Assembly (NCBI GenBank): GCA_026390435.1
Contig: JAPLFY010000037.1
Coordinates: 1 to 53,244, forward strand
DNA from: Pseudomonadota bacterium
Lineage (GTDB): Bacteria; Bdellovibrionota_B; Oligoflexia; Oligoflexales; CAIYRB01
Reading direction: 5' to 3'
Length of the DNA: 53,244 nt
Shown: positions 1 through 53,244 of the stretch, one piece after another
How the letters are laid out: every line of letters begins with the position of its first letter
Position numbering within the stretch: the first letter of the stretch is position 1
Program-made: the position numbers and the translations under genes
Notes under the pieces: model-generated
Database searches by the model: none
What the model saw: the letters and a program-made list of their open reading frames with translations, nothing else
Told to the model about the DNA's origin: nothing

Positions 1-399
<399 letters not shown>

Positions 400-414
400 T
401 GTCGTCGACTCTCT

Positions 415-460
415 ACCTGGAAGAACCAAGGATTCTGTTGTTGAATTCCTCGTTCCAGGT
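415..460 (+). other. Inverted repeat in the 23S-5S spacer (candidate processing stem)
   Basis: ACCTGGAA (415-422) is perfectly complementary to TTCCAGGT (453-460), with a 30-base loop between. The spacer of about 128 bases holds no tRNA. A stem in this position could be a site for rRNA precursor processing; that role is inferred from location only. Confidence 0.35.
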
Positions 461-527
461 GGAAGCTGAAGAATCCCGATTTGAATTGTTCTTGAACACC
501 TTCGATACACAGTTGCCAATACTTGAT

Positions 528-645
<118 letters not shown>

Positions 646-653
646 AAAAAACG

Positions 654-694
654 AAGCCCCTGATCACCGAAAGGTAGTCAGGGGCTTTAGTTTT
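654..694 (+). terminator. Rho-independent terminator of the rRNA operon
   Basis: AAGCCCCTGA and its complement TCAGGGGCTT form a 10-bp stem around a loop containing CCGAAAGG. A T-rich tail (TTTAGTTTT) follows. It lies 8 bases after the 5S end and in front of the convergent lipoprotein gene, so it may serve both sides. Confidence 0.85.
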
Positions 695-711
695 GCCTAT
701 TTTAGTTTCTC

Positions 712-1425
712 TTACGGCCCAAACCCATCATTGATACAGTTGTATACATAAGCATCAAATTCTGGGGTGCCTGCTGGCGGTATATTTTCAGCGGGTCCGT
801 CTTTTTTGTATGTATAGCACCCTGAGGTGATACCTAGTGTCGATGCTTGCGTCCCGCTGCATTCTACGTTGGGTGCTCCCTCTGATGCTGATACGAACTG
901 AAGTGAGATTCGCTCGGTCTTCTGATCTGCAGTAATAGACTGACTGCAAGTTACTAGTTTTGAGCCGTCAGTGGCGGCCTTGCGGACTGTTTCTGTTGTG
1001 AGGCCGTTTTTATCGAGTGCTTTAATGGCTTCAACCCAGTTGCACTCCCAAGTTGCCTTAGGTAGTGACCCGCATTTTCCTGTTTTGAAATCCCAAGTCT
1101 TTCCCTGATCAACAATGCAAGTCTTTTGCTCATTCGACAAAGCCAGATCGACTTTATCAGACTGACACTTAGTGGGGACATTGCTACCGATCGTAGGAGT
1201 CCCTGTTCCCCCTGGTCCTCCTAATGTTGGCTGGCCATTCGTACATGCTACTTTCGGATCCTTGCAGAGAGGGTTTATGCCGTCCGTGCCTATACCGTTT
1301 TTGTTTGCTGAGTCGTCAGAGTTTGCCGGCGTCTTCGTCGTGCCGCCGAAGTTAGCACTGGAGCAGGCGTAGATCAGGCTGGCTAGGGCTGCAGATAGCG
1401 GTAGAATATAATTCAGTTTTTTCAC
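712..1425 (-). CDS. Predicted lipoprotein of unknown function
   Basis: I do not recognise this protein. It has a classical lipoprotein signal (VKKLNYILPL... ending LIYAC, with Cys at residue 21), so it should be lipid-anchored in the cell envelope. A low-complexity Gly/Thr/Pro linker follows, then a Cys-containing domain with several CxxxxK/W-type positions (KTCIVDQGKTW, WECNW, VTCSQS). The GTG start at 1425 is preferred to the ATG at 1437: GGGGA lies five bases before the GTG, the signal peptide then begins V/M-K-K, and nothing resembling a ribosome site precedes the ATG. A sigma28-like promoter lies about 66 bases upstream of the ATG. The gene converges on the rRNA terminator. Function is open; the promoter hints at a motility link. 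Confidence 0.75.
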   Translation of the reverse strand: MKKLNYILPLSAALASLIYACSSANFGGTTKTPANSDDSANKNGIGTDGINPLCKDPKVACTNGQPTLGGPGGTGTPTIGSNVPTKCQSDKVDLALSNEQKTCIVDQGKTWDFKTGKCGSLPKATWECNWVEAIKALDKNGLTTETVRKAATDGSKLVTCSQSITADQKTERISLQFVSASEGAPNVECSGTQASTLGITSGCYTYKKDGPAENIPPAGTPEFDAYVYNCINDGFGP

Positions 1426-1502
1426 AAGCGTCCCCATGCGATCAGTGATTGAACCTGGTCCTCGCCCCTTTGCTTAGGCGGACCGACCTCACTCTACCCA
1501 TC

Positions 1503-1530
1503 CTATCGGCATTTCAGAGTCCTACCTTTA
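1503..1530 (-). promoter_or_regulatory. Sigma28 (FliA)-like promoter candidate upstream of the lipoprotein
   Basis: On the minus strand TAAA (1530-1527) is followed after 16 bases by GCCGATAG (1510-1503). This matches seven of eight positions of the flagellar sigma28 -10 element GCCGATAA. The family spacing is usually 15 from TAAA. The -10 lies about 65 bases before the coding start, close to the arrangement in front of flagellin in this window. The rest of the 1438-1725 gap holds no gene I can support. Confidence 0.45.
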
Positions 1531-1725
1531 GTGGAAATTAAGCCCATCGTTTCAGCGGGTTTTAGCCACCTAGGAAACGCTTGCCCAGATGCCCCTAGCC
1601 GCCGCCGTCCCGGAAGGGTATACTTAGGGTACTTGCCGCTCGTTCCAATTTAAGTCTGACGTACTGTCCCTAAATACCTGATTTCACAATCCTAATAGCG
1701 CTCTGTTTCGGGAGGCGTTTGCCTT

Positions 1726-2676
1726 ATGAAGCTATGGCTTTTGACCTGTACTTTCATAGTCTTGTTGCCGTTCACTGCGCTTGCAGCAGGGCAGCCTAGG
1801 GCTGGTGCTGGCGACCCGTTACCTACTCCTCCGGCCCTGAAAGCGGATGTGCGTTTTTGGGAGTCTATTTTCACCAAGTACGGGCCAGACGACTGCTTGT
1901 TTCATGATAAAGAAAACTTGAGCGTCGTATACTTCGTGAAGCGACTAGCCCCGGTCTCGGTCTTTCGTAAAGCTAGTTTAACTAAGCATTATCTGGCCGT
2001 GCTTAAGAAGGCTATCGCGGGTTTAGCGGATGGTCACGAACCTCGGAATGCTATTGAACAGCGCATCGTTAAAGTGACAGCACCTGAGCTGAGGACCCCG
2101 GGTTATTATCGCAGTGCCGCTTTGAATCTTCGGTGTCAGCGTGGAGTAGACTTGCAGCCGAGTTTGGATCGATCCAAGGACCATCTGGGTATGGTGATGC
2201 GGGTACTGGACCAACACCATTTGCCAACTGATCTCGCGTTCCTGCCCCACCTTGAAAGTGGATACAATCCAATTGCTCGGTCTCGAGTGGGCGCGAGAGG
2301 ACTCTGGCAGTTGATGCCGTCTGCTGCTCGCCTGTCTGGTCTGAGTGTGGGAGGGAGGTATGACCACCGGCTCAGTCCGCAGCGGTCGACCTCAGCGGCT
2401 GCCGGTATGCTTGCTGATTTCTACAATCAAACCGGTTCTTGGCCTCTAGCGATTACAGCCTACAATTACGGCATCAACGGTACGATGCGCGCTATAAAAA
2501 TTTACGGTAATGACTACGTCACCATTAGAGACAAGCATCGCACTAGTGTATTCGGCTTTGCGGCGCGGAATTACTATCCCAGCTTTCTTGCTGTGAGAAA
2601 TGTAGCCGGCAATATGGCACAAGAGCAAGTAGCGGCCGCTTCACGCCGCTCCAACTCTAGCACAGGCAAGTTATAA
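1726..2676 (+). CDS. Soluble lytic murein transglycosylase-like protein (GH23/SLT domain)
   Basis: This is a 316-residue exported peptidoglycan lyase. A Sec signal peptide (MKLWLLTCTF...TALA) leads into an alpha-helical N-terminal part and an SLT domain. The catalytic Glu is in LPHLESGYNP (E177), followed by the substrate-groove motifs GARGLWQLMPSAA and LAITAYNYGINGTMRAI. It resembles the MltD/GH23 type but has no LysM repeats, unlike its paralogue at 13681-15135. GGGAGG lies eight bases before the ATG. It would cleave the glycan strand to 1,6-anhydromuropeptides in the periplasm. It stands alone, divergent from the lipoprotein and 80 bases before the ligase-like gene, with which it may be co-transcribed. 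Confidence 0.85.
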   Translation: MKLWLLTCTFIVLLPFTALAAGQPRAGAGDPLPTPPALKADVRFWESIFTKYGPDDCLFHDKENLSVVYFVKRLAPVSVFRKASLTKHYLAVLKKAIAGLADGHEPRNAIEQRIVKVTAPELRTPGYYRSAALNLRCQRGVDLQPSLDRSKDHLGMVMRVLDQHHLPTDLAFLPHLESGYNPIARSRVGARGLWQLMPSAARLSGLSVGGRYDHRLSPQRSTSAAAGMLADFYNQTGSWPLAITAYNYGINGTMRAIKIYGNDYVTIRDKHRTSVFGFAARNYYPSFLAVRNVAGNMAQEQVAAASRRSNSSTGKL

Positions 2677-2756
2677 CCTGTGTTTTGCGTTGCGGTAAAT
2701 TAGGGCTCAAGCGACAATCAGCCTGTCGCGAATAGACCTGAGTTCGGAGCCTTACT

Positions 2757-3992
2757 TTGCTGAATATCGCACAGGCATTACCGCTTTATCTTTTATTGCT
2801 CATCTTGCCTTTGGGTGTAGCTGGCCAGAATATCGGGTCCGGAGTTGTTGGCCTGGTGCTATTTGTTCAGCTTTTTCTCAAGCGACATGAATTGCCAGTT
2901 AATCAACTTTGGCGGGAACATGGAAAAGCTATTATTGCAGTAATAGCTTTCCTCGTGATGCAGGTCATCGCAACAGTTTCAAATCCGGCGAGCCCTGTGC
3001 GTTTCCAGTTTAACTATATTTTTGGCTACGCTATTTGGGCTCTCCTACCGCCGGTCGCATATTTAGTGCTGCCAAGACTTAACGCCGATGTCTGGCGCAA
3101 ATTGCACCTAGGTTTGGCAACAGTTTGCGTCGTTCTTGGAGTTATTTCGCTTAGTCAATCGATATGGGGCTGGCGTATCGTTCAGACTCACGTTGAATTG
3201 GGCTTCCCGCGGGCCCAAGGCCTTTACTCTCATCCGATGACATTTGGCTATGTTTGTTTGATCCTCGTACCCATTGTGACGGTGGCTGTTGTTCGATCTC
3301 CCCATCGTCTTATCTCCTGGGTTGCGGCCATCTCTTTGCTTGTGGCTATTTATACCAGTCGCTCACGTATGGTTGAAGTTGTCACGGGACTCATCATCTT
3401 GTGGAACATTTGGTGTGCAACTAAAGGTCGAATGCGCGCCATAATTATGGCCGTATTCGTTGCTAGCACAACATTGATCTTAACCACGAATAATCCTGTA
3501 GGTGAGCGATTCCGCGGCACCTTACATCGTGAAGACGTACGCAGTGATTACGTGGATGATCGGGTAGCTTTCTGGCATGTCCATTGGAACATGCTCAAAG
3601 AACATCCTTTGCTTGGCCATGGCGAAGGAATCAATACTGCGTATCGGATACCGTATTATGAGGCTATTGGTTTGAAGGGATTTATTCGCCAATACGAAGC
3701 GCACAATATGTTTCTACAACTGGCGGTGAATCTTGGGCTGATTGGCCTGTTCGTGTTCCTATGGTGGTTAATAGATTTATTTAGATTTGCGCGAAGATTT
3801 GCCCAGCGTGGTGATTGGACTGGGCGGGTGGTCATGCAGACTATTGTGGCTTTATGTATTGGGGCATTGACCCAAAATGCTTTCCAGGATTCAGCGGTTC
3901 GATTCACCATAACTGTTTTGATTGCAGCTTTCTGGCTTTGGGCGCGAGATAGCGCTTCTATATCGACATCCCCCAACGGCGAACGGTCTTAG
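2757..3992 (+). CDS. O-antigen ligase / Wzy-C family membrane protein
   Basis: This polytopic inner-membrane protein of 411 residues has about ten hydrophobic helices (for example LPLYLLLLILPLGVAG and AIIAVIAFLVMQVIATV). A large periplasmic loop holds GHGEGINTAYRIPYYEAIG and YEAHNMFLQLAVNLGLIGLF, the typical Wzy_C/WaaL signature (G-x-G near the loop and the late H-N-x-x-L-x2 pattern). The family ligates or polymerises glycans on lipid carriers, usually O-antigen onto lipid A-core. The start is TTG at 2757 with GGAG eight bases upstream; no ATG gives as complete an N-terminus. Its 3' end overlaps the convergent ABC permease gene by 35 bases. The exact substrate cannot be told from sequence. 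Confidence 0.75.
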   Translation: MLNIAQALPLYLLLLILPLGVAGQNIGSGVVGLVLFVQLFLKRHELPVNQLWREHGKAIIAVIAFLVMQVIATVSNPASPVRFQFNYIFGYAIWALLPPVAYLVLPRLNADVWRKLHLGLATVCVVLGVISLSQSIWGWRIVQTHVELGFPRAQGLYSHPMTFGYVCLILVPIVTVAVVRSPHRLISWVAAISLLVAIYTSRSRMVEVVTGLIILWNIWCATKGRMRAIIMAVFVASTTLILTTNNPVGERFRGTLHREDVRSDYVDDRVAFWHVHWNMLKEHPLLGHGEGINTAYRIPYYEAIGLKGFIRQYEAHNMFLQLAVNLGLIGLFVFLWWLIDLFRFARRFAQRGDWTGRVVMQTIVALCIGALTQNAFQDSAVRFTITVLIAAFWLWARDSASISTSPNGERS

Positions 3993-4809
3993 CTTCAATC
4001 ACTCGAAACACTAGATATTCGACAACAAGCCCGATCATGATGACTGAGCTAAGGCCAGCAAATACAGACGCGATTTCAAGCTGATTCTTGTTTTCGTAGA
4101 TGTACCAGCCGAGTCCTCCCGAGCCTGCACTCACACCAAATACTAACTCCGCGGCAATTAGCGTTCGCCAGGCGAAGGCCCAGCCTAGGCGAAGGCCAGT
4201 TAGTATCGAAGGGAAAGCTGCTGGGATTAGGATGTGGATGACGTAAGGCAGACCTTTGAGGCCGTAATTTCGCCCGACCATTCGGAGAGTTGGTGAGACT
4301 CCATCAAATCCTGCCAGTGTGTTTAGGCTAAAAGACCACAACACTGAGTGGGCTAATACAAAAACTAAACTGCCAGTACCGAGTCCGATCCAGAGCATGG
4401 CAACTGGTAACAGGGCAATTGCAGGTAGAGGGTTAAACATTGCCGTTAGGGTGGTTAACAAATCTCGGCCGAGCTTTGATGTCATTGCAATTACGGCCAT
4501 TATAATCGCAATGAAAATACCGACGGCATATCCAAGAAGAAGGACGCCCAGGGATGTGAGTATGCGATCGACCAAAATGCCTGAGCGCAGGCCATCAAAT
4601 AAAGCTGCCATGGTCTCGCTGGCTGAGGGGAAAAGCAGCGAATTATTTAACCACGTACTGTAGCTCTGCCAAATAATAAGCAACGTTACTAAGATCAAAA
4701 GTCGCCGCAGAGATGCCTTTTCATATATGCGTTGCCAGAGGGGGAGGGGCATCTGTTCTACGACTTGGTCCGGCGTTATTACCTCGAGATCATAGATCTT
4801 ATCTGTCAT
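3958..4809 (-). CDS. ABC transporter permease (SsuC/TauC/NrtB type)
   Basis: This is a 283-residue inner-membrane permease of the MetI-like fold, with about six helices and an EAA-type coupling loop (RNYGLKGLPYVIHILIPAAFPSILTGLRLG) that contacts the ATPase. SsuC, TauC and NrtB, for sulfonates, taurine and nitrate, share this layout. GGAGG lies nine bases before the ATG. The start overlaps the ATPase stop by 11 bases, which suggests translational coupling. It is the last gene of a binding protein-ATPase-permease operon. The substrate is not determined by sequence. Confidence 0.88.
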   Translation of the reverse strand: MTDKIYDLEVITPDQVVEQMPLPLWQRIYEKASLRRLLILVTLLIIWQSYSTWLNNSLLFPSASETMAALFDGLRSGILVDRILTSLGVLLLGYAVGIFIAIIMAVIAMTSKLGRDLLTTLTAMFNPLPAIALLPVAMLWIGLGTGSLVFVLAHSVLWSFSLNTLAGFDGVSPTLRMVGRNYGLKGLPYVIHILIPAAFPSILTGLRLGWAFAWRTLIAAELVFGVSAGSGGLGWYIYENKNQLEIASVFAGLSSVIMIGLVVEYLVFRVIEAKTVRRWGMSI

Positions 4810-5563
4810 CGGAGTTCACCTCCGAGCTATGGTCACCGAAGAGTATGTCATGAATCATGGTCTCTTTTGTTGGGGCGCTCTCAATGTCAGCCTGAAGGCG
4901 TCCAGGATGGGGAGAAAGTATAAGTATGCGGCTACCAAGAGTGAGAGCTTCGCGGATTGAGTGAGTCACAAAGATTAAGGTTAATCGCAAACTCTCCCAA
5001 AGCTGGAGTAGTTCCTCTTGCATCTGGGTTCGTGTGAGAGCGTCGAGTGCCGCAAAAGGCTCATCCATCAGCAATATTTGGGGCTCCATAGCTAGAGCTC
5101 TTGCCAGCGCAACACGTTGCTTCATGCCACCTGATAGTTGGTGTGGATAATTTTCAGCAACGCGTTCGAGTTTGACCTTGCTAATAGCGGCGCGGGCTTT
5201 GTCTCGGGCTTGCGATCCCCGGGCTTTGCCGCTTACTTCAAGTGCAAAGATCACATTTCCGAGGACGGTGTGCCAGGGCAGTAGTTGGTCGAATTCTTGG
5301 AACATCATCACTCGGTCAGGTCCAGGCCCCAGAATTGGCTTCCCATCCAGAATAATGTCACCACGGGCCGGTTTTATGTAACCGCCAATTGCCTTTAATA
5401 GAGTTGATTTTCCCGAACCTGAGGCGCCGAGTAACATGCATCGCTCGGACTGTGCCAAAGAAAAACTAATCTGTTTGACAACGGTGATCCGGCATTTCGT
5501 GTTGCCGGAGGTGTCTTCGTAATCCAAAGATACATTGTTGACCTGCAGGAGGGGGGAATTCAA
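4799..5563 (-). CDS. ABC transporter ATP-binding protein (SsuB/TauB/NrtD type)
   Basis: This 254-residue ATPase powers the importer made with the permease and binding protein on either side. Visible motifs in order are Walker A GASGSGKST, the Q-loop MMFQEFDQLLPW, the signature LSGGMKQR, Walker B ILLMDEPFAALD and the H-loop THSIREAL. The Q-loop/PW pattern is typical of the nitrate/taurine/sulfonate class. The apparent start is TTG at 5563 with AGGT just upstream, five bases after the binding-protein stop. Confidence 0.9.
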   Translation of the reverse strand: MNSPLLQVNNVSLDYEDTSGNTKCRITVVKQISFSLAQSERCMLLGASGSGKSTLLKAIGGYIKPARGDIILDGKPILGPGPDRVMMFQEFDQLLPWHTVLGNVIFALEVSGKARGSQARDKARAAISKVKLERVAENYPHQLSGGMKQRVALARALAMEPQILLMDEPFAALDALTRTQMQEELLQLWESLRLTLIFVTHSIREALTLGSRILILSPHPGRLQADIESAPTKETMIHDILFGDHSSEVNSDDR

Positions 5564-5568
5564 GATAC

Positions 5569-6570
5569 CTAACTCCCGGCTAAGTTATGTAAATTAGGAT
5601 GAGTCAGATCCTTCCAGGAGTCAGCTTTTTCCTTAATGGTACCGACGCTGTACATAAAGTCGGTAAAGACGCCAAATTTTTGAGGCGTTAGATCAAAATC
5701 ATTTTCTGGGTCATTGAGTAGCGCTGTGATCATGGGAAGCGGATCTTTGGTGCCAGCAACTTTGATGTAAAGAGCGGCAGCAGCTCCTTTGTTGGACCTA
5801 ATCCAGTTGGTGGCTTTTTGAAAAGCAGCAACATATGCTGCGTACAATTTGGGATTGGCTTCATAGAATTTAGTTGTGGCGACGACGGCAGTGAAGGTCG
5901 CTTTGCCGCCAAGTACATCGCTAGATTTCAATACTGTATGGATCTTGCCATTGCCTTTTTCAAGTTCGAGTTTTGAAAATGGTGCAGAGGTAAAATGCGT
6001 TGTGATTTCAGATCGTCCTGACATTAGTGCAATGTATGCCTCAGGATGACCTAGGCCGACGGTGAATGAATCTAAACGGTTGAATTCAGCTTTGCCGAAT
6101 GCTTGCGCTGCTGCCATTTGTAAAACTACAGCCTGCACTCCAACTTTTACTGATGGTAAGGCAATCCGGTCCTTGCGAGTAAAGTCCCTGACGGTTTTAA
6201 TATTAGGATTGTTAGTGTTCAGGTAAGTCGGAATGGATGAAAGGGCGCCAACAGCGCGAACCCCAAAGTTGTTACGGGTTTTCGCCCAGAGAGTCACTAG
6301 TGATGAGGTGCCGACAGCACCAAAGTGCAAAGCTCCGGAAAGCATGCCGTCATTAATTGCTGCAGGGCCACTGAGAACGCGCCACTGCGTATTCAAAGGA
6401 GCGAGGCCTGCGGATTTTGCTTCCTCTTCAACTAGCTTTTGGTCCTGCATCACCATCAGTGGTAGGTACGTTAGTCCGTATTGATAGCCAGTAACTATAG
6501 TAGCGAGTTCAGCTCTTGCGTTCTGAGCGAATGTCGAAATTAAGATGGCCAGCAGAAAATATAAACGCAT
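5569..6570 (-). CDS. ABC transporter substrate-binding protein (NMT1/SsuA-like)
   Basis: This periplasmic binding protein of 333 residues belongs to the nitrate/sulfonate/taurine/NMT1 class. It carries a Sec signal peptide (MRLYFLLAILISTFAQNARA) and the family pattern of a first strand (TIVTGYQYGLTYLPLMVMQD), a GALHFGAVGTSSL hinge and a late KATFTAVVATTKFYEANP segment. I placed the start at the ATG at 6570. The longer reading from 6615 adds MAGNNQRPWSIWGFF in front of the signal peptide and runs into the upstream permease gene. It is followed five bases later by the ATPase gene. The ligand is unknown; the adjoining amino-acid permease suggests an organic nitrogen or sulfur compound, but that is inference. 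Confidence 0.85.
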   Translation of the reverse strand: MRLYFLLAILISTFAQNARAELATIVTGYQYGLTYLPLMVMQDQKLVEEEAKSAGLAPLNTQWRVLSGPAAINDGMLSGALHFGAVGTSSLVTLWAKTRNNFGVRAVGALSSIPTYLNTNNPNIKTVRDFTRKDRIALPSVKVGVQAVVLQMAAAQAFGKAEFNRLDSFTVGLGHPEAYIALMSGRSEITTHFTSAPFSKLELEKGNGKIHTVLKSSDVLGGKATFTAVVATTKFYEANPKLYAAYVAAFQKATNWIRSNKGAAAALYIKVAGTKDPLPMITALLNDPENDFDLTPQKFGVFTDFMYSVGTIKEKADSWKDLTHPNLHNLAGS

Positions 6571-6601
6571 AAAGAAACCCCATATAGACCATGGTCTTTG
6601 A

Positions 6602-8125
6602 TTATTTCCTGCCAAGATGAATTTTCAGATGATTCATGACCCCTGGTGGTGGGCCGATGAATCTTTTTCTCTCTAGCCCAAACCAGATGACCGTCATCGC
6701 AATAGCGGTGCCGCCTAGTACAATAAGTGCTTTGTCATTTGGTGGTTGCACTCCGATCAGTATTAAAAGTGATCCACCGAGAACAGATATGACGCAAGCT
6801 GGTTTAAACCAGATCCCCAAATTCCAGGGGCCAAAATTATGCCAAGCACGTCCATGCGCAAAGAAACCTAAGCCTGCCGGGATTACGTAGGAAATATATA
6901 AGAAAATCACGCAAACTACGCTAATCGTCGAATATACAGGGGTGTAAAAGGTGAAGAGACACGATAGCGCGACGATAGTCCAAATCGAGGCAGATGGAGT
7001 GAGGTTTTTTGAATTGATTTTTTTTAACTGCTTAGAAAACGGTAAACCGCCATCACGCGCGAAAGCATAGGTCATGCGAGATGCTGAGGTGACTGTCGCT
7101 AAACCACAGAGGTATTGTGCTAGTATGATGCCGCTCAACAATAAGCCACTTACTGCTTTGGGCGCGACGGAATCGAGCAACCAAAAGAAGACGTTTGGAC
7201 CCTGCGAGGCTGCTTGGTCTAATGATGGCATAGCTAGAACCATGGCCGTAAGCATCAACCAGCCCGCAAGTCCTGAGATCAAAACGGAGCGGACAATTCC
7301 CAGAGGGACGGTGGTCTGGGCGGCAAGTGTTTCTTCAGAAGTATGAGCAGAGGCATCGAAGCCTGTGATCGTGTAGGCGGGGAGCAGTAAGCCAAGTGCA
7401 AATAAGATGCCTAGATGATTGGACAAGGGCCAGACATCCCCCCCTTTGATACCGCTGTAGTTCGTAAATGTGATCAGTCTCGTGAAATCAAAATTCGAAG
7501 TACAAATCAGCATAGTTGCGGTGAGCAGGAAAGACACCGCTAGAATCAGATATCCGCTGAAATCAGTAAGGAGAGTTGTGAGCTTAATGCCTCGGTGATT
7601 TATGATCCCCTGACTGACGGTGATTAAAGTGACGCCACATGCTTGCATGAGGAATTGCTGATCAGACGGCAGATTCTCCCAGTTAATTCCGAAAATTTTA
7701 CCGATTGAATTGACTGCGAACAAAAAGGTCCCAACATTGATAGCTGCTAATGCGGCAATCAATCCAGCAAGGTTGAACCAAGCTGTGATCCAGCCCCAGC
7801 AGCGTCCACCTAAAATCGCAGCCCAGTGGTAAAGTCCACCAGCTGTCGGAAAGGCTGAGGCTAGTTGGCCCATTGTGGCTGCTACTACTAAAGCGAGGGT
7901 GCAGCCGACTGGCCAACCTATACCAATAGCGGCTCCGCCAACGGCGCTGAAACCTAGGTGGAAGGAGGTGAGGCCTCCAGATAAAATGCAGATGATGGAA
8001 AAGGAAATCGCAAAATTCGAAAAGCCGCTCATTCTACGATCAAGTTCTTGTGTGTAACCAAGTCGCTTAAGAGTGTCGGTATCAGAATTACTAGGCTGTG
8101 GAACAGACTTCATGACTGAACTCAA
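6602..8125 (-). CDS. APC-family amino acid/amine permease
   Basis: This 507-residue transporter has about twelve membrane helices. It opens with the APC signature LKRLGYTQELDRRMSGFSNFAISFSIICILSGG and contains ASAFPTAGGLYHWAA and GFDASAHTSEET. These place it in the amino acid-choline transporter branch (GABA, choline or polyamine permeases), proton-coupled in characterised members. It lies 66 bases after the tocopherol-cyclase-like lipoprotein and 31 bases before the ABC binding protein, all on the minus strand. A likely operon therefore carries two uptake systems. The 8126-8191 gap contains the direct repeat GACTCTGA twice, spaced by five bases. Confidence 0.88.
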   Translation of the reverse strand: MSSVMKSVPQPSNSDTDTLKRLGYTQELDRRMSGFSNFAISFSIICILSGGLTSFHLGFSAVGGAAIGIGWPVGCTLALVVAATMGQLASAFPTAGGLYHWAAILGGRCWGWITAWFNLAGLIAALAAINVGTFLFAVNSIGKIFGINWENLPSDQQFLMQACGVTLITVSQGIINHRGIKLTTLLTDFSGYLILAVSFLLTATMLICTSNFDFTRLITFTNYSGIKGGDVWPLSNHLGILFALGLLLPAYTITGFDASAHTSEETLAAQTTVPLGIVRSVLISGLAGWLMLTAMVLAMPSLDQAASQGPNVFFWLLDSVAPKAVSGLLLSGIILAQYLCGLATVTSASRMTYAFARDGGLPFSKQLKKINSKNLTPSASIWTIVALSCLFTFYTPVYSTISVVCVIFLYISYVIPAGLGFFAHGRAWHNFGPWNLGIWFKPACVISVLGGSLLILIGVQPPNDKALIVLGGTAIAMTVIWFGLERKRFIGPPPGVMNHLKIHLGRK

Positions 8126-8191
8126 TCAAATAAAAGGATCGCTATGATTGCTGGACTCTGATGTTAGACTCTGAACTTGATCACGCTAAGA

Positions 8192-9313
8192 TCATAGTTT
8201 CATCGTTGGGCAGCGATGTGTGCCACCAAACTCTAACACACTGTTGTCAGCGCTTACGTGCTGAATTAGAGTCTGTTGTCCTAACAGATTGAGTTCGTAG
8301 GCATCAATCTCAATATGAGCATTGTAGTTTTCATGCGCGCCAGCCTTGACCCATCCCTGAGGTGCTGCCGTCGCGATTCCTACAAAATCTGATCGCGAGC
8401 CTTTTGCCTTAATTTCTAGTTTTTTTAGTGGATTCAGGATTGTGATTTGGAATTCACCATCGCAGGGTTTGATGTCCCTGGTTACAGTAAGATTTTTAAT
8501 TCCTGGCAGGAATACCCAATCAATTTTTTCGGTTTTGAAGATTGCACTCCAAACTTCCGGTTGAATTAAGCTGACTGGTGCTGGGCCTCCAGCAAGGCTA
8601 AGGCGGTTTGCGCCGTTTTCAGAGATTGCATGAAGCCAGATCCAGCTGCTCGGGAACCCAGACCCGTAATTCTTTTCCATATGAGAGACAGCACGGCCAG
8701 TAATTTGGGTGCTACCCTTGCTAAACTGATAGCTGGTATCACTCGCCAGGCTATAAATGAACCAGTGGCTCCAGATGAAGGGGAGTTTCGCGGCTAAACC
8801 TTCCGGACCTACCCACGGTTGATCTGGGAAAATTGGACGAGTGCTTGAAAACTGAGCTTTAAACACATCGCCACTCGGAAACTTGAGATCGATGCTGTCT
8901 TGGGTCATTGAGCCGAAACTGTCGGCTTGCCAGCGAAAGTTCGCCTTCGATTTATCGTCAGGATTCTTCGTGACAGGTTCGCCGGATGCCTGCAACTCTG
9001 TCTTTTCAGGGAATCCCTCTATTGTTTCAGTCTTGCCGGTTTTGCGGTCGTGAATTACGAGTGCCACGTAGCCTTCAAGGGGGCTGTCAGAAAACTTGAC
9101 GCCCTGACGCACGAAAGACCCCACGATGACAGCAAAGTCGCGTTGTCCTGCATGATCAACAATGCGTGTGTACCAGCCCTCAAACCATGGCCCATTCTCG
9201 CGGAAATGCGGATCCATCGGCGACTTTGTACCGCTGAATCCGGGCTTGCGACAGCTTAGCATCCAACCAGTGCTGACAAGCAAGGTAACCAATGTTAGCC
9301 ATCGAAATGACAT
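8192..9313 (-). CDS. Tocopherol-cyclase-like (PF14249-type) lipoprotein
   Basis: The 373-residue protein starts with a lipoprotein signal (MSFRWLTLVTLLVSTGWMLSC, Cys21). It then shows the hallmark of the tocopherol cyclase-like domain, GPWFEGWYTRIVD, followed by a lipocalin-like beta-rich chain (FAVIVGSFVRQG, WIWLHAIS, KIDWVFLPGIKN). The ATG at 9313 was chosen because GAAGG precedes it and the lipobox is then correctly placed; the longer reading from 9370 overlaps the upstream gene. Plant tocopherol cyclase (VTE1) closes the chromanol ring. Bacterial relatives are mostly uncharacterised, so enzymatic activity is not claimed. It should sit in a membrane facing the periplasm. It is two genes downstream of lspA, the peptidase that matures such lipoproteins. 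Confidence 0.75.
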   Translation of the reverse strand: MSFRWLTLVTLLVSTGWMLSCRKPGFSGTKSPMDPHFRENGPWFEGWYTRIVDHAGQRDFAVIVGSFVRQGVKFSDSPLEGYVALVIHDRKTGKTETIEGFPEKTELQASGEPVTKNPDDKSKANFRWQADSFGSMTQDSIDLKFPSGDVFKAQFSSTRPIFPDQPWVGPEGLAAKLPFIWSHWFIYSLASDTSYQFSKGSTQITGRAVSHMEKNYGSGFPSSWIWLHAISENGANRLSLAGGPAPVSLIQPEVWSAIFKTEKIDWVFLPGIKNLTVTRDIKPCDGEFQITILNPLKKLEIKAKGSRSDFVGIATAAPQGWVKAGAHENYNAHIEIDAYELNLLGQQTLIQHVSADNSVLEFGGTHRCPTMKL

Positions 9314-9326
9314 GATCTGCCTTCGT

Positions 9327-10814
9327 CTACGCTTTTTTGGGGCCGTGGGTGAAGGCCTGCGAGAGAGCATCCACGATTAGGTCTACTTCGGCGGTAGTAA
9401 TCGCGAAATGTGGCGTAAATCGAAGCGAATTGACGCCACCATGGATCACCCCGATACCGTTGCGGCGCAAATATTCTTCGAGCTGGCCTTTGCCGACTAC
9501 CGCAAAAATCGCTGGGTTGATGTCAATCGAGACGATGAGCCCCGTCCCCTGGACCTTACGAATTATGTTTGAGTAACACTCGGCCAGTGACTCAAACCTG
9601 GTGACGAACTCCCGGCCCTTCTCTTGGACATTGCGGCGTAGATCGGGTGTCATAGCGTCTAGGACAGCAACCGCAACGTCTAGAGCCCGCGGGTTAGCAG
9701 TCATAGTGTTGCCGTAAACACCGCGGACGTATAATTCAGCGGCAGTGTTGTTCATCGCCAAAATCGACAGTGGATACTGGCCAGCATTGACGGCCTTGGA
9801 GTAGGTCTCCATATCGGGCTCAGGAAGCTTTTCGAACCCTGGGTAGTCTACGATACTAAGGCAGCCTTGCGCACGCATACCTGCTTGGATTGCATCGACT
9901 ACAAGTAGGCCACCGTGCTGTTCTGTCAACTTTCGTGCCAGTGAGTAAAACTCCGGTGTGATCGCTTTACCCGGATCGCCCTCGCCCATGACCGGCTCGA
10001 GGTAAGTGCTCTCAAAGAAAACCCCTTCGCGGTCGGCCCAGGCGAACGCTGCTGTAAGCGCTTCCAGATTATTTGGTTCGACGATGTGCGTGATATTTAG
10101 ATCACGGAATGAGGCGAGGTTTTGCTTATAGTTCTTTGCTGAGGAGTCTGAAAGCATCGCTGGGCGTTCTGTGCGGCCGTGAAAGCCACCTTTCAGCGAC
10201 AAGTACATGATGCGTTTGCCAGCGTGACGGCCGCCGACATCTGTTTGCTTCTTGGCGTTGATGTCAGAAATGCGTGTAGCAACTGTCATCGATTCTGAAC
10301 CACTGTTCATACATAGGAACTTGGTGAATGGGCAGCCACCTGTACGGCTAAAGCCAATGGCCTTTTGCAGGCGATCGGCGAGCCGGTGCTGACTGAAGCT
10401 GGGTGTCATGATATTGGCCATCACCACGGGCTCACTCATCACAGCCAGCACGGAATCAGGTGCGTGTCCGAAGCCAATCATTCCGTAGCCACCAGAGTCG
10501 TGGAGGACTGCACCATGGAAGGTCACCAACCAAGGCCCTCGTGCTGCTAGCGCGACGTAGGGATTTCGCTGATCTTCGGCGTAAAAGTTTACATATTTAC
10601 TCTGTAGCTTAACGATTAGTTCTTCCTCAGCGAGTGTCACTAGATCGGGGAACTCACGGCATAGCTCGGCCTGTGCTTTTACAGCCTCGGCAATCGCTTG
10701 CCCCAGACTTGGATCGAGTGGGAGGAAGCGACTAAGCGTGGCATGGGATAAACCCGGTGTCGATCGTTGACCGACTCGAGATTGCATATCCGTCAACTGC
10801 TTTAGTGCGTCCAT
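9327..10814 (-). CDS. Class III PLP-dependent aminotransferase, substrate unknown
   Basis: This 495-residue protein has the fold-type I aminotransferase pattern of ornithine/acetylornithine/GABA transaminases. A phosphate-binding NSGSES loop is followed by GGFHGRTERPAM, the pyridine-nitrogen Asp in VVDAIQAGMRA and the Schiff-base Lys in YSKAVNAGQYPLS. The usual D-E-(I/V)-Q-T-G reads D-A-I-Q-A-G. The ATG at 10814 is preferred because AAGGAG lies seven bases upstream. A longer start at 10829 forms an ATGA overlap with the lspA stop, so coupling is possible either way. It lies between lspA and the tocopherol-cyclase-like lipoprotein. Lysine 6-aminotransferase was considered but the sequence does not fit that subfamily closely. 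Confidence 0.82.
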   Translation of the reverse strand: MDALKQLTDMQSRVGQRSTPGLSHATLSRFLPLDPSLGQAIAEAVKAQAELCREFPDLVTLAEEELIVKLQSKYVNFYAEDQRNPYVALAARGPWLVTFHGAVLHDSGGYGMIGFGHAPDSVLAVMSEPVVMANIMTPSFSQHRLADRLQKAIGFSRTGGCPFTKFLCMNSGSESMTVATRISDINAKKQTDVGGRHAGKRIMYLSLKGGFHGRTERPAMLSDSSAKNYKQNLASFRDLNITHIVEPNNLEALTAAFAWADREGVFFESTYLEPVMGEGDPGKAITPEFYSLARKLTEQHGGLLVVDAIQAGMRAQGCLSIVDYPGFEKLPEPDMETYSKAVNAGQYPLSILAMNNTAAELYVRGVYGNTMTANPRALDVAVAVLDAMTPDLRRNVQEKGREFVTRFESLAECYSNIIRKVQGTGLIVSIDINPAIFAVVGKGQLEEYLRRNGIGVIHGGVNSLRFTPHFAITTAEVDLIVDALSQAFTHGPKKA

Positions 10815-10825
10815 TTTCTGCTCCT

Positions 10826-11329
10826 TCATGTGCTAACCACCGCTGTTTGGCGTTGTCTCGCCCAACGGCACCATGTCACCAGGGTAAACCCGATCATAAT
10901 GCTGACATCGGCAACGTTGAAAATACCCGTGCGTAGTCCACCGATTCCTACATTGAGGAAATCGACTACGAAGCCCGAGACGATCCGGTTGAGCACATTG
11001 CTGCCACCGCCCGCTAGTATAAGTCCATATCCAATCGTCTCAGATGCTGTCAGATCATGCTTCAGGTAAATGAATAACGTCAAGCCGAGTAGTAGTGCGC
11101 CGGCTACAACGCTTAGTAAAAACCAGCGTGAAGGGTCTGAGAGGGAGCTGCCAAGGCCCAGAAATGCTCCCACGTTCTCTGCATATTCGAGTCGCAAAGA
11201 ATTGGCGAAGTAGTGCTGCGGAGCATGGTCGCGGAGCAATCTGGTCGCAAATATTTTGGTCGCTTGATCCCACCCTATGCAGCTGCATAAGGTAACTAAG
11301 ATGATGAAAAGCCTGTTGCCAGTAGACAT
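10826..11329 (-). CDS. lspA: Lipoprotein signal peptidase (signal peptidase II)
   Basis: LspA is the inner-membrane aspartyl protease that cleaves the signal peptide of diacylglyceryl-modified prolipoproteins. The 167-residue form has four hydrophobic helices and the family motifs WDQATK, YAENVGAFLGLG, GGGSNVLNR, GFVVDFLNVG and FNVADVSIMIG. Both catalytic Asp residues (VVDF and FNVAD) are present. The usual GNxxDR reads SNVLNR, so a normally conserved Asp is Asn here. GAGG lies eight bases before the ATG at 11329; a TTG start at 11368 would add 13 residues. It probably opens the operon running down to 3958. Confidence 0.92.
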   Translation of the reverse strand: MSTGNRLFIILVTLCSCIGWDQATKIFATRLLRDHAPQHYFANSLRLEYAENVGAFLGLGSSLSDPSRWFLLSVVAGALLLGLTLFIYLKHDLTASETIGYGLILAGGGSNVLNRIVSGFVVDFLNVGIGGLRTGIFNVADVSIMIGFTLVTWCRWARQRQTAVVST

Positions 11330-11577
11330 GGGAAACCTCGTCCGAAGCCCTCTTTCTCTTATCGGCAAGATTTCCCTGTCGTTGAGGTTTATGTTCTGCC
11401 GGGCACCATCCCTCTTCTCACTCTCAGTCGGCAGTAACCTATTTAAATGACAGTGAAAAATATCTGGGGGATGGTCGGAAGCGCGTTGTTATTGTATAAC
11501 TATTTGAAATCATTGTTTTTATTTGTTTTCTGATGACAATGGCTTTGATCACGCTAGGATGCAGCTCCTGACCCGAT

Positions 11578-11654
11578 GCGAGTATAGCTCAGTTGGTTAG
11601 AGCGCTGCCTTCACACGGCAGAGGTCCTCAGTTCGAATCTGAGTACTCGTACCA
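11578..11654 (+). tRNA. tRNA-Val (anticodon CAC)
   Basis: A full cloverleaf can be drawn. The acceptor GCGAGTA pairs with TACTCGT (first pair G-U), the D arm is GCTCAGTTGGTTAGAGC, the anticodon stem CTGCC/GGCAG encloses TTCACAC (anticodon CAC, reading GUG), and the T arm contains GTTCGAATC. The 3' CCA is encoded. It stands alone. I looked for a repeated 3' end of the tRNA downstream, which would mark an integrated element, and saw none. Confidence 0.96.
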
Positions 11655-11793
11655 TATTCATGCACATTTACTTCCTCCTCGTTGTTGCCAGATAATCGTT
11701 CCGTCAGAACTCTAGCTATGGCTCGACTCAACAAAGCGTGACGCTTGTGTTGGTTCCTCGATATTTAGATGAAGTGTCTTGGTGAAGGTGGAA

Positions 11794-11967
11794 GCGCCGG
11801 TCACCAGGTGACCGGCGCGTTTCCGGAGGCCAGAATCATGCCATTCTTGCGGGGGCCTCAATTGGGGAAGGCCTTAAAATGCAGTGCGATGTAGAAGGTG
11901 GCGACACGGCATGATGTCGCCAAAGTAGGCACCAGGATGAACTTGGGAATGACCGTTAGTCACTCCC
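11794..11967. other. Array of four stem-loops in a gene-free stretch behind tRNA-Val
   Basis: The stretch from 11655 to about 12196 holds no gene I can support, but it holds four consecutive hairpins. The first is a perfect 12-bp palindrome, GCGCCGGTCACC and its complement around one A (11794-11818). The second is GAGGCC-AGAAT...ATTCT...GGCCTC (11826-11859). The third is TGGCGACA/TGTCGCCA (11899-11922). The fourth is GGGA-TGAC/GTCA-TCCC (11945-11967). A run of seven T follows at 12013-12019. This could be a structured non-coding RNA or a set of protein-binding dyads. I could not match it to 6S, SRP, RNase P RNA or tmRNA by their conserved sequences. Confidence 0.35.
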
Positions 11968-12061
11968 TACTTGTAGATAGTTCATCGTTAAAATGGGGTA
12001 TCGACTTTAGGGTTTTTTTAATAACACTAACGACGGTTGGTTTAGTCATTTGCAAATATAA

Positions 12062-12092
12062 GCAGAACCACCTAGGAAATCTAGGTGGCTGC
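12062..12092. terminator. Stem-loop, possible terminator
   Basis: CCACCTAG (12068-12075) pairs with CTAGGTGG (12081-12088) around GAAAT, and GCAG/CTGC extends the stem across a two-base bulge. The stretch after it is only moderately T-rich, so termination activity is uncertain. It lies in the same gene-free region. Confidence 0.35.
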
Positions 12093-12172
12093 ATTTGGAG
12101 ATAATCAATCTCTAATTATATAATTATTTTTAAAAAACGCGGATTAATAAGGCCATTGTTATAATGCGCCAT

Positions 12173-12189
12173 ATTCATTTTTAATGAAT
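12173..12189. terminator. AT-rich hairpin after the small membrane protein gene
   Basis: ATTCATT and AATGAAT form a 7-bp stem around TTT, seven bases beyond the stop of the 12197-12355 gene on the minus strand. It is AT-rich and weak, so a role as terminator is only possible. Confidence 0.25.
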
Positions 12190-12196
12190 CTGCAAC

Positions 12197-12355
12197 TTAG
12201 TCGCTTGTCAGCCAACCAGTAACATCCATCACAAATCCTAAAGTGTAGGCAGCGATAATGAAGGGTGCTACGAGAGCCAACAACAGTAGTATTGGCAGCA
12301 TATGTAGAACATCGACGGGATTTTCGACGCGGAAATCTTCGCGGCTGAACATCAT
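12197..12355 (-). CDS. Small single-pass membrane protein (hypothetical)
   Basis: The 52-residue product, starting MMFSREDFRVENP, has one strongly hydrophobic segment (HMLPILLLLALVAPFIIAAYTLGFVM) flanked by short polar ends. I do not recognise it. The tandem ATGATG at 12355 is chosen because AAAGG lies about nine bases upstream. A TTG start at 12394 would add 13 residues but lacks a ribosome site. Similar one-helix proteins often act as small envelope subunits, but no partner is evident nearby. It could be spurious; the hydrophobic pattern and ribosome site argue that it is real. Confidence 0.45.
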   Translation of the reverse strand: MMFSREDFRVENPVDVLHMLPILLLLALVAPFIIAAYTLGFVMDVTGWLTSD

Positions 12356-12489
12356 GAGATCGACCTTTGAGCTAGGCATAAGAGCTAGGATCAAGCTAAG
12401 TGACCAATAGCAAACCTAACTTTAGCAGCCTTAAAAGGCAAATTCAATCTGCCCGCTTGCCAAAGACATAACCATGCATTCGATCGGAA

Positions 12490-13554
12490 TTAGGCGGCGC
12501 TACCGCGATATTTGGTCCGAAACTCTGCCGATAGAGCGTTAAATTTTCTCAGGAGCTCGTCATCAGCGAGATACTTAGGCCCCCAGTAGGCGCTCTCTGT
12601 GAGCCAATCGGCTTCGGACAGAGTAAAATGATTCTGCAAATTAGCCAGGGTATCTGCACCCTGGTCAATCCAGGTACTTAGTGCCACCTGGATTTCTACA
12701 AATAATTCGAAGGTGCAGTGGGGCACCAGGGGTAACTGGGTAGTATTCTCAGCCCCGAGGGAACTTGCTGGCGGTGGTGGCGTGACAGTGTCCCCATCAA
12801 GGCTTAATTCCGCAGCATCGACGGCTGATTCGGGCACGCTGCTGAGATAATCTGAGTCTGTCGATGATTTTGCCTTATCCTTGTCGTCTGTTTGCCGGCG
12901 CCGACTGACCAGCGTCTGCTGCCGCCGAGTTAAATACATGTAGCATGCGCCTGCTGCCATCAACAGAGCGAGCAATATCAGGCTGTATGATGGTGAATTT
13001 GACTCGTCTACAACTATCCGGTCGGAGTCTGTGTCCGCATCCGTAATTGCAGGCTTCGGTCGATGGACGAGCGATTTGGCAGCTAAGCTTTTAGTTGTCG
13101 CTGTATTGAGCTGTTGCGGCCTCGGGGTGGCCACCGCTGGCACAGTCATTTCGGGAGCTGGGGGCGTTGGTTCTGGTATTGCCGCGACACTTTTTGGCTT
13201 GGCCTTAAGTTTAGGCGCGCGGTGACTGCTGCGCCGGACCTTTTTTTGGGTCTTAGTGGGATGCCAATCTGCAGTCTTTTTGACGCTATCGGTTCGGCGG
13301 ACATGGGGGGCATGCCAAGTTGCGTGTTTTTTAGATGCAGTCGTTTGATGCTTAGGGAGCCGGGACTTTTCCTTAACGCTGCGCTTACTGTGTCCTGTCT
13401 TTGTAGGCTTTTTCTTACTTGCTGCAGCAAGAGTCATAGTTTCGGAAGTGGCGTTGGCAGTTTTCATTTCGGCGAGACTAGGGGCTGCAGAAAGTGCGAA
13501 GCCCGCGAGAATCGCGAAATTGAATCGTTTGAGTTTTTGTTTGAATTGCCGCAT
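12490..13554 (-). CDS. Envelope protein with basic periplasmic linker, one TM helix and acidic cytoplasmic tail (hypothetical)
   Basis: The 354-residue protein is modular. An N-terminal signal (FAILAGFALSAAPSLA) is followed by a long Lys/His/Arg-rich low-complexity region (about residues 45-125), then a Pro/Ala/Thr linker. A single transmembrane helix follows near 189-208 (SYSLILLALLMAAGACYMYL), then a basic stop-transfer (RRQ, SRRRQ), an acidic Ser/Asp stretch and a C-terminal helical domain of about 75 residues. No enzyme motif is visible. The topology resembles FimV/TspA-like peptidoglycan-associated hubs, but there is no LysM. The basic part could contact cell wall or nucleic acid. It is 126 bases downstream of the LysM transglycosylase gene, with the same orientation. 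Confidence 0.7.
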   Translation of the reverse strand: MRQFKQKLKRFNFAILAGFALSAAPSLAEMKTANATSETMTLAAASKKKPTKTGHSKRSVKEKSRLPKHQTTASKKHATWHAPHVRRTDSVKKTADWHPTKTQKKVRRSSHRAPKLKAKPKSVAAIPEPTPPAPEMTVPAVATPRPQQLNTATTKSLAAKSLVHRPKPAITDADTDSDRIVVDESNSPSYSLILLALLMAAGACYMYLTRRQQTLVSRRRQTDDKDKAKSSTDSDYLSSVPESAVDAAELSLDGDTVTPPPPASSLGAENTTQLPLVPHCTFELFVEIQVALSTWIDQGADTLANLQNHFTLSEADWLTESAYWGPKYLADDELLRKFNALSAEFRTKYRGSAA

Positions 13555-13680
13555 GTGCTGATTCCGTAGTTGGACTCCTAGAGTGTGGAATCGGCAATCC
13601 CTTGAAGAACATGAGTCGTTCTCTCCAGTGAGCTTTTGGGGAAATGCGAAGGTACGGCAAATTTTCCATGATCTACAGTC

Positions 13681-15135
13681 TTATCGAGAAGTCGATCTGC
13701 TGGCAAAAGTCCGGCTAGTGATATTAGTTTTGACTGGAATTTTTATGACAAAGCCGGTCGGCAGATTAGACTCCGAGCGGATAACCCGGGGTGAGATATC
13801 TGGGTTTAACTGGGCCACTTGCGCGAGTGAAACCGTGTTCTTACGGCATATCTCTCTAACGCTGATAGGTTTCGATAACTTGATAGTCGAAAAGGCTAGC
13901 GGTTGAACTCTCGGCACTTCTGGAAATAGTCGATCTGCGTCTTTTAGAGTTGCCAGTACACCGAGAAAGCTTGAGTAAAAATTCTTTGAGGCAAAGCCAA
14001 ACTGATTGCCATGATACTTGTCGATCAGATCTGCAATGTCGTGAGAGTCTACTGCCTGTGTGGCCCGGCGGATTCCACCTACACCGTGATTATAGGCGGT
14101 GATAGCAAGGGGCCAAGCACCAGTTAGGTTATAATTAAGACGGAGTAATTTAGCAGCGGCACGGCTGGCTTTGATCGGATCGTTGCGTTCGTCGACACCG
14201 TCAAAGATTCTCAAATATTGATGTCCAGTCGCTGGCATGATTTGGTAGACGCCCGAGGCTCCAACCTTTGACTGAGCTTTGAGATTGAAGGACGATTCCA
14301 CAAACGCTAACCGCGTGATCTCGACTGGCACACCTTGCCGGCGAAATTCTGCTTCGATGCTGCTTAGGTATTTGGGGGCGACCGCAAGTCCGCTAGCGAT
14401 AAAGTCGCGCTGCCCGCGTTGCAGCCTCAAGGATTGAGCAGCTACCAGGTATTTGTCTTTGTTATTAATATGGATCATGTTCTCTGCTAGGCGCCGCATA
14501 GCTGGAGTGAAACGTTCTTCATTCTCTCTGTTTTGATGCATGGCGAGAAAGAGCTTCCGGTAATTATCGCGCTCCACTTTTGCGAATTTTTTTATTTTTT
14601 TGTCTTTGGCTACCGGTAAGGCCGAAATTTTTGATGCGTCAAATATTGCAATAACTACTTCTGGATACTCAGAAAGGTGGAGTACGTAGTGGTCCTTGCT
14701 CCAAAGAGAATAGATGCGACGCCAGAAATTATAGCGGCGCGCTAACTCTGAGGGTACGCGGAAATCATCAGTGATGGTGACGGCCTCACCATCTTGGTCA
14801 TAAGCCTGACGTGAGCAGTTTAAATAAGATATACCGATCGCTCCATCTTGTCTGATGCGCACCGGAACACATTCTTCTGTTTTTTCTGTGTTTTTTCTTT
14901 TTAGCTCAAACTCAGCGTTGTCTTTGTCTGCTTGCGCTGAGGTCATGGCCAATGAATTAGGAGCTGTCTTGCGCTTAGCTGACATTAAATGCGCTGATCG
15001 ATGCATACGCAAGATACCATCCATTAATGCGGCACCGGCAAAAAGCGACAAGGCCGCTACTAGAATAGCTTGCTTGGTCCGGTGATTTGGCAGAGAGCTG
15101 CGGTGGATGGCGGGGGAAGTCTTCTGTAACGGCAT
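13681..15135 (-). CDS. Membrane-bound lytic murein transglycosylase with C-terminal LysM (MltD type)
   Basis: The 484-residue protein has an N-terminal membrane anchor (AILVAALSLFAGAALMDGIL), a region of about 180 residues without known motifs, an SLT/GH23 domain and a C-terminal LysM. The catalytic Glu is E280 in LAFVESSFNL; GASGVYQIMPATG and LAITAYNHGVGGIRRA follow. The LysM (about 424-468) has the form SVREICRKNTVSLAQVAQLNP...LPTGFVIKIPV. MltD-type enzymes cleave glycan strands while LysM holds the wall. GAGG lies nine bases before the ATG. The 327-base gap to the divergent fliG (15136-15462) holds no gene; it contains the hairpin CGCCG/CGGCG near 15350. It is a paralogue of the 1726-2676 gene. 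Confidence 0.9.
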   Translation of the reverse strand: MPLQKTSPAIHRSSLPNHRTKQAILVAALSLFAGAALMDGILRMHRSAHLMSAKRKTAPNSLAMTSAQADKDNAEFELKRKNTEKTEECVPVRIRQDGAIGISYLNCSRQAYDQDGEAVTITDDFRVPSELARRYNFWRRIYSLWSKDHYVLHLSEYPEVVIAIFDASKISALPVAKDKKIKKFAKVERDNYRKLFLAMHQNRENEERFTPAMRRLAENMIHINNKDKYLVAAQSLRLQRGQRDFIASGLAVAPKYLSSIEAEFRRQGVPVEITRLAFVESSFNLKAQSKVGASGVYQIMPATGHQYLRIFDGVDERNDPIKASRAAAKLLRLNYNLTGAWPLAITAYNHGVGGIRRATQAVDSHDIADLIDKYHGNQFGFASKNFYSSFLGVLATLKDADRLFPEVPRVQPLAFSTIKLSKPISVREICRKNTVSLAQVAQLNPDISPRVIRSESNLPTGFVIKIPVKTNITSRTFASRSTSR

Positions 15136-15480
15136 CAGCTAAAACCTCAGTTGGAGCAACAACGGAATCAACAAGTGCAAAGAGCATTAACTTTGACGGC
15201 TGAAGACAGCCGGCAGTGGTACTCATTGAGCAAGTAGCGTACCAACTGCATGGGTCAGGAAACGTGCCAATAAAACGCCAGAAAGTGACCTTTGTTTGAT
15301 TTTTGCCTTGGTGCCTATGACTGACAGATGTCTAACTATTCGACACTTACGCCGGTGAAACGGCGGGGCGTCAAAAAAATGACAATCTTTCAAGGATGCG
15401 CAGGCTTTCTTAAGATGAAAGTAGCCCGTAGGCAGATGCTTACCCGCGGAATTCTTGGGTAGATGACTGGAGGCTTAGGT

Positions 15481-16479
15481 ATGGCGTCAAATAAATACAC
15501 CGGTGCCCAAAAGGCAGCTATTCTCCTGTTGTCATTCGGCGAGGATATATCCGCTGAAATTTTCAAGAATATGAATGAGTTTGAAATTAAAAGGATAGGC
15601 TCTGCGATGAGCCGTCTAGGTCGACTAGAGCAAGATATTGTTGATGGTGTGATGATGGAGTTTTACGAGATCCTACAGCAAAACAAGAAGTTTTTTTATG
15701 GTGGCAACGAGTTCACCATGAAGGTTATCGGCAATGCTTTCAAAGGTGGTGATGCTGATGACCTGATTGACCAATTGTCTCTTGGGTCGGCAGCCAACCT
15801 GGACTCATTAGAGCTCATCGACCCACGTACTTTGGCAAACTTTATTCGGAATGAGCACCCGCAAACGATGGCCCTAATTTTGGCGCACTTAGATCCGAAA
15901 AAGTGCGGTGAGACTCTGAAAGTACTGCCCGAAACACTTCATACCGAGATCCTCCTTAGGATCGCCAATTTGGATGCAGTGCAGCCAGAGATCATTAATG
16001 AAATTGACGATGTGTTGCGGCAAGAAATTCAGGCGATGGGGTCGATTCATACGGCTAAGATCGGTGGAGTCGAGCCAATTGCTGAAATGTTGAACTTGAT
16101 TGATAAAGCGACCGAGGAACAAATTCTCGATAGCCTAGAAGAACGAGATCCAGACCTTGCTGAACAAATTCGTAAATTGATGTTCACCTTCGACGACTTG
16201 GTGAAAATCGATGACCGTGGAATTCAGGAACTCATCAAAGGGATCAATAACGAGAAATGGAAGGTTGCCCTTAAGACTGCATCCGAGGCAGTGCGTGAAC
16301 TGGTCTTCAAGAATATGTCCGAGCGGGCAGCAAAAATGCTGCGTGAGGACATGGAAGCCATGTCCGCTGTGAAACTCTCAGATGTTGAGGCTATTCAGTC
16401 AGATATCGTTCAGACAGCGCGTAAATTAGAGCAAGAAGGCAAAATTATTATCGCCAGCGGCGACTCAGCATACGTTTAG
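15481..16479 (+). CDS. fliG: Flagellar motor switch protein FliG
   Basis: FliG is the C-ring subunit that couples stator torque to rotation. The 332-residue product shows the N-terminal domain (TGAQKAAILLLSFGEDISAEIFKNM), the middle-domain EHPQT motif (RNEHPQTMALILAHL) and the C-terminal torque domain with LMFTFDDLVKIDDRGIQEL and LVFKNMSERAAKMLREDME. Length and motifs are standard. The ATG at 15481 is preferred to that at 15463 because GGAGG lies seven bases upstream. It stands apart from other basal-body genes here, with only flagellin elsewhere in the window, so flagellar genes are dispersed in this genome. Confidence 0.96.
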   Translation: MASNKYTGAQKAAILLLSFGEDISAEIFKNMNEFEIKRIGSAMSRLGRLEQDIVDGVMMEFYEILQQNKKFFYGGNEFTMKVIGNAFKGGDADDLIDQLSLGSAANLDSLELIDPRTLANFIRNEHPQTMALILAHLDPKKCGETLKVLPETLHTEILLRIANLDAVQPEIINEIDDVLRQEIQAMGSIHTAKIGGVEPIAEMLNLIDKATEEQILDSLEERDPDLAEQIRKLMFTFDDLVKIDDRGIQELIKGINNEKWKVALKTASEAVRELVFKNMSERAAKMLREDMEAMSAVKLSDVEAIQSDIVQTARKLEQEGKIIIASGDSAYV

Positions 16480-16481
16480 AA

Positions 16482-18537
<2,056 letters not shown>

Positions 18538-18635
18538 GCAAAAAACCTCATAATGTTCTTGGGCTACTGCGAGTTCTATTAGGTTTATGCCAGTAGCGAG
18601 TCCTTGTCAAAGCGGCACGCGAGGGCGTTGAGGGC

Positions 18636-18673
18636 TTGGCAAGCGTGTCAAACTCATGTAAGTAAATACTTAC
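18636..18673 (+). promoter_or_regulatory. Candidate promoter and palindromic operator of the efflux operon
   Basis: A perfect dyad, GTAAGTA-AA-TACTTAC (18658-18673), lies 18 bases before the TetR GTG start. TTGGCA (18636-18641) could serve as -35 with a 17-base spacer to TAAGTA (18659-18664), so the dyad would cover the -10. This is the usual arrangement for an autorepressing TetR/AcrR protein. Binding is inferred from symmetry and position only. Confidence 0.5.
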
Positions 18674-18691
18674 TCAATTAGGTAAGGCCCT

Positions 18692-19453
18692 GTGACTTCA
18701 AGAATAAAAAAAGAAAAAGAGCAGTCTAAAAAGAGGCTTACGGCGGCTGATAGGCGGCATGCCATTATCGAGGCGGCCGTGCCTCTTTTTGCCCAAGAGG
18801 GCTTTAAAGGCGTCACGACAAAGGAACTTGCGGCGACTGCGGGTGTTTCTGAGGCTCTACTTTATCGGCACTTCCCCAGTAAAGAGGCGCTCTATGAAGA
18901 GGTGCAAGATCACTGCTGCCAGACTAACTCGGAGCTTAAGGAGCTCTTTGCGGCGTTAACACCCTCTACGGAAACGCTAGTCAGTCTACTTTTCTTCCAG
19001 GCGAAGGTGGTGGTCGAAAAGATCAATCTGGACAGCGGCCGTGAGGAGATGTTTCCGCGGCTGATGGTGCAGAGCCTACTGCACGACGGCGTTTTCTCGC
19101 GTCTTTTCGTCGAGCGCGCTGCCATGCGTTATGCGGCGATGATGGAAGCTAGCCTAGTTGCGGCTCGTTCCAGTGGTGACATTGTTATTACCGGCATGCC
19201 TGATGATTTAAGTTTTTGGTTTTGCCATCACATGTTCGTATCTATGCGTCTTCATCGTCTACCTTCGACGCAAGTAGTTCCCTATAGCGTCAGCAACGAC
19301 GAACTCATTGAGCAATTTTTGCGCTTTATGCTGCGAGCCATCGGTATGACTGACTCCGCTATCCTACGATACTGCGAATTCAAAGATCTGAATCATAAAG
19401 CGAGCCATTGGGTCGCTAGTACTAACCAAGGGATGTCAAATGGCAAACAATAA
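18692..19453 (+). CDS. TetR/AcrR-family transcriptional regulator
   Basis: The 253-residue protein has a TetR N-terminal helix-turn-helix: RRHAIIEAAVPLFAQEGFKGVTTKELAATAGVSEALLYRHFPSKEALYEEV. A divergent all-helical ligand domain follows. The start is GTG at 18692 with AAGG upstream. It overlaps the TolC-like gene by 14 bases and heads the operon TetR-TolC-adaptor-RND pump. It therefore most likely represses its own operon through the dyad just upstream and is released by a pump substrate. A longer Lys/Glu-rich N-terminus (SRIKKEKEQSKKRL) precedes the HTH. Confidence 0.92.
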   Translation: MTSRIKKEKEQSKKRLTAADRRHAIIEAAVPLFAQEGFKGVTTKELAATAGVSEALLYRHFPSKEALYEEVQDHCCQTNSELKELFAALTPSTETLVSLLFFQAKVVVEKINLDSGREEMFPRLMVQSLLHDGVFSRLFVERAAMRYAAMMEASLVAARSSGDIVITGMPDDLSFWFCHHMFVSMRLHRLPSTQVVPYSVSNDELIEQFLRFMLRAIGMTDSAILRYCEFKDLNHKASHWVASTNQGMSNGKQ

Positions 19454-20786
19454 GTTGTTTTTATTTGCCTGTTGCTTAGTCGCAACTGAGGTCGCTCTCG
19501 CAGTTGAGCCCGCAGCAGATATACGCGCCGAGCTAAAGTCAGTCGATCCGACCGCCATTGCCGTAGATATCAGGGATGCGACTCAGCTTGCCCTTGGTAA
19601 ATCACCCAGGTTGCGGCAAGCAGAAGCTGAGCGTAACGCTCAAACTGAGCATCGCCGAGCTTCGTGGGCTGATGTTGGGCCGCGAGTAAAAGGTGAATAC
19701 AATGAAATTCACCTGCGCGAACCAGTAAAGGCATCTTTCGGCCCCCAGCCTATTATCATTAGACCAGAGCTTACCCGCACAGCATCGCTGACCGTTGCGC
19801 AGCCTATCACCGGTGGCTATGCGTTAGTTACGAAGGCCCGATTTGATGGTAAGCAGGAAGATCTCAAGGAACTGGCGCTGAGGCAGGCGCGCGCGGATGT
19901 TGCATTTCAGGCCACAGACATGTGGCTTAAAGCCTACGAGATGCAGCGCCAGTTAGAAATTGCAGAGTTTGCAGTTCAAGTGGCAACAAGTCAGGCCAAC
20001 GACGGCGCCGCAATGGAGCGCGCTGGTCGTCTTAATCATGCTGATAGTTTGCGGCTGCAGCTTGCTATTTCTGAGTCTAGGAGCGTTCTGGCTAAGGCTC
20101 GTGCCGGTCGGGATACCATATTTGCGGCGCTACGCGAGGCACTGGGCTTACCTCTCGAGGCTAAATTAGTGCTGAAAGGTAATCTGCCAAAACTTTTACC
20201 GCCACCGACACTTGATAAAGCATTAGCTGCAGCGACAGATAAGCGACTGGAGCGTAAACAAGCGGAGGCTGGCGTAGCCCTTGCTGGCTACGGCAAGAAG
20301 TTTGCTTACGCTCAGTACGTGCCATCCGTGAATGTGTTTGCCAAAGTCGATAGAACTATCGGTCAATTGGGACTTGGAGCACAGGCGTTCCAGCATACAT
20401 ACGGTGTCAATGCGAGCTGGGATCTGTGGACAAACGGATCATCAGCCTTCGCCGTTAGGGAAGCGGCTCAGAGCCAAGTTGCTGCTGAAGAGGCCCAACA
20501 AAACGTTGAGAAGATGGTCCGCTTGGACGTGCAGCAGGCATTGGCTAATTTTAGTGCTTCGCAAGAGGCATTGGCTGCCGCCGAGTTGGCCGTGACACAA
20601 GCTGAAGAAGTATACCGGATTCAAGCTGTGCGGTTTAAGACGGGAGCTATTCTTAGCTCAGAGTTGCTGATGTCACAAAATGCTCGCGACGCCGCGCAGG
20701 CTCGTTTGGTTAGTGCTCAGACCGATTTAGTCGCTTGGAATTTAAAAACGCAAAAGGCCCTAGGCCTCGAGCAACCGCAATTATGA
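19440..20786 (+). CDS. TolC-family outer membrane efflux protein
   Basis: The 448-residue outer-membrane channel has a Sec signal (NNKLFLFACCLVATEVALA). It shows the duplicated outer-membrane efflux protein pattern of long amphipathic helices separated by beta-hairpin strands, such as VAQPITGGYALVTKARFDG and NASWDLWTNGSSAFAVREA. It would provide the exit duct for the RND pump encoded two genes downstream. The ATG follows AAGGG. Its stop (TGA, 20784-20786) overlaps a possible ATG of the adaptor gene, which fits one transcript. Confidence 0.9.
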   Translation: MANNKLFLFACCLVATEVALAVEPAADIRAELKSVDPTAIAVDIRDATQLALGKSPRLRQAEAERNAQTEHRRASWADVGPRVKGEYNEIHLREPVKASFGPQPIIIRPELTRTASLTVAQPITGGYALVTKARFDGKQEDLKELALRQARADVAFQATDMWLKAYEMQRQLEIAEFAVQVATSQANDGAAMERAGRLNHADSLRLQLAISESRSVLAKARAGRDTIFAALREALGLPLEAKLVLKGNLPKLLPPPTLDKALAAATDKRLERKQAEAGVALAGYGKKFAYAQYVPSVNVFAKVDRTIGQLGLGAQAFQHTYGVNASWDLWTNGSSAFAVREAAQSQVAAEEAQQNVEKMVRLDVQQALANFSASQEALAAAELAVTQAEEVYRIQAVRFKTGAILSSELLMSQNARDAAQARLVSAQTDLVAWNLKTQKALGLEQPQL

Positions 20787-20797
20787 AAGGCAACACT

Positions 20798-21856
20798 ATG
20801 ACACGTTCGCATTGGGTCAATAAGAACTGGGCCATTAAGAATTGGGCGGTCACGGGATCAGTATTACTCTGGTTGATGGGGTGCCATAGCTCGGGCGATG
20901 GCAAAGCCTCGTTGCCGCCAAAGGGCGAGGTCCCGGCAACTGCGGCAGCACCGACTGCGGAGCCCGCTGTGACCACGCCAGCTGCTCCCGCCACGGCCGC
21001 TCCAGCAGCCGCTCCTGTTGCCGCTCCTGTTGCCGCTCCTGTTGCAGCGCCGAGCACGGCTGCTGAAGCTAAAGGAACAGCAACGGAGTCCGGCGCTTCG
21101 GTTGCAACCGCTGGGCCCGGAGGTGCAGCTCCCATGAGTACATCTTCTGCAGTGGACTACCGTCTTACCGGGCAAGTCAGCGCCATGCGTCACTCGCAGT
21201 TAACCTTCCGCGTATCCGGATTCATCAAATCTGTTCCGATGAAGCCCGGTACTCAGGCTAAGGAAGGGCAAGTCATTGCTACGGTGGACGACCGTGACTT
21301 TGTCGTTCGAGTTGAGTTAGCAAAGGCACGCCGCGACAGTGCGCGCGTGCAATTTGCTGCCGCCGAAAAAGAGCTCCAGCGTGAGCAGGAGCTGAAGAAG
21401 GCTAATGCTTCGACAGCCAGCAACTTTGATAAAGTTAAATCAGGTTTCGATCTAGCTAGGGTTGGCCTGAGGCTCGCGGAGCTTGATCTAGAGCAAGCAG
21501 ATTTAGCTTTGAAAGATACCAAGCTAACTGCGCCCTATGATTGTGTCGTGTCCTCTCAATTGAAATTCGATGGCGAGCCAGTGCAAGTCATGCCGCCGTC
21601 ACCGGTCGTAGAGATTTACGATACTTCTGAACCCGAAATCGCTCTGTCCGCGCCGGAGCGTCTCATGGGTCAGATTCATGTTGGCTCCCCACTTAAAATA
21701 TCCGTTCCGTCTGCCGGATTTACGGGTAAAGGCGAGGTCACAAGAATCGTGCCAGTGATTAATGAAAAATCACGGACTTTCCAGGTGATCGCCAAGTTTC
21801 TGGCTTACGATCAAAAAGTAGTGCCTGGAACCTACGCTGAAGCCACGATTGAGTAA
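20798..21856 (+). CDS. RND efflux periplasmic adaptor (membrane fusion) lipoprotein
   Basis: The 352-residue adaptor links the RND pump to the TolC-like channel. It carries a lipoprotein signal ending LWLMGC (Cys29), then an Ala/Pro-rich linker including three copies of AAPV, a biotinyl-lipoyl-like half-motif (RVSGFIKSVPMKPGTQAKEGQVIATVDDRDF), a helical hairpin and the second lipoyl half (LTAPYDCVVSSQLKFDGEPV). The ATG at 20798 is chosen because GAAAGG lies seven bases upstream. ATG at 20783 (overlapping the TolC stop) and TTG at 20735 are possible but weaker. The family is AcrA/HlyD-like. The linker probably spans from the lipid anchor. Confidence 0.9.
   Translation: MTRSHWVNKNWAIKNWAVTGSVLLWLMGCHSSGDGKASLPPKGEVPATAAAPTAEPAVTTPAAPATAAPAAAPVAAPVAAPVAAPSTAAEAKGTATESGASVATAGPGGAAPMSTSSAVDYRLTGQVSAMRHSQLTFRVSGFIKSVPMKPGTQAKEGQVIATVDDRDFVVRVELAKARRDSARVQFAAAEKELQREQELKKANASTASNFDKVKSGFDLARVGLRLAELDLEQADLALKDTKLTAPYDCVVSSQLKFDGEPVQVMPPSPVVEIYDTSEPEIALSAPERLMGQIHVGSPLKISVPSAGFTGKGEVTRIVPVINEKSRTFQVIAKFLAYDQKVVPGTYAEATIE
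21008..21043 (+). repeat. Triplicated 12-bp repeat in the adaptor linker
   Basis: GCCGCTCCTGTT occurs three times in direct succession and encodes AAPV repeats. It keeps the reading frame, so copy-number change would only alter linker length. Confidence 0.8.
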
Positions 21857-21919
21857 ATTATTGTGTGGCGGTCAAAAAGCTACCTCGCCATGAATGCTTG
21901 AGCACACCTGGAGTAGTTT

Positions 21920-24900
21920 ATGTTTTTATCGGAAGTTTCGATCCGGCGCCCCGTATTCGCCACCATGCTCAACTTAGTACTGGTGGTCTTCGGTCTATTC
22001 TCGCTACCGCGGTTACCGGTTGACCAGTTTCCTGAAGTCGAATTTCCCGTAGTTACTGTGACAGTGGTCTATCCGGGTGCCGATCCGACCTCGGTGGAGC
22101 AACGCGTTTTGAAGCCCCTAGAGGATGCCGTAAATGGCTTAGCGGGGCTTGATAAGTTGTCATCGATTGCCTATCCCAGTTTAGCTACTGTGATTTTACA
22201 ATTTAAGTTGGAGAAGAAGGTCGATCAGGCGGCGCAGGAAGTGCGCGACAAAGTTTTTGCCGCGATCTCAAAATTGCCAGCGGAAGCAAAAACGCCAGTC
22301 ATTCAAAAGCTTGATATTGGCGGTGCTCCAATTCTAAATATTGCCATGACCGGTGAGGGCTTAAGTTACGGTACGTTGTCTCAGGTGGCGAAAGACACGA
22401 TCCTCCCGGCCTTGCAGCGGGTGCCTGGTGTGGCTCAGGTTCAGACAGCAGGGATCAGGCCCCGGGAAGTGCAGATTTATGTAGACCGGAAGAAGCTAGC
22501 GAGCTTTGGCTTAACTCCAGCAGACATTATTGCCTCCGTGCAGCAGGAGAACGCCGATGTGCCTGCTGGTAAAGTTCAGGATCCGAAAAACTTTCTCTCT
22601 CTGCGCATTAAGAATCGCGTCGCTGACGGTATACAAATTGCTGCGCTGCCGGTGATCGGTGCACAGCAACGCGGATTGATTATCGGTGATGTCGCCGAGG
22701 TTAAGGACGCCATTGCTGAAGAAGAGACAGCGAGTTTTGTCGATCGTATGCCGACCATCTTGCTCAGCATTCAAAAGCAGGCTGGGTCGAGTACCAATAC
22801 AGTAGCTGATGAAGCGCGAATTGCGCTTGCTAAATTAAGCACTCAAATACCCAAAGGCGTTAAGCTTGACATCGTCACCGATAACTCCAAGTACATTAAA
22901 GGGTCGATTGACGCTGTTAAACTTGACCTTGTGCTCGGGGCAGTGCTCGCAACGTTAATCGTTCTGATCTTCTTGCGTGATTTGCGGATTACCATCATCA
23001 GTGCCTTAGCGCTGCCAACGGCCGTAATTGCGACCTTTGCCTTTCTCGATTACATGCACTTTACCCTCAATGTCATGTCGACCTTGGCTCTTTCTCTGTC
23101 GATTGGACTGCTAATCGACGATGCTATCATCGTAATTGAAAACATCGCGCGACACTTGGCCATGGGCAAAAGTGGACCACAGGCTGCTAACGACGCAACC
23201 GCAGAGATCGGCCTCGCCGTACTTGCGACTACGCTTACCATTTGCGCCGTGTTCGTGCCGGTCGCCTTTATGGAGGGTATTATCGGTCGGTTTTTCTTTC
23301 AATTCGGACTTACTGTTACTTTTGCGGTAATCATCTCCTTGTTTGTTGCCTTCACTCTGACACCGATGATGGCATCACGTTGGCTCAAAGAAGGGGCAGG
23401 TGAGCACAAGCCGCACGGTGGGATCAAACTTAAGATGTGGGAAGCGGTGGAGCGCGTTTTGGTGGCGATCGATAACGGTTACCGCGCGACGCTGACCTGG
23501 TGCTTGGATCATCGCGCTATCACGCTCGCTGGCGGTTTCGCTACGTTTATTCTAAGCGCCGTGCTGCTTAAGTTTGTCCCCGTGGCATTCTTTCCGCAAG
23601 AGGATAAGTCTGAGTTCAATATCAACTACACCCTTACCGAAGGGACTACGATTGATGAGACGAAAAATAAATCCTTGGCACTAGTCGACTCTATTAGGGC
23701 TTACCCTGGTGTCTCCCGAGTGGTCACGGCGATCGCTGCTGGATCGGAGAAAAAGCCGAATAAGGCTGTGCTAAACGTCCTACTCGTCGATAAGCATGAC
23801 CGTAATTATACTCAGTTTGAGTTGATGTCACGGATGCGTGAGGAGCTGCTACCTAAGTATGCTGTATCTGGGGCGGAGCTAGACGTAAGCGAGTCCGGTG
23901 GGGCCGGTGGCGGTAAAGCGCAGCCCATTCAATATATTTTCAAGTCTGATCGGTATGACGAACTAGCGGTTTTCACCGATAAGGTTGCTGATTTTCTCAA
24001 AAAAGAAGTACCTGGCACAGTTGACGTCTCAACAAGCAAAGCTAAGGAACAAAAGGAATTTAGGATCGAGGTAGATCCGCTGCGAGCTGCTGATGTAGGT
24101 GTGTCGGCTGCTCAAGTCGGGATGATCGTGCGGTCTCTTTTTGAGGGCGATAAGATCTCGGAGATTGATGATCACGGAAATTCATTTGATGTTCGGTTGC
24201 GGATTTCTGATCAAGATAGGTTAACAGCTGAGGATTTAGCTAGCGTCACGATGATCAGTCGCTTGGGTCAGCAGTTAACTTTGGGCTCAGTGGCGCGAAT
24301 TATTCCATCAGTGGCGCCATCTGCTATCGCTCGATTCGATGGACTTCGTCAGATCACGGTTTTATCCAACTTCACCGGGAAGGATTTAAACGGTGCAGTT
24401 GGTACACTCAATGCGTACCTTAAAACAAATCTACCGCCCACGATAACCTATACGTTATCTGGGCAGGCCGACACGATGAAGTCGTCCATATCAGCGATGT
24501 TAAAGGCGCTTGGCTTGGCAGTGCTTTTGGTCTTCATGATCCTCTGTGCACAGTATGAGCGGTACTTGGCACCTTTGGTCATCATGGCTGCTTTGCCTCT
24601 ATCGCTTACGGGTGCTTTTGGTTCTCTACTTCTCACTGGTCAAGTCATGTCGGTGTACACGATGATCGGTATTATCCTGCTCATGGGGATTGTGACCAAG
24701 AACGGGATTTTGCTCATCGACTTTACTATGCAACGAATCAACGAGGGTCTGGATGTTAAGTCTGCACTACTCGAGGCTGGTCCGATCCGTCTCCGTCCGA
24801 TCTTGATGACGACCTTTGCAGCTGGCGGTGGGATGATTCCCATTGCCCTAGGCCACGGTACGGGCGGTGAAGCTCGTTCGCCGTTAGGCGTAGCAGTGAT

Positions 24901-25009
24901 TGGCGGTTTGTTAATGTCAACTGCACTCACTCTAGTCGTCGTTCCCTGTGCCTTCAGTGCGGTCGAAGGAGCGCGGGCACGGTTGCGCCGCAGGCGTAGC
25001 ACTACCTAG
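21920..25009 (+). CDS. RND efflux transporter, inner-membrane pump
   Basis: The 1029-residue protein has the full length and duplicated architecture of HAE1/AcrB-type proton-driven drug pumps. Visible features are the first helix and PVDQFPEVEFPVVTV, the proton-relay pair D400-D401 in GLLIDDAIIVIEN, the relay Lys K927 in GIVTKNGILLIDF, and AFMEGIIGRFFFQFGLTV. Together with the adaptor and TolC-like protein it should expel hydrophobic compounds from periplasm or inner membrane. It follows the adaptor after 63 bases and ends the operon at a strong terminator. Substrates cannot be deduced. Confidence 0.95.
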   Translation: MFLSEVSIRRPVFATMLNLVLVVFGLFSLPRLPVDQFPEVEFPVVTVTVVYPGADPTSVEQRVLKPLEDAVNGLAGLDKLSSIAYPSLATVILQFKLEKKVDQAAQEVRDKVFAAISKLPAEAKTPVIQKLDIGGAPILNIAMTGEGLSYGTLSQVAKDTILPALQRVPGVAQVQTAGIRPREVQIYVDRKKLASFGLTPADIIASVQQENADVPAGKVQDPKNFLSLRIKNRVADGIQIAALPVIGAQQRGLIIGDVAEVKDAIAEEETASFVDRMPTILLSIQKQAGSSTNTVADEARIALAKLSTQIPKGVKLDIVTDNSKYIKGSIDAVKLDLVLGAVLATLIVLIFLRDLRITIISALALPTAVIATFAFLDYMHFTLNVMSTLALSLSIGLLIDDAIIVIENIARHLAMGKSGPQAANDATAEIGLAVLATTLTICAVFVPVAFMEGIIGRFFFQFGLTVTFAVIISLFVAFTLTPMMASRWLKEGAGEHKPHGGIKLKMWEAVERVLVAIDNGYRATLTWCLDHRAITLAGGFATFILSAVLLKFVPVAFFPQEDKSEFNINYTLTEGTTIDETKNKSLALVDSIRAYPGVSRVVTAIAAGSEKKPNKAVLNVLLVDKHDRNYTQFELMSRMREELLPKYAVSGAELDVSESGGAGGGKAQPIQYIFKSDRYDELAVFTDKVADFLKKEVPGTVDVSTSKAKEQKEFRIEVDPLRAADVGVSAAQVGMIVRSLFEGDKISEIDDHGNSFDVRLRISDQDRLTAEDLASVTMISRLGQQLTLGSVARIIPSVAPSAIARFDGLRQITVLSNFTGKDLNGAVGTLNAYLKTNLPPTITYTLSGQADTMKSSISAMLKALGLAVLLVFMILCAQYERYLAPLVIMAALPLSLTGAFGSLLLTGQVMSVYTMIGIILLMGIVTKNGILLIDFTMQRINEGLDVKSALLEAGPIRLRPILMTTFAAGGGMIPIALGHGTGGEARSPLGVAVIGGLLMSTALTLVVVPCAFSAVEGARARLRRRRSTT

Positions 25010-25047
25010 CCTCTGATCATCAGAGATAGGACGAACTCTGCCTAGGG

Positions 25048-25076
25048 ACGCAGGGGGAGGGATCCTCCCCCTGCGT
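25048..25076. terminator. Bidirectional terminator between the RND pump and flagellin genes
   Basis: ACGCAGGGGGAGG pairs perfectly with CCTCCCCCTGCGT (13 bp) around GAT. It lies 39 bases after the RND stop and 59 bases after the flagellin stop on the other strand. T tracts are short on both sides, but the stem is very stable, so it can serve both converging operons. Confidence 0.75.
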
Positions 25077-25134
25077 TAGATTAATGACGGAACTGTCAAG
25101 ACACTGGATACCAGTTTGGTTACAGAGGCCCAGC

Positions 25135-26067
25135 TTACATATTCTGTAGCAAGCCCAGTGCCACGTTCGGCTGCTGATTCGCCTGCGCCAGGACCGAGGT
25201 ACCTGCTTGTTGCAGGATCTTGGCCTTGGTGTACTCGGCGGTTTCGGCAGCGAAGTCTGTATCGCGGATCCGACTGCGAGCTGTATCCAAGTTCTCAACG
25301 GACACACCTAAGTTGCTGATGGCAGACGTCATTCGATTCTGCACAGCACCAAGGTAAGATCGATACTGGTTGACCGTGGTGATTGCTTCGTCGAGGCGTC
25401 CGATACTCAACTGAGCATCTTTCTTCTCGCTAATGCCTGCGACGTCTTCGCCCGCCATGGTCTTGTTGATTTGCAGAGAATTCTCGCCGGTCGAGAAAGC
25501 ATTGAGCTTGTTAAGATCAAGCCTAATGATGTTGACCGGGTTCTTTGCATCGAGGGCATCAGACTGCCGGTAATAGTCTTTGCCGATCTGTACTTCTAGC
25601 GGGAACTGGTTCTCGCCTTTGTGCATGTCGTCGGCAATGTTGGTGGCACCGACCAGAAGACGCGTACCGTTGAACTCAGTCGAGTTAGCAATCCGGTCGA
25701 TCTCTGATTTGAGTGCCTGGTATTCCTCATCGAGGAATCCCCGTTCACGAGTGCCGATCGTATCGGAGGCTGACTGAACCGCCAATTCACGCAGGCGGAC
25801 CAGCATGTTGGTGGTTTCCGTCAGACCGCCCTCTGCGGTCTGTAGCACCGAGACGCCGTCTAGGGCGTTTCGTTTAGCTTGGTTCAGAGAGCGCACATCA
25901 GCGCGCAAGTTCTCTGACATTGCCAAGCCCGCTGCATCGTCTGCAGCTTTGTTGATACGTTCGCCGGACGCTAATTTTGCGGCGGAGTTACCCATCGCAT
26001 CTGTCGCGTTCCCAAGTCGGCGCTGCGCATTCAATGACGCAATATTCGTGCGGATTCGCAAACCCAT
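25135..26067 (-). CDS. fliC: Flagellin
   Basis: This is the filament subunit of the flagellum. The 310-residue protein has the conserved D0/D1 N-terminus (GLRIRTNIASLNAQRRLGNA...KLASGERINKAADDAAGLAMSENLRADVRSL) and C-terminus (ARSRIRDTDFAAETAEYTKAKILQQAGTSVLAQANQQPNVALGLLQ). A short central part makes it a compact flagellin with little variable domain. The ATG at 26067 is chosen because GGAGG lies eight to nine bases upstream; the longer reading adds only MTGGQV. A sigma28-type promoter is visible upstream. No chaperone (fliS) or cap gene is adjacent. Confidence 0.96.
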   Translation of the reverse strand: MGLRIRTNIASLNAQRRLGNATDAMGNSAAKLASGERINKAADDAAGLAMSENLRADVRSLNQAKRNALDGVSVLQTAEGGLTETTNMLVRLRELAVQSASDTIGTRERGFLDEEYQALKSEIDRIANSTEFNGTRLLVGATNIADDMHKGENQFPLEVQIGKDYYRQSDALDAKNPVNIIRLDLNKLNAFSTGENSLQINKTMAGEDVAGISEKKDAQLSIGRLDEAITTVNQYRSYLGAVQNRMTSAISNLGVSVENLDTARSRIRDTDFAAETAEYTKAKILQQAGTSVLAQANQQPNVALGLLQNM

Positions 26068-26121
26068 AACCTGACCTCCTGTCATTAATCTTCTAGAGCA
26101 ACATCATGTGCTCTTGAGGAC

Positions 26122-26148
26122 TCATCGACGGCTGGTCGGCAAAGTTTA
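26122..26148 (-). promoter_or_regulatory. Sigma28 (FliA)-type promoter of flagellin
   Basis: On the minus strand TAAA (26148-26145) is followed after exactly 15 bases by GTCGATGA (26129-26122). This agrees with the consensus TAAA-N15-GCCGATAA at all -35 core positions and six of eight -10 positions. It lies 55 bases before the flagellin ATG, as expected for a class 3 flagellar gene. Confidence 0.65.
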
Positions 26149-26204
26149 GCGGCTAGTGTCCGTGAATTGGTTAAGTGTCTGTAATTACTTCATATAAAAA
26201 ATTA

Positions 26205-26236
26205 CATGCCCCCGGCGTTTATTGCCTAGGGGCGCG
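26205..26236 (-). terminator. Terminator candidate after the amidotransferase gene
   Basis: On the minus strand GCCCCTAGGC...GCCGGGGGC forms a GC-rich stem with a small bulge. A T-rich stretch (TAATTTTTTA) follows. It separates the amidotransferase transcript from the flagellin promoter. Confidence 0.55.
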
Positions 26237-26255
26237 TCTGAGGGCCAAAACTAGC

Positions 26256-26927
26256 CTAAATAGGGTGGCTCGCAGCATAGTTTAGGAAGCGATTTACAAG
26301 GTCTTGGCCAAAGCTAAATGCGCTGTGGTCAGGCTCGAGTGGTAATTGATGCTGCTTTAGGAAGGCAAGTGTGGCTTCAGGGTGCGGCTGTAAAGACCAG
26401 ATTGGCAAGTGATTGTGGGCTAGGCCGTCAATAGTGATGGCGTCGCTGCGCGCGATCACCGTCATATCCTTAGGCTTCAGTACTACCATTTCATTATGGG
26501 ACACCATCAGCTCGCCCTCAGCTTCGGGCCAACAAGAGGTAGCGTTCATTACTACTGTACGACTGCCGAGATGTTTGCGTTGATCCGGGAAGACGTAATC
26601 GACTTTACCGCCAAACATATAAGCCAACATTTGGTGACCGTAGCAAATCCCCAAAGTTGGCAGCCCCCTTTGCAGGTGTGGCATCAACCATTCTTCAAGT
26701 TGCAGTTGCCACGGTAGGCGTTCGTTCACACTAGAGGCACTGCCGAAGATAATGACGCCGCGAGCAGTGGTCATGTCCTCGGCTTGCAGAGAGTCCACGC
26801 CGTGCATAGCTGGTAGATGATAAGTAAGTGGCAGAGGAGACGTGCGTGCTAAACGGTTAAAGCCGTCTAACTCCGGCGTATGACGCGCCGGATCGATGAT
26901 GACTACTGCTCCACGCTGACCGCTCAA
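26256..26927 (-). CDS. Class I glutamine amidotransferase-like protein
   Basis: The 223-residue protein has the triad of class I glutamine amidotransferases. The nucleophile Cys is in LGICYGHQMLAYMFGG and the His-Glu pair in SLQPHPEA. It resembles the stand-alone GMP-synthase-like (YfeJ) group, including gamma-glutamyl hydrolases acting on small molecules, rather than a subunit of a named synthase. It overlaps the upstream small gene by four bases (ATGA), so the two are translationally linked. No synthase partner is adjacent. The substrate is unknown. Confidence 0.8.
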   Translation of the reverse strand: MSGQRGAVVIIDPARHTPELDGFNRLARTSPLPLTYHLPAMHGVDSLQAEDMTTARGVIIFGSASSVNERLPWQLQLEEWLMPHLQRGLPTLGICYGHQMLAYMFGGKVDYVFPDQRKHLGSRTVVMNATSCWPEAEGELMVSHNEMVVLKPKDMTVIARSDAITIDGLAHNHLPIWSLQPHPEATLAFLKQHQLPLEPDHSAFSFGQDLVNRFLNYAASHPI

Positions 26928-27247
26928 CGCGACGAGGGCGCAGACTTAGGCGCGGCCTGCGGGTACACGTGGGAGTCTTTGCCTTGCAACTGTGGAATCG
27001 TGCGCTGGGACAATTTGTCCTCAAAGGCGCATTCCGTAACCACAATCTCTGCTAAGGCGGAGGTCTTCACCAAGTTTTCCTCACGCGCTAATTTGACTGG
27101 CGCATGATTAGTTGCGCTAAACACTGCAATATCGCAATACGGGCATTTGACTTCGACTTTAGCGACTGGTGTAGCCTCGTCATCAAATGTGATGTGAAAG
27201 CGACGCGAGCAGACCGTATTATCAACGAGAAATTTTTGATACGACAT
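26924..27247 (-). CDS. Hypothetical protein with a CPYC zinc-ribbon-like motif
   Basis: I do not recognise this 107-residue protein. It begins MSYQKFLVDNTVCSRRFHITF. A KCPYCD motif and another Cys upstream could form part of a small metal site or a redox pair. A charged middle section and a Pro/Ser-rich, probably disordered tail (PQAAPKSAPSSR) follow. AGGG lies six bases before the ATG. It is translationally coupled to the amidotransferase gene by an ATGA overlap, so the two products may act together. The 27248-27373 gap holds nothing I can name. Confidence 0.65.
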   Translation of the reverse strand: MSYQKFLVDNTVCSRRFHITFDDEATPVAKVEVKCPYCDIAVFSATNHAPVKLAREENLVKTSALAEIVVTECAFEDKLSQRTIPQLQGKDSHVYPQAAPKSAPSSR

Positions 27248-27373
27248 CGAACACCCTACGAACGACTACGCAATGACATAGAGCCGATGGATCTCATCCG
27301 AACCTCAGCCGCCTCAGTGCTGAAGTTTATGGCAAAAGCGGCACCATGACCAGTCAATAGCGGTCATCACCGC

Positions 27374-27916
27374 TCAATCTCTTATATAATGACAGGTGTA
27401 TCCGCCCGGATTCTTCTCGAGGTACTTCTGATGGTAGTCCTCTGCCGGATAGAATGTGGTTGCGGCAATCATTTCGGTGACTACAGGCTTTGGCCACTTG
27501 CCGGAAGCATCCACACTTGCCTTTACCGCTTCAGCGGTGAGGCGTTGGGCCTCGTCGTGGTAAAAAATCGCTGATCGGTACTGGCTGCCGCGGTCGTTGC
27601 CCTGGCTGTTTAAGGTCGTTGGGTCGTGGAGTTTAAAGAAAAAATGTAATAAATCTTCGTAGCTTAACTTGGTGGGGTCGAATGTGACATCGATTGCCTC
27701 GGCATGGCCGGTGCGGCCCATTTTAACGTGTTCATAACTTGGGTTGGCAAGCTGCCCCCCAGTGTAGCCGACGCAGGTGCTAATGACGCCGGGGTAGGTG
27801 CGCAGTAGCTCCTCAACTCCCCAAAAGCAGCCGCCGGCTAGTGTTGCGCGCTGATTCTTGCCTAAGGTGGGTGTGCTGGTAGTCAAAGCGAATCCCTTTC
27901 GCGCTAAATTTACCAT
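27374..27916 (-). CDS. msrA: Peptide-methionine (S)-S-oxide reductase
   Basis: MsrA repairs oxidised methionine, reducing the S-sulfoxide with a thioredoxin-recycled Cys. The 180-residue protein has the family core TLAGGCFWGVEELLRTYPGV (catalytic Cys in GCFWG), GYTGGQLANPSYEHV, GHAEAIDVTFDP, FFKLHDPTTLNSQGNDRGSQYRSAIFY and AEDYHQKYL. There is no MsrB domain. The ATG at 27916 lacks a clear ribosome site. A TTG nearer the core (before TTSTPTLG) has AAAGGG upstream, so the start is open. It is divergent from gmhA. Confidence 0.93.
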   Translation of the reverse strand: MVNLARKGFALTTSTPTLGKNQRATLAGGCFWGVEELLRTYPGVISTCVGYTGGQLANPSYEHVKMGRTGHAEAIDVTFDPTKLSYEDLLHFFFKLHDPTTLNSQGNDRGSQYRSAIFYHDEAQRLTAEAVKASVDASGKWPKPVVTEMIAATTFYPAEDYHQKYLEKNPGGYTCHYIRD

Positions 27917-28064
27917 GCATCACTAACAGATTACGGCTCTCCAGAGCAAAGCGATATCGGGTTGGAGGTGGGTACTACTCTATTGCGCCCAATTTAGGGT
28001 CGCTTTCCGCTATCGCGTCGCGCCGTTAGCTTGGTGTAGACTGCGGGAATAGTGGAGGCAGACG

Positions 28065-28652
28065 ATGATTGACCTGGTAAATGCAGCTATGACCAGCGCT
28101 GCGGACGCGCTAGCTAATCTGAGAAAAAATGACGCTGCTTTGGCTGCAGTTGCTGCCGCCGGCGAGTTACTAGTCAAAACCTTCCAAAATGGTGGGCGTG
28201 TCTACAGCTGCGGCAACGGTGGCTCGATGTGCGATGCTATGCATTTTGCAGAGGAGCTATCGGGTAAATTTCGCCGCGAGCGAGCAGCGCTGCCAGCGAT
28301 GGCTATCAGCGATCCGGCGCATTTGACCTGTGCCGCTAATGATTTTGGTTTTGATTCGGTCTTCTCGCGTTTTGTTGAAGCGCATGGTCGGCGTGGTGAT
28401 GTCCTTCTCGCCATTAGCACCTCGGGTAACAGTCCCAATATTTTGGCAGCAGCAACAACAGCTCGCGCGGCCGGCATGAAGGTGATCGCGTTGACTGGTA
28501 AGCCGGGCAGTAAACTTGAGCCACATGCCGATATTAATATCTGCACTCCAGGTGGCACTCAGTACTCCGATCGGATCCAAGAACTCCACATTAAAGTGAT
28601 TCACACTCTTATTGAGCTGTGCGAGTCGCGCCTATTTCCGGCGGGTGTTTAA
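28065..28652 (+). CDS. gmhA: Phosphoheptose isomerase
   Basis: GmhA converts sedoheptulose 7-phosphate to D-glycero-D-manno-heptose 7-phosphate, the first step to LPS inner-core heptose. The 195-residue SIS-domain protein shows VYSCGNGGSMCDAMHFAEELSGKF, LTCAANDFGFDSVFSRFVEA and LLAISTSGNSPNIL, with the late metal and active-site segment QELHIKVIHTLIEL. GGAGG lies seven bases before the ATG. Its stop overlaps the start of manA (TAATG), so both nucleotide-sugar precursor genes are one unit. The heptosyltransferase-like gene at 33404 uses the product pathway. Confidence 0.93.
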   Translation: MIDLVNAAMTSAADALANLRKNDAALAAVAAAGELLVKTFQNGGRVYSCGNGGSMCDAMHFAEELSGKFRRERAALPAMAISDPAHLTCAANDFGFDSVFSRFVEAHGRRGDVLLAISTSGNSPNILAAATTARAAGMKVIALTGKPGSKLEPHADINICTPGGTQYSDRIQELHIKVIHTLIELCESRLFPAGV

Positions 28653-29740
28653 TGAAGCCTGATACTCCGGCATGGTTGCGTCGGCCAGTACTGCTGAGTC
28701 CCGATAATTTTACCCCTCTAGCAAGGACGCCGTGGGGCGGCCAGGTCATAGCTTCCACCTATAAGCAGAGTGTCGTGAAGGCAGCAGATGACACGGTCAT
28801 CGGTGAGTCATGGGAATTCTCCTGCGATCCAGCCTTCCCCTCGCGTATTTTGGCGACTGGGGAGACTCTGCTTGAAGCTGTGCAAAAGTGGCCGGAAGCA
28901 ATACTATCGCCACGGCTTGCTGCATCCGGAGCGACCTGCGAGATCCTTCTGAAGTTGCTGGATGCTGCCGAGCCACTGTCGCTGCAAGTTCACCCCGCAG
29001 ATCACGACTCGCATTTAAAGGCGGGAGAATGTGGCAAACCAGAGTCCTGGCTGGTCCTACGTGCAGCCCCAGGTGCCGGAATCTACTTGGGATTTGCTCG
29101 TTCGATGACGCGCGAGGCTCTGCGCGCGGCTTTACTTGACGGCGCTTCAGCCCGTGATTTACTACATTTTGTCGCAGTCAAACCCGGTGATTACTTTGAG
29201 ATCGAACCCGGCGTTCCCCATGCGATTGGCGGTGGCGTCACTCTGCTAGAACCACAGCGCATTTTGACCGGCCAGGCGGGCAAGACCTACCGTCTTTGGG
29301 ATTGGGGGCGTCGCTATGATACCCAAGGTCGTCTTGATATGACTAACGGCCAGGCGCGCCCACTCCATGTGGATGAGAGTTTGCCCTTGGTGGATCCGGA
29401 GCGGCAGGTGGGTGAGGCCTTCGTCGCCACTCTGCGACGCCAACCGACCGAGCACCGTTTTAGCGGTGCTGTTTCTGTGCGTGAGTTTCCGGCGAATCCA
29501 TACTATAAGACCGTGCTTTGCTCGCTTCCGGCCGGCGCTCAGCTGACCCTGGTCATAGAGGATGGTTACGGTGCATTGTTGGCGTTGAGTGGAGCAGTGG
29601 TGGTCAATGGTGAGACCATACTCCAGGGACAACCGGCGTTACTGCCTAACTTTGCCGCACCATTCAAGATGATCGCAACTGAGACTACAGAACTCGCTAT
29701 AGTGACTCCGGCCTTGGCAGAGCTTAGTTTCCGCACATAG
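28652..29740 (+). CDS. manA: Mannose-6-phosphate isomerase, type I
   Basis: ManA interconverts fructose 6-phosphate and mannose 6-phosphate, feeding GDP-mannose for surface glycans. The 362-residue protein has the zinc-site motifs LSLQVHPADHDSHLKAGECGKPESWLVL and VKPGDYFEIEPGVPHAIGGGVTLLEPQ. The ATG at 28652 shares one base with the gmhA stop (TAATG) and is preferred to the GTG at 28619, which lies inside gmhA. Some family members also isomerise related sugars, so strict substrate identity is inferred. Confidence 0.88.
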   Translation: MKPDTPAWLRRPVLLSPDNFTPLARTPWGGQVIASTYKQSVVKAADDTVIGESWEFSCDPAFPSRILATGETLLEAVQKWPEAILSPRLAASGATCEILLKLLDAAEPLSLQVHPADHDSHLKAGECGKPESWLVLRAAPGAGIYLGFARSMTREALRAALLDGASARDLLHFVAVKPGDYFEIEPGVPHAIGGGVTLLEPQRILTGQAGKTYRLWDWGRRYDTQGRLDMTNGQARPLHVDESLPLVDPERQVGEAFVATLRRQPTEHRFSGAVSVREFPANPYYKTVLCSLPAGAQLTLVIEDGYGALLALSGAVVVNGETILQGQPALLPNFAAPFKMIATETTELAIVTPALAELSFRT

Positions 29741-29787
29741 CCAATCATGATCGGCTTACCGGGCGTCCCGATTTCGCCATCGCAGTA

Positions 29788-29810
29788 TAGGTTCAAAGAG
29801 TAGGTTCAAA
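29788..29810 (+). repeat. Tandem repeat over the prfC ribosome-binding region
   Basis: TAGGTTCAAA occurs twice (29788-29797 and 29801-29810), separated by GAG, immediately before the prfC ATG at 29813. The second AGG can serve as a weak Shine-Dalgarno site, so the repeat duplicates the ribosome-binding sequence. Confidence 0.7.
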
Positions 29811-29812
29811 AT

Positions 29813-31414
29813 ATGTCGATCGAATTACAAAGAGAAATCGCCAAGCGGCGGACCTTTGCCATTATCTCTCACCCTGACGCCGGTAAAACCACGCTGACCG
29901 AAAAGTTGCTGCTGTACGGCGGTGCGATTCAAATGGCTGGTACCGTAAAAGCCAAGAGGTCGAAAAAGTTTGCGACCTCTGACTGGATGGAAATCGAAAA
30001 GCAGCGCGGCATCTCTGTGACTAGTTCGGTGATGAATTTCCCTTACGCGGGATTCGAGATCAACTTGATCGACACACCTGGTCACCAGGATTTTTCTGAG
30101 GATACTTACAGGACGCTGACGGCAGTCGACTCGGCATTGATGCTAATTGATGCCGCAAACGGTGTGGAGACGCAGACTAAGAAACTATTTGAAGTGTGTG
30201 CGCTGCGTAAGACTCCGGTGATGGCCTTCGTCAATAAGATGGACCGAGAGGGTCGTGATCCGTTTGATCTGATGGACGAGATAGAAAAAGTACTCGGCAT
30301 TAGTTGCTTTGCCGTGACTTGGCCGATCGGAATGGGACCTTCTTTTCGTGGCGTTTACCACCGCATTAGTAATCAGCTTCTGATTTTCGAGAAAGATGCT
30401 GATCGGGCTCGACCAGTGCCTTTGAAAGGGTTGGATCTAGATAGTCCAGAGGTAGTCGCCGAGTTGGGAGAAGAAGCAACGCGGCAGCTACTGGCAGAAA
30501 TTGAATTGCTGACTGGTGCCGGCGGCGACTTTGACCGTCAAGCTTATATGGAAGGGCGACTGGCGCCATTATTCTTCGGTAGTGCGGTCAATAACTTCGG
30601 CGTGCAAACCTTGCTCGAAGCTTTGATCGAAATCGCTCCAGCGCCGCTATCGCGAGTTGCGGTAGAGCGTACGGTGGACGCTAATGAACCAAAATTCACT
30701 GCGTTCATTTTTAAAGTCCAAGCCAATATGGACCCGTCTCATCGCGATCGGGTAGCGTTCATGCGCATATGTTCTGGGCGATATGAACGCAACATGAAGG
30801 CCTATCACGTGCGATTAGGCCGCGAAATGCGACTTGGTAGACCAACGCAGTTTATGGCTCAGGATCGTAGCTTGGTCGACGAAGCGTTCGCCGGGGATAT
30901 TGTCGGTATTCACGATCCTGGGATCTTTAAGATTGGGGATTCGCTGAGTGAGGGCGAGTCACTAGTGTACACAGGGGTTCCTGTTTTTGCACCGGAGCAT
31001 TTCTGCCGCGTTGTATTGCGTGATCCACTAAAATCCAAACAGCTGAGTAAGGGACTTGATCAGCTTTCCGAAGAAGGTGCTGTTCAGGTATTCCGTCCCT
31101 CCCATTCGAACGACCAGTACTTGGGGGTAGTGGGACCTCTGCAGTTTGAAGTCGTGGTTTACCGAATTCTTGCTGAATACGGTGTTCAAGTGCGATTTGA
31201 GAGCTTGCCTTATTCCGTCGCTCGTTGGATTAGTTCCACCAAGGCAGATGTACTGGATCGGTTCATTACTGCGAACAGCCAGCAGGTTTGCTTTGATCAG
31301 CATGATCACCCCACCATTTTGGTAGATGAGCCATGGCGCTTAAGGCTACTCGAAGAGCGTAACCCAGATATCACCTTCTCCGCGACCTCTGAGGGGCCGG
31401 GTAAATTACGTTAA
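29813..31414 (+). CDS. prfC: Peptide chain release factor 3
   Basis: RF3 is the translational GTPase that removes RF1/RF2 after peptide release. The 533-residue length is typical. GTPase motifs in order are G1 SHPDAGKTTLTEKL, switch I EKQRGISVTSSVMNFPY, G3 LIDTPGHQDFSEDTYRT and G4 AFVNKMDREGRDP. The RF3-specific GTVKAKRSKKFATSDWMEIE and the C-terminal VVGPLQFEVVVYRI follow. It is read from the ATG at 29813, just after a duplicated ribosome-site sequence. Confidence 0.97.
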   Translation: MSIELQREIAKRRTFAIISHPDAGKTTLTEKLLLYGGAIQMAGTVKAKRSKKFATSDWMEIEKQRGISVTSSVMNFPYAGFEINLIDTPGHQDFSEDTYRTLTAVDSALMLIDAANGVETQTKKLFEVCALRKTPVMAFVNKMDREGRDPFDLMDEIEKVLGISCFAVTWPIGMGPSFRGVYHRISNQLLIFEKDADRARPVPLKGLDLDSPEVVAELGEEATRQLLAEIELLTGAGGDFDRQAYMEGRLAPLFFGSAVNNFGVQTLLEALIEIAPAPLSRVAVERTVDANEPKFTAFIFKVQANMDPSHRDRVAFMRICSGRYERNMKAYHVRLGREMRLGRPTQFMAQDRSLVDEAFAGDIVGIHDPGIFKIGDSLSEGESLVYTGVPVFAPEHFCRVVLRDPLKSKQLSKGLDQLSEEGAVQVFRPSHSNDQYLGVVGPLQFEVVVYRILAEYGVQVRFESLPYSVARWISSTKADVLDRFITANSQQVCFDQHDHPTILVDEPWRLRLLEERNPDITFSATSEGPGKLR

Positions 31415-31444
31415 CCATTTTATTATTCTAGGGAGACTTACGTG

Positions 31445-31663
31445 ATGGTTCCTTTTCGTGTGTTTGATCGTGAGAACAAGGAATTATTTGTTGTCCTCAA
31501 TTACCATCCTGGTAGCGCTACTGGTGATCAAGGTCACTATTTGCTAGCGCGGGAAGATGATAATGAGCGTGACGGCGAGATGCTGATCGTGCCAGCGACG
31601 AATTTCGCGAAGTATCGATTGGTCGACTTTTTAGAAGAGGGCGGTGACGCTTACTCTGATTAA
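31445..31663 (+). CDS. Small acidic protein of unknown function downstream of prfC
   Basis: The 72-residue product is compact, acidic and without signal peptide (FRVFDRENKELFVVLNYHPG... EMLIVPATNFAKYRLVDFLEEGGDAYSD). Its alternating beta pattern and acidic end are reminiscent of small DUF1292-like proteins, but I cannot assign it. The GTG at 31442 and ATG at 31445 are adjacent; GGGAG lies six to nine bases upstream. It is 30 bases after prfC and ends at a strong terminator, so it is probably the last gene of the prfC transcript. Confidence 0.6.
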   Translation: MVPFRVFDRENKELFVVLNYHPGSATGDQGHYLLAREDDNERDGEMLIVPATNFAKYRLVDFLEEGGDAYSD

Positions 31664-31677
31664 TCTGCTCACATAAA

Positions 31678-31717
31678 AACAAAGTCCTTTGGTCTCGACC
31701 AGAGGACTTTGTTTTTT
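31678..31717. terminator. Bidirectional terminator between the prfC and HU genes
   Basis: AACAAAGTCCTTTGGT and ACCAGAGGACTTTGTT pair along 16 positions with one G-U, around CTCG. TTTT follows on the plus strand and an A-rich stretch precedes it, so it works from both sides. Confidence 0.9.
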
Positions 31718-31733
31718 CAAGAAGCCAGAGAAC

Positions 31734-32009
31734 TTAGCGCACTGCTTCTTTTAGCTCTTTGCCTGGACGGAAAACCGGAACTTTGCGCGCCGGGATTTGA
31801 ATTTCTTCACCGGTTTGCGGGTTACGGCCAACGCGGGCTTTGCGTGCGGACACTGCAAATGTGCCGAAGCCTACTAGCTTCACGCCGCCGTCCTTTTTCT
31901 TGATGTTCTTGCTGACGACGTCAATAAACGCATCGACAGTACGCTCAGTATCTGCCTTGGTTTGTTGAGTAACCTTAGCGATGGCTTCGATCAGTTCAGC
32001 CTTATTCAT
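31734..32009 (-). CDS. hup: HU-family DNA-binding protein
   Basis: HU is a nucleoid protein that bends and binds DNA as a dimer. The 91-residue product matches the family throughout: MNKAELIEAIAKVTQQTKADTERTVDAF, VKLVGFGTFAVSARKARVGRNPQTGEEI with the Pro-containing DNA arm, and IPARKVPVFRPGKELKEAV. GGAGG lies before the ATG. Several TTGAC sequences occur upstream on the minus strand (between 32085 and 32150), so promoters are likely there, but I cannot pick one. Confidence 0.96.
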   Translation of the reverse strand: MNKAELIEAIAKVTQQTKADTERTVDAFIDVVSKNIKKKDGGVKLVGFGTFAVSARKARVGRNPQTGEEIQIPARKVPVFRPGKELKEAVR

Positions 32010-32221
32010 ACGATTCCTCCAATAGATAACGACGAATTATCAAGAAAAGACATACCTCTTAGGTGCAATCTCTACAGGTTTACGCAGGTGCCATGGGAAG
32101 TCAAGCCCTTGTCAATTGGGCAATGCTGATTCATTCTTGTCAACATTCTTTGACGTTCATATCGCTCATAACGCTCTTATTGAATGGTATGTGATGGCTG
32201 CATCCAGGTCTTTTGGCTACA

Positions 32222-32869
32222 ATGGCAGACATGCAACGTCGAAAAACAAAATCTTCTTGCTTTGTTCCTCTGCTGATGATCGGGGTGATTACGCTTTGCG
32301 TATTTGGGACGCTGGCTAATGCAGCGATTGTAGGCGACAGATTAGTTATTGCGGTCAACACTGTGCCGTATTCTCAGCGTCAGCTAGAGCTTTACCTAAC
32401 CGTCAAGCAGACGATCAGGCCCGAACAAGGAGCTGACGAACCAGTAATTTCATCTCGTAATTGGGGCGAAGCCATTACTGTATTCACGGAAGAGATGATG
32501 ATTTTGCAAGAAGCTGTGCGACTAGGTAGCTTTGCAGCGCCGGATCAGCTTTTGGATAAATACAATGCGGTCATTCGCAAAAAGCTGGCCCAAGGTGCCG
32601 CGCTAAAGCGTACTTTACAGAGATTGGGTGTGGATGACTTAACCATTTCCAGGACTCTAGATAGTATTTTACGCGTGGCAAGTTATCGACAAAATCGAAA
32701 TCGGCAAGAGGCCCAGGCGGCTGTAGTAAAGAAGTCAACCGCGGTCGAGAACGAATCTAAGTGGCTAACCGAGTTGCGCGGACGGGCTAATTCCAGGGTA
32801 TTTGCAGGTGCTGAAGTCTACTTAGAGATTAATCCGATCGCCGGAGGGCGCTCTGATGGATCACCCTGA
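32222..32869 (+). CDS. Exported protein with SurA-like N-terminal segment (hypothetical)
   Basis: The 215-residue product has a basic start (MQRRKTKSS) and a hydrophobic signal or anchor (FVPLLMIGVITLCVFGTLANA). The mature start IVGDRLVIAVNTVPYSQRQLELYLTVKQ recalls the first strand and helix of SurA-type periplasmic chaperones, followed by a helical region (EEMMILQEAVRLGSF, KKLAQGAALKRTLQRLG). No PPIase domain is present. Starts at 32213 (TTG), 32222 and 32231 are possible and none has a strong ribosome site. It overlaps the acetyltransferase gene by 14 bases. Confidence 0.6.
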   Translation: MADMQRRKTKSSCFVPLLMIGVITLCVFGTLANAAIVGDRLVIAVNTVPYSQRQLELYLTVKQTIRPEQGADEPVISSRNWGEAITVFTEEMMILQEAVRLGSFAAPDQLLDKYNAVIRKKLAQGAALKRTLQRLGVDDLTISRTLDSILRVASYRQNRNRQEAQAAVVKKSTAVENESKWLTELRGRANSRVFAGAEVYLEINPIAGGRSDGSP

Positions 32870-33407
32870 GTGTTCTGGTCGCCCCGCTCATGCGCCCGCC
32901 CGGTTCCAACTCTTTCCGATGACGCGCAGTATCGATCATATGCGAGCATTGGAAGCGATGGCGGCAACCTGGCAACAGGGTGCTGAGCGATTTTGGGATT
33001 TTGAAGCACTGATCGCGATGTTGGCGCGGCCAATTTGTCGCGGTTATTATGCCGCGGTATCTTCAGCGGCCCCCTGGGTTGGAGTCATGTTTATCGATGT
33101 CGGGGTATATGCAGCAGACCTACTGTATATCTATGTCGTGCCGGAATATCGTGGCCGCGGTGCTGCAGGTCTGATGTTGCAAACGGTTCTTACGGAATTG
33201 GCCACAGAACCTCAGCTGGAAGCGCTTGTCTTGGAGGTGCGTCCATCGAATAAATCTGCCTGCAAGCTATACCAGCGCCTTGGCTTTGCCGAAGTCGGCA
33301 TCCGCAAACGTTATTATAGTGATGGAGAAGATGCCCTGGTGCTAAAGCTCCCTCTAGGCGACGCGGATTTTATCGCGGCAGATCCTCGTAAAGGGCCAAA
33401 GTCATGA
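32856..33407 (+). CDS. GNAT-family N-acetyltransferase, RimI-like
   Basis: This 183-residue acetyltransferase has the acetyl-CoA loop YIYVVPEYRGRGAAGLML (R-x-x-G-x-A/G). It also has the late GNAT strand-helix LEALVLEVRPSNKSACKLYQRLGFAEVGIRKRYYSDGEDALVL, which closely follows the RimI pattern (NxxAxxLYxxxGFxxxGxRxxYY). RimI acetylates the N-terminal Ala of ribosomal protein S18. The N-terminal 40 residues are longer than in RimI, so another protein or small-molecule substrate is possible. GGAGGG lies seven bases before the ATG. It overlaps the heptosyltransferase-like gene by four bases (ATGA). Confidence 0.8.
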   Translation: MDHPECSGRPAHAPARFQLFPMTRSIDHMRALEAMAATWQQGAERFWDFEALIAMLARPICRGYYAAVSSAAPWVGVMFIDVGVYAADLLYIYVVPEYRGRGAAGLMLQTVLTELATEPQLEALVLEVRPSNKSACKLYQRLGFAEVGIRKRYYSDGEDALVLKLPLGDADFIAADPRKGPKS

Positions 33408-34474
33408 CGACTGCTCCTGATCTCACCGCCCAATTTGATCTAGTCTGGCTGCAAACAGGCTTTATTGGCGATATCGTGCTTACGACTGCAGCTATGGCAT
33501 TGGCTAAGATTTGTTGGCCGGACAAAGACCAACATCTGATTACCACTAAGGTTGGTGCCCAAATCCTTGGCGATACTCCTGAGTTAAAAAGCTGCCTCGT
33601 GTTTGATAAAGCGGGTACGGGCATGTTGCGCGCCACTAACCAGGTTAGGCGCGAACTTAAAAAAGTAATACCAGCTGGCCGCAAGGCGATCTTGCTGCAG
33701 GCACACCGAAGCCCAAGGTCGACTATTTTGGCGCGCTCGCTTGGATTGCCAGTGGTTAGCTATGAGGAGTCCAGTGGATCTTGGATGTCGTGGCGGCGGG
33801 TGCCGCGGGTGGCCGTTTTGCATGAGGCGCACCGAATTGCGTTATTACTCGGGCCTCTTGGTGTAACACGTGAAAAAATTTTGACGTCGAGGCCCTCTCT
33901 GGTTCCGCTTCCGTTGACGCCCGAGATTCCATGGCAAAGGAACATCATGGGGCATAGTGGGCGTATAGTCGCAGTCGCACCGGGTAGTGTTTGGGGCACT
34001 AAGCGCTGGCTACCTGAATACTTCGCTGAGCTCACGCGCCAACTTTGGGCTGCTGATGACACGATGGTTGTTTTTGTCGGCAGTCCCGCTGAATCCGACA
34101 TTGCATCTCAGATCGTCGCGATGCTTGGGGGTAGCCAAAGTAGCTTGAGGCTTTTAAATTTGGTCGGCAAAACCTCGCTAGAGGATTTGCGGCGGGTGTT
34201 GCCACGCTGTAGCCTTTTAGTGGCAAATGACAGCTCGCCAATTCATTATGCCTCAGCGTTAGGCGTACCGACGGTCGCAATCTTCGGCGCCACTGTCCCC
34301 GGAATGGGTTTTGGGCCGCTCGCGCCAAAATCTAGCGTCGTCGGTGTGGAGTTGGATTGTCGCCCTTGTAGCGATCATGGTCCTCAGCGCTGTCCGCTAG
34401 AGCACTTTCGTTGCATGCGCACTTTAAGCGTAGAGCAAGTTGCCGCTGCTTGTCAGCGGGTTATGCATTCCTAA
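33404..34474 (+). CDS. Glycosyltransferase family 9 (ADP-heptose:LPS heptosyltransferase-like)
   Basis: The 356-residue protein shows the GT9 pattern of inner-core heptosyltransferases. An N-terminal LQTGFIGDIVLTTAAMALAK is followed by VAVAPGSVWGTKRWLPEYFAEL, VVFVGSPAESDIA, NLVGKTSLEDLRRVLPRC and the donor-binding LLVANDSSPIHYASALGVPTVAIFG. It would add a heptose from an ADP-heptose donor to LPS core on the cytoplasmic side. This agrees with gmhA about 5 kb upstream. It is coupled to the acetyltransferase gene. Whether it is WaaF or WaaC type cannot be decided by eye. Confidence 0.87.
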   Translation: MTTAPDLTAQFDLVWLQTGFIGDIVLTTAAMALAKICWPDKDQHLITTKVGAQILGDTPELKSCLVFDKAGTGMLRATNQVRRELKKVIPAGRKAILLQAHRSPRSTILARSLGLPVVSYEESSGSWMSWRRVPRVAVLHEAHRIALLLGPLGVTREKILTSRPSLVPLPLTPEIPWQRNIMGHSGRIVAVAPGSVWGTKRWLPEYFAELTRQLWAADDTMVVFVGSPAESDIASQIVAMLGGSQSSLRLLNLVGKTSLEDLRRVLPRCSLLVANDSSPIHYASALGVPTVAIFGATVPGMGFGPLAPKSSVVGVELDCRPCSDHGPQRCPLEHFRCMRTLSVEQVAAACQRVMHS

Positions 34475-34489
34475 TTAGTGGGGGCTGCT

Positions 34490-35326
34490 ATGCCAGATCA
34501 ACCATCCAAGGCCGTATCATTTGCCGAATTTATTCGTCAGCGAACGCCTGATGCTGCTTTGCTAAAAAGATATCAGACTCACATCGGCGAGCTCTTAAGG
34601 CTAACAACCCATGGCCTATTTTTTGAACCAGACCCACAGAGATTTTTTATTCAATGTGTCGACGAGGTGTTGCTCGGGCTACTTGAGTGTTTGAATCAAA
34701 CATACGGTGAGCATCATGAGGCTTTAGTTGGCCGTGAAGTGGTGAAGTTGCGTAGTTGTCTGTTGGCAATAGGGGATGCGTTGCGCAGTGATGTAGATGC
34801 GGCGCTGAATAATGATCCCGCGACATCCGATCCTCTTGAGGTGCTTTTTTGTTATCCAGGCTTCAAAGCAGTAGCTGCTTATCGTATTGCGCATACAATT
34901 TTTCAGCAGAAATTGCCTCTACTACCACGCATGATTAGTGAGTTTGCACATCAAATAACGGGGATTGATATTCACCCTGGCGCGCAAATCGGGTCTCACT
35001 TTTTCATTGATCATGGGAGCGGTGTAGTGATCGGTGAAACTACGATTATTGGTGACCACGTCACTCTTTATCAGGGTGTGACTTTGGGGGCAAAGAGGTT
35101 TCGTCGCGATGAGCAAGGGATTGTCATCAAGGGGCAAGCACGGCATCCGATTCTTGGTGATCGTGTGACTGTTTATTCCGGTGCCTCTATACTAGGTCGG
35201 ATAACGATTGGTGCAGGTAGCGTCATCGGTGGCAATGTATGGTTGACAGAGAGTGTGCCGGTGAATAGCCGCATCACTCAGCAGCATTATCTGACCGGAC
35301 TTTTTCGTGATGGTGACGGTATTTAA
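34490..35326 (+). CDS. cysE: Serine O-acetyltransferase
   Basis: CysE makes O-acetylserine from serine and acetyl-CoA, the entry to cysteine synthesis. The 278-residue protein has an N-terminal helical domain and a left-handed beta-helix of hexapeptide repeats: IDIHPGAQIGSHFFIDHGSGVVIGETTIIGDHVTLYQGVTLGAKRF, followed by ILGDRVTVYSGASILGRITIGAGSVIGGNVWL. The D-H active-site segment FIDHGSG is intact. The ATG at 34490 is chosen because GGGGG lies six bases upstream; GTG at 34478 would add four residues. It is followed nine bases later by cysK, its usual partner. Confidence 0.93.
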   Translation: MPDQPSKAVSFAEFIRQRTPDAALLKRYQTHIGELLRLTTHGLFFEPDPQRFFIQCVDEVLLGLLECLNQTYGEHHEALVGREVVKLRSCLLAIGDALRSDVDAALNNDPATSDPLEVLFCYPGFKAVAAYRIAHTIFQQKLPLLPRMISEFAHQITGIDIHPGAQIGSHFFIDHGSGVVIGETTIIGDHVTLYQGVTLGAKRFRRDEQGIVIKGQARHPILGDRVTVYSGASILGRITIGAGSVIGGNVWLTESVPVNSRITQQHYLTGLFRDGDGI

Positions 35327-35335
35327 GGAGGTATT

Positions 35336-36277
35336 ATGCAGAGATATCAGCGGCCGAAGATCGCAAATAATATCCTTGAGACTATCGGTAATACTCCGTT
35401 AGTGCGCCTGAATAAGTTGAGCAAGGATGTGCAGGCGCAGATCCTGCTGAAGTTAGAATTTTTCAATCCGCTGTCGAGTGTCAAAGATCGTATTGGCGCG
35501 GCTATGATTGAGGCGGCAGAAAAATCTGGTGCCCTTAAAGCTGGGGCCACGATAGTTGAACCAACCAGCGGCAACACGGGCATTGGTCTAGCTTTTGTGG
35601 CAGCACAAAAAGGCTATCATTTGATCCTCACAATGCCTGAGACCATGAGTATTGAGCGCCGTAAAATGCTGAAAGCCCTAGGCGCAGAGTTGGTATTGAC
35701 TCCCGGTGAGCTTGGTATGAAAGGCGCCATTGCCAAGGCTGAGGAATTAGCGGCGAAAAACCCCGCATATTATATGCCCCAACAATTCAAAAACCCTGCC
35801 AATGTCGAAGCGCACAAGCACACGACCGCCCTGGAGATTTGGGAGGATACTGACGGCAAAGTGGATATTCTTGTCGCGGGTGTTGGAACCGGCGGTACGA
35901 TCACTGGTATTGCCAGCGTTATTAAAAAACTAAAACCTAGCTTCAAGGCGATCGCGGTCGAGCCCAAGGATTCACCCGTGCTATCGGGCGGGAGTCCTGG
36001 ACCGCATAAAATCCAAGGGATCGGAGCTGGTTTTGTACCAGACATTTTCGATGCGAAACTGGTTGATGAAGTCATTAAGGTGAGCAATGAGGACGCAGGG
36101 ACTTGGTCTCGTCGTGCGGCGAAAGAAGAAGGAGTGCTCTGTGGCATATCTTCTGGTGCCGCGATTGGTGCGGCTATTCAACTCGGTATGCGGCCAGAGA
36201 ATAAAGACAAGATTATCGTTGTGATCATCCCGAGTAGTGGTGAGAGGTATCTTTCGACTTGGTTGTTTGACGAGTAG
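35336..36277 (+). CDS. cysK: Cysteine synthase A (O-acetylserine sulfhydrylase)
   Basis: CysK joins O-acetylserine and sulfide to cysteine with PLP. The 313-residue length is typical. Lys50 in [14 protein letters not shown] should form the Schiff base, [18 protein letters not shown] binds substrate, [14 protein letters not shown] binds the cofactor phosphate, and [15 protein letters not shown] is present. AAGGAGG lies just before the ATG. It forms an operon with cysE, and CysE's usual C-terminal Ile is also found here (DGDGI), consistent with cysteine synthase complex formation. Confidence 0.96.
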
Positions 36278-36327
36278 AGGCCGGTCCTTCGCTTGACAGA
36301 ACAACGCGCCCTATGTTCTCCTAAAAG

Positions 36328-36468
36328 CTGTTCATCAAGACCGGTTGAGGGGTAGGCCCGACGATGCCGGGGCAACCACGCAAGCTTATGAAAGTAAATT
36401 GCGTATGGTGCCAAGTCCTGCGGTAGCAACCCGGCGTAAGCCAGGAGTGCAAACCGGAAGATGAGCAG
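36328..36468 (+). ncRNA. SAM-I-class (S-box) riboswitch aptamer
   Basis: The region has the S-box layout in order. P1 is CTGTTCATC (36328-36336) pairing over nine positions with GATGAGCAG (36460-36468). The junction reads AAGA, then the kink-turn/P2 core GAGGGG...GGCCC, with CCGGGGCAACC (the conserved GCAACC). P3 is ACGCAA...TTGCGT. The J3/4-P4 core is GGTGCCAAGTCCTGC and the end is GGAAGATGAG. It lies between cysK and metX on the coding strand, a classic place for methionine control. A TTGACA at 36293-36298 may be part of its own promoter. The SAM-I versus SAM-I/IV variant class cannot be fixed by eye. Confidence 0.9.
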
Positions 36469-36542
36469 AAAAGGTCCCCTGCGACTTCTTCTTGCACCCT
36501 TCTGTTCCCGCGTGTTCTTGGCACCCCAGTAAAGGGGACGAG
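36469..36542 (+). promoter_or_regulatory. Expression platform of the SAM riboswitch (translational type)
   Basis: GTCCCCT (36474-36480) is complementary to AGGGGAC (36533-36539), which contains the metX Shine-Dalgarno site. That hairpin would hide the ribosome site when the aptamer is closed. Two competing helices are visible. GGTGCCAAG (36407-36415) of the aptamer core pairs over nine bases with CTTGGCACC (36517-36525). GAGCAGAA (36463-36470), the P1 strand, pairs with TTCTGTTC (36500-36507). They nest inside each other and would open P1 and free the ribosome site. Confidence 0.7.
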
Positions 36543-37592
36543 ATGGTGGAGTTGGCAGGGGGAAGAGCAGAGTTGGGTGCGCGTGACGTTTGGCGCTCAC
36601 CGTCACCAGTAGGTGGCGTAATTAATCTGCTGCAGCGCCCTTTCGTGCTTGATTGCGGCCTTAACCTTCCTGAAGTCCAAGTTGCCTATGAGATTGTCGG
36701 CCCCAGCAACGCACCGGTGGTCGCGGTGTTGGGGGGTATTTCTGCGACCCGCTTTGTGACCGGGGGAGTTGATAATTCCGCGACAAGACCAAGGGGATGG
36801 TGGCGTGATCTCTGTGGGCCTGGCCAGGCTCTCGATAGCAACAAATATCGCATTTTGTCGTGGGACTTTCTTGGCGGCAATGGTGCTACCACTGGCCCTC
36901 GCTCATCAGATTACGCGGGTAAAACATTTCCCGATATCACCACTGGAGATCAAGCTCGTGTGCTTGCTGAGCTATTGCCTGTACTTGGTATTTCGAGCTT
37001 ACATGCGCTCGTCGGTGCATCTTACGGCGGTATGATAGCCTTAGCTTTTGGGGGGCGATTTCCCAAACTAGTAAAGCGGCTGTTAGTCATAAGTGCGGCC
37101 CATCGCAATGCGCCATTGGCCGTGGCTTGGCGAACTATACAACGGCAAATTGTTAACTTTGGACTGTCGGAAAATCGAGGGGGCGAAGCACTGGCTTTAG
37201 CTCGTGCTTTGGGTATGGCCACCTACCGTACACCAGATGAATTTGCGCAACGCTTTGGTGGAACGCGTTTGGATGCTAATGATCCAGATTCATTTCCGAT
37301 TTGGGACTATCTGCGGGCTCGTGGTGAGGACTATGTCAAGCACATGGATCCACATGCGTTCCTCTGCCTGTCTAGGTCCATCGACTTGCATGAAGCGGAT
37401 CCGCAGAAAATCTGTGTGCCAACCACAGTAGTAGCTGTGCGGCAGGACCAATTGGTGCCGCTGGCCCTACTGGAGGAGTTGGCTGATGCGCACGCTGGAT
37501 CATGTGAGCTTCAGGTCATCGATTCACTTTATGGTCATGATGCCTTTTTAAAAGAGCCAACATTTTTTTCCCGCTTATTGCGATGTTTATAG
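36543..37592 (+). CDS. metX: Homoserine O-acyltransferase (MetX family)
   Basis: MetX activates homoserine by acylation (acetyl in most members, succinyl in some) for methionine synthesis. The 349-residue alpha/beta hydrolase has the nucleophile Ser160 in VGASYGGMIAL, GGISATRFVTGG, the acid Asp in VRQDQLVPLALL and His in YGHDAFL. The ATG at 36543 is chosen because AGGGG lies five bases upstream; the TTG at 36492 lies inside the riboswitch expression platform. It is under the SAM riboswitch and leads metX-metB-hom. Acetyl versus succinyl specificity is not decided by eye. Confidence 0.9.
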   Translation: MVELAGGRAELGARDVWRSPSPVGGVINLLQRPFVLDCGLNLPEVQVAYEIVGPSNAPVVAVLGGISATRFVTGGVDNSATRPRGWWRDLCGPGQALDSNKYRILSWDFLGGNGATTGPRSSDYAGKTFPDITTGDQARVLAELLPVLGISSLHALVGASYGGMIALAFGGRFPKLVKRLLVISAAHRNAPLAVAWRTIQRQIVNFGLSENRGGEALALARALGMATYRTPDEFAQRFGGTRLDANDPDSFPIWDYLRARGEDYVKHMDPHAFLCLSRSIDLHEADPQKICVPTTVVAVRQDQLVPLALLEELADAHAGSCELQVIDSLYGHDAFLKEPTFFSRLLRCL

Positions 37593-37604
37593 GAGCTTGA
37601 TACC

Positions 37605-38822
37605 GTGAGCGACTTTTCTGCAACTACCTGTGTACGTGCTGCCGTTGGGACCGATCAATCTTACGGCGCTGTGATTCCACCCCTACATCTCTCTACTAAC
37701 TTTACATTTAAGGGGCTAGGGGACCGTCGGAAGTATGACTATACTCGCTCCGGCAATCCTACCCGCGACATCCTAGGTGAAACTTTAGCCGAACTCGAAG
37801 AGGGGCATGGTGCCATCGTAACCAGTTCGGGGATGGCAGCGCTCACGGCGCTGGTGCATTTGGTCGACGCAGATCAATTGATTTTGGCACCTCATGACTG
37901 CTACGGTGGAACTTTTCGCCTACTAACAGCGCTCCATAAGCAGGGTAGAGCTCGGGTGCTTTTCCTGGATCAAGGGGATCATCGGGCCTTTGAGAATGCC
38001 TTTACGTCCGGAGCCGAAAAAGTTGGCTTGGTGTTGGTGGAGACGCCCAGCAATCCCCTTCTCAGAGTTGTAGATATCGCCGCAATTAGCGCGATTTGTC
38101 GGCGCCACGGGGCTCTTTTGGCGGTCGATAACACCTTTTTATCGCCGGCTTTGCAGCGGCCCTTAACTTTGGGCGCTGATCTGGTCGTTCATTCGACGAC
38201 GAAATACTTAAATGGTCATAGCGACGTCGTCGGTGGCGCTGTGATCGCTAATACTGCTGAATTAAGCGATCGTCTAGCCTGGTGGGCCAACTGCCTTGGC
38301 ATCACTGGAGCTCCCTTCGATTCCTTTTTGACCTTGCGTGGCGTGCGGACTCTTTCTGCTCGCATTCGCCTGCATGAAGAAAATGCTGCGGCCGTCGCGC
38401 AATTACTGAGCGATCACCCGGCGGTAGCCAAGGTTTATTATCCCGGTCTGGCAAGTCATCCAGGTCATGCATTGGCGCGGGCCCAGCAGCAGGGCTTCGG
38501 TGGCATTATCAGCTTTGAATTAAATGCCGGTATTGCGGGCGTTCATGCATTTTTAGAGGGGTTAACCTGCTTTTCTTTGGCCGAGTCACTGGGTGGCGTT
38601 GAGAGTTTAGTGGCACATCCGGCATCTATGACTCATGCATCGATGGCAGCAGAAGCTCAGGCACGGGCGGGAATTACACCGCAGTTGCTGCGTCTGTCTA
38701 TCGGTATCGAAGCCACTAAGGATCTGATTTGCGATGTACGTCTTGGTCTCGACCGTGTCCAAGCGCTACGAACGCAACCAAGGTCTGATGTTGACTCGGT
38801 GAGTCGCGCGGCAACTTACTGA
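37605..38822 (+). CDS. metB: Cystathionine gamma-synthase / trans-sulfuration PLP enzyme
   Basis: The 405-residue enzyme belongs to the Cys/Met metabolism PLP family. Motifs are YDYTRSGNPTRDILGETLAELE, TSSGMAALTAL, VETPSNPLLRVVD, AVDNTFLSPALQRPL, the Schiff-base Lys200 in HSTTKYLNGHSDVVGGAV, and SLGGVESLVAHPASMTHASM. It would combine activated homoserine with cysteine to give cystathionine. Direct sulfhydrylation and gamma-lyase activity occur in close relatives. The start is GTG at 37605 with AGGAG upstream, 12 bases after metX. Placement after metX behind the SAM riboswitch supports a biosynthetic MetB role. Confidence 0.87.
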   Translation: MSDFSATTCVRAAVGTDQSYGAVIPPLHLSTNFTFKGLGDRRKYDYTRSGNPTRDILGETLAELEEGHGAIVTSSGMAALTALVHLVDADQLILAPHDCYGGTFRLLTALHKQGRARVLFLDQGDHRAFENAFTSGAEKVGLVLVETPSNPLLRVVDIAAISAICRRHGALLAVDNTFLSPALQRPLTLGADLVVHSTTKYLNGHSDVVGGAVIANTAELSDRLAWWANCLGITGAPFDSFLTLRGVRTLSARIRLHEENAAAVAQLLSDHPAVAKVYYPGLASHPGHALARAQQQGFGGIISFELNAGIAGVHAFLEGLTCFSLAESLGGVESLVAHPASMTHASMAAEAQARAGITPQLLRLSIGIEATKDLICDVRLGLDRVQALRTQPRSDVDSVSRAATY

Positions 38823-38867
38823 AAAATTTTTATCGATCTTGGTCACTTTCGGGAGTGATTTGTAGTT

Positions 38868-40004
38868 ATGTCTATTGCTAATCTGAGTATTGATGCAGGT
38901 CTGAGCGTTAAACGAGTCGCTCGTTGGCCGTCACCAAAGCAAAAAGCCATCTGTGTAGCTATTGTCGGCCCAGGTGGCGTTGGTAGTACCCTGCTCGAGC
39001 AATGGCAGCATATCCAGCCTCAATTGATGATGCGGTCTAGTGCTCGTTTAGATTTGCGTGCCTTGTGTAACTCATCGCGCATGTTACTGGCGGCGAAACC
39101 TATCGATGTGGCGGAGTGGCAACAGGCGTTAGCACAGTCAAATTCAGAGCCTAATCTTGGAGATCTAAATTTATTTTTGCGCCATCAAGAAGGTCCAGTC
39201 GTGGTGATCGATGTTTCAGCCTCCGAATCCGTATCGAAGCAACATGAACATTGGCTGCGGTGCGGCTTTACCGTACTAACGGCGAATAAGTATGCGGCTG
39301 CATCTGCTTCACACCATTATGCGGCACTGCGTCATGCGGAGGCGATGGGTGGGGGGCGTTACCTATGCGAGACTACGGTTGGCGCTGGCTTGCCGCTTAT
39401 TGGGCTGATTTCTGACTTGGTGCGAACCGGTGATGAAGTGCTGAAAATAGAGGGCATACTCTCGGGTACTTTGTCTCACCTTTTGGCTCGCCTTGAGGTT
39501 GGTGAGGCATTCGCAGATGTGTTGCGTGACCTACATTCATCGGGTTTTACGGAGCCTGATCCTCGCAATGATTTATCCGGCCTCGATGTTGCTCGTAAGC
39601 TCGTTATACTCGGGCGTACGGCAGATATTAAGGTGGATCTTGACGACGTCAGTCTCACTAGCTGTGCCACGACTGGGGATCGGTCAACTGAGTCTGTAGT
39701 GAAATTCCTTGAGACCTGTGACCAATACAATCAGCTGCTAGCAGCTCAAGTGAGTGCGGCTCGCAGAAGAAATTCAGTGTTGAGATATGTAGCGACTATT
39801 GAGCGCGGCGGACGTGCTGTAGTCGCTCCTAAAGTTTTAGCCAATGATCATCCAATGGCAAGGTTGCCGGCAGGTGATAATTTGGTCCGCATCACAACAA
39901 AGCGCTACCAAAGCAGCCCGCTGGTGATTCAGGGGCCTGGAGCAGGCAGAGAGGTTACCGCTGCTGGCTTACTGGCTGACTTGATCCGTTGTGCCTCACG
40001 CTGA
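38868..40004 (+). CDS. hom: Homoserine dehydrogenase (monofunctional, ThrA/MetL-type domain)
   Basis: The 378-residue enzyme reduces aspartate semialdehyde to homoserine. It has the nucleotide-binding AIVGPGGVGSTLLEQW, the substrate Lys in LTANKYAAAS, CETTVGAGLPLIG, LSGTLSHLLARLE and the catalytic segment DLSGLDVARKLVILGR. It resembles the C-terminal half of ThrA/MetL without the aspartokinase half and also lacks an ACT domain, so feedback by threonine is not expected from domains. It follows metB after 45 bases; GGGAG lies 12 bases upstream, partly within a small TCACT/AGTGA hairpin. It probably shares the SAM-controlled transcript. Confidence 0.92.
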   Translation: MSIANLSIDAGLSVKRVARWPSPKQKAICVAIVGPGGVGSTLLEQWQHIQPQLMMRSSARLDLRALCNSSRMLLAAKPIDVAEWQQALAQSNSEPNLGDLNLFLRHQEGPVVVIDVSASESVSKQHEHWLRCGFTVLTANKYAAASASHHYAALRHAEAMGGGRYLCETTVGAGLPLIGLISDLVRTGDEVLKIEGILSGTLSHLLARLEVGEAFADVLRDLHSSGFTEPDPRNDLSGLDVARKLVILGRTADIKVDLDDVSLTSCATTGDRSTESVVKFLETCDQYNQLLAAQVSAARRRNSVLRYVATIERGGRAVVAPKVLANDHPMARLPAGDNLVRITTKRYQSSPLVIQGPGAGREVTAAGLLADLIRCASR

Positions 40005-40135
40005 ATCTTAAGCCTAACAAAGCGCACTGATTCTCATACGCTTGCTCATGTGTGGGTAATGTGTTGAAACGTCCTAACGCCATGACGGAGGTGGTGTTGT
40101 CAAAATGTCGGGGCTGTTTCTTTTTTTTCTTGTAA

Positions 40136-40165
40136 TTTCCATAATTTACAGCTTCGATATATAAT
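40136..40165 (+). promoter_or_regulatory. Sigma70-like promoter of the GH5-like lipoprotein gene
   Basis: TATAAT (40160-40165) is a perfect -10. TTTCCA (40136-40141) stands 18 bases upstream as a moderate -35. It lies about 40 bases before the GTG start. The rest of the 40005-40205 gap holds no gene, only a T-rich stretch near 40120. Confidence 0.6.
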
Positions 40166-40205
40166 CAAATTCAGCGTCAAACCAAGAAAAGTATGTGAGG
40201 CAACC

Positions 40206-42023
40206 GTGCGCCATCCTAAGATGATGTGTTTTGCCTTTTTTTTCGTTCTAGCATGCTCTAGTCATCCATCGTCGCAAGTTGCAGCCACAGGCTACTCAAA
40301 TACTCGGCCTTCTGTTGGGGCACCTTTGAGTAGTTATGATCCTGAAATGCCGCTCCACACGCGTGGTCGATTTATCGTGGATGCCAATGAGCGCCGAGTT
40401 AAATTGGCGTCGGTGAATTGGTACGGCGCTAGCGATACTTACATGGTGCCTGGCGGACTAAACCGCGCTCCCCTGACTCATATTGTGGCGCAAATTAAAG
40501 CATTGGGGTTTAATTCTGTTCGCCTGCCCTTTTCAAACTTTATGCTCTCTGCCAGTCGTGTAGATGACCAGGCTATTGCTGCAAATCCACAGCTATTTGG
40601 CCTCACCCCTATTGCCGTTTACGACCGGGTGGTCGAGGCCCTGACTGATGCTGGAATTTTAGTTATTTTAAATAACCATACAACGCATCCAATGTGGTGT
40701 TGTTCCTATGATCATGATGGCCTTTGGTACACATCTGACTACTCGGAGGAGCGATGGCTTGATGACTGGGGCTTCATGGCTCGGCGTTACCGAGCCAACA
40801 CTCGAGTGGTAGGCGCTGATTTGAGGAATGAGATTCGGGTGGCAAAATGGAGCGGCACTTTTGTCCCAAGCGCGCCAAATTGGGGGAGAGGGCCGAACGA
40901 TTGGCGGGCTGCAGCTGAGCGCGCTGGTGCGCGGGTATCGTCGGAGAACCCGCAGTTGTTGATTATTGTCGAAGGAATCAATTTCCCTCGCGATCATCTT
41001 CGCGGTGTTTACCTCGACCCCGTAAGGCTGCCTTTAGCTAATCGCTTAGTTTATGCAGCGCATAACTATGCATTTACGGCACCAAGTCTGATTGGCCCGA
41101 CCTACGGTCAGTTGGATCAAGCTAAATTTAATGCGCTTATGCACCAGGAATGGGGCTTTGTGGTTACACCCAACCAAGCTTTCACTGCTCCAGTTTGGGT
41201 GAGTGAGTTCGGAGAGTCTAGTCATACATTAGATCGCAGTTGGTATGCGCATATCATAGAGTACTTGCGCGAAGGTGATTTTGATTTTGCTTACTGGGCT
41301 TTGAATGCAGGTCCGAAAGCTTCGGGAGAAGAGGAGACATTTTCCCTTCTGAGCGATGACTGGAGTTCGCCGCTCAGTGATTGGCGGATCCCGCCATTGA
41401 AGACTCTGATGCGGCCACGCATCGGCCCTGGTGTAGAGCCGCAATGGGAAGATCAACCCCAGAACCATTTTGCCGTGCAAACATTTAGCGACGGAGACAG
41501 CATTCAATCCTCGGACCTTCAGGATTGGATGCCTAACACCTTTAAGTCCAGATGTCGCGAAGGTGAGCGCGTAGTGGGACTGAGTATTGGCAAACGCGCA
41601 GCTCAGTCGTTTGCCCATGGCGTGCTGTGCAGCGATTATGGACTTGATCTGGGCATCGGCAAGCTTCTGACTTTGTCTAATAATAACCATAACCAAGGTG
41701 ATGTGGGTGCCCATACTCAAGGCAGAGATTGGGCGGACGGTGCTATCAAAATGGAGTGCGCCCTGAACTCTTACGTAGCAGGAGCTGCACAAACGCGGCG
41801 AGCACTTAAATATTGGTTCGCGGGTGTGCTGTGTGCTGAAGCTAATAAATCTTTAGGCGCTCAATGTCATAGCATTAATTTTTTCGACCACGATGATCGC
41901 GCCACGGAGATCCCAGGTGATTGGGATCCGCATATGCACAAGGGACAATGTGCATTAGACGAGTATGTAGCCGGAGTTAGTGCGGCTAAGGGGCATGTTA
42001 GGTCACTACTCTGCTGCAAATGA
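40206..42023 (+). CDS. Secreted GH5-like glycoside hydrolase lipoprotein with Cys-paired C-terminal repeats
   Basis: The 605-residue protein starts at GTG (GAGG upstream) with a lipoprotein signal (FFFVLACSS, Cys17). Residues about 50-400 form a GH5-type barrel: VKLASVNWYGASDT, FNSVRLPFSN, VILNNHTTHPMW, the acid/base Glu209 in DLRNEIR, VYAAHNY and the nucleophile Glu334 in WVSEFGESSH. GH5 enzymes cut beta-1,4-glucans, mannans or glycolipids; the substrate is not evident. From about 445 the tail repeats a motif beginning at Cys450, Cys518 and Cys582 (Cys, then [VY]VxG, then LLC or VLC). It may be a carbohydrate-binding module, which I infer only from position. Confidence 0.8.
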   Translation: MRHPKMMCFAFFFVLACSSHPSSQVAATGYSNTRPSVGAPLSSYDPEMPLHTRGRFIVDANERRVKLASVNWYGASDTYMVPGGLNRAPLTHIVAQIKALGFNSVRLPFSNFMLSASRVDDQAIAANPQLFGLTPIAVYDRVVEALTDAGILVILNNHTTHPMWCCSYDHDGLWYTSDYSEERWLDDWGFMARRYRANTRVVGADLRNEIRVAKWSGTFVPSAPNWGRGPNDWRAAAERAGARVSSENPQLLIIVEGINFPRDHLRGVYLDPVRLPLANRLVYAAHNYAFTAPSLIGPTYGQLDQAKFNALMHQEWGFVVTPNQAFTAPVWVSEFGESSHTLDRSWYAHIIEYLREGDFDFAYWALNAGPKASGEEETFSLLSDDWSSPLSDWRIPPLKTLMRPRIGPGVEPQWEDQPQNHFAVQTFSDGDSIQSSDLQDWMPNTFKSRCREGERVVGLSIGKRAAQSFAHGVLCSDYGLDLGIGKLLTLSNNNHNQGDVGAHTQGRDWADGAIKMECALNSYVAGAAQTRRALKYWFAGVLCAEANKSLGAQCHSINFFDHDDRATEIPGDWDPHMHKGQCALDEYVAGVSAAKGHVRSLLCCK

Positions 42024-42047
42024 GATGCCTACAGATAGTCCGAAAGA

Positions 42048-43544
42048 TCATTCTGTCGTGACACGCTCTAAGAACTCATCAGCAGCTGACTCCAACTTGG
42101 AACGTCTTGCTGCCGCTAATTTGTCAAGCTGGCGGACAGCCATCGACGTGCGTGGATTACGGAGATAAAAGTCTCGCTTTCGCTCTATAAAGCGCCAGTA
42201 GAGTCCATCAACGGCATCAGTCCATGGTCCTGGCGTATAGTTACTCATTTTCAGCAAATAATTTGATCCGCAGATATATGGCTTGGTCGCAAAAATGCCG
42301 CCGTCTGAGTGCTGCCCCATACCGTATACGTTAGGTCCCATAACCCAATCACTGGAATCTACGAACATCTCCATAAACCAGCGATAAACTTCGGTCGGTT
42401 TAACCTCGCAAAGTAGCATTAAGTTGCTTAGGACCATTAGACGTTCAATGTGATGAGTGTAGCCGTAGCGAGTGACGTTTTGAATCGACCCATCTAATAC
42501 CGGTACTCCCGTGGTGGCGTCATACCAGGCCTTTGTGAGTAGTCTATGGTGGCCAAAAAAGTTGCTTGTCTCTTGTTTGCTGCCAAAGTTTTGGTCTATC
42601 CCTCTGATAAATTCTCGCCAGCCAATGATCTGCCTGATAAAGCCCTCGACAGAGGCGATCAGCGACGGTTTTTTTGTCTTATGGAATGCTTTTAGCGTGG
42701 TTTCTGTCACTTCATGAGGAGTGATAAGACCTAGATTTAATGCTGGACTGAGAACGCTATGGAATAAAAATGCTGAGTCTGTGCAGATGGCATCTTCATA
42801 AGGTCCAAAATCCTCAAGTTTCTTAGCCAGGAAGTCGTTCAGCAACCGTAGCGCCTCACTTCTTGTGACGGTCAGGCCAAAGTCTAGAGCATTACCCGGG
42901 TGATCTTTGAAGGTGCTGCTGACCAAGCTCAAGACGTCTTTTGTCATCTTTGTCGGTGCGCTAAATGGGGCTGTAGGCAGCTTCAAGCCTTTCGGTAGCT
43001 TCTTGCGATTTTCGGTATCGAAACTCCAACGCCCACCTTGAGGTTTACCGTCGGCATCCAACAAAATGCCTAATTTGCGCCGCTGCCGCTCGTAAAAGGT
43101 TTTCATGAATGGCTTTTTAACAGACTGTAAATACTGCTGAAAATCATCGCGGGAGGTGAGGAACATGGGCGACTGATGAGTCTGTACCGTAATCTTCGCC
43201 CTTTGCAGTGCGGTGAGAAGTCTTTGTTCGAACGGTCGGTCTTCGATTTCAAATAGATCAACTGCTCGCACGGATTCGCGTTTAAGCACAGAAATCAGGC
43301 GATCTTCGTAGCTTAGTCCATCCTCGGTGAGTTGATGGTAGATGACGTCGAAACCCTGCTGACGCAGCTCCTGGGCGCGGTGACGCATCGCTGATAGAAA
43401 CAATGCTATTTTATGCTGGTGAAAGCGAAAATACGTGCAAAGTCCGAGATCCTCAGCCATAAAAATACGATGACCGCGAAAAGATGTAAGGTAGTCATCA
43501 GGAAACAACTGATTGCCAAGAAGTACGAGCATTTTTTTTGTCAC
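42048..43544 (-). CDS. Cryptochrome/photolyase-related protein (DPRP/FeS-BCP family) without Fe-S cysteines
   Basis: The 498-residue flavoprotein belongs to the prokaryotic (6-4) photolyase-like group. It begins MLVLLGNQLFPDDYL and has RRRKLGILLD, FIRQIIGWREFIRGI, HHIERLMVLSNLMLLCEVKPTEVYRWFMEMFVDSSDWVMGPNVYGMGQHSDGGIFATKPYICGSNYLLKMS. Such proteins bind FAD and a lumazine-type antenna and repair UV (6-4) lesions or signal light. Characterised members have a CxxC...C cluster site after this last segment; here the stretch reads NYTPGPWTDAVDGLYWRFI, with no Cys. Repair activity is plausible but not certain. It converges with the GH5-like gene (24 bases apart). Confidence 0.85.
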   Translation of the reverse strand: MTKKMLVLLGNQLFPDDYLTSFRGHRIFMAEDLGLCTYFRFHQHKIALFLSAMRHRAQELRQQGFDVIYHQLTEDGLSYEDRLISVLKRESVRAVDLFEIEDRPFEQRLLTALQRAKITVQTHQSPMFLTSRDDFQQYLQSVKKPFMKTFYERQRRKLGILLDADGKPQGGRWSFDTENRKKLPKGLKLPTAPFSAPTKMTKDVLSLVSSTFKDHPGNALDFGLTVTRSEALRLLNDFLAKKLEDFGPYEDAICTDSAFLFHSVLSPALNLGLITPHEVTETTLKAFHKTKKPSLIASVEGFIRQIIGWREFIRGIDQNFGSKQETSNFFGHHRLLTKAWYDATTGVPVLDGSIQNVTRYGYTHHIERLMVLSNLMLLCEVKPTEVYRWFMEMFVDSSDWVMGPNVYGMGQHSDGGIFATKPYICGSNYLLKMSNYTPGPWTDAVDGLYWRFIERKRDFYLRNPRTSMAVRQLDKLAAARRSKLESAADEFLERVTTE

Positions 43545-43617
43545 GTTTGACCTCTAATTGGGCGCGTTGGCCGAGATACTTTAACTCTCAATCTTTTATT
43601 TTAATACTTAGGACACC

Positions 43618-44628
43618 ATGACACAGACGATCATTTTTCCATTTATAGATTATTGGTGGTTCTATCTGGCATTTACATCTTTTGTCATGTTGCTTCTGGT
43701 CATTGATTTGGGAGTATTCCATCGCCACTCCCATGCTGTGAGTATCAAAGAGTCGGTCACTTGGAGCGTCGTGTGGGTCAGTTTAGCTTTAGTGTTCGAT
43801 GCGGGTTTGTATGCTTACACTAAGTATCGCTTCTCCACAGATCCAGCGATTGTGGCAGCAACAGGTTTGGATGCTGCCACTGCTGCCAGCAAGGTGGCAC
43901 TGGAGTTCCTTACTGGTTTTGTGATTGAGAAGTCGTTGGCTGTCGACAACATCTTCGTCTTTGTGGTGTTGTTCCAGTTTTTCGGTGTTCCTGGGATTTA
44001 TCAGCATCGGGTCCTGTTTTTTGGCATTTTGGGTGCTTTAGTTTTCCGCGGCATCTTCATTGCACTGGGTGCTTACCTGCTCAAGTTTCACTGGGCATTG
44101 ACCGTCGTCGGGGTGTTTTTGATCTATACCGGTGTGAAAATGATTTTTGGCAGTGATGACGAACCAGATCCAGGTGCAAATCCGATCATCAATTGGGTGA
44201 AGAAATTTTTACCGATTACGACAGAGATTCACGGGCAGAGCTTTTTTAAAAGGTTAAATGGTGCTTTATATGCGACACCATTATTCCTTGGCTTGGTGTT
44301 TATTGAGTGTTCAGACATTGTCTTCGCTATAGATTCTGTGCCAGCGATTTTCGGTATTACTCGTGAACCTTTGATTGTTTACACATCCAATATTTTTGCG
44401 ATTTTAGGATTGCGCGCACTTTATTTTCTCTTGGCCGGGGTCGTTGATAAGTTCCACTATGTTAAATTTGCGGTCGCTTTGATTCTCGTTTTCGTGGGAT
44501 CAAAAATGACCTGGTTGACCCATTTGATGGGTAAAGAGCTATCCATGGGCTGGTCGCTGGGTGTTATTGGCGCTTTTTTGACGGGTGGCGTTTTTATGTC
44601 CGTGGTGTCAAAACCTGAGCGACAATAA
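43618..44628 (+). CDS. TerC-family membrane protein
   Basis: The 336-residue protein has about nine hydrophobic helices and the TerC/Alx signature. It includes the conserved membrane Asp/Glu positions in TGFVIEKSLAVDNIFVFVVLFQFF, FLIYTGVKMIF, FLGLVFIECSDIVFAIDSVPAIFGIT and YTSNIFAILGLRALYFLLAG. Members move or tolerate manganese or calcium, or confer tellurite resistance. AGGA lies before the ATG. I looked for a yybP-ykoY manganese riboswitch, which often precedes such genes, and the 73-base gap is too short and lacks its core. It is divergent from the photolyase-like gene. Confidence 0.9.
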   Translation: MTQTIIFPFIDYWWFYLAFTSFVMLLLVIDLGVFHRHSHAVSIKESVTWSVVWVSLALVFDAGLYAYTKYRFSTDPAIVAATGLDAATAASKVALEFLTGFVIEKSLAVDNIFVFVVLFQFFGVPGIYQHRVLFFGILGALVFRGIFIALGAYLLKFHWALTVVGVFLIYTGVKMIFGSDDEPDPGANPIINWVKKFLPITTEIHGQSFFKRLNGALYATPLFLGLVFIECSDIVFAIDSVPAIFGITREPLIVYTSNIFAILGLRALYFLLAGVVDKFHYVKFAVALILVFVGSKMTWLTHLMGKELSMGWSLGVIGAFLTGGVFMSVVSKPERQ

Positions 44629-44677
44629 AACCATAGTTCTTTTAGCTGGTTGCGCACGCCTGCTGCCGTAGTCGAGC

Positions 44678-44703
44678 CTAACTTTGAGGAGGACTCAAGT
44701 TAG
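44678..44703. promoter_or_regulatory. Inverted repeat between terC and the tonB-like gene
   Basis: CTAACTTTGAG and CTCAAGTTAG pair over ten positions with one bulged T around GAGGA. There is no T-run after it. It lies 49 bases before the TonB-like start and could be an operator or a weak terminator for terC. Confidence 0.35.
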
Positions 44704-44751
44704 TCCGCGTTCTGGCCGATAAATATGGTGTAATTTGGTGGAGCGACCAAA

Positions 44752-45396
44752 ATGCGCTTATTCGGCCTAATACCAAAATTATTCGTCTGCTCTGTAGCTG
44801 CGCATACAGGTATGTTGGCAGGTGTTGCTATGCAATCATCGGTACAGCGTGATCTGGCTCGGCCAAGATCACAAATTGTGAATCTAAGTATCGTTGGTGG
44901 AGCGGCGCTGACTCAGTCTGCGCCCGGTGTGCGTGTAAGCCAACATTTGAAACGTCCTGCGATGGAGCAGAAGAAATTAGTTCCACCTCTTAAGCAGCGC
45001 GCAACTGAACCAACTAAGGCAGCCTTTCCATCACCTGAAGTTAACAGCGCGTCGTCCCCTGCTGCTTCAGCGAGTGGCTACTCAGATGGACTAACCACGA
45101 TAGACTCAGCGCGTGGGCCTAAACTGATTGCCGGCTCAGTGGAACGACCACCTTATACTGACGATGCGCGTGCAGCTCGATTTGAAGGAACGCTTGAAGT
45201 TGAAGTCACAACTAGTGAGGATGGCCAGGTATCCGAGGCTCGCCTGCTCAATCCAAGCGGACTAGACCTTGATCATGGAGTGATCGCAGCTGCTCGCCTA
45301 GCTATCTATAATCCACCGCTTGATTCAGATGGACGGCAGTTAGCTGGGCGAGCTCGTCTGAAATTTCGCTTCTACCTAGAAGCAGAGCGGCTCTGA
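44752..45396 (+). CDS. tonB: TonB-family energy transducer
   Basis: The 214-residue protein has the three-part TonB plan. The N-terminal helix LIPKLFVCSVAAHTGMLAGVAM has the Ser14-x3-His18 pair that couples TonB to ExbB/ExbD. A Pro/Lys/Ala-rich periplasmic spacer follows. The C-terminal TonB domain is RPPYTDDARAARFEGTLEVEVTTSEDGQVSEARLLNPSGLDLDHGVIAAARLA. It would carry proton-motive energy to outer-membrane receptors. No exbB/exbD genes are adjacent. Its TGA stop abuts the TAA stop of the convergent outer-membrane protein gene. Confidence 0.88.
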   Translation: MRLFGLIPKLFVCSVAAHTGMLAGVAMQSSVQRDLARPRSQIVNLSIVGGAALTQSAPGVRVSQHLKRPAMEQKKLVPPLKQRATEPTKAAFPSPEVNSASSPAASASGYSDGLTTIDSARGPKLIAGSVERPPYTDDARAARFEGTLEVEVTTSEDGQVSEARLLNPSGLDLDHGVIAAARLAIYNPPLDSDGRQLAGRARLKFRFYLEAERL

Positions 45397-46293
45397 TTAG
45401 CGTAGGTTGTGGCCAACAATCAGCCAGGTTTCTATTTGAGGTGCATCTTTTTGTACGCCAAATAGTGGTGCTAGGTCGATGTGAGTCGCTGGGGTAGGGC
45501 GCCACTGCAAGCTAGGACCAACAACTAGCTCTGGATGAAAATGACCGCGATTTTTGCTGGTATCCACCCATTCGCTTTTTACTTCCGCGCCTATGGAAAG
45601 AGTAGACACGAATGCGGTCGTACCTAAAGCCGCGGTCACGGCGAGTTCGCGTTCTTTGGCTACGCCCCATAATTCTTGCTCGTAGGCAAGGTTGGCGGAT
45701 GCGTGCAGATTAGGTGCGACTGTCTCACTGAGTAGTAAGCGAACTTCGCCTTTAGCTGGGTTGTTCTTGCGCGCATGGTACTCGAAGTACCAAGTTGGGT
45801 TGAGGGGTAAGACGCCCCAATCTGCCATCGCCCAGCGCAGTTCATACTGCTCACCTTCATGGTCAGTGAGGCGTTTGCCGTCACGGACCTCATTTTTTTG
45901 ATTGATGTAGAGATCGAGCTGGATGCGCCCAGGAAGGCCGTATTCAATTTCCTCTTGAATCAGGTAATCATTTGGCGTCCCATCGCGATATTTGTGAGCC
46001 TTAATCCACAATTCTGTGGTGAGGTTTCCAGCGGGTATGACATAGCTGCGTGTGGTTGGAAATACGCGCCGTGTGGTCCACACCGGCTGCCGGTAACTGC
46101 CGTAGAGGGCATCTGGAACAATGGCTTTGCCCGAGACATCTATGGTGTCCGAAGGGACCTGGTCGGACTTCGAGGTGTCTGCGGACCTGGTAGCATCTGC
46201 AGCCAAGCCACTTTGCGCTCCCACGCTCAGCCAAGCGGCAGCGGTTAGGCCAGCTAGCTTAAGACTTGGTTTTCTTGTCATCAGCTTCAACAT
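45397..46293 (-). CDS. Small outer-membrane beta-barrel protein with TonB-box-like N-terminus
   Basis: The 298-residue protein has a signal peptide ending near SGLAA, then SDTIDVSGKAI (about residues 48-57). This closely resembles a TonB box (D-T-I-x-V-x-G). The rest alternates polar and aromatic residues in the manner of beta strands (ELWIKAHKYRD, IQLDLYINQKNE, YELRWAMADWGV, TWYFEYHARK, ELAVTAALGTTAFVSTLSIGAEVKSEW, IDLAPLFGVQ). At under 250 residues the barrel is far smaller than a classical 22-strand TonB-dependent receptor and has no plug domain. GGAGG precedes the ATG. It faces tonB tail to tail. I do not recognise a named family. Confidence 0.7.
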   Translation of the reverse strand: MLKLMTRKPSLKLAGLTAAAWLSVGAQSGLAADATRSADTSKSDQVPSDTIDVSGKAIVPDALYGSYRQPVWTTRRVFPTTRSYVIPAGNLTTELWIKAHKYRDGTPNDYLIQEEIEYGLPGRIQLDLYINQKNEVRDGKRLTDHEGEQYELRWAMADWGVLPLNPTWYFEYHARKNNPAKGEVRLLLSETVAPNLHASANLAYEQELWGVAKERELAVTAALGTTAFVSTLSIGAEVKSEWVDTSKNRGHFHPELVVGPSLQWRPTPATHIDLAPLFGVQKDAPQIETWLIVGHNLR

Positions 46294-46574
46294 GAAACAC
46301 CTCCATGGTGGTTAATCGACTGACTAGTTCTAGCGCTTACTTGATTCGCACCACTGTTTTACTGGGGGTGCTGGAAAGACCGGGCTTGCCAAGCCCTTTG
46401 TGAGGGTTTGCGCCCTAAAGGCACTTAACTAGTTAATTTTTTTGTATAGTTCTCTATTAGAATAGCAGCTTCCGGTGAGATTTGAAGAGAACTGCCTGGT
46501 TTTTGATTTTTATAATTAATATTAACGTCTTACGTTTTTTTTCTGCGGCAGAGGGCCGGTGCTAACACCAGTAG

Positions 46575-46603
46575 TTGAAAATGATTCTCAATTTTATTAT
46601 ACA
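46575..46603 (+). promoter_or_regulatory. Promoter of bfd with an overlapping Fur box
   Basis: TTGAAA (46575-46580) and TATACA (46598-46603) are spaced by 17 bases. GAAAATGATTCTCAATTTT (46577-46595) matches the 19-bp Fur consensus at about 13 positions and fills the spacer. This predicts repression by iron-loaded Fur. The 46294-46659 gap otherwise contains two short hairpins (GGGCTT/AAGCCC near 46382-46396 and AGGG/CCCT near 46403) and no gene. Confidence 0.7.
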
Positions 46604-46659
46604 ATATGCCGATAAGGGCATTGAGGGCGGGAGCCCCAAACAACGCCTAGGAGTTTCTT

Positions 46660-46875
46660 ATGGTGGTGTGTTTGTGTAAGGGTGTGTCGGACAAAAAGAT
46701 CAAGTCGCTGCTAGAGAGTGGAGCTACGTGTCTCCGCGACGTTATGACGTCGAGTCAGGCTGGAAGCGACTGTGGTTCTTGTATCTGTCAGCTCAAGGAA
46801 ATGGTGCGAAAGTCCCAACAAAGAAATGGCGCAGCCACAAGTGGCAACGCCGCTCCCGATACTAACTGCGGCTAG
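46660..46875 (+). CDS. bfd: Bacterioferritin-associated ferredoxin
   Basis: Bfd is a small [2Fe-2S] protein that reduces bacterioferritin to release stored iron. The 71-residue product has the four ligand cysteines at the positions known from Bfd: Cys4 and Cys6 in VVCLCKGVSD, Cys38 and Cys41 in GSDCGSCICQL. GGAG lies eight bases before the ATG. A Fur box in the promoter predicts expression under iron limitation, when iron must be mobilised. It converges with bfr, only three bases between the stops. The last 20 residues are an unusual Gly/Ala/Asn-rich tail. Confidence 0.93.
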   Translation: MVVCLCKGVSDKKIKSLLESGATCLRDVMTSSQAGSDCGSCICQLKEMVRKSQQRNGAATSGNAAPDTNCG

Positions 46876-46878
46876 CTG

Positions 46879-47352
46879 TTAGTCCTTATGCATCTGCTCG
46901 GCTAAATAAGCCGTTTTACCAAGCTCTTTAATCAGTCCAAGCTGTGCTTCCAACCAATCGACGTGCTTCTCTTCGTCAGATAAAATATGCTCGAAAAGTT
47001 CACGCGTGGTGTGGTCGGTAGCCTCAAAGCAGACTTTAATTGCGGCTTTTAGGTTAGTCATTGCCGAGTGCTCAAGGGCCAGGTCGGATTCAAACTGCTC
47101 GGGTACTGTTTCGCCGATGTTGAGTTTACCCAACTTTTGGAGATTCGGTAGGCCCTCTAAAAACAGAATGCGGTCAGTCAGTGCCTGAGCATGTTTCATT
47201 TCATCGATAGACTCAGCCCAAACTTTGTCGGCGATGCGCTCATAGCCCCAGTTTTTGGCCATGCGAGCATGCAGGAAGTATTGGTTAATCGCGGTTAGCT
47301 CACCTGTAAGAATTTCGTTAAGCGCGTCTATGACTCGCGGATCGCCCTTCAT
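46879..47352 (-). CDS. bfr: Bacterioferritin
   Basis: Bfr is the haem-containing 24-subunit iron store. The 157-residue protein has the ferroxidase ligands Glu18 (TGELTAINQYF), Glu51 and His54 (DEMKHA), a mid-chain Glu (LALEHSAM) and the last Glu/His pair (DEEKHVDW), plus the haem-ligand Met52. These are the full set for an active centre. GAGG lies before the ATG. It faces bfd, its reductant partner, tail to tail, so the pair can be oppositely regulated (bfd by Fur). No Fur box was seen in front of bfr. Confidence 0.95.
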   Translation of the reverse strand: MKGDPRVIDALNEILTGELTAINQYFLHARMAKNWGYERIADKVWAESIDEMKHAQALTDRILFLEGLPNLQKLGKLNIGETVPEQFESDLALEHSAMTNLKAAIKVCFEATDHTTRELFEHILSDEEKHVDWLEAQLGLIKELGKTAYLAEQMHKD

Positions 47353-47439
47353 CCATTCACCTCATTAGTAGCTAAGCGTGCATTCAGCCTTCTCGTAATT
47401 AGAACATTTGAAACTGCCTGCCAATACTTAGTGAATCAC

Positions 47440-48204
47440 CTAAGGTCTCGGAGTGACCAGCTCACCATCTGCCGAAGGCCAGTGAATGGGTCTCTGGGCA
47501 GCGAGGAAGTCGCTAACGAAAGGTGCCGCTGGGTGCCGCACTAAGTCGGTGAAGGTGCCTTTCTGGACAATGTGGCCAGAGTTCATCATGACAATGTGAT
47601 CACCGAGAAATGCGGCTTCAGCCAAGTCATGCGTGACTAGCACCACGGTCTTTTGTAGGTCAGTAAAGATCGACTTGAGGTCCGACTGCAAGTCAGCCCT
47701 GATCATGGGATCGAGTGCTCCCATAGGCTCGTCGAGTAAAACGATGCCTGGATCCAGGACGAGAGCGCGTATCATGCTCACCCTCTGCTTCTGACCACCA
47801 GACAGTTCCGAAGGGTATCGCTGTAGCATGTCGGTCTGTAATTTAGTCATCTCGAGTAGTGGCCCGAGGCGCTCTCGCGCTGCCGCTTCCACTTTAAAAT
47901 AGCGTGCGGCAAGCAAAATGTTGTCTAGAGCCGTGAGATGCGGAAACAAGCCGCCGTCCTGAGTCACGTAGCCCAGTTTTCGGCGCATAGCGAGAACGTT
48001 GTCGCGCGTCAATGTCGTGCCATCGATGCTAATCGTCCCGGAATCCGGCCAAGTAAGCCCCATTAATAGGCGGAGTAGTGTCGATTTGCCGCAGCCGCTC
48101 AAACCAAGCAGGATCGTGGTTTGCCCTTTGGGGCATTCTACGTCTAAAGGTCCTAAGACACGCTGTCCAGCGAATGACTTGGTGATCTGAACGGCACTTA
48201 ACAT
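47440..48204 (-). CDS. ABC transporter ATP-binding protein without adjacent permease
   Basis: The 254-residue ATPase has Walker A GLSGCGKSTL, the Q-loop GYVTQDGGLFPHLTALDNI, the signature LSGGQKQRV, Walker B IVLLDEPMGALDP and the H-loop THDLAEA. The Q-loop with QDGGLFPH and the late KGTFTDLVRHPAAPFVSDFLA resemble osmoprotectant/glycine-betaine (OpuA/OpuC) and quaternary-amine importers. No CBS domain is present. Neither flank holds a permease or binding protein, so its partners are encoded elsewhere or it belongs to another process. A perfect GCACCAA-GTA-TTGGTGC dyad (48232-48248) lies 28 bases upstream. Confidence 0.83.
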   Translation of the reverse strand: MLSAVQITKSFAGQRVLGPLDVECPKGQTTILLGLSGCGKSTLLRLLMGLTWPDSGTISIDGTTLTRDNVLAMRRKLGYVTQDGGLFPHLTALDNILLAARYFKVEAAARERLGPLLEMTKLQTDMLQRYPSELSGGQKQRVSMIRALVLDPGIVLLDEPMGALDPMIRADLQSDLKSIFTDLQKTVVLVTHDLAEAAFLGDHIVMMNSGHIVQKGTFTDLVRHPAAPFVSDFLAAQRPIHWPSADGELVTPRP

Positions 48205-48231
48205 CAGGATGTCCTACAAAATTCGGGCTGC

Positions 48232-48248
48232 GCACCAAGTATTGGTGC
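48232..48248. promoter_or_regulatory. Perfect 7-bp dyad upstream of the orphan ATPase gene
   Basis: GCACCAA and TTGGTGC form a perfect palindrome around GTA, 28 bases before the ATPase start and 91 bases after the pyruvate-kinase-like stop. It has the size of a dimeric repressor site. The rest of the 48205-48338 gap shows nothing I can name. Confidence 0.35.
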
Positions 48249-48338
48249 CTCGCAACTGAACTGCGATAGGGGCCCAGGATTGCATCCCTAATCGCCAACG
48301 TCAAGCCACCAAAGATTTAGGCAACCTACCAATAAGAC

Positions 48339-50171
48339 TCAGGTATGCGTGCTCACTAGTTTTAGGGGCCGATAAAGTTGACGCTTCTTGTACTGGTGCG
48401 CTTCCATTCGTACGAGTATGGAATCAAGAGTGTGTAGAGCATCTTCAATGAAGGGCCCTTTATTCAGCATGACGCATTCTGCCCGCACCGACATGGCAGC
48501 ATCGGTCACTTCGGAGCGCGTCGGAAACCCTGTTTTTGCTAGAGACTCTAGGACCTGAGTTGCCCATATCACTGGGATATGAGCTGCCTCGGCTAGCCAG
48601 AGGATTTCCTCTTGTACTTCAGCCAGTCGGGCAAAGCCTATTTCGACGGCGAGATCTCCGCGGGCGATCATGAGCGCCAAATTACGCTTACCTAGAAAAT
48701 CCAAAAGAATGGCTGGTATCGCTTCAAATCCGGCGCGAGTCTCAATTTTAATGATGAGTCCAATATCGGGTCGTCTGATCTGACGTTCCAGTGTTCTCAC
48801 ATCTTCAACTGAGCGGATGAAAGATAAACTCAGGATGTCTGCGTGCTCTTCAGCAAAGCTGAGAGCAGCGGAGTCGGCCTCAGTGAACGCGGGGACCTTT
48901 AAGTCTGCATCAGGAATATTGATGCCCATGTCGCCATGCAAGCGAGCTGTCCCACGAGCCGCCCGTTCCAGGCGTAATACTGCATAAGTTGGTGCCAATG
49001 TTTCAATGCGGGCAACAATTTTACCATCGTCAAACATGACTGCCATGTCATTTTTAAGCGCACCAAAGATCGCGGGCATGGTGCAGCCAAGCCGAGGTAA
49101 TTCGGGGTGATCGGCGAGGGCCTCTGTGGGAGTAGAGCAAAGAATGAATTTAGCACCAATCCCGATCAATACGCTGAAATCTCTGGAAGGTAGATTCTTG
49201 CAAACAAAGGTGATTTTTTTCGCGCCGCTTGCGTCTTTGATCAGCAGTTCGGTCATCTCGCCAATATAAGCGGTACGATCCAGTTCACCAATAATGCCTA
49301 GAGTCGCATCCTTTGATTTAATACGAATGGAGCGTGGGCGACCACGTGTGTCTTCAAACTCGAGCTGGTCGCCTTCGGCGATCTTGCCCTCTATCTCAGG
49401 TGGGATAGGTAACGTTGGTATACTGGTCAAAGTTGAGCTGCTGGAGGGAGATGATCCAATGCGTACCTGACAGGGGGTGGTGACTCTGCCAAACTCGTCC
49501 CGTTGAGGTTGAAGTTTTATGACGTGCGCGCCCTCGGATAAGGCAAGCGTCCTCATCTTCGGTCCTGGCAGATCTACTGCAATACGTAAGGCTAAATCAG
49601 CATCCTTTGAAGCTCGTCTAGCGCGTTCAGATATCATACGCCATTCATCTGGCGTTCCGTGTGCAGCATTGATGCGTAACATGTTCATTCCTGCCTTCAG
49701 CATACGCCTAAGCCAGGATTCATCAGCGACATCTGCCGAAGGTGCGGTGACCATGATGTAGACGTGGCGAGACTGCGGCTTGGGGCCAAAGATCGCTCGG
49801 GTATGGGTGTGCAGAAGGCTTTCGGACTCAGACCAGGTTAGCGGTAACACGGCTGGCACTTGATCACCAATTTGAACCAACTCCGGTGCCTGATTCGCCT
49901 CGCTTGCAGTTAATAAAAGCCGGACTTTGCGCAAATTCCCGAGGACGTAGCCTTCGGCTCGGCCTAGAGAGGACAGGCCGTGGTCAGCAAGCTCAAGCTG
50001 CAGTTTGCGGATGTCTAACTCTCGCAGTGCCATGTAATGAATCAGATTTCTTAGGCTTGCTTGCCACTCCGGCCGGGCTGCTGAGATGATTTTAGATCTC
50101 CGCGCCTCGGCACTGACAATGTGAGATTCAATGGCGAGTAACTTGTCGCTCATCGATTTTTGGTTCGCCAT
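48339..50171 (-). CDS. Pyruvate-kinase-like protein with N-terminal extension, no allosteric C-domain
   Basis: The 610-residue protein aligns to the catalytic barrel of pyruvate kinase from about residue 145. RINAAHG (166-172) stands for RxNFSHG, DLPGPKMRT for DTKGPEIRT, IIKIETRAGF holds the catalytic Lys475, ARGDLAVE holds metal-ligand Asp506, and WATQVLESLAKTGFPTRSEVTDAAM corresponds to the ATQMLESM...PTRAEVSDVA segment. Two normal potassium ligands (Ser in NFSHG, Thr in DTKG) are Ala and Leu. The first 140 residues are helical and unique. The C-terminal regulatory domain is missing. AAGGG lies eight bases before the ATG at 50171. It may have altered or no kinase activity. Confidence 0.8.
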   Translation of the reverse strand: MANQKSMSDKLLAIESHIVSAEARRSKIISAARPEWQASLRNLIHYMALRELDIRKLQLELADHGLSSLGRAEGYVLGNLRKVRLLLTASEANQAPELVQIGDQVPAVLPLTWSESESLLHTHTRAIFGPKPQSRHVYIMVTAPSADVADESWLRRMLKAGMNMLRINAAHGTPDEWRMISERARRASKDADLALRIAVDLPGPKMRTLALSEGAHVIKLQPQRDEFGRVTTPCQVRIGSSPSSSSTLTSIPTLPIPPEIEGKIAEGDQLEFEDTRGRPRSIRIKSKDATLGIIGELDRTAYIGEMTELLIKDASGAKKITFVCKNLPSRDFSVLIGIGAKFILCSTPTEALADHPELPRLGCTMPAIFGALKNDMAVMFDDGKIVARIETLAPTYAVLRLERAARGTARLHGDMGINIPDADLKVPAFTEADSAALSFAEEHADILSLSFIRSVEDVRTLERQIRRPDIGLIIKIETRAGFEAIPAILLDFLGKRNLALMIARGDLAVEIGFARLAEVQEEILWLAEAAHIPVIWATQVLESLAKTGFPTRSEVTDAAMSVRAECVMLNKGPFIEDALHTLDSILVRMEAHQYKKRQLYRPLKLVSTHT

Positions 50172-50363
50172 TGCTTGGCCCTTATCGCTACTTGTGTGCA
50201 ATATCACGCAAACTGATGCGGGCATGCACAGAGCATTTATGGGTGATGCATGGTGCGTGCCATTTGTGCAAAATAATGAGCATCATTTATTTCGGACATA
50301 TTTTTACGAAACATAATAAAATGAAGGCCTTGTCGTCTGTTGCTCATTGGCGAGGGGAATTCA

Positions 50364-51485
50364 GTGACCAAGCAAATGATCATAGAGTCTCCGACGCTCC
50401 TCGATCGTTTAGTTCGCGGGACTAACGAGTGGGCTTTAATTGATGTCCGCGCTCCATCTGAATGGGATAAAGCATCCATACCTGGTTTTGTAAATCTCCC
50501 GATTCTGAATGATTCTGAGCGTCACCTTGTTGGCATTGCCTATAAGCAACATGGGCAAGATGCAGCAATTAAACTTGCCCTCGAGCTAACTGCTCCACAC
50601 CAGCAATCCAGAATTGAAGGCTGGTATCAGGCTGTGCAATCCAGTCCGATTAAACAGGGCGTAGTCATGTGCTGGCGTGGCGGACTCAGGTCACGTACGG
50701 CATGTCAGCGTATAGCCGAGGCGGGCGCTGTGACCTTGCAGCTGGCCGGTGGCTATAAAGCCATTCGCAACGAATTACTGAAGCACCTCGTTGCTCCGCC
50801 ATCTTGCCTAGTCCTTACTGGTCTAACAGGATCTGGCAAAACTTCACTAATTCGCCAACTAAATGCTTCGGGAAGTGGCATCAGTAGGGCTATTGATTTA
50901 GAGCTGGCAGCGGGTCACCGAGGTAGTGCCTTTGGAGCTGGTGACTTTGAAGTGCAGCCTTCGCAGGCTAGATTTGAAAATAACCTTGCTTTGCAAATCA
51001 TGCGAGGGATGCTCGCGACCAGTGAGCTTTTGATTGAAGATGAAAGTCGCACGATCGGGAATATCTCAGTTCCGGATGCGTTATATAAAGTGATAGTGAC
51101 CGCCCCAGTCGTAGTTCTTGATGAGCCCTTACATGTGCGTAGTGCAAATATTGCTCAGGAGTATTTGCAAGCACCTTTGGATCGTGGAGTGCCACTTGAA
51201 GTCCTGCATGAAAAGGCCAAGCAAGCTCTCTCGTCGATAAGTCGACGTCTAGATGTCTTCGGACCAAAGTTGCGAGAGCAGATGGATGACGCATTCAGAT
51301 ACGGCAGAGATTTGCAGCGCCATCAAGAATGGATTGAAGCTCTACTAGCTCATTACTATGACAAAAGTTACCATCACTCCGTCAACCGGCTGAAGCGGCC
51401 AACGCTGTTTCAGGGTGATCGACTTAGTTGTCAGGCATGGCTCGAGGATTATTTCTCAAAGAGATCCATGCCAGTCGCAGGGTGA
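50364..51485 (+). CDS. selU: tRNA 2-selenouridine synthase
   Basis: SelU (MnmH) replaces sulfur of 2-thiouridine at the wobble position of some tRNAs by selenium, via a geranylated intermediate and selenophosphate. The 373-residue protein has an N-terminal rhodanese domain with Cys103 in VVMCWRGGLRSRTAC and a P-loop GLTGSGKTS (about 153-161), then WALIDVRAPSEWDKASIPG earlier and the family's RIEGWYQAV. The start is GTG at 50364 with GAGGGG seven bases upstream. It is divergent from the pyruvate-kinase-like gene and abuts the convergent methyltransferase gene (stop codons adjacent). Implies selenophosphate synthesis elsewhere in the genome. Confidence 0.9.
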   Translation: MTKQMIIESPTLLDRLVRGTNEWALIDVRAPSEWDKASIPGFVNLPILNDSERHLVGIAYKQHGQDAAIKLALELTAPHQQSRIEGWYQAVQSSPIKQGVVMCWRGGLRSRTACQRIAEAGAVTLQLAGGYKAIRNELLKHLVAPPSCLVLTGLTGSGKTSLIRQLNASGSGISRAIDLELAAGHRGSAFGAGDFEVQPSQARFENNLALQIMRGMLATSELLIEDESRTIGNISVPDALYKVIVTAPVVVLDEPLHVRSANIAQEYLQAPLDRGVPLEVLHEKAKQALSSISRRLDVFGPKLREQMDDAFRYGRDLQRHQEWIEALLAHYYDKSYHHSVNRLKRPTLFQGDRLSCQAWLEDYFSKRSMPVAG

Positions 51486-52685
51486 TTAGAGGAGGCGCGC
51501 CCAAACGGCCTTTAAGTAACGTCCTTCATCAACATGCGCGAGGAATGGATGGTCTGGAGCAGCGCCACTGAGGCGGAACACCTGCGCATCGCGCCGCTCG
51601 TCGCGTGCTGCTTGCCGGATCGTACTTAAGAACTGTTCTTCACTGATGAGGCCGCTACACGAGCAGCTAAGCAGGATGCCTCCTGGTTTAACTATTTGCA
51701 TTGCTAGTCGGTTGAGGCGCCAGTACTCGCCAAGCGCGGCATCAACTTTATCAGCTGAACGTGTTTGCTTGGCCGGATCTAAGATGACGACATCGTAGCG
51801 CTCACCGCGCTGCGCCGCCTGCTTCATATAATCAGCGGCATCGGCTGCGTGAAAGTTAATGTCGACGTTATTTAATGTCGCATTTGATCTGGCCGTCGTG
51901 AGTGCTTCAGCATCATCCAAATCGATGCCAGTGACCGTCTTTGCCTTGCCTATGACCTTCGCATACAGGCCGAAACCGCCCGAATGACAGCATACATCGA
52001 GTACATCTTTGCCTTCGCAAAGTTCTGCAAGGAGTCGGCGATTGTCCCGTTGATCGGCAAAAAATCCAGTCTTGTGTTTTGAACCGACGGCAACATGAAA
52101 GCGCACGCCTTGTTCTTCAATAACCACAGGTTCTGGCGCGGGCATCTCCCAGCAGTCAAATGACTCTTGTTTTTGTATGCGCGATTCAGCAAACCAGTAA
52201 ACGCGTGTTTGCGGAAAGTGCTCCAGCAGCACTTGTTTAATCACCTCGCGCTGACGAAACATCCCTGCCGACGTAAATTGAATGGCTAGAATATCGCCCA
52301 GGAGATCGACGATCAGCCCACTTAGTCCGTCACCTTCGGAATGAATGAGGCGCATGCCAGTCGTTTTTTGAAACAAACCCAGATCACGTCGCCAGGTGAT
52401 GGCTTGCTTGATACGCCGACTAAAAAAATCGGCATCAACCACCTCATTCTGGTCTGTCGTTAAGAGGCGCACGCCAATGCGAGCATGGCCGTTGTAAAAT
52501 CCACGCCCGACAAACTTACCGTCCTGGCCAATCACTTCTACTACGCTTCCGGGCGGAATGCGCTCCGTTGGCTTAGCTACAATGCGGGTAAAGATCCAAG
52601 GGTGCTGGATGCGGAATGGTTGGGTTAATCGCACTGTGGTCAGTGCTGATGTTGTCGGCGTAGTCGATGTTGTCGGTTTGGTCAT
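51486..52685 (-). CDS. Class I SAM-dependent rRNA methyltransferase, RlmI-like
   Basis: The 399-residue enzyme has an N-terminal PUA-like RNA-binding part (LTQPFRIQHPWIFTRIV, GSVVEVIGQDGKFVGRGFYNGHARIGVRLL), an EEHEAD-like linker (GDGLSGLIVDLLGDILAIQF) and a Rossmann methyltransferase (DVCCHSGGFGLYA, VTGIDLDDAEALT, DVVILDPAKQTRSA, GGILLSCSCSGLI). RlmI methylates C5 of a cytosine in 23S rRNA; other members of this family differ in target. The normal DPP motif reads DPA. The ATG at 52685 follows GAGGAG and overlaps the pseudouridine synthase stop (ATGA), so both RNA-modifying genes are coupled. The longer reading from 52709 is less likely. Confidence 0.88.
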   Translation of the reverse strand: MTKPTTSTTPTTSALTTVRLTQPFRIQHPWIFTRIVAKPTERIPPGSVVEVIGQDGKFVGRGFYNGHARIGVRLLTTDQNEVVDADFFSRRIKQAITWRRDLGLFQKTTGMRLIHSEGDGLSGLIVDLLGDILAIQFTSAGMFRQREVIKQVLLEHFPQTRVYWFAESRIQKQESFDCWEMPAPEPVVIEEQGVRFHVAVGSKHKTGFFADQRDNRRLLAELCEGKDVLDVCCHSGGFGLYAKVIGKAKTVTGIDLDDAEALTTARSNATLNNVDINFHAADAADYMKQAAQRGERYDVVILDPAKQTRSADKVDAALGEYWRLNRLAMQIVKPGGILLSCSCSGLISEEQFLSTIRQAARDERRDAQVFRLSGAAPDHPFLAHVDEGRYLKAVWARLL

Positions 52686-53244
52686 GAAATCTCCTCGAGC
52701 CCGTAGCACCGCGGCAGACTAGGTGCCGTGAGCACTTCTGGCAAGCCCAGGCTGCGGGCTTCCGGGCAGCGGCTGAAATCCAGGCTTACGCAACGGAGCG
52801 CGATGGAATGGATATCATCCTGAATATATGGCAGTTTATCTAGGTGATTCTGGCTGAGTAGAAAGCTGGGACAGGGGCGATCTGAGCCGTAAAGCTGATC
52901 ACCGAGGATCGGAAATTCGTGCCGTGATAGTTCGTAACGCAGCTGATGAGGTCTTCCCGTGTGCGGCTCGAGATGCCACAGAATTGCTGGCCCATCAGAT
53001 AGATTAATGGTCCTTAGGGCGCGCGCCGAGGTTTCCGATGGTTTGCCGTGCGGGCTTTCGTAGGCGCGTTTTTTTCCTCGCAGAAGATTCGAGCGCCAGG
53101 TGAAAGTTTGCTCTGAGGTCTGTGGCGGGTCGCCGCTGCTCATAGCCTCGTAGGTTTTGCCAACTAGGCGATTTTCAAACCAATAGTTAGCGAGGCGATG
53201 TGCCTCGGCATCTTTGGCAAAGAGTAGGATTCCGGTGACCTCAA
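52682..53244 (-). CDS. RluA-family pseudouridine synthase (partial, 5' end beyond the window)
   Basis: The open frame runs on to the window edge; the Met at 53143 is internal. The visible part begins EVTGILLFAKDAEAHRLANYWFENRLVGKTYEAM, the stretch that directly follows the catalytic RLDxxTSG of RluA-type enzymes; the Asp itself falls about two codons outside. The second family motif is LEPHTGRPHQLRYELSRHEFPILGDQLYGS. Such enzymes convert specific uridines in rRNA or tRNA to pseudouridine. About 187 residues are visible. It is coupled to the downstream methyltransferase gene by an ATGA overlap. Which member (RluA, RluC, RluD or TruC type) cannot be told. Confidence 0.88.
   Translation of the reverse strand, partial: EVTGILLFAKDAEAHRLANYWFENRLVGKTYEAMSSGDPPQTSEQTFTWRSNLLRGKKRAYESPHGKPSETSARALRTINLSDGPAILWHLEPHTGRPHQLRYELSRHEFPILGDQLYGSDRPCPSFLLSQNHLDKLPYIQDDIHSIALRCVSLDFSRCPEARSLGLPEVLTAPSLPRCYGLEEIS

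Follow-up and report, generated by a model that had tools for sequence, protein, structure and literature searches.

A predicted translational SAM-I riboswitch ahead of metX-metB-hom in which one strand may pair with either the aptamer core or the ribosome-binding site

Introduction

A SAM-I aptamer precedes the metX-metB-hom genes of an uncultured Pseudomonadota bacterium, and the locus raises the question of how SAM could control the expression of this operon. Of the SAM-I switches whose function has been characterised, the majority act on transcription (PMC7270179). In yitJ of Bacillus subtilis, switching is done by one strand of P1, and P3/P4 remain intact in the model (PMC3656099). For the met operon of Xanthomonas campestris, translational control by SAM-I_Xcc has been shown experimentally, with SAM rearranging P1, P4-6 and P7a (Tang 2020, PMC7270179). 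The standard translational scheme pairs an anti-sequestor with a sequestor of the Shine-Dalgarno sequence (SD) (PMC2258182). Here, we analysed a stretch of 53,244 nt (contig JAPLFY010000037.1, hereafter the window) together with metX leaders from related genomes. All window features given below lie on the forward strand.

Results

A covariance search over the whole window returned a match to RF00162 (SAM-I) at 36329-36467 with 76.2 bits (E 3.5e-16; gathering cut-off 44.4 bits). RF00162 was the top-scoring family of clan CL00012, and two overlapping weaker matches of the same clan lost to it, which confirms the SAM-I class proposed in the initial annotation. The aptamer (36328-36468) is bounded by P1 (36328-36336 with 36460-36468; nine pairs including one G-U), which closes the four-way core and has 8-9 pairs in the congeners. 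It contains the core elements GCAACC (36372-36377) and GGTGCCAAG (36407-36415), and it presumably binds SAM. The copy in the metX leader is the only SAM-I match in this genome.

The genes behind the aptamer were assigned by protein family models, which support metX-metB-hom as the target operon. The product of metX (36543-37592, start codon ATG at 36543-36545) is of the homoserine O-succinyltransferase type, scoring above the cut-off of NF006449 and well below the cut-offs of the acetyltransferase models. It is followed by metB for cystathionine gamma-synthase (37605-38822; TIGR02080 above cut-off) and by hom for homoserine dehydrogenase (38868-40004; PF00742, PF03447). The leader is preceded by a serine acetyltransferase gene and by cysK. 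RF00162 stands ahead of methionine/SAM/sulphur genes here, as it does in all congeners. After a gap of 200 nt, hom is followed on the same strand by a gene for a GH5 cellulase-like protein (40206-42023), and the window itself starts within a 23S rRNA gene, with 5S rRNA behind it (positions 1-644).

Between cysK and P1, we found a promoter-like block (36293-36322) consisting of TTGACA (36293-36298), 18 nt and TGT-TCTCCT (TCTCCT at 36317-36322), with an upstream TG before TCTCCT; it ends 5 nt before P1. A generic promoter scan did not list this block, and its -10 element is poor. All congeners and the order-level locus L087 keep the block at a similar distance from P1, with a differing upstream gene. 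Conservation of the block next to a changing upstream gene makes it most likely that the riboswitch has a transcript of its own, which would begin with the first bases of P1 at about 36327-36330.

Each of the six species of the genus that were compared carries one RF00162 match; across the order, 8 of 43 genomes have a match, and across the class, 11 of 58. SAM-I lies ahead of metX at all 16 closest metX loci and at nearly all more distant ones, so this arrangement is a widespread feature. At the metX locus of a Gemmatimonadetes MAG (L073, 3573-3650), SAM_alpha (SAM-II, RF00521) takes the place of SAM-I. The order-level locus L088 (1501-1606, reverse strand) has a terminator-like ACTCCCG-TTTATATA-GGGAGTTTTTTT just after its aptamer; the 5' arm complements the aptamer of the same leader (CGGGAGT), which would give a three-strand logic with transcriptional output.

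Within the window, the region next to the SD contains a strand with two possible partners. Strand A, GGUGCCAAGUCCUGCGG (36407-36423), covers the 3' strand of P3, the junction and the 5' strand of P4, and strand B, CCGCGUGUUCUUGGCACCCC (36508-36527), would serve as anti-aptamer and anti-SD strand in one. In B, CTTGGCACC (36517-36525) is the exact complement of GGTGCCAAG, with 9/9 Watson-Crick pairs, and the A:B helix extends past the core by pairing of CUGCGG (36418-36423) with 36508-36514. By itself, a nine-nucleotide complement to some part of the aptamer is just mildly surprising (134 of 3000 shuffles), but one to the core is clearly so (11 of 3000). The full A:B duplex has an energy of -25.7 kcal/mol, which 1 of 2000 dinucleotide shuffles reached, and is the best among all 121 aptamer 20-mers. 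In the congeners, the corresponding numbers of shuffles out of 2000 are 2 (L002), 24 (L086), 40 (L003), 55 (L082) and 184 (L004, where the match is weak), and the core-complement strand lies at about -37 to -15 from the ATG in 5 of 6 congeners. What is kept in the genus is complementarity to the core at the same place and not the letters of CTTGGCACC. The earlier claim of an anti-aptamer strand directed at the conserved core therefore holds for the pairing, which exceeds chance, and fails for its letter-for-letter form. Another candidate for a conserved anti-core strand, CTTGCACC near 36490, was considered since L003 and L082 keep TTCTTGCACCC; it was rejected, as in every congener the best duplex is formed by the strand beside the SD.

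Strand C (36533-36549) comprises the SD AGGGGA (36533-36538), the start codon and the first codon after it. An unconstrained fold places both the SD and the initiation codon within a local B:C hairpin (36508-36527 with 36534-36549), with the pairings CCCC/GGGG (36524-36527/36534-36537), UCUUG/CGAGA (36516-36520/36539-36543) and CCGC/GUGG (36508-36511/36546-36549). Equivalents with changed inner stems are present in L082 (GUCC/GGAC) and L003 (CCUCU/AGAGG); the hairpin of L004 and L086 adopts another register (CUCCGC/GCGGRG). Its stability is modest (z -1.35; 51 of 500 shuffles as stable). A column alignment of the congener hairpins, which is poor and varies in hairpin length, has six predicted pairs, one of them changed on both sides; almost no formal covariation is visible in it, partly owing to the length changes. 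Computationally, the SD hairpin and the anti-sequestor helix share strand B and exclude each other.

Sequence and folding together make it probable that the leader is a translational OFF switch, as the initial annotation had proposed, with SAM shutting translation of metX (with metB-hom) via strands A, B and C. Strand B would pair with either A or C, and the A:B pairing would break P3, P4 and, by crossing it, P1. Without SAM, B would leave the polymerase before C and capture A, so that the SD stays free and the switch is ON. With SAM, the aptamer would be locked and A unavailable, so that B closes the local SD/AUG hairpin and the switch is OFF. The computed energies leave SAM, Mg2+, tertiary contacts and the ribosome out of account. 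They give an ON-minus-OFF difference of -9 to -11 kcal/mol for transcripts that end 16 to 8 nt before the ATG, of about 0 for ends at +9 to +12, and of +6 to +11 kcal/mol beyond +18, once roughly six codons have been transcribed. Because A:B is favoured early and the closed form late in the transcript, the ligand-free ON form would be a kinetic product, which SAM would prevent by locking the core. L002, L003 and L082 likewise prefer ON early and reverse after the start codon. L004 and L086 also have a clear early ON preference, with a late reversal to OFF that is weak or absent. In the window, the modelled probability of an unpaired SD is 0.78 with A:B forced versus 0.42; in the L086 model the SD is not opened in the ON state. 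A further point against the scheme comes from Xanthomonas, where the SD stayed paired in vitro without SAM until tRNA was added (PMC7270179).

The initial annotation had placed a different switch behind the same aptamer. In that model, SAM would let GTCCCCT (36474-36480) hide its complement AGGGGAC (36533-36539), and without SAM two nested helices, the core helix and a second one (36463-36470 with 36500-36507; eight pairs, one G-U), would leave GTCCCCT looped. Every element it listed (P1, GCAACC, the core element, GTCCCCT/AGGGGAC and both helices) is present where it had been placed, and the nearest sister, L002, shares the seven-nucleotide complementarity. Folding leaves the core helix usable but disfavours the other two parts: an OFF fold with GTCCCCT reaches -75.6 kcal/mol versus -96.9 kcal/mol with the local hairpin (21 kcal/mol worse), and forcing both nested helices into the ON fold costs 6.2 kcal/mol (-82.1 versus -88.3 kcal/mol for the core helix alone). 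The homologous leaders divide in the same way: the core complement recurs in the genus, whereas the seven-pair anti-SD is confined to the window and L002, and neither it nor the second helix, which most congeners lack, is found in the leader sequences of L003, L082, L004 and L086. On the grounds of folding energy and congener comparison, the earlier model probably picked the wrong SD-hiding strand and the wrong second helix, and as a whole it is unlikely. The folds instead indicate that the SD is most likely hidden by strand B rather than by GTCCCCT at 36474, which is simpler than the earlier reading: one strand would choose the sensor core or the ribosome-binding site.

Two further explanations were weighed against this three-strand translational switch. 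Control could be mainly transcriptional, by Rho-dependent or hairpin-assisted termination in the leader, as the terminator-like hairpin after the order-level L088 aptamer and a small transcriptional effect in Xanthomonas (PMC7270179) would allow. A scan of 36150-36620 for terminator-like sites found none, however, and the alternative helix takes in the SD and the start codon, which makes this explanation quite improbable. The leader could also be a dual sensor, with SAM acting via the aptamer and uncharged initiator tRNA freeing the SD by binding the anti-SD. By analogy this may be suggested by the aptamer class, operon and translational logic shared with SAM-I_Xcc (PMC7270179). Since the known sequence signature of tRNA binding is limited to a CC in the anti-SD of Xcc, it offers no discriminating sequence here, and the anti-SD strands of the congeners differ; we regard a dual sensor as very improbable.

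A wider comparison covered 70 proteobacterial metX leaders, or 52 after removal of similar platforms. An 8-nt complement to the core/P4 strand is present in 31 of the 70 (7.8 in shuffles), whose relatedness is only partly controlled, and in 25 of the 52 (6.2). Swapping platforms between species gave a mean of 23.8, and at least 31 in 2 of 300 permutations (8 of 300 for the reduced set). Complements of 9 nt number 17 versus 2.3 in shuffles, but swapped platforms match this in 41 of 300 permutations, so that the excess holds over shuffles and not over swaps. The P1 5' strand has a complement in 21 of 70 leaders (3.8 expected) and in 11 of 52 (2.8), whereas the P1 3' strand has no excess (2 of 70 versus 2.6; 2 of 52 versus 2.0). 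Over the 70 leaders, most RNAduplex energies fall short of significance (median z -0.65), since a long GC-rich platform readily forms good pairings by chance; contiguous-helix counts are more telling across this set. A few distant leaders have mis-chosen start codons and were excluded from arguments on position. A further count, in which B pairs close to the SD in 33 of 33 distant leaders, was not taken as evidence, the search being centred on B and uncontrolled.

Targeting of the core/P4 strand across metX leaders appears from these counts to be a lead with good support, not proof. As such complements are common in proteobacterial metX leaders, the anti-aptamer copy of the core can no longer be called unusual. 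It is plausible, if still tentative, that switches of the proteobacterial metX SAM-I group work by invasion of the P1 5' strand and of the conserved core (P3/P4 strand) instead of using the P1 3' strand, that the invader doubles as the SD-hiding strand, and that the genus of the window is a variant targeting GGUGCCAAG itself.

Discussion

The system is ordinary in kind with a well-traced mechanism: a translational SAM-I switch whose same-operon case is already characterised in Xanthomonas (PMC7270179). Like SAM-I_Xcc, the leader places SAM-I before a homoserine acyltransferase-metB-hom operon, lacks an intrinsic terminator and is predicted to be a translational OFF switch. The Xcc platform is reported to comprise three hairpins (P5-P7) and to bind tRNA, whereas the window has a platform of 78 nt with one SD/AUG hairpin, the 5' strand of which complements the aptamer core. 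The rearrangement of P1, P4-6 and P7a in Xcc fits the core/P4 and P1 pattern of the metX leaders. With yitJ, another RF00162 S-box, the window shares P1-P4 and the conserved core; in contrast to the transcriptional P1-strand switching of yitJ, its ON helix would invade the P3/P4 core, with the SD as output.

The proteobacterial metX leaders (Steroidobacteraceae and others, L005-L081) resemble the window in carrying SAM-I before metX, and many of their platforms have one strand that complements both the core and the SD region, such as GCUUCGCAGGGGUU in L016. Their platforms are directed at the 5' strand of P4 (ACUCCUGCGG) and frequently also at that of P1, whereas the window targets GGUGCCAAG and CUGCGG. 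This study extends the known translational SAM-I switches by a predicted case from an uncultured lineage, whose traceable three-strand mechanism is testable by a few mutations. The wider comparison suggests that the invariant SAM-binding core has repeatedly been reused in evolution as a switching strand. Such reuse would link aptamer and expression platform to each other and help to predict the function of unannotated SAM-I leaders.

Individual leaders of this group show further arrangements. In L008, L009, L016, L017, L051, L057 and others, a platform strand (e.g. CUCCGCAGGAG) complements the P4 strand of the aptamer and the SD region (GCGGAG), and the neighbouring CUCGGUGA often complements the P1 5' strand. 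In L033, L039, L040, L047, L061 and L062, metX apparently starts about 15-45 nt after P1, with scant room for a separate platform, and P1 itself may conceal the SD.
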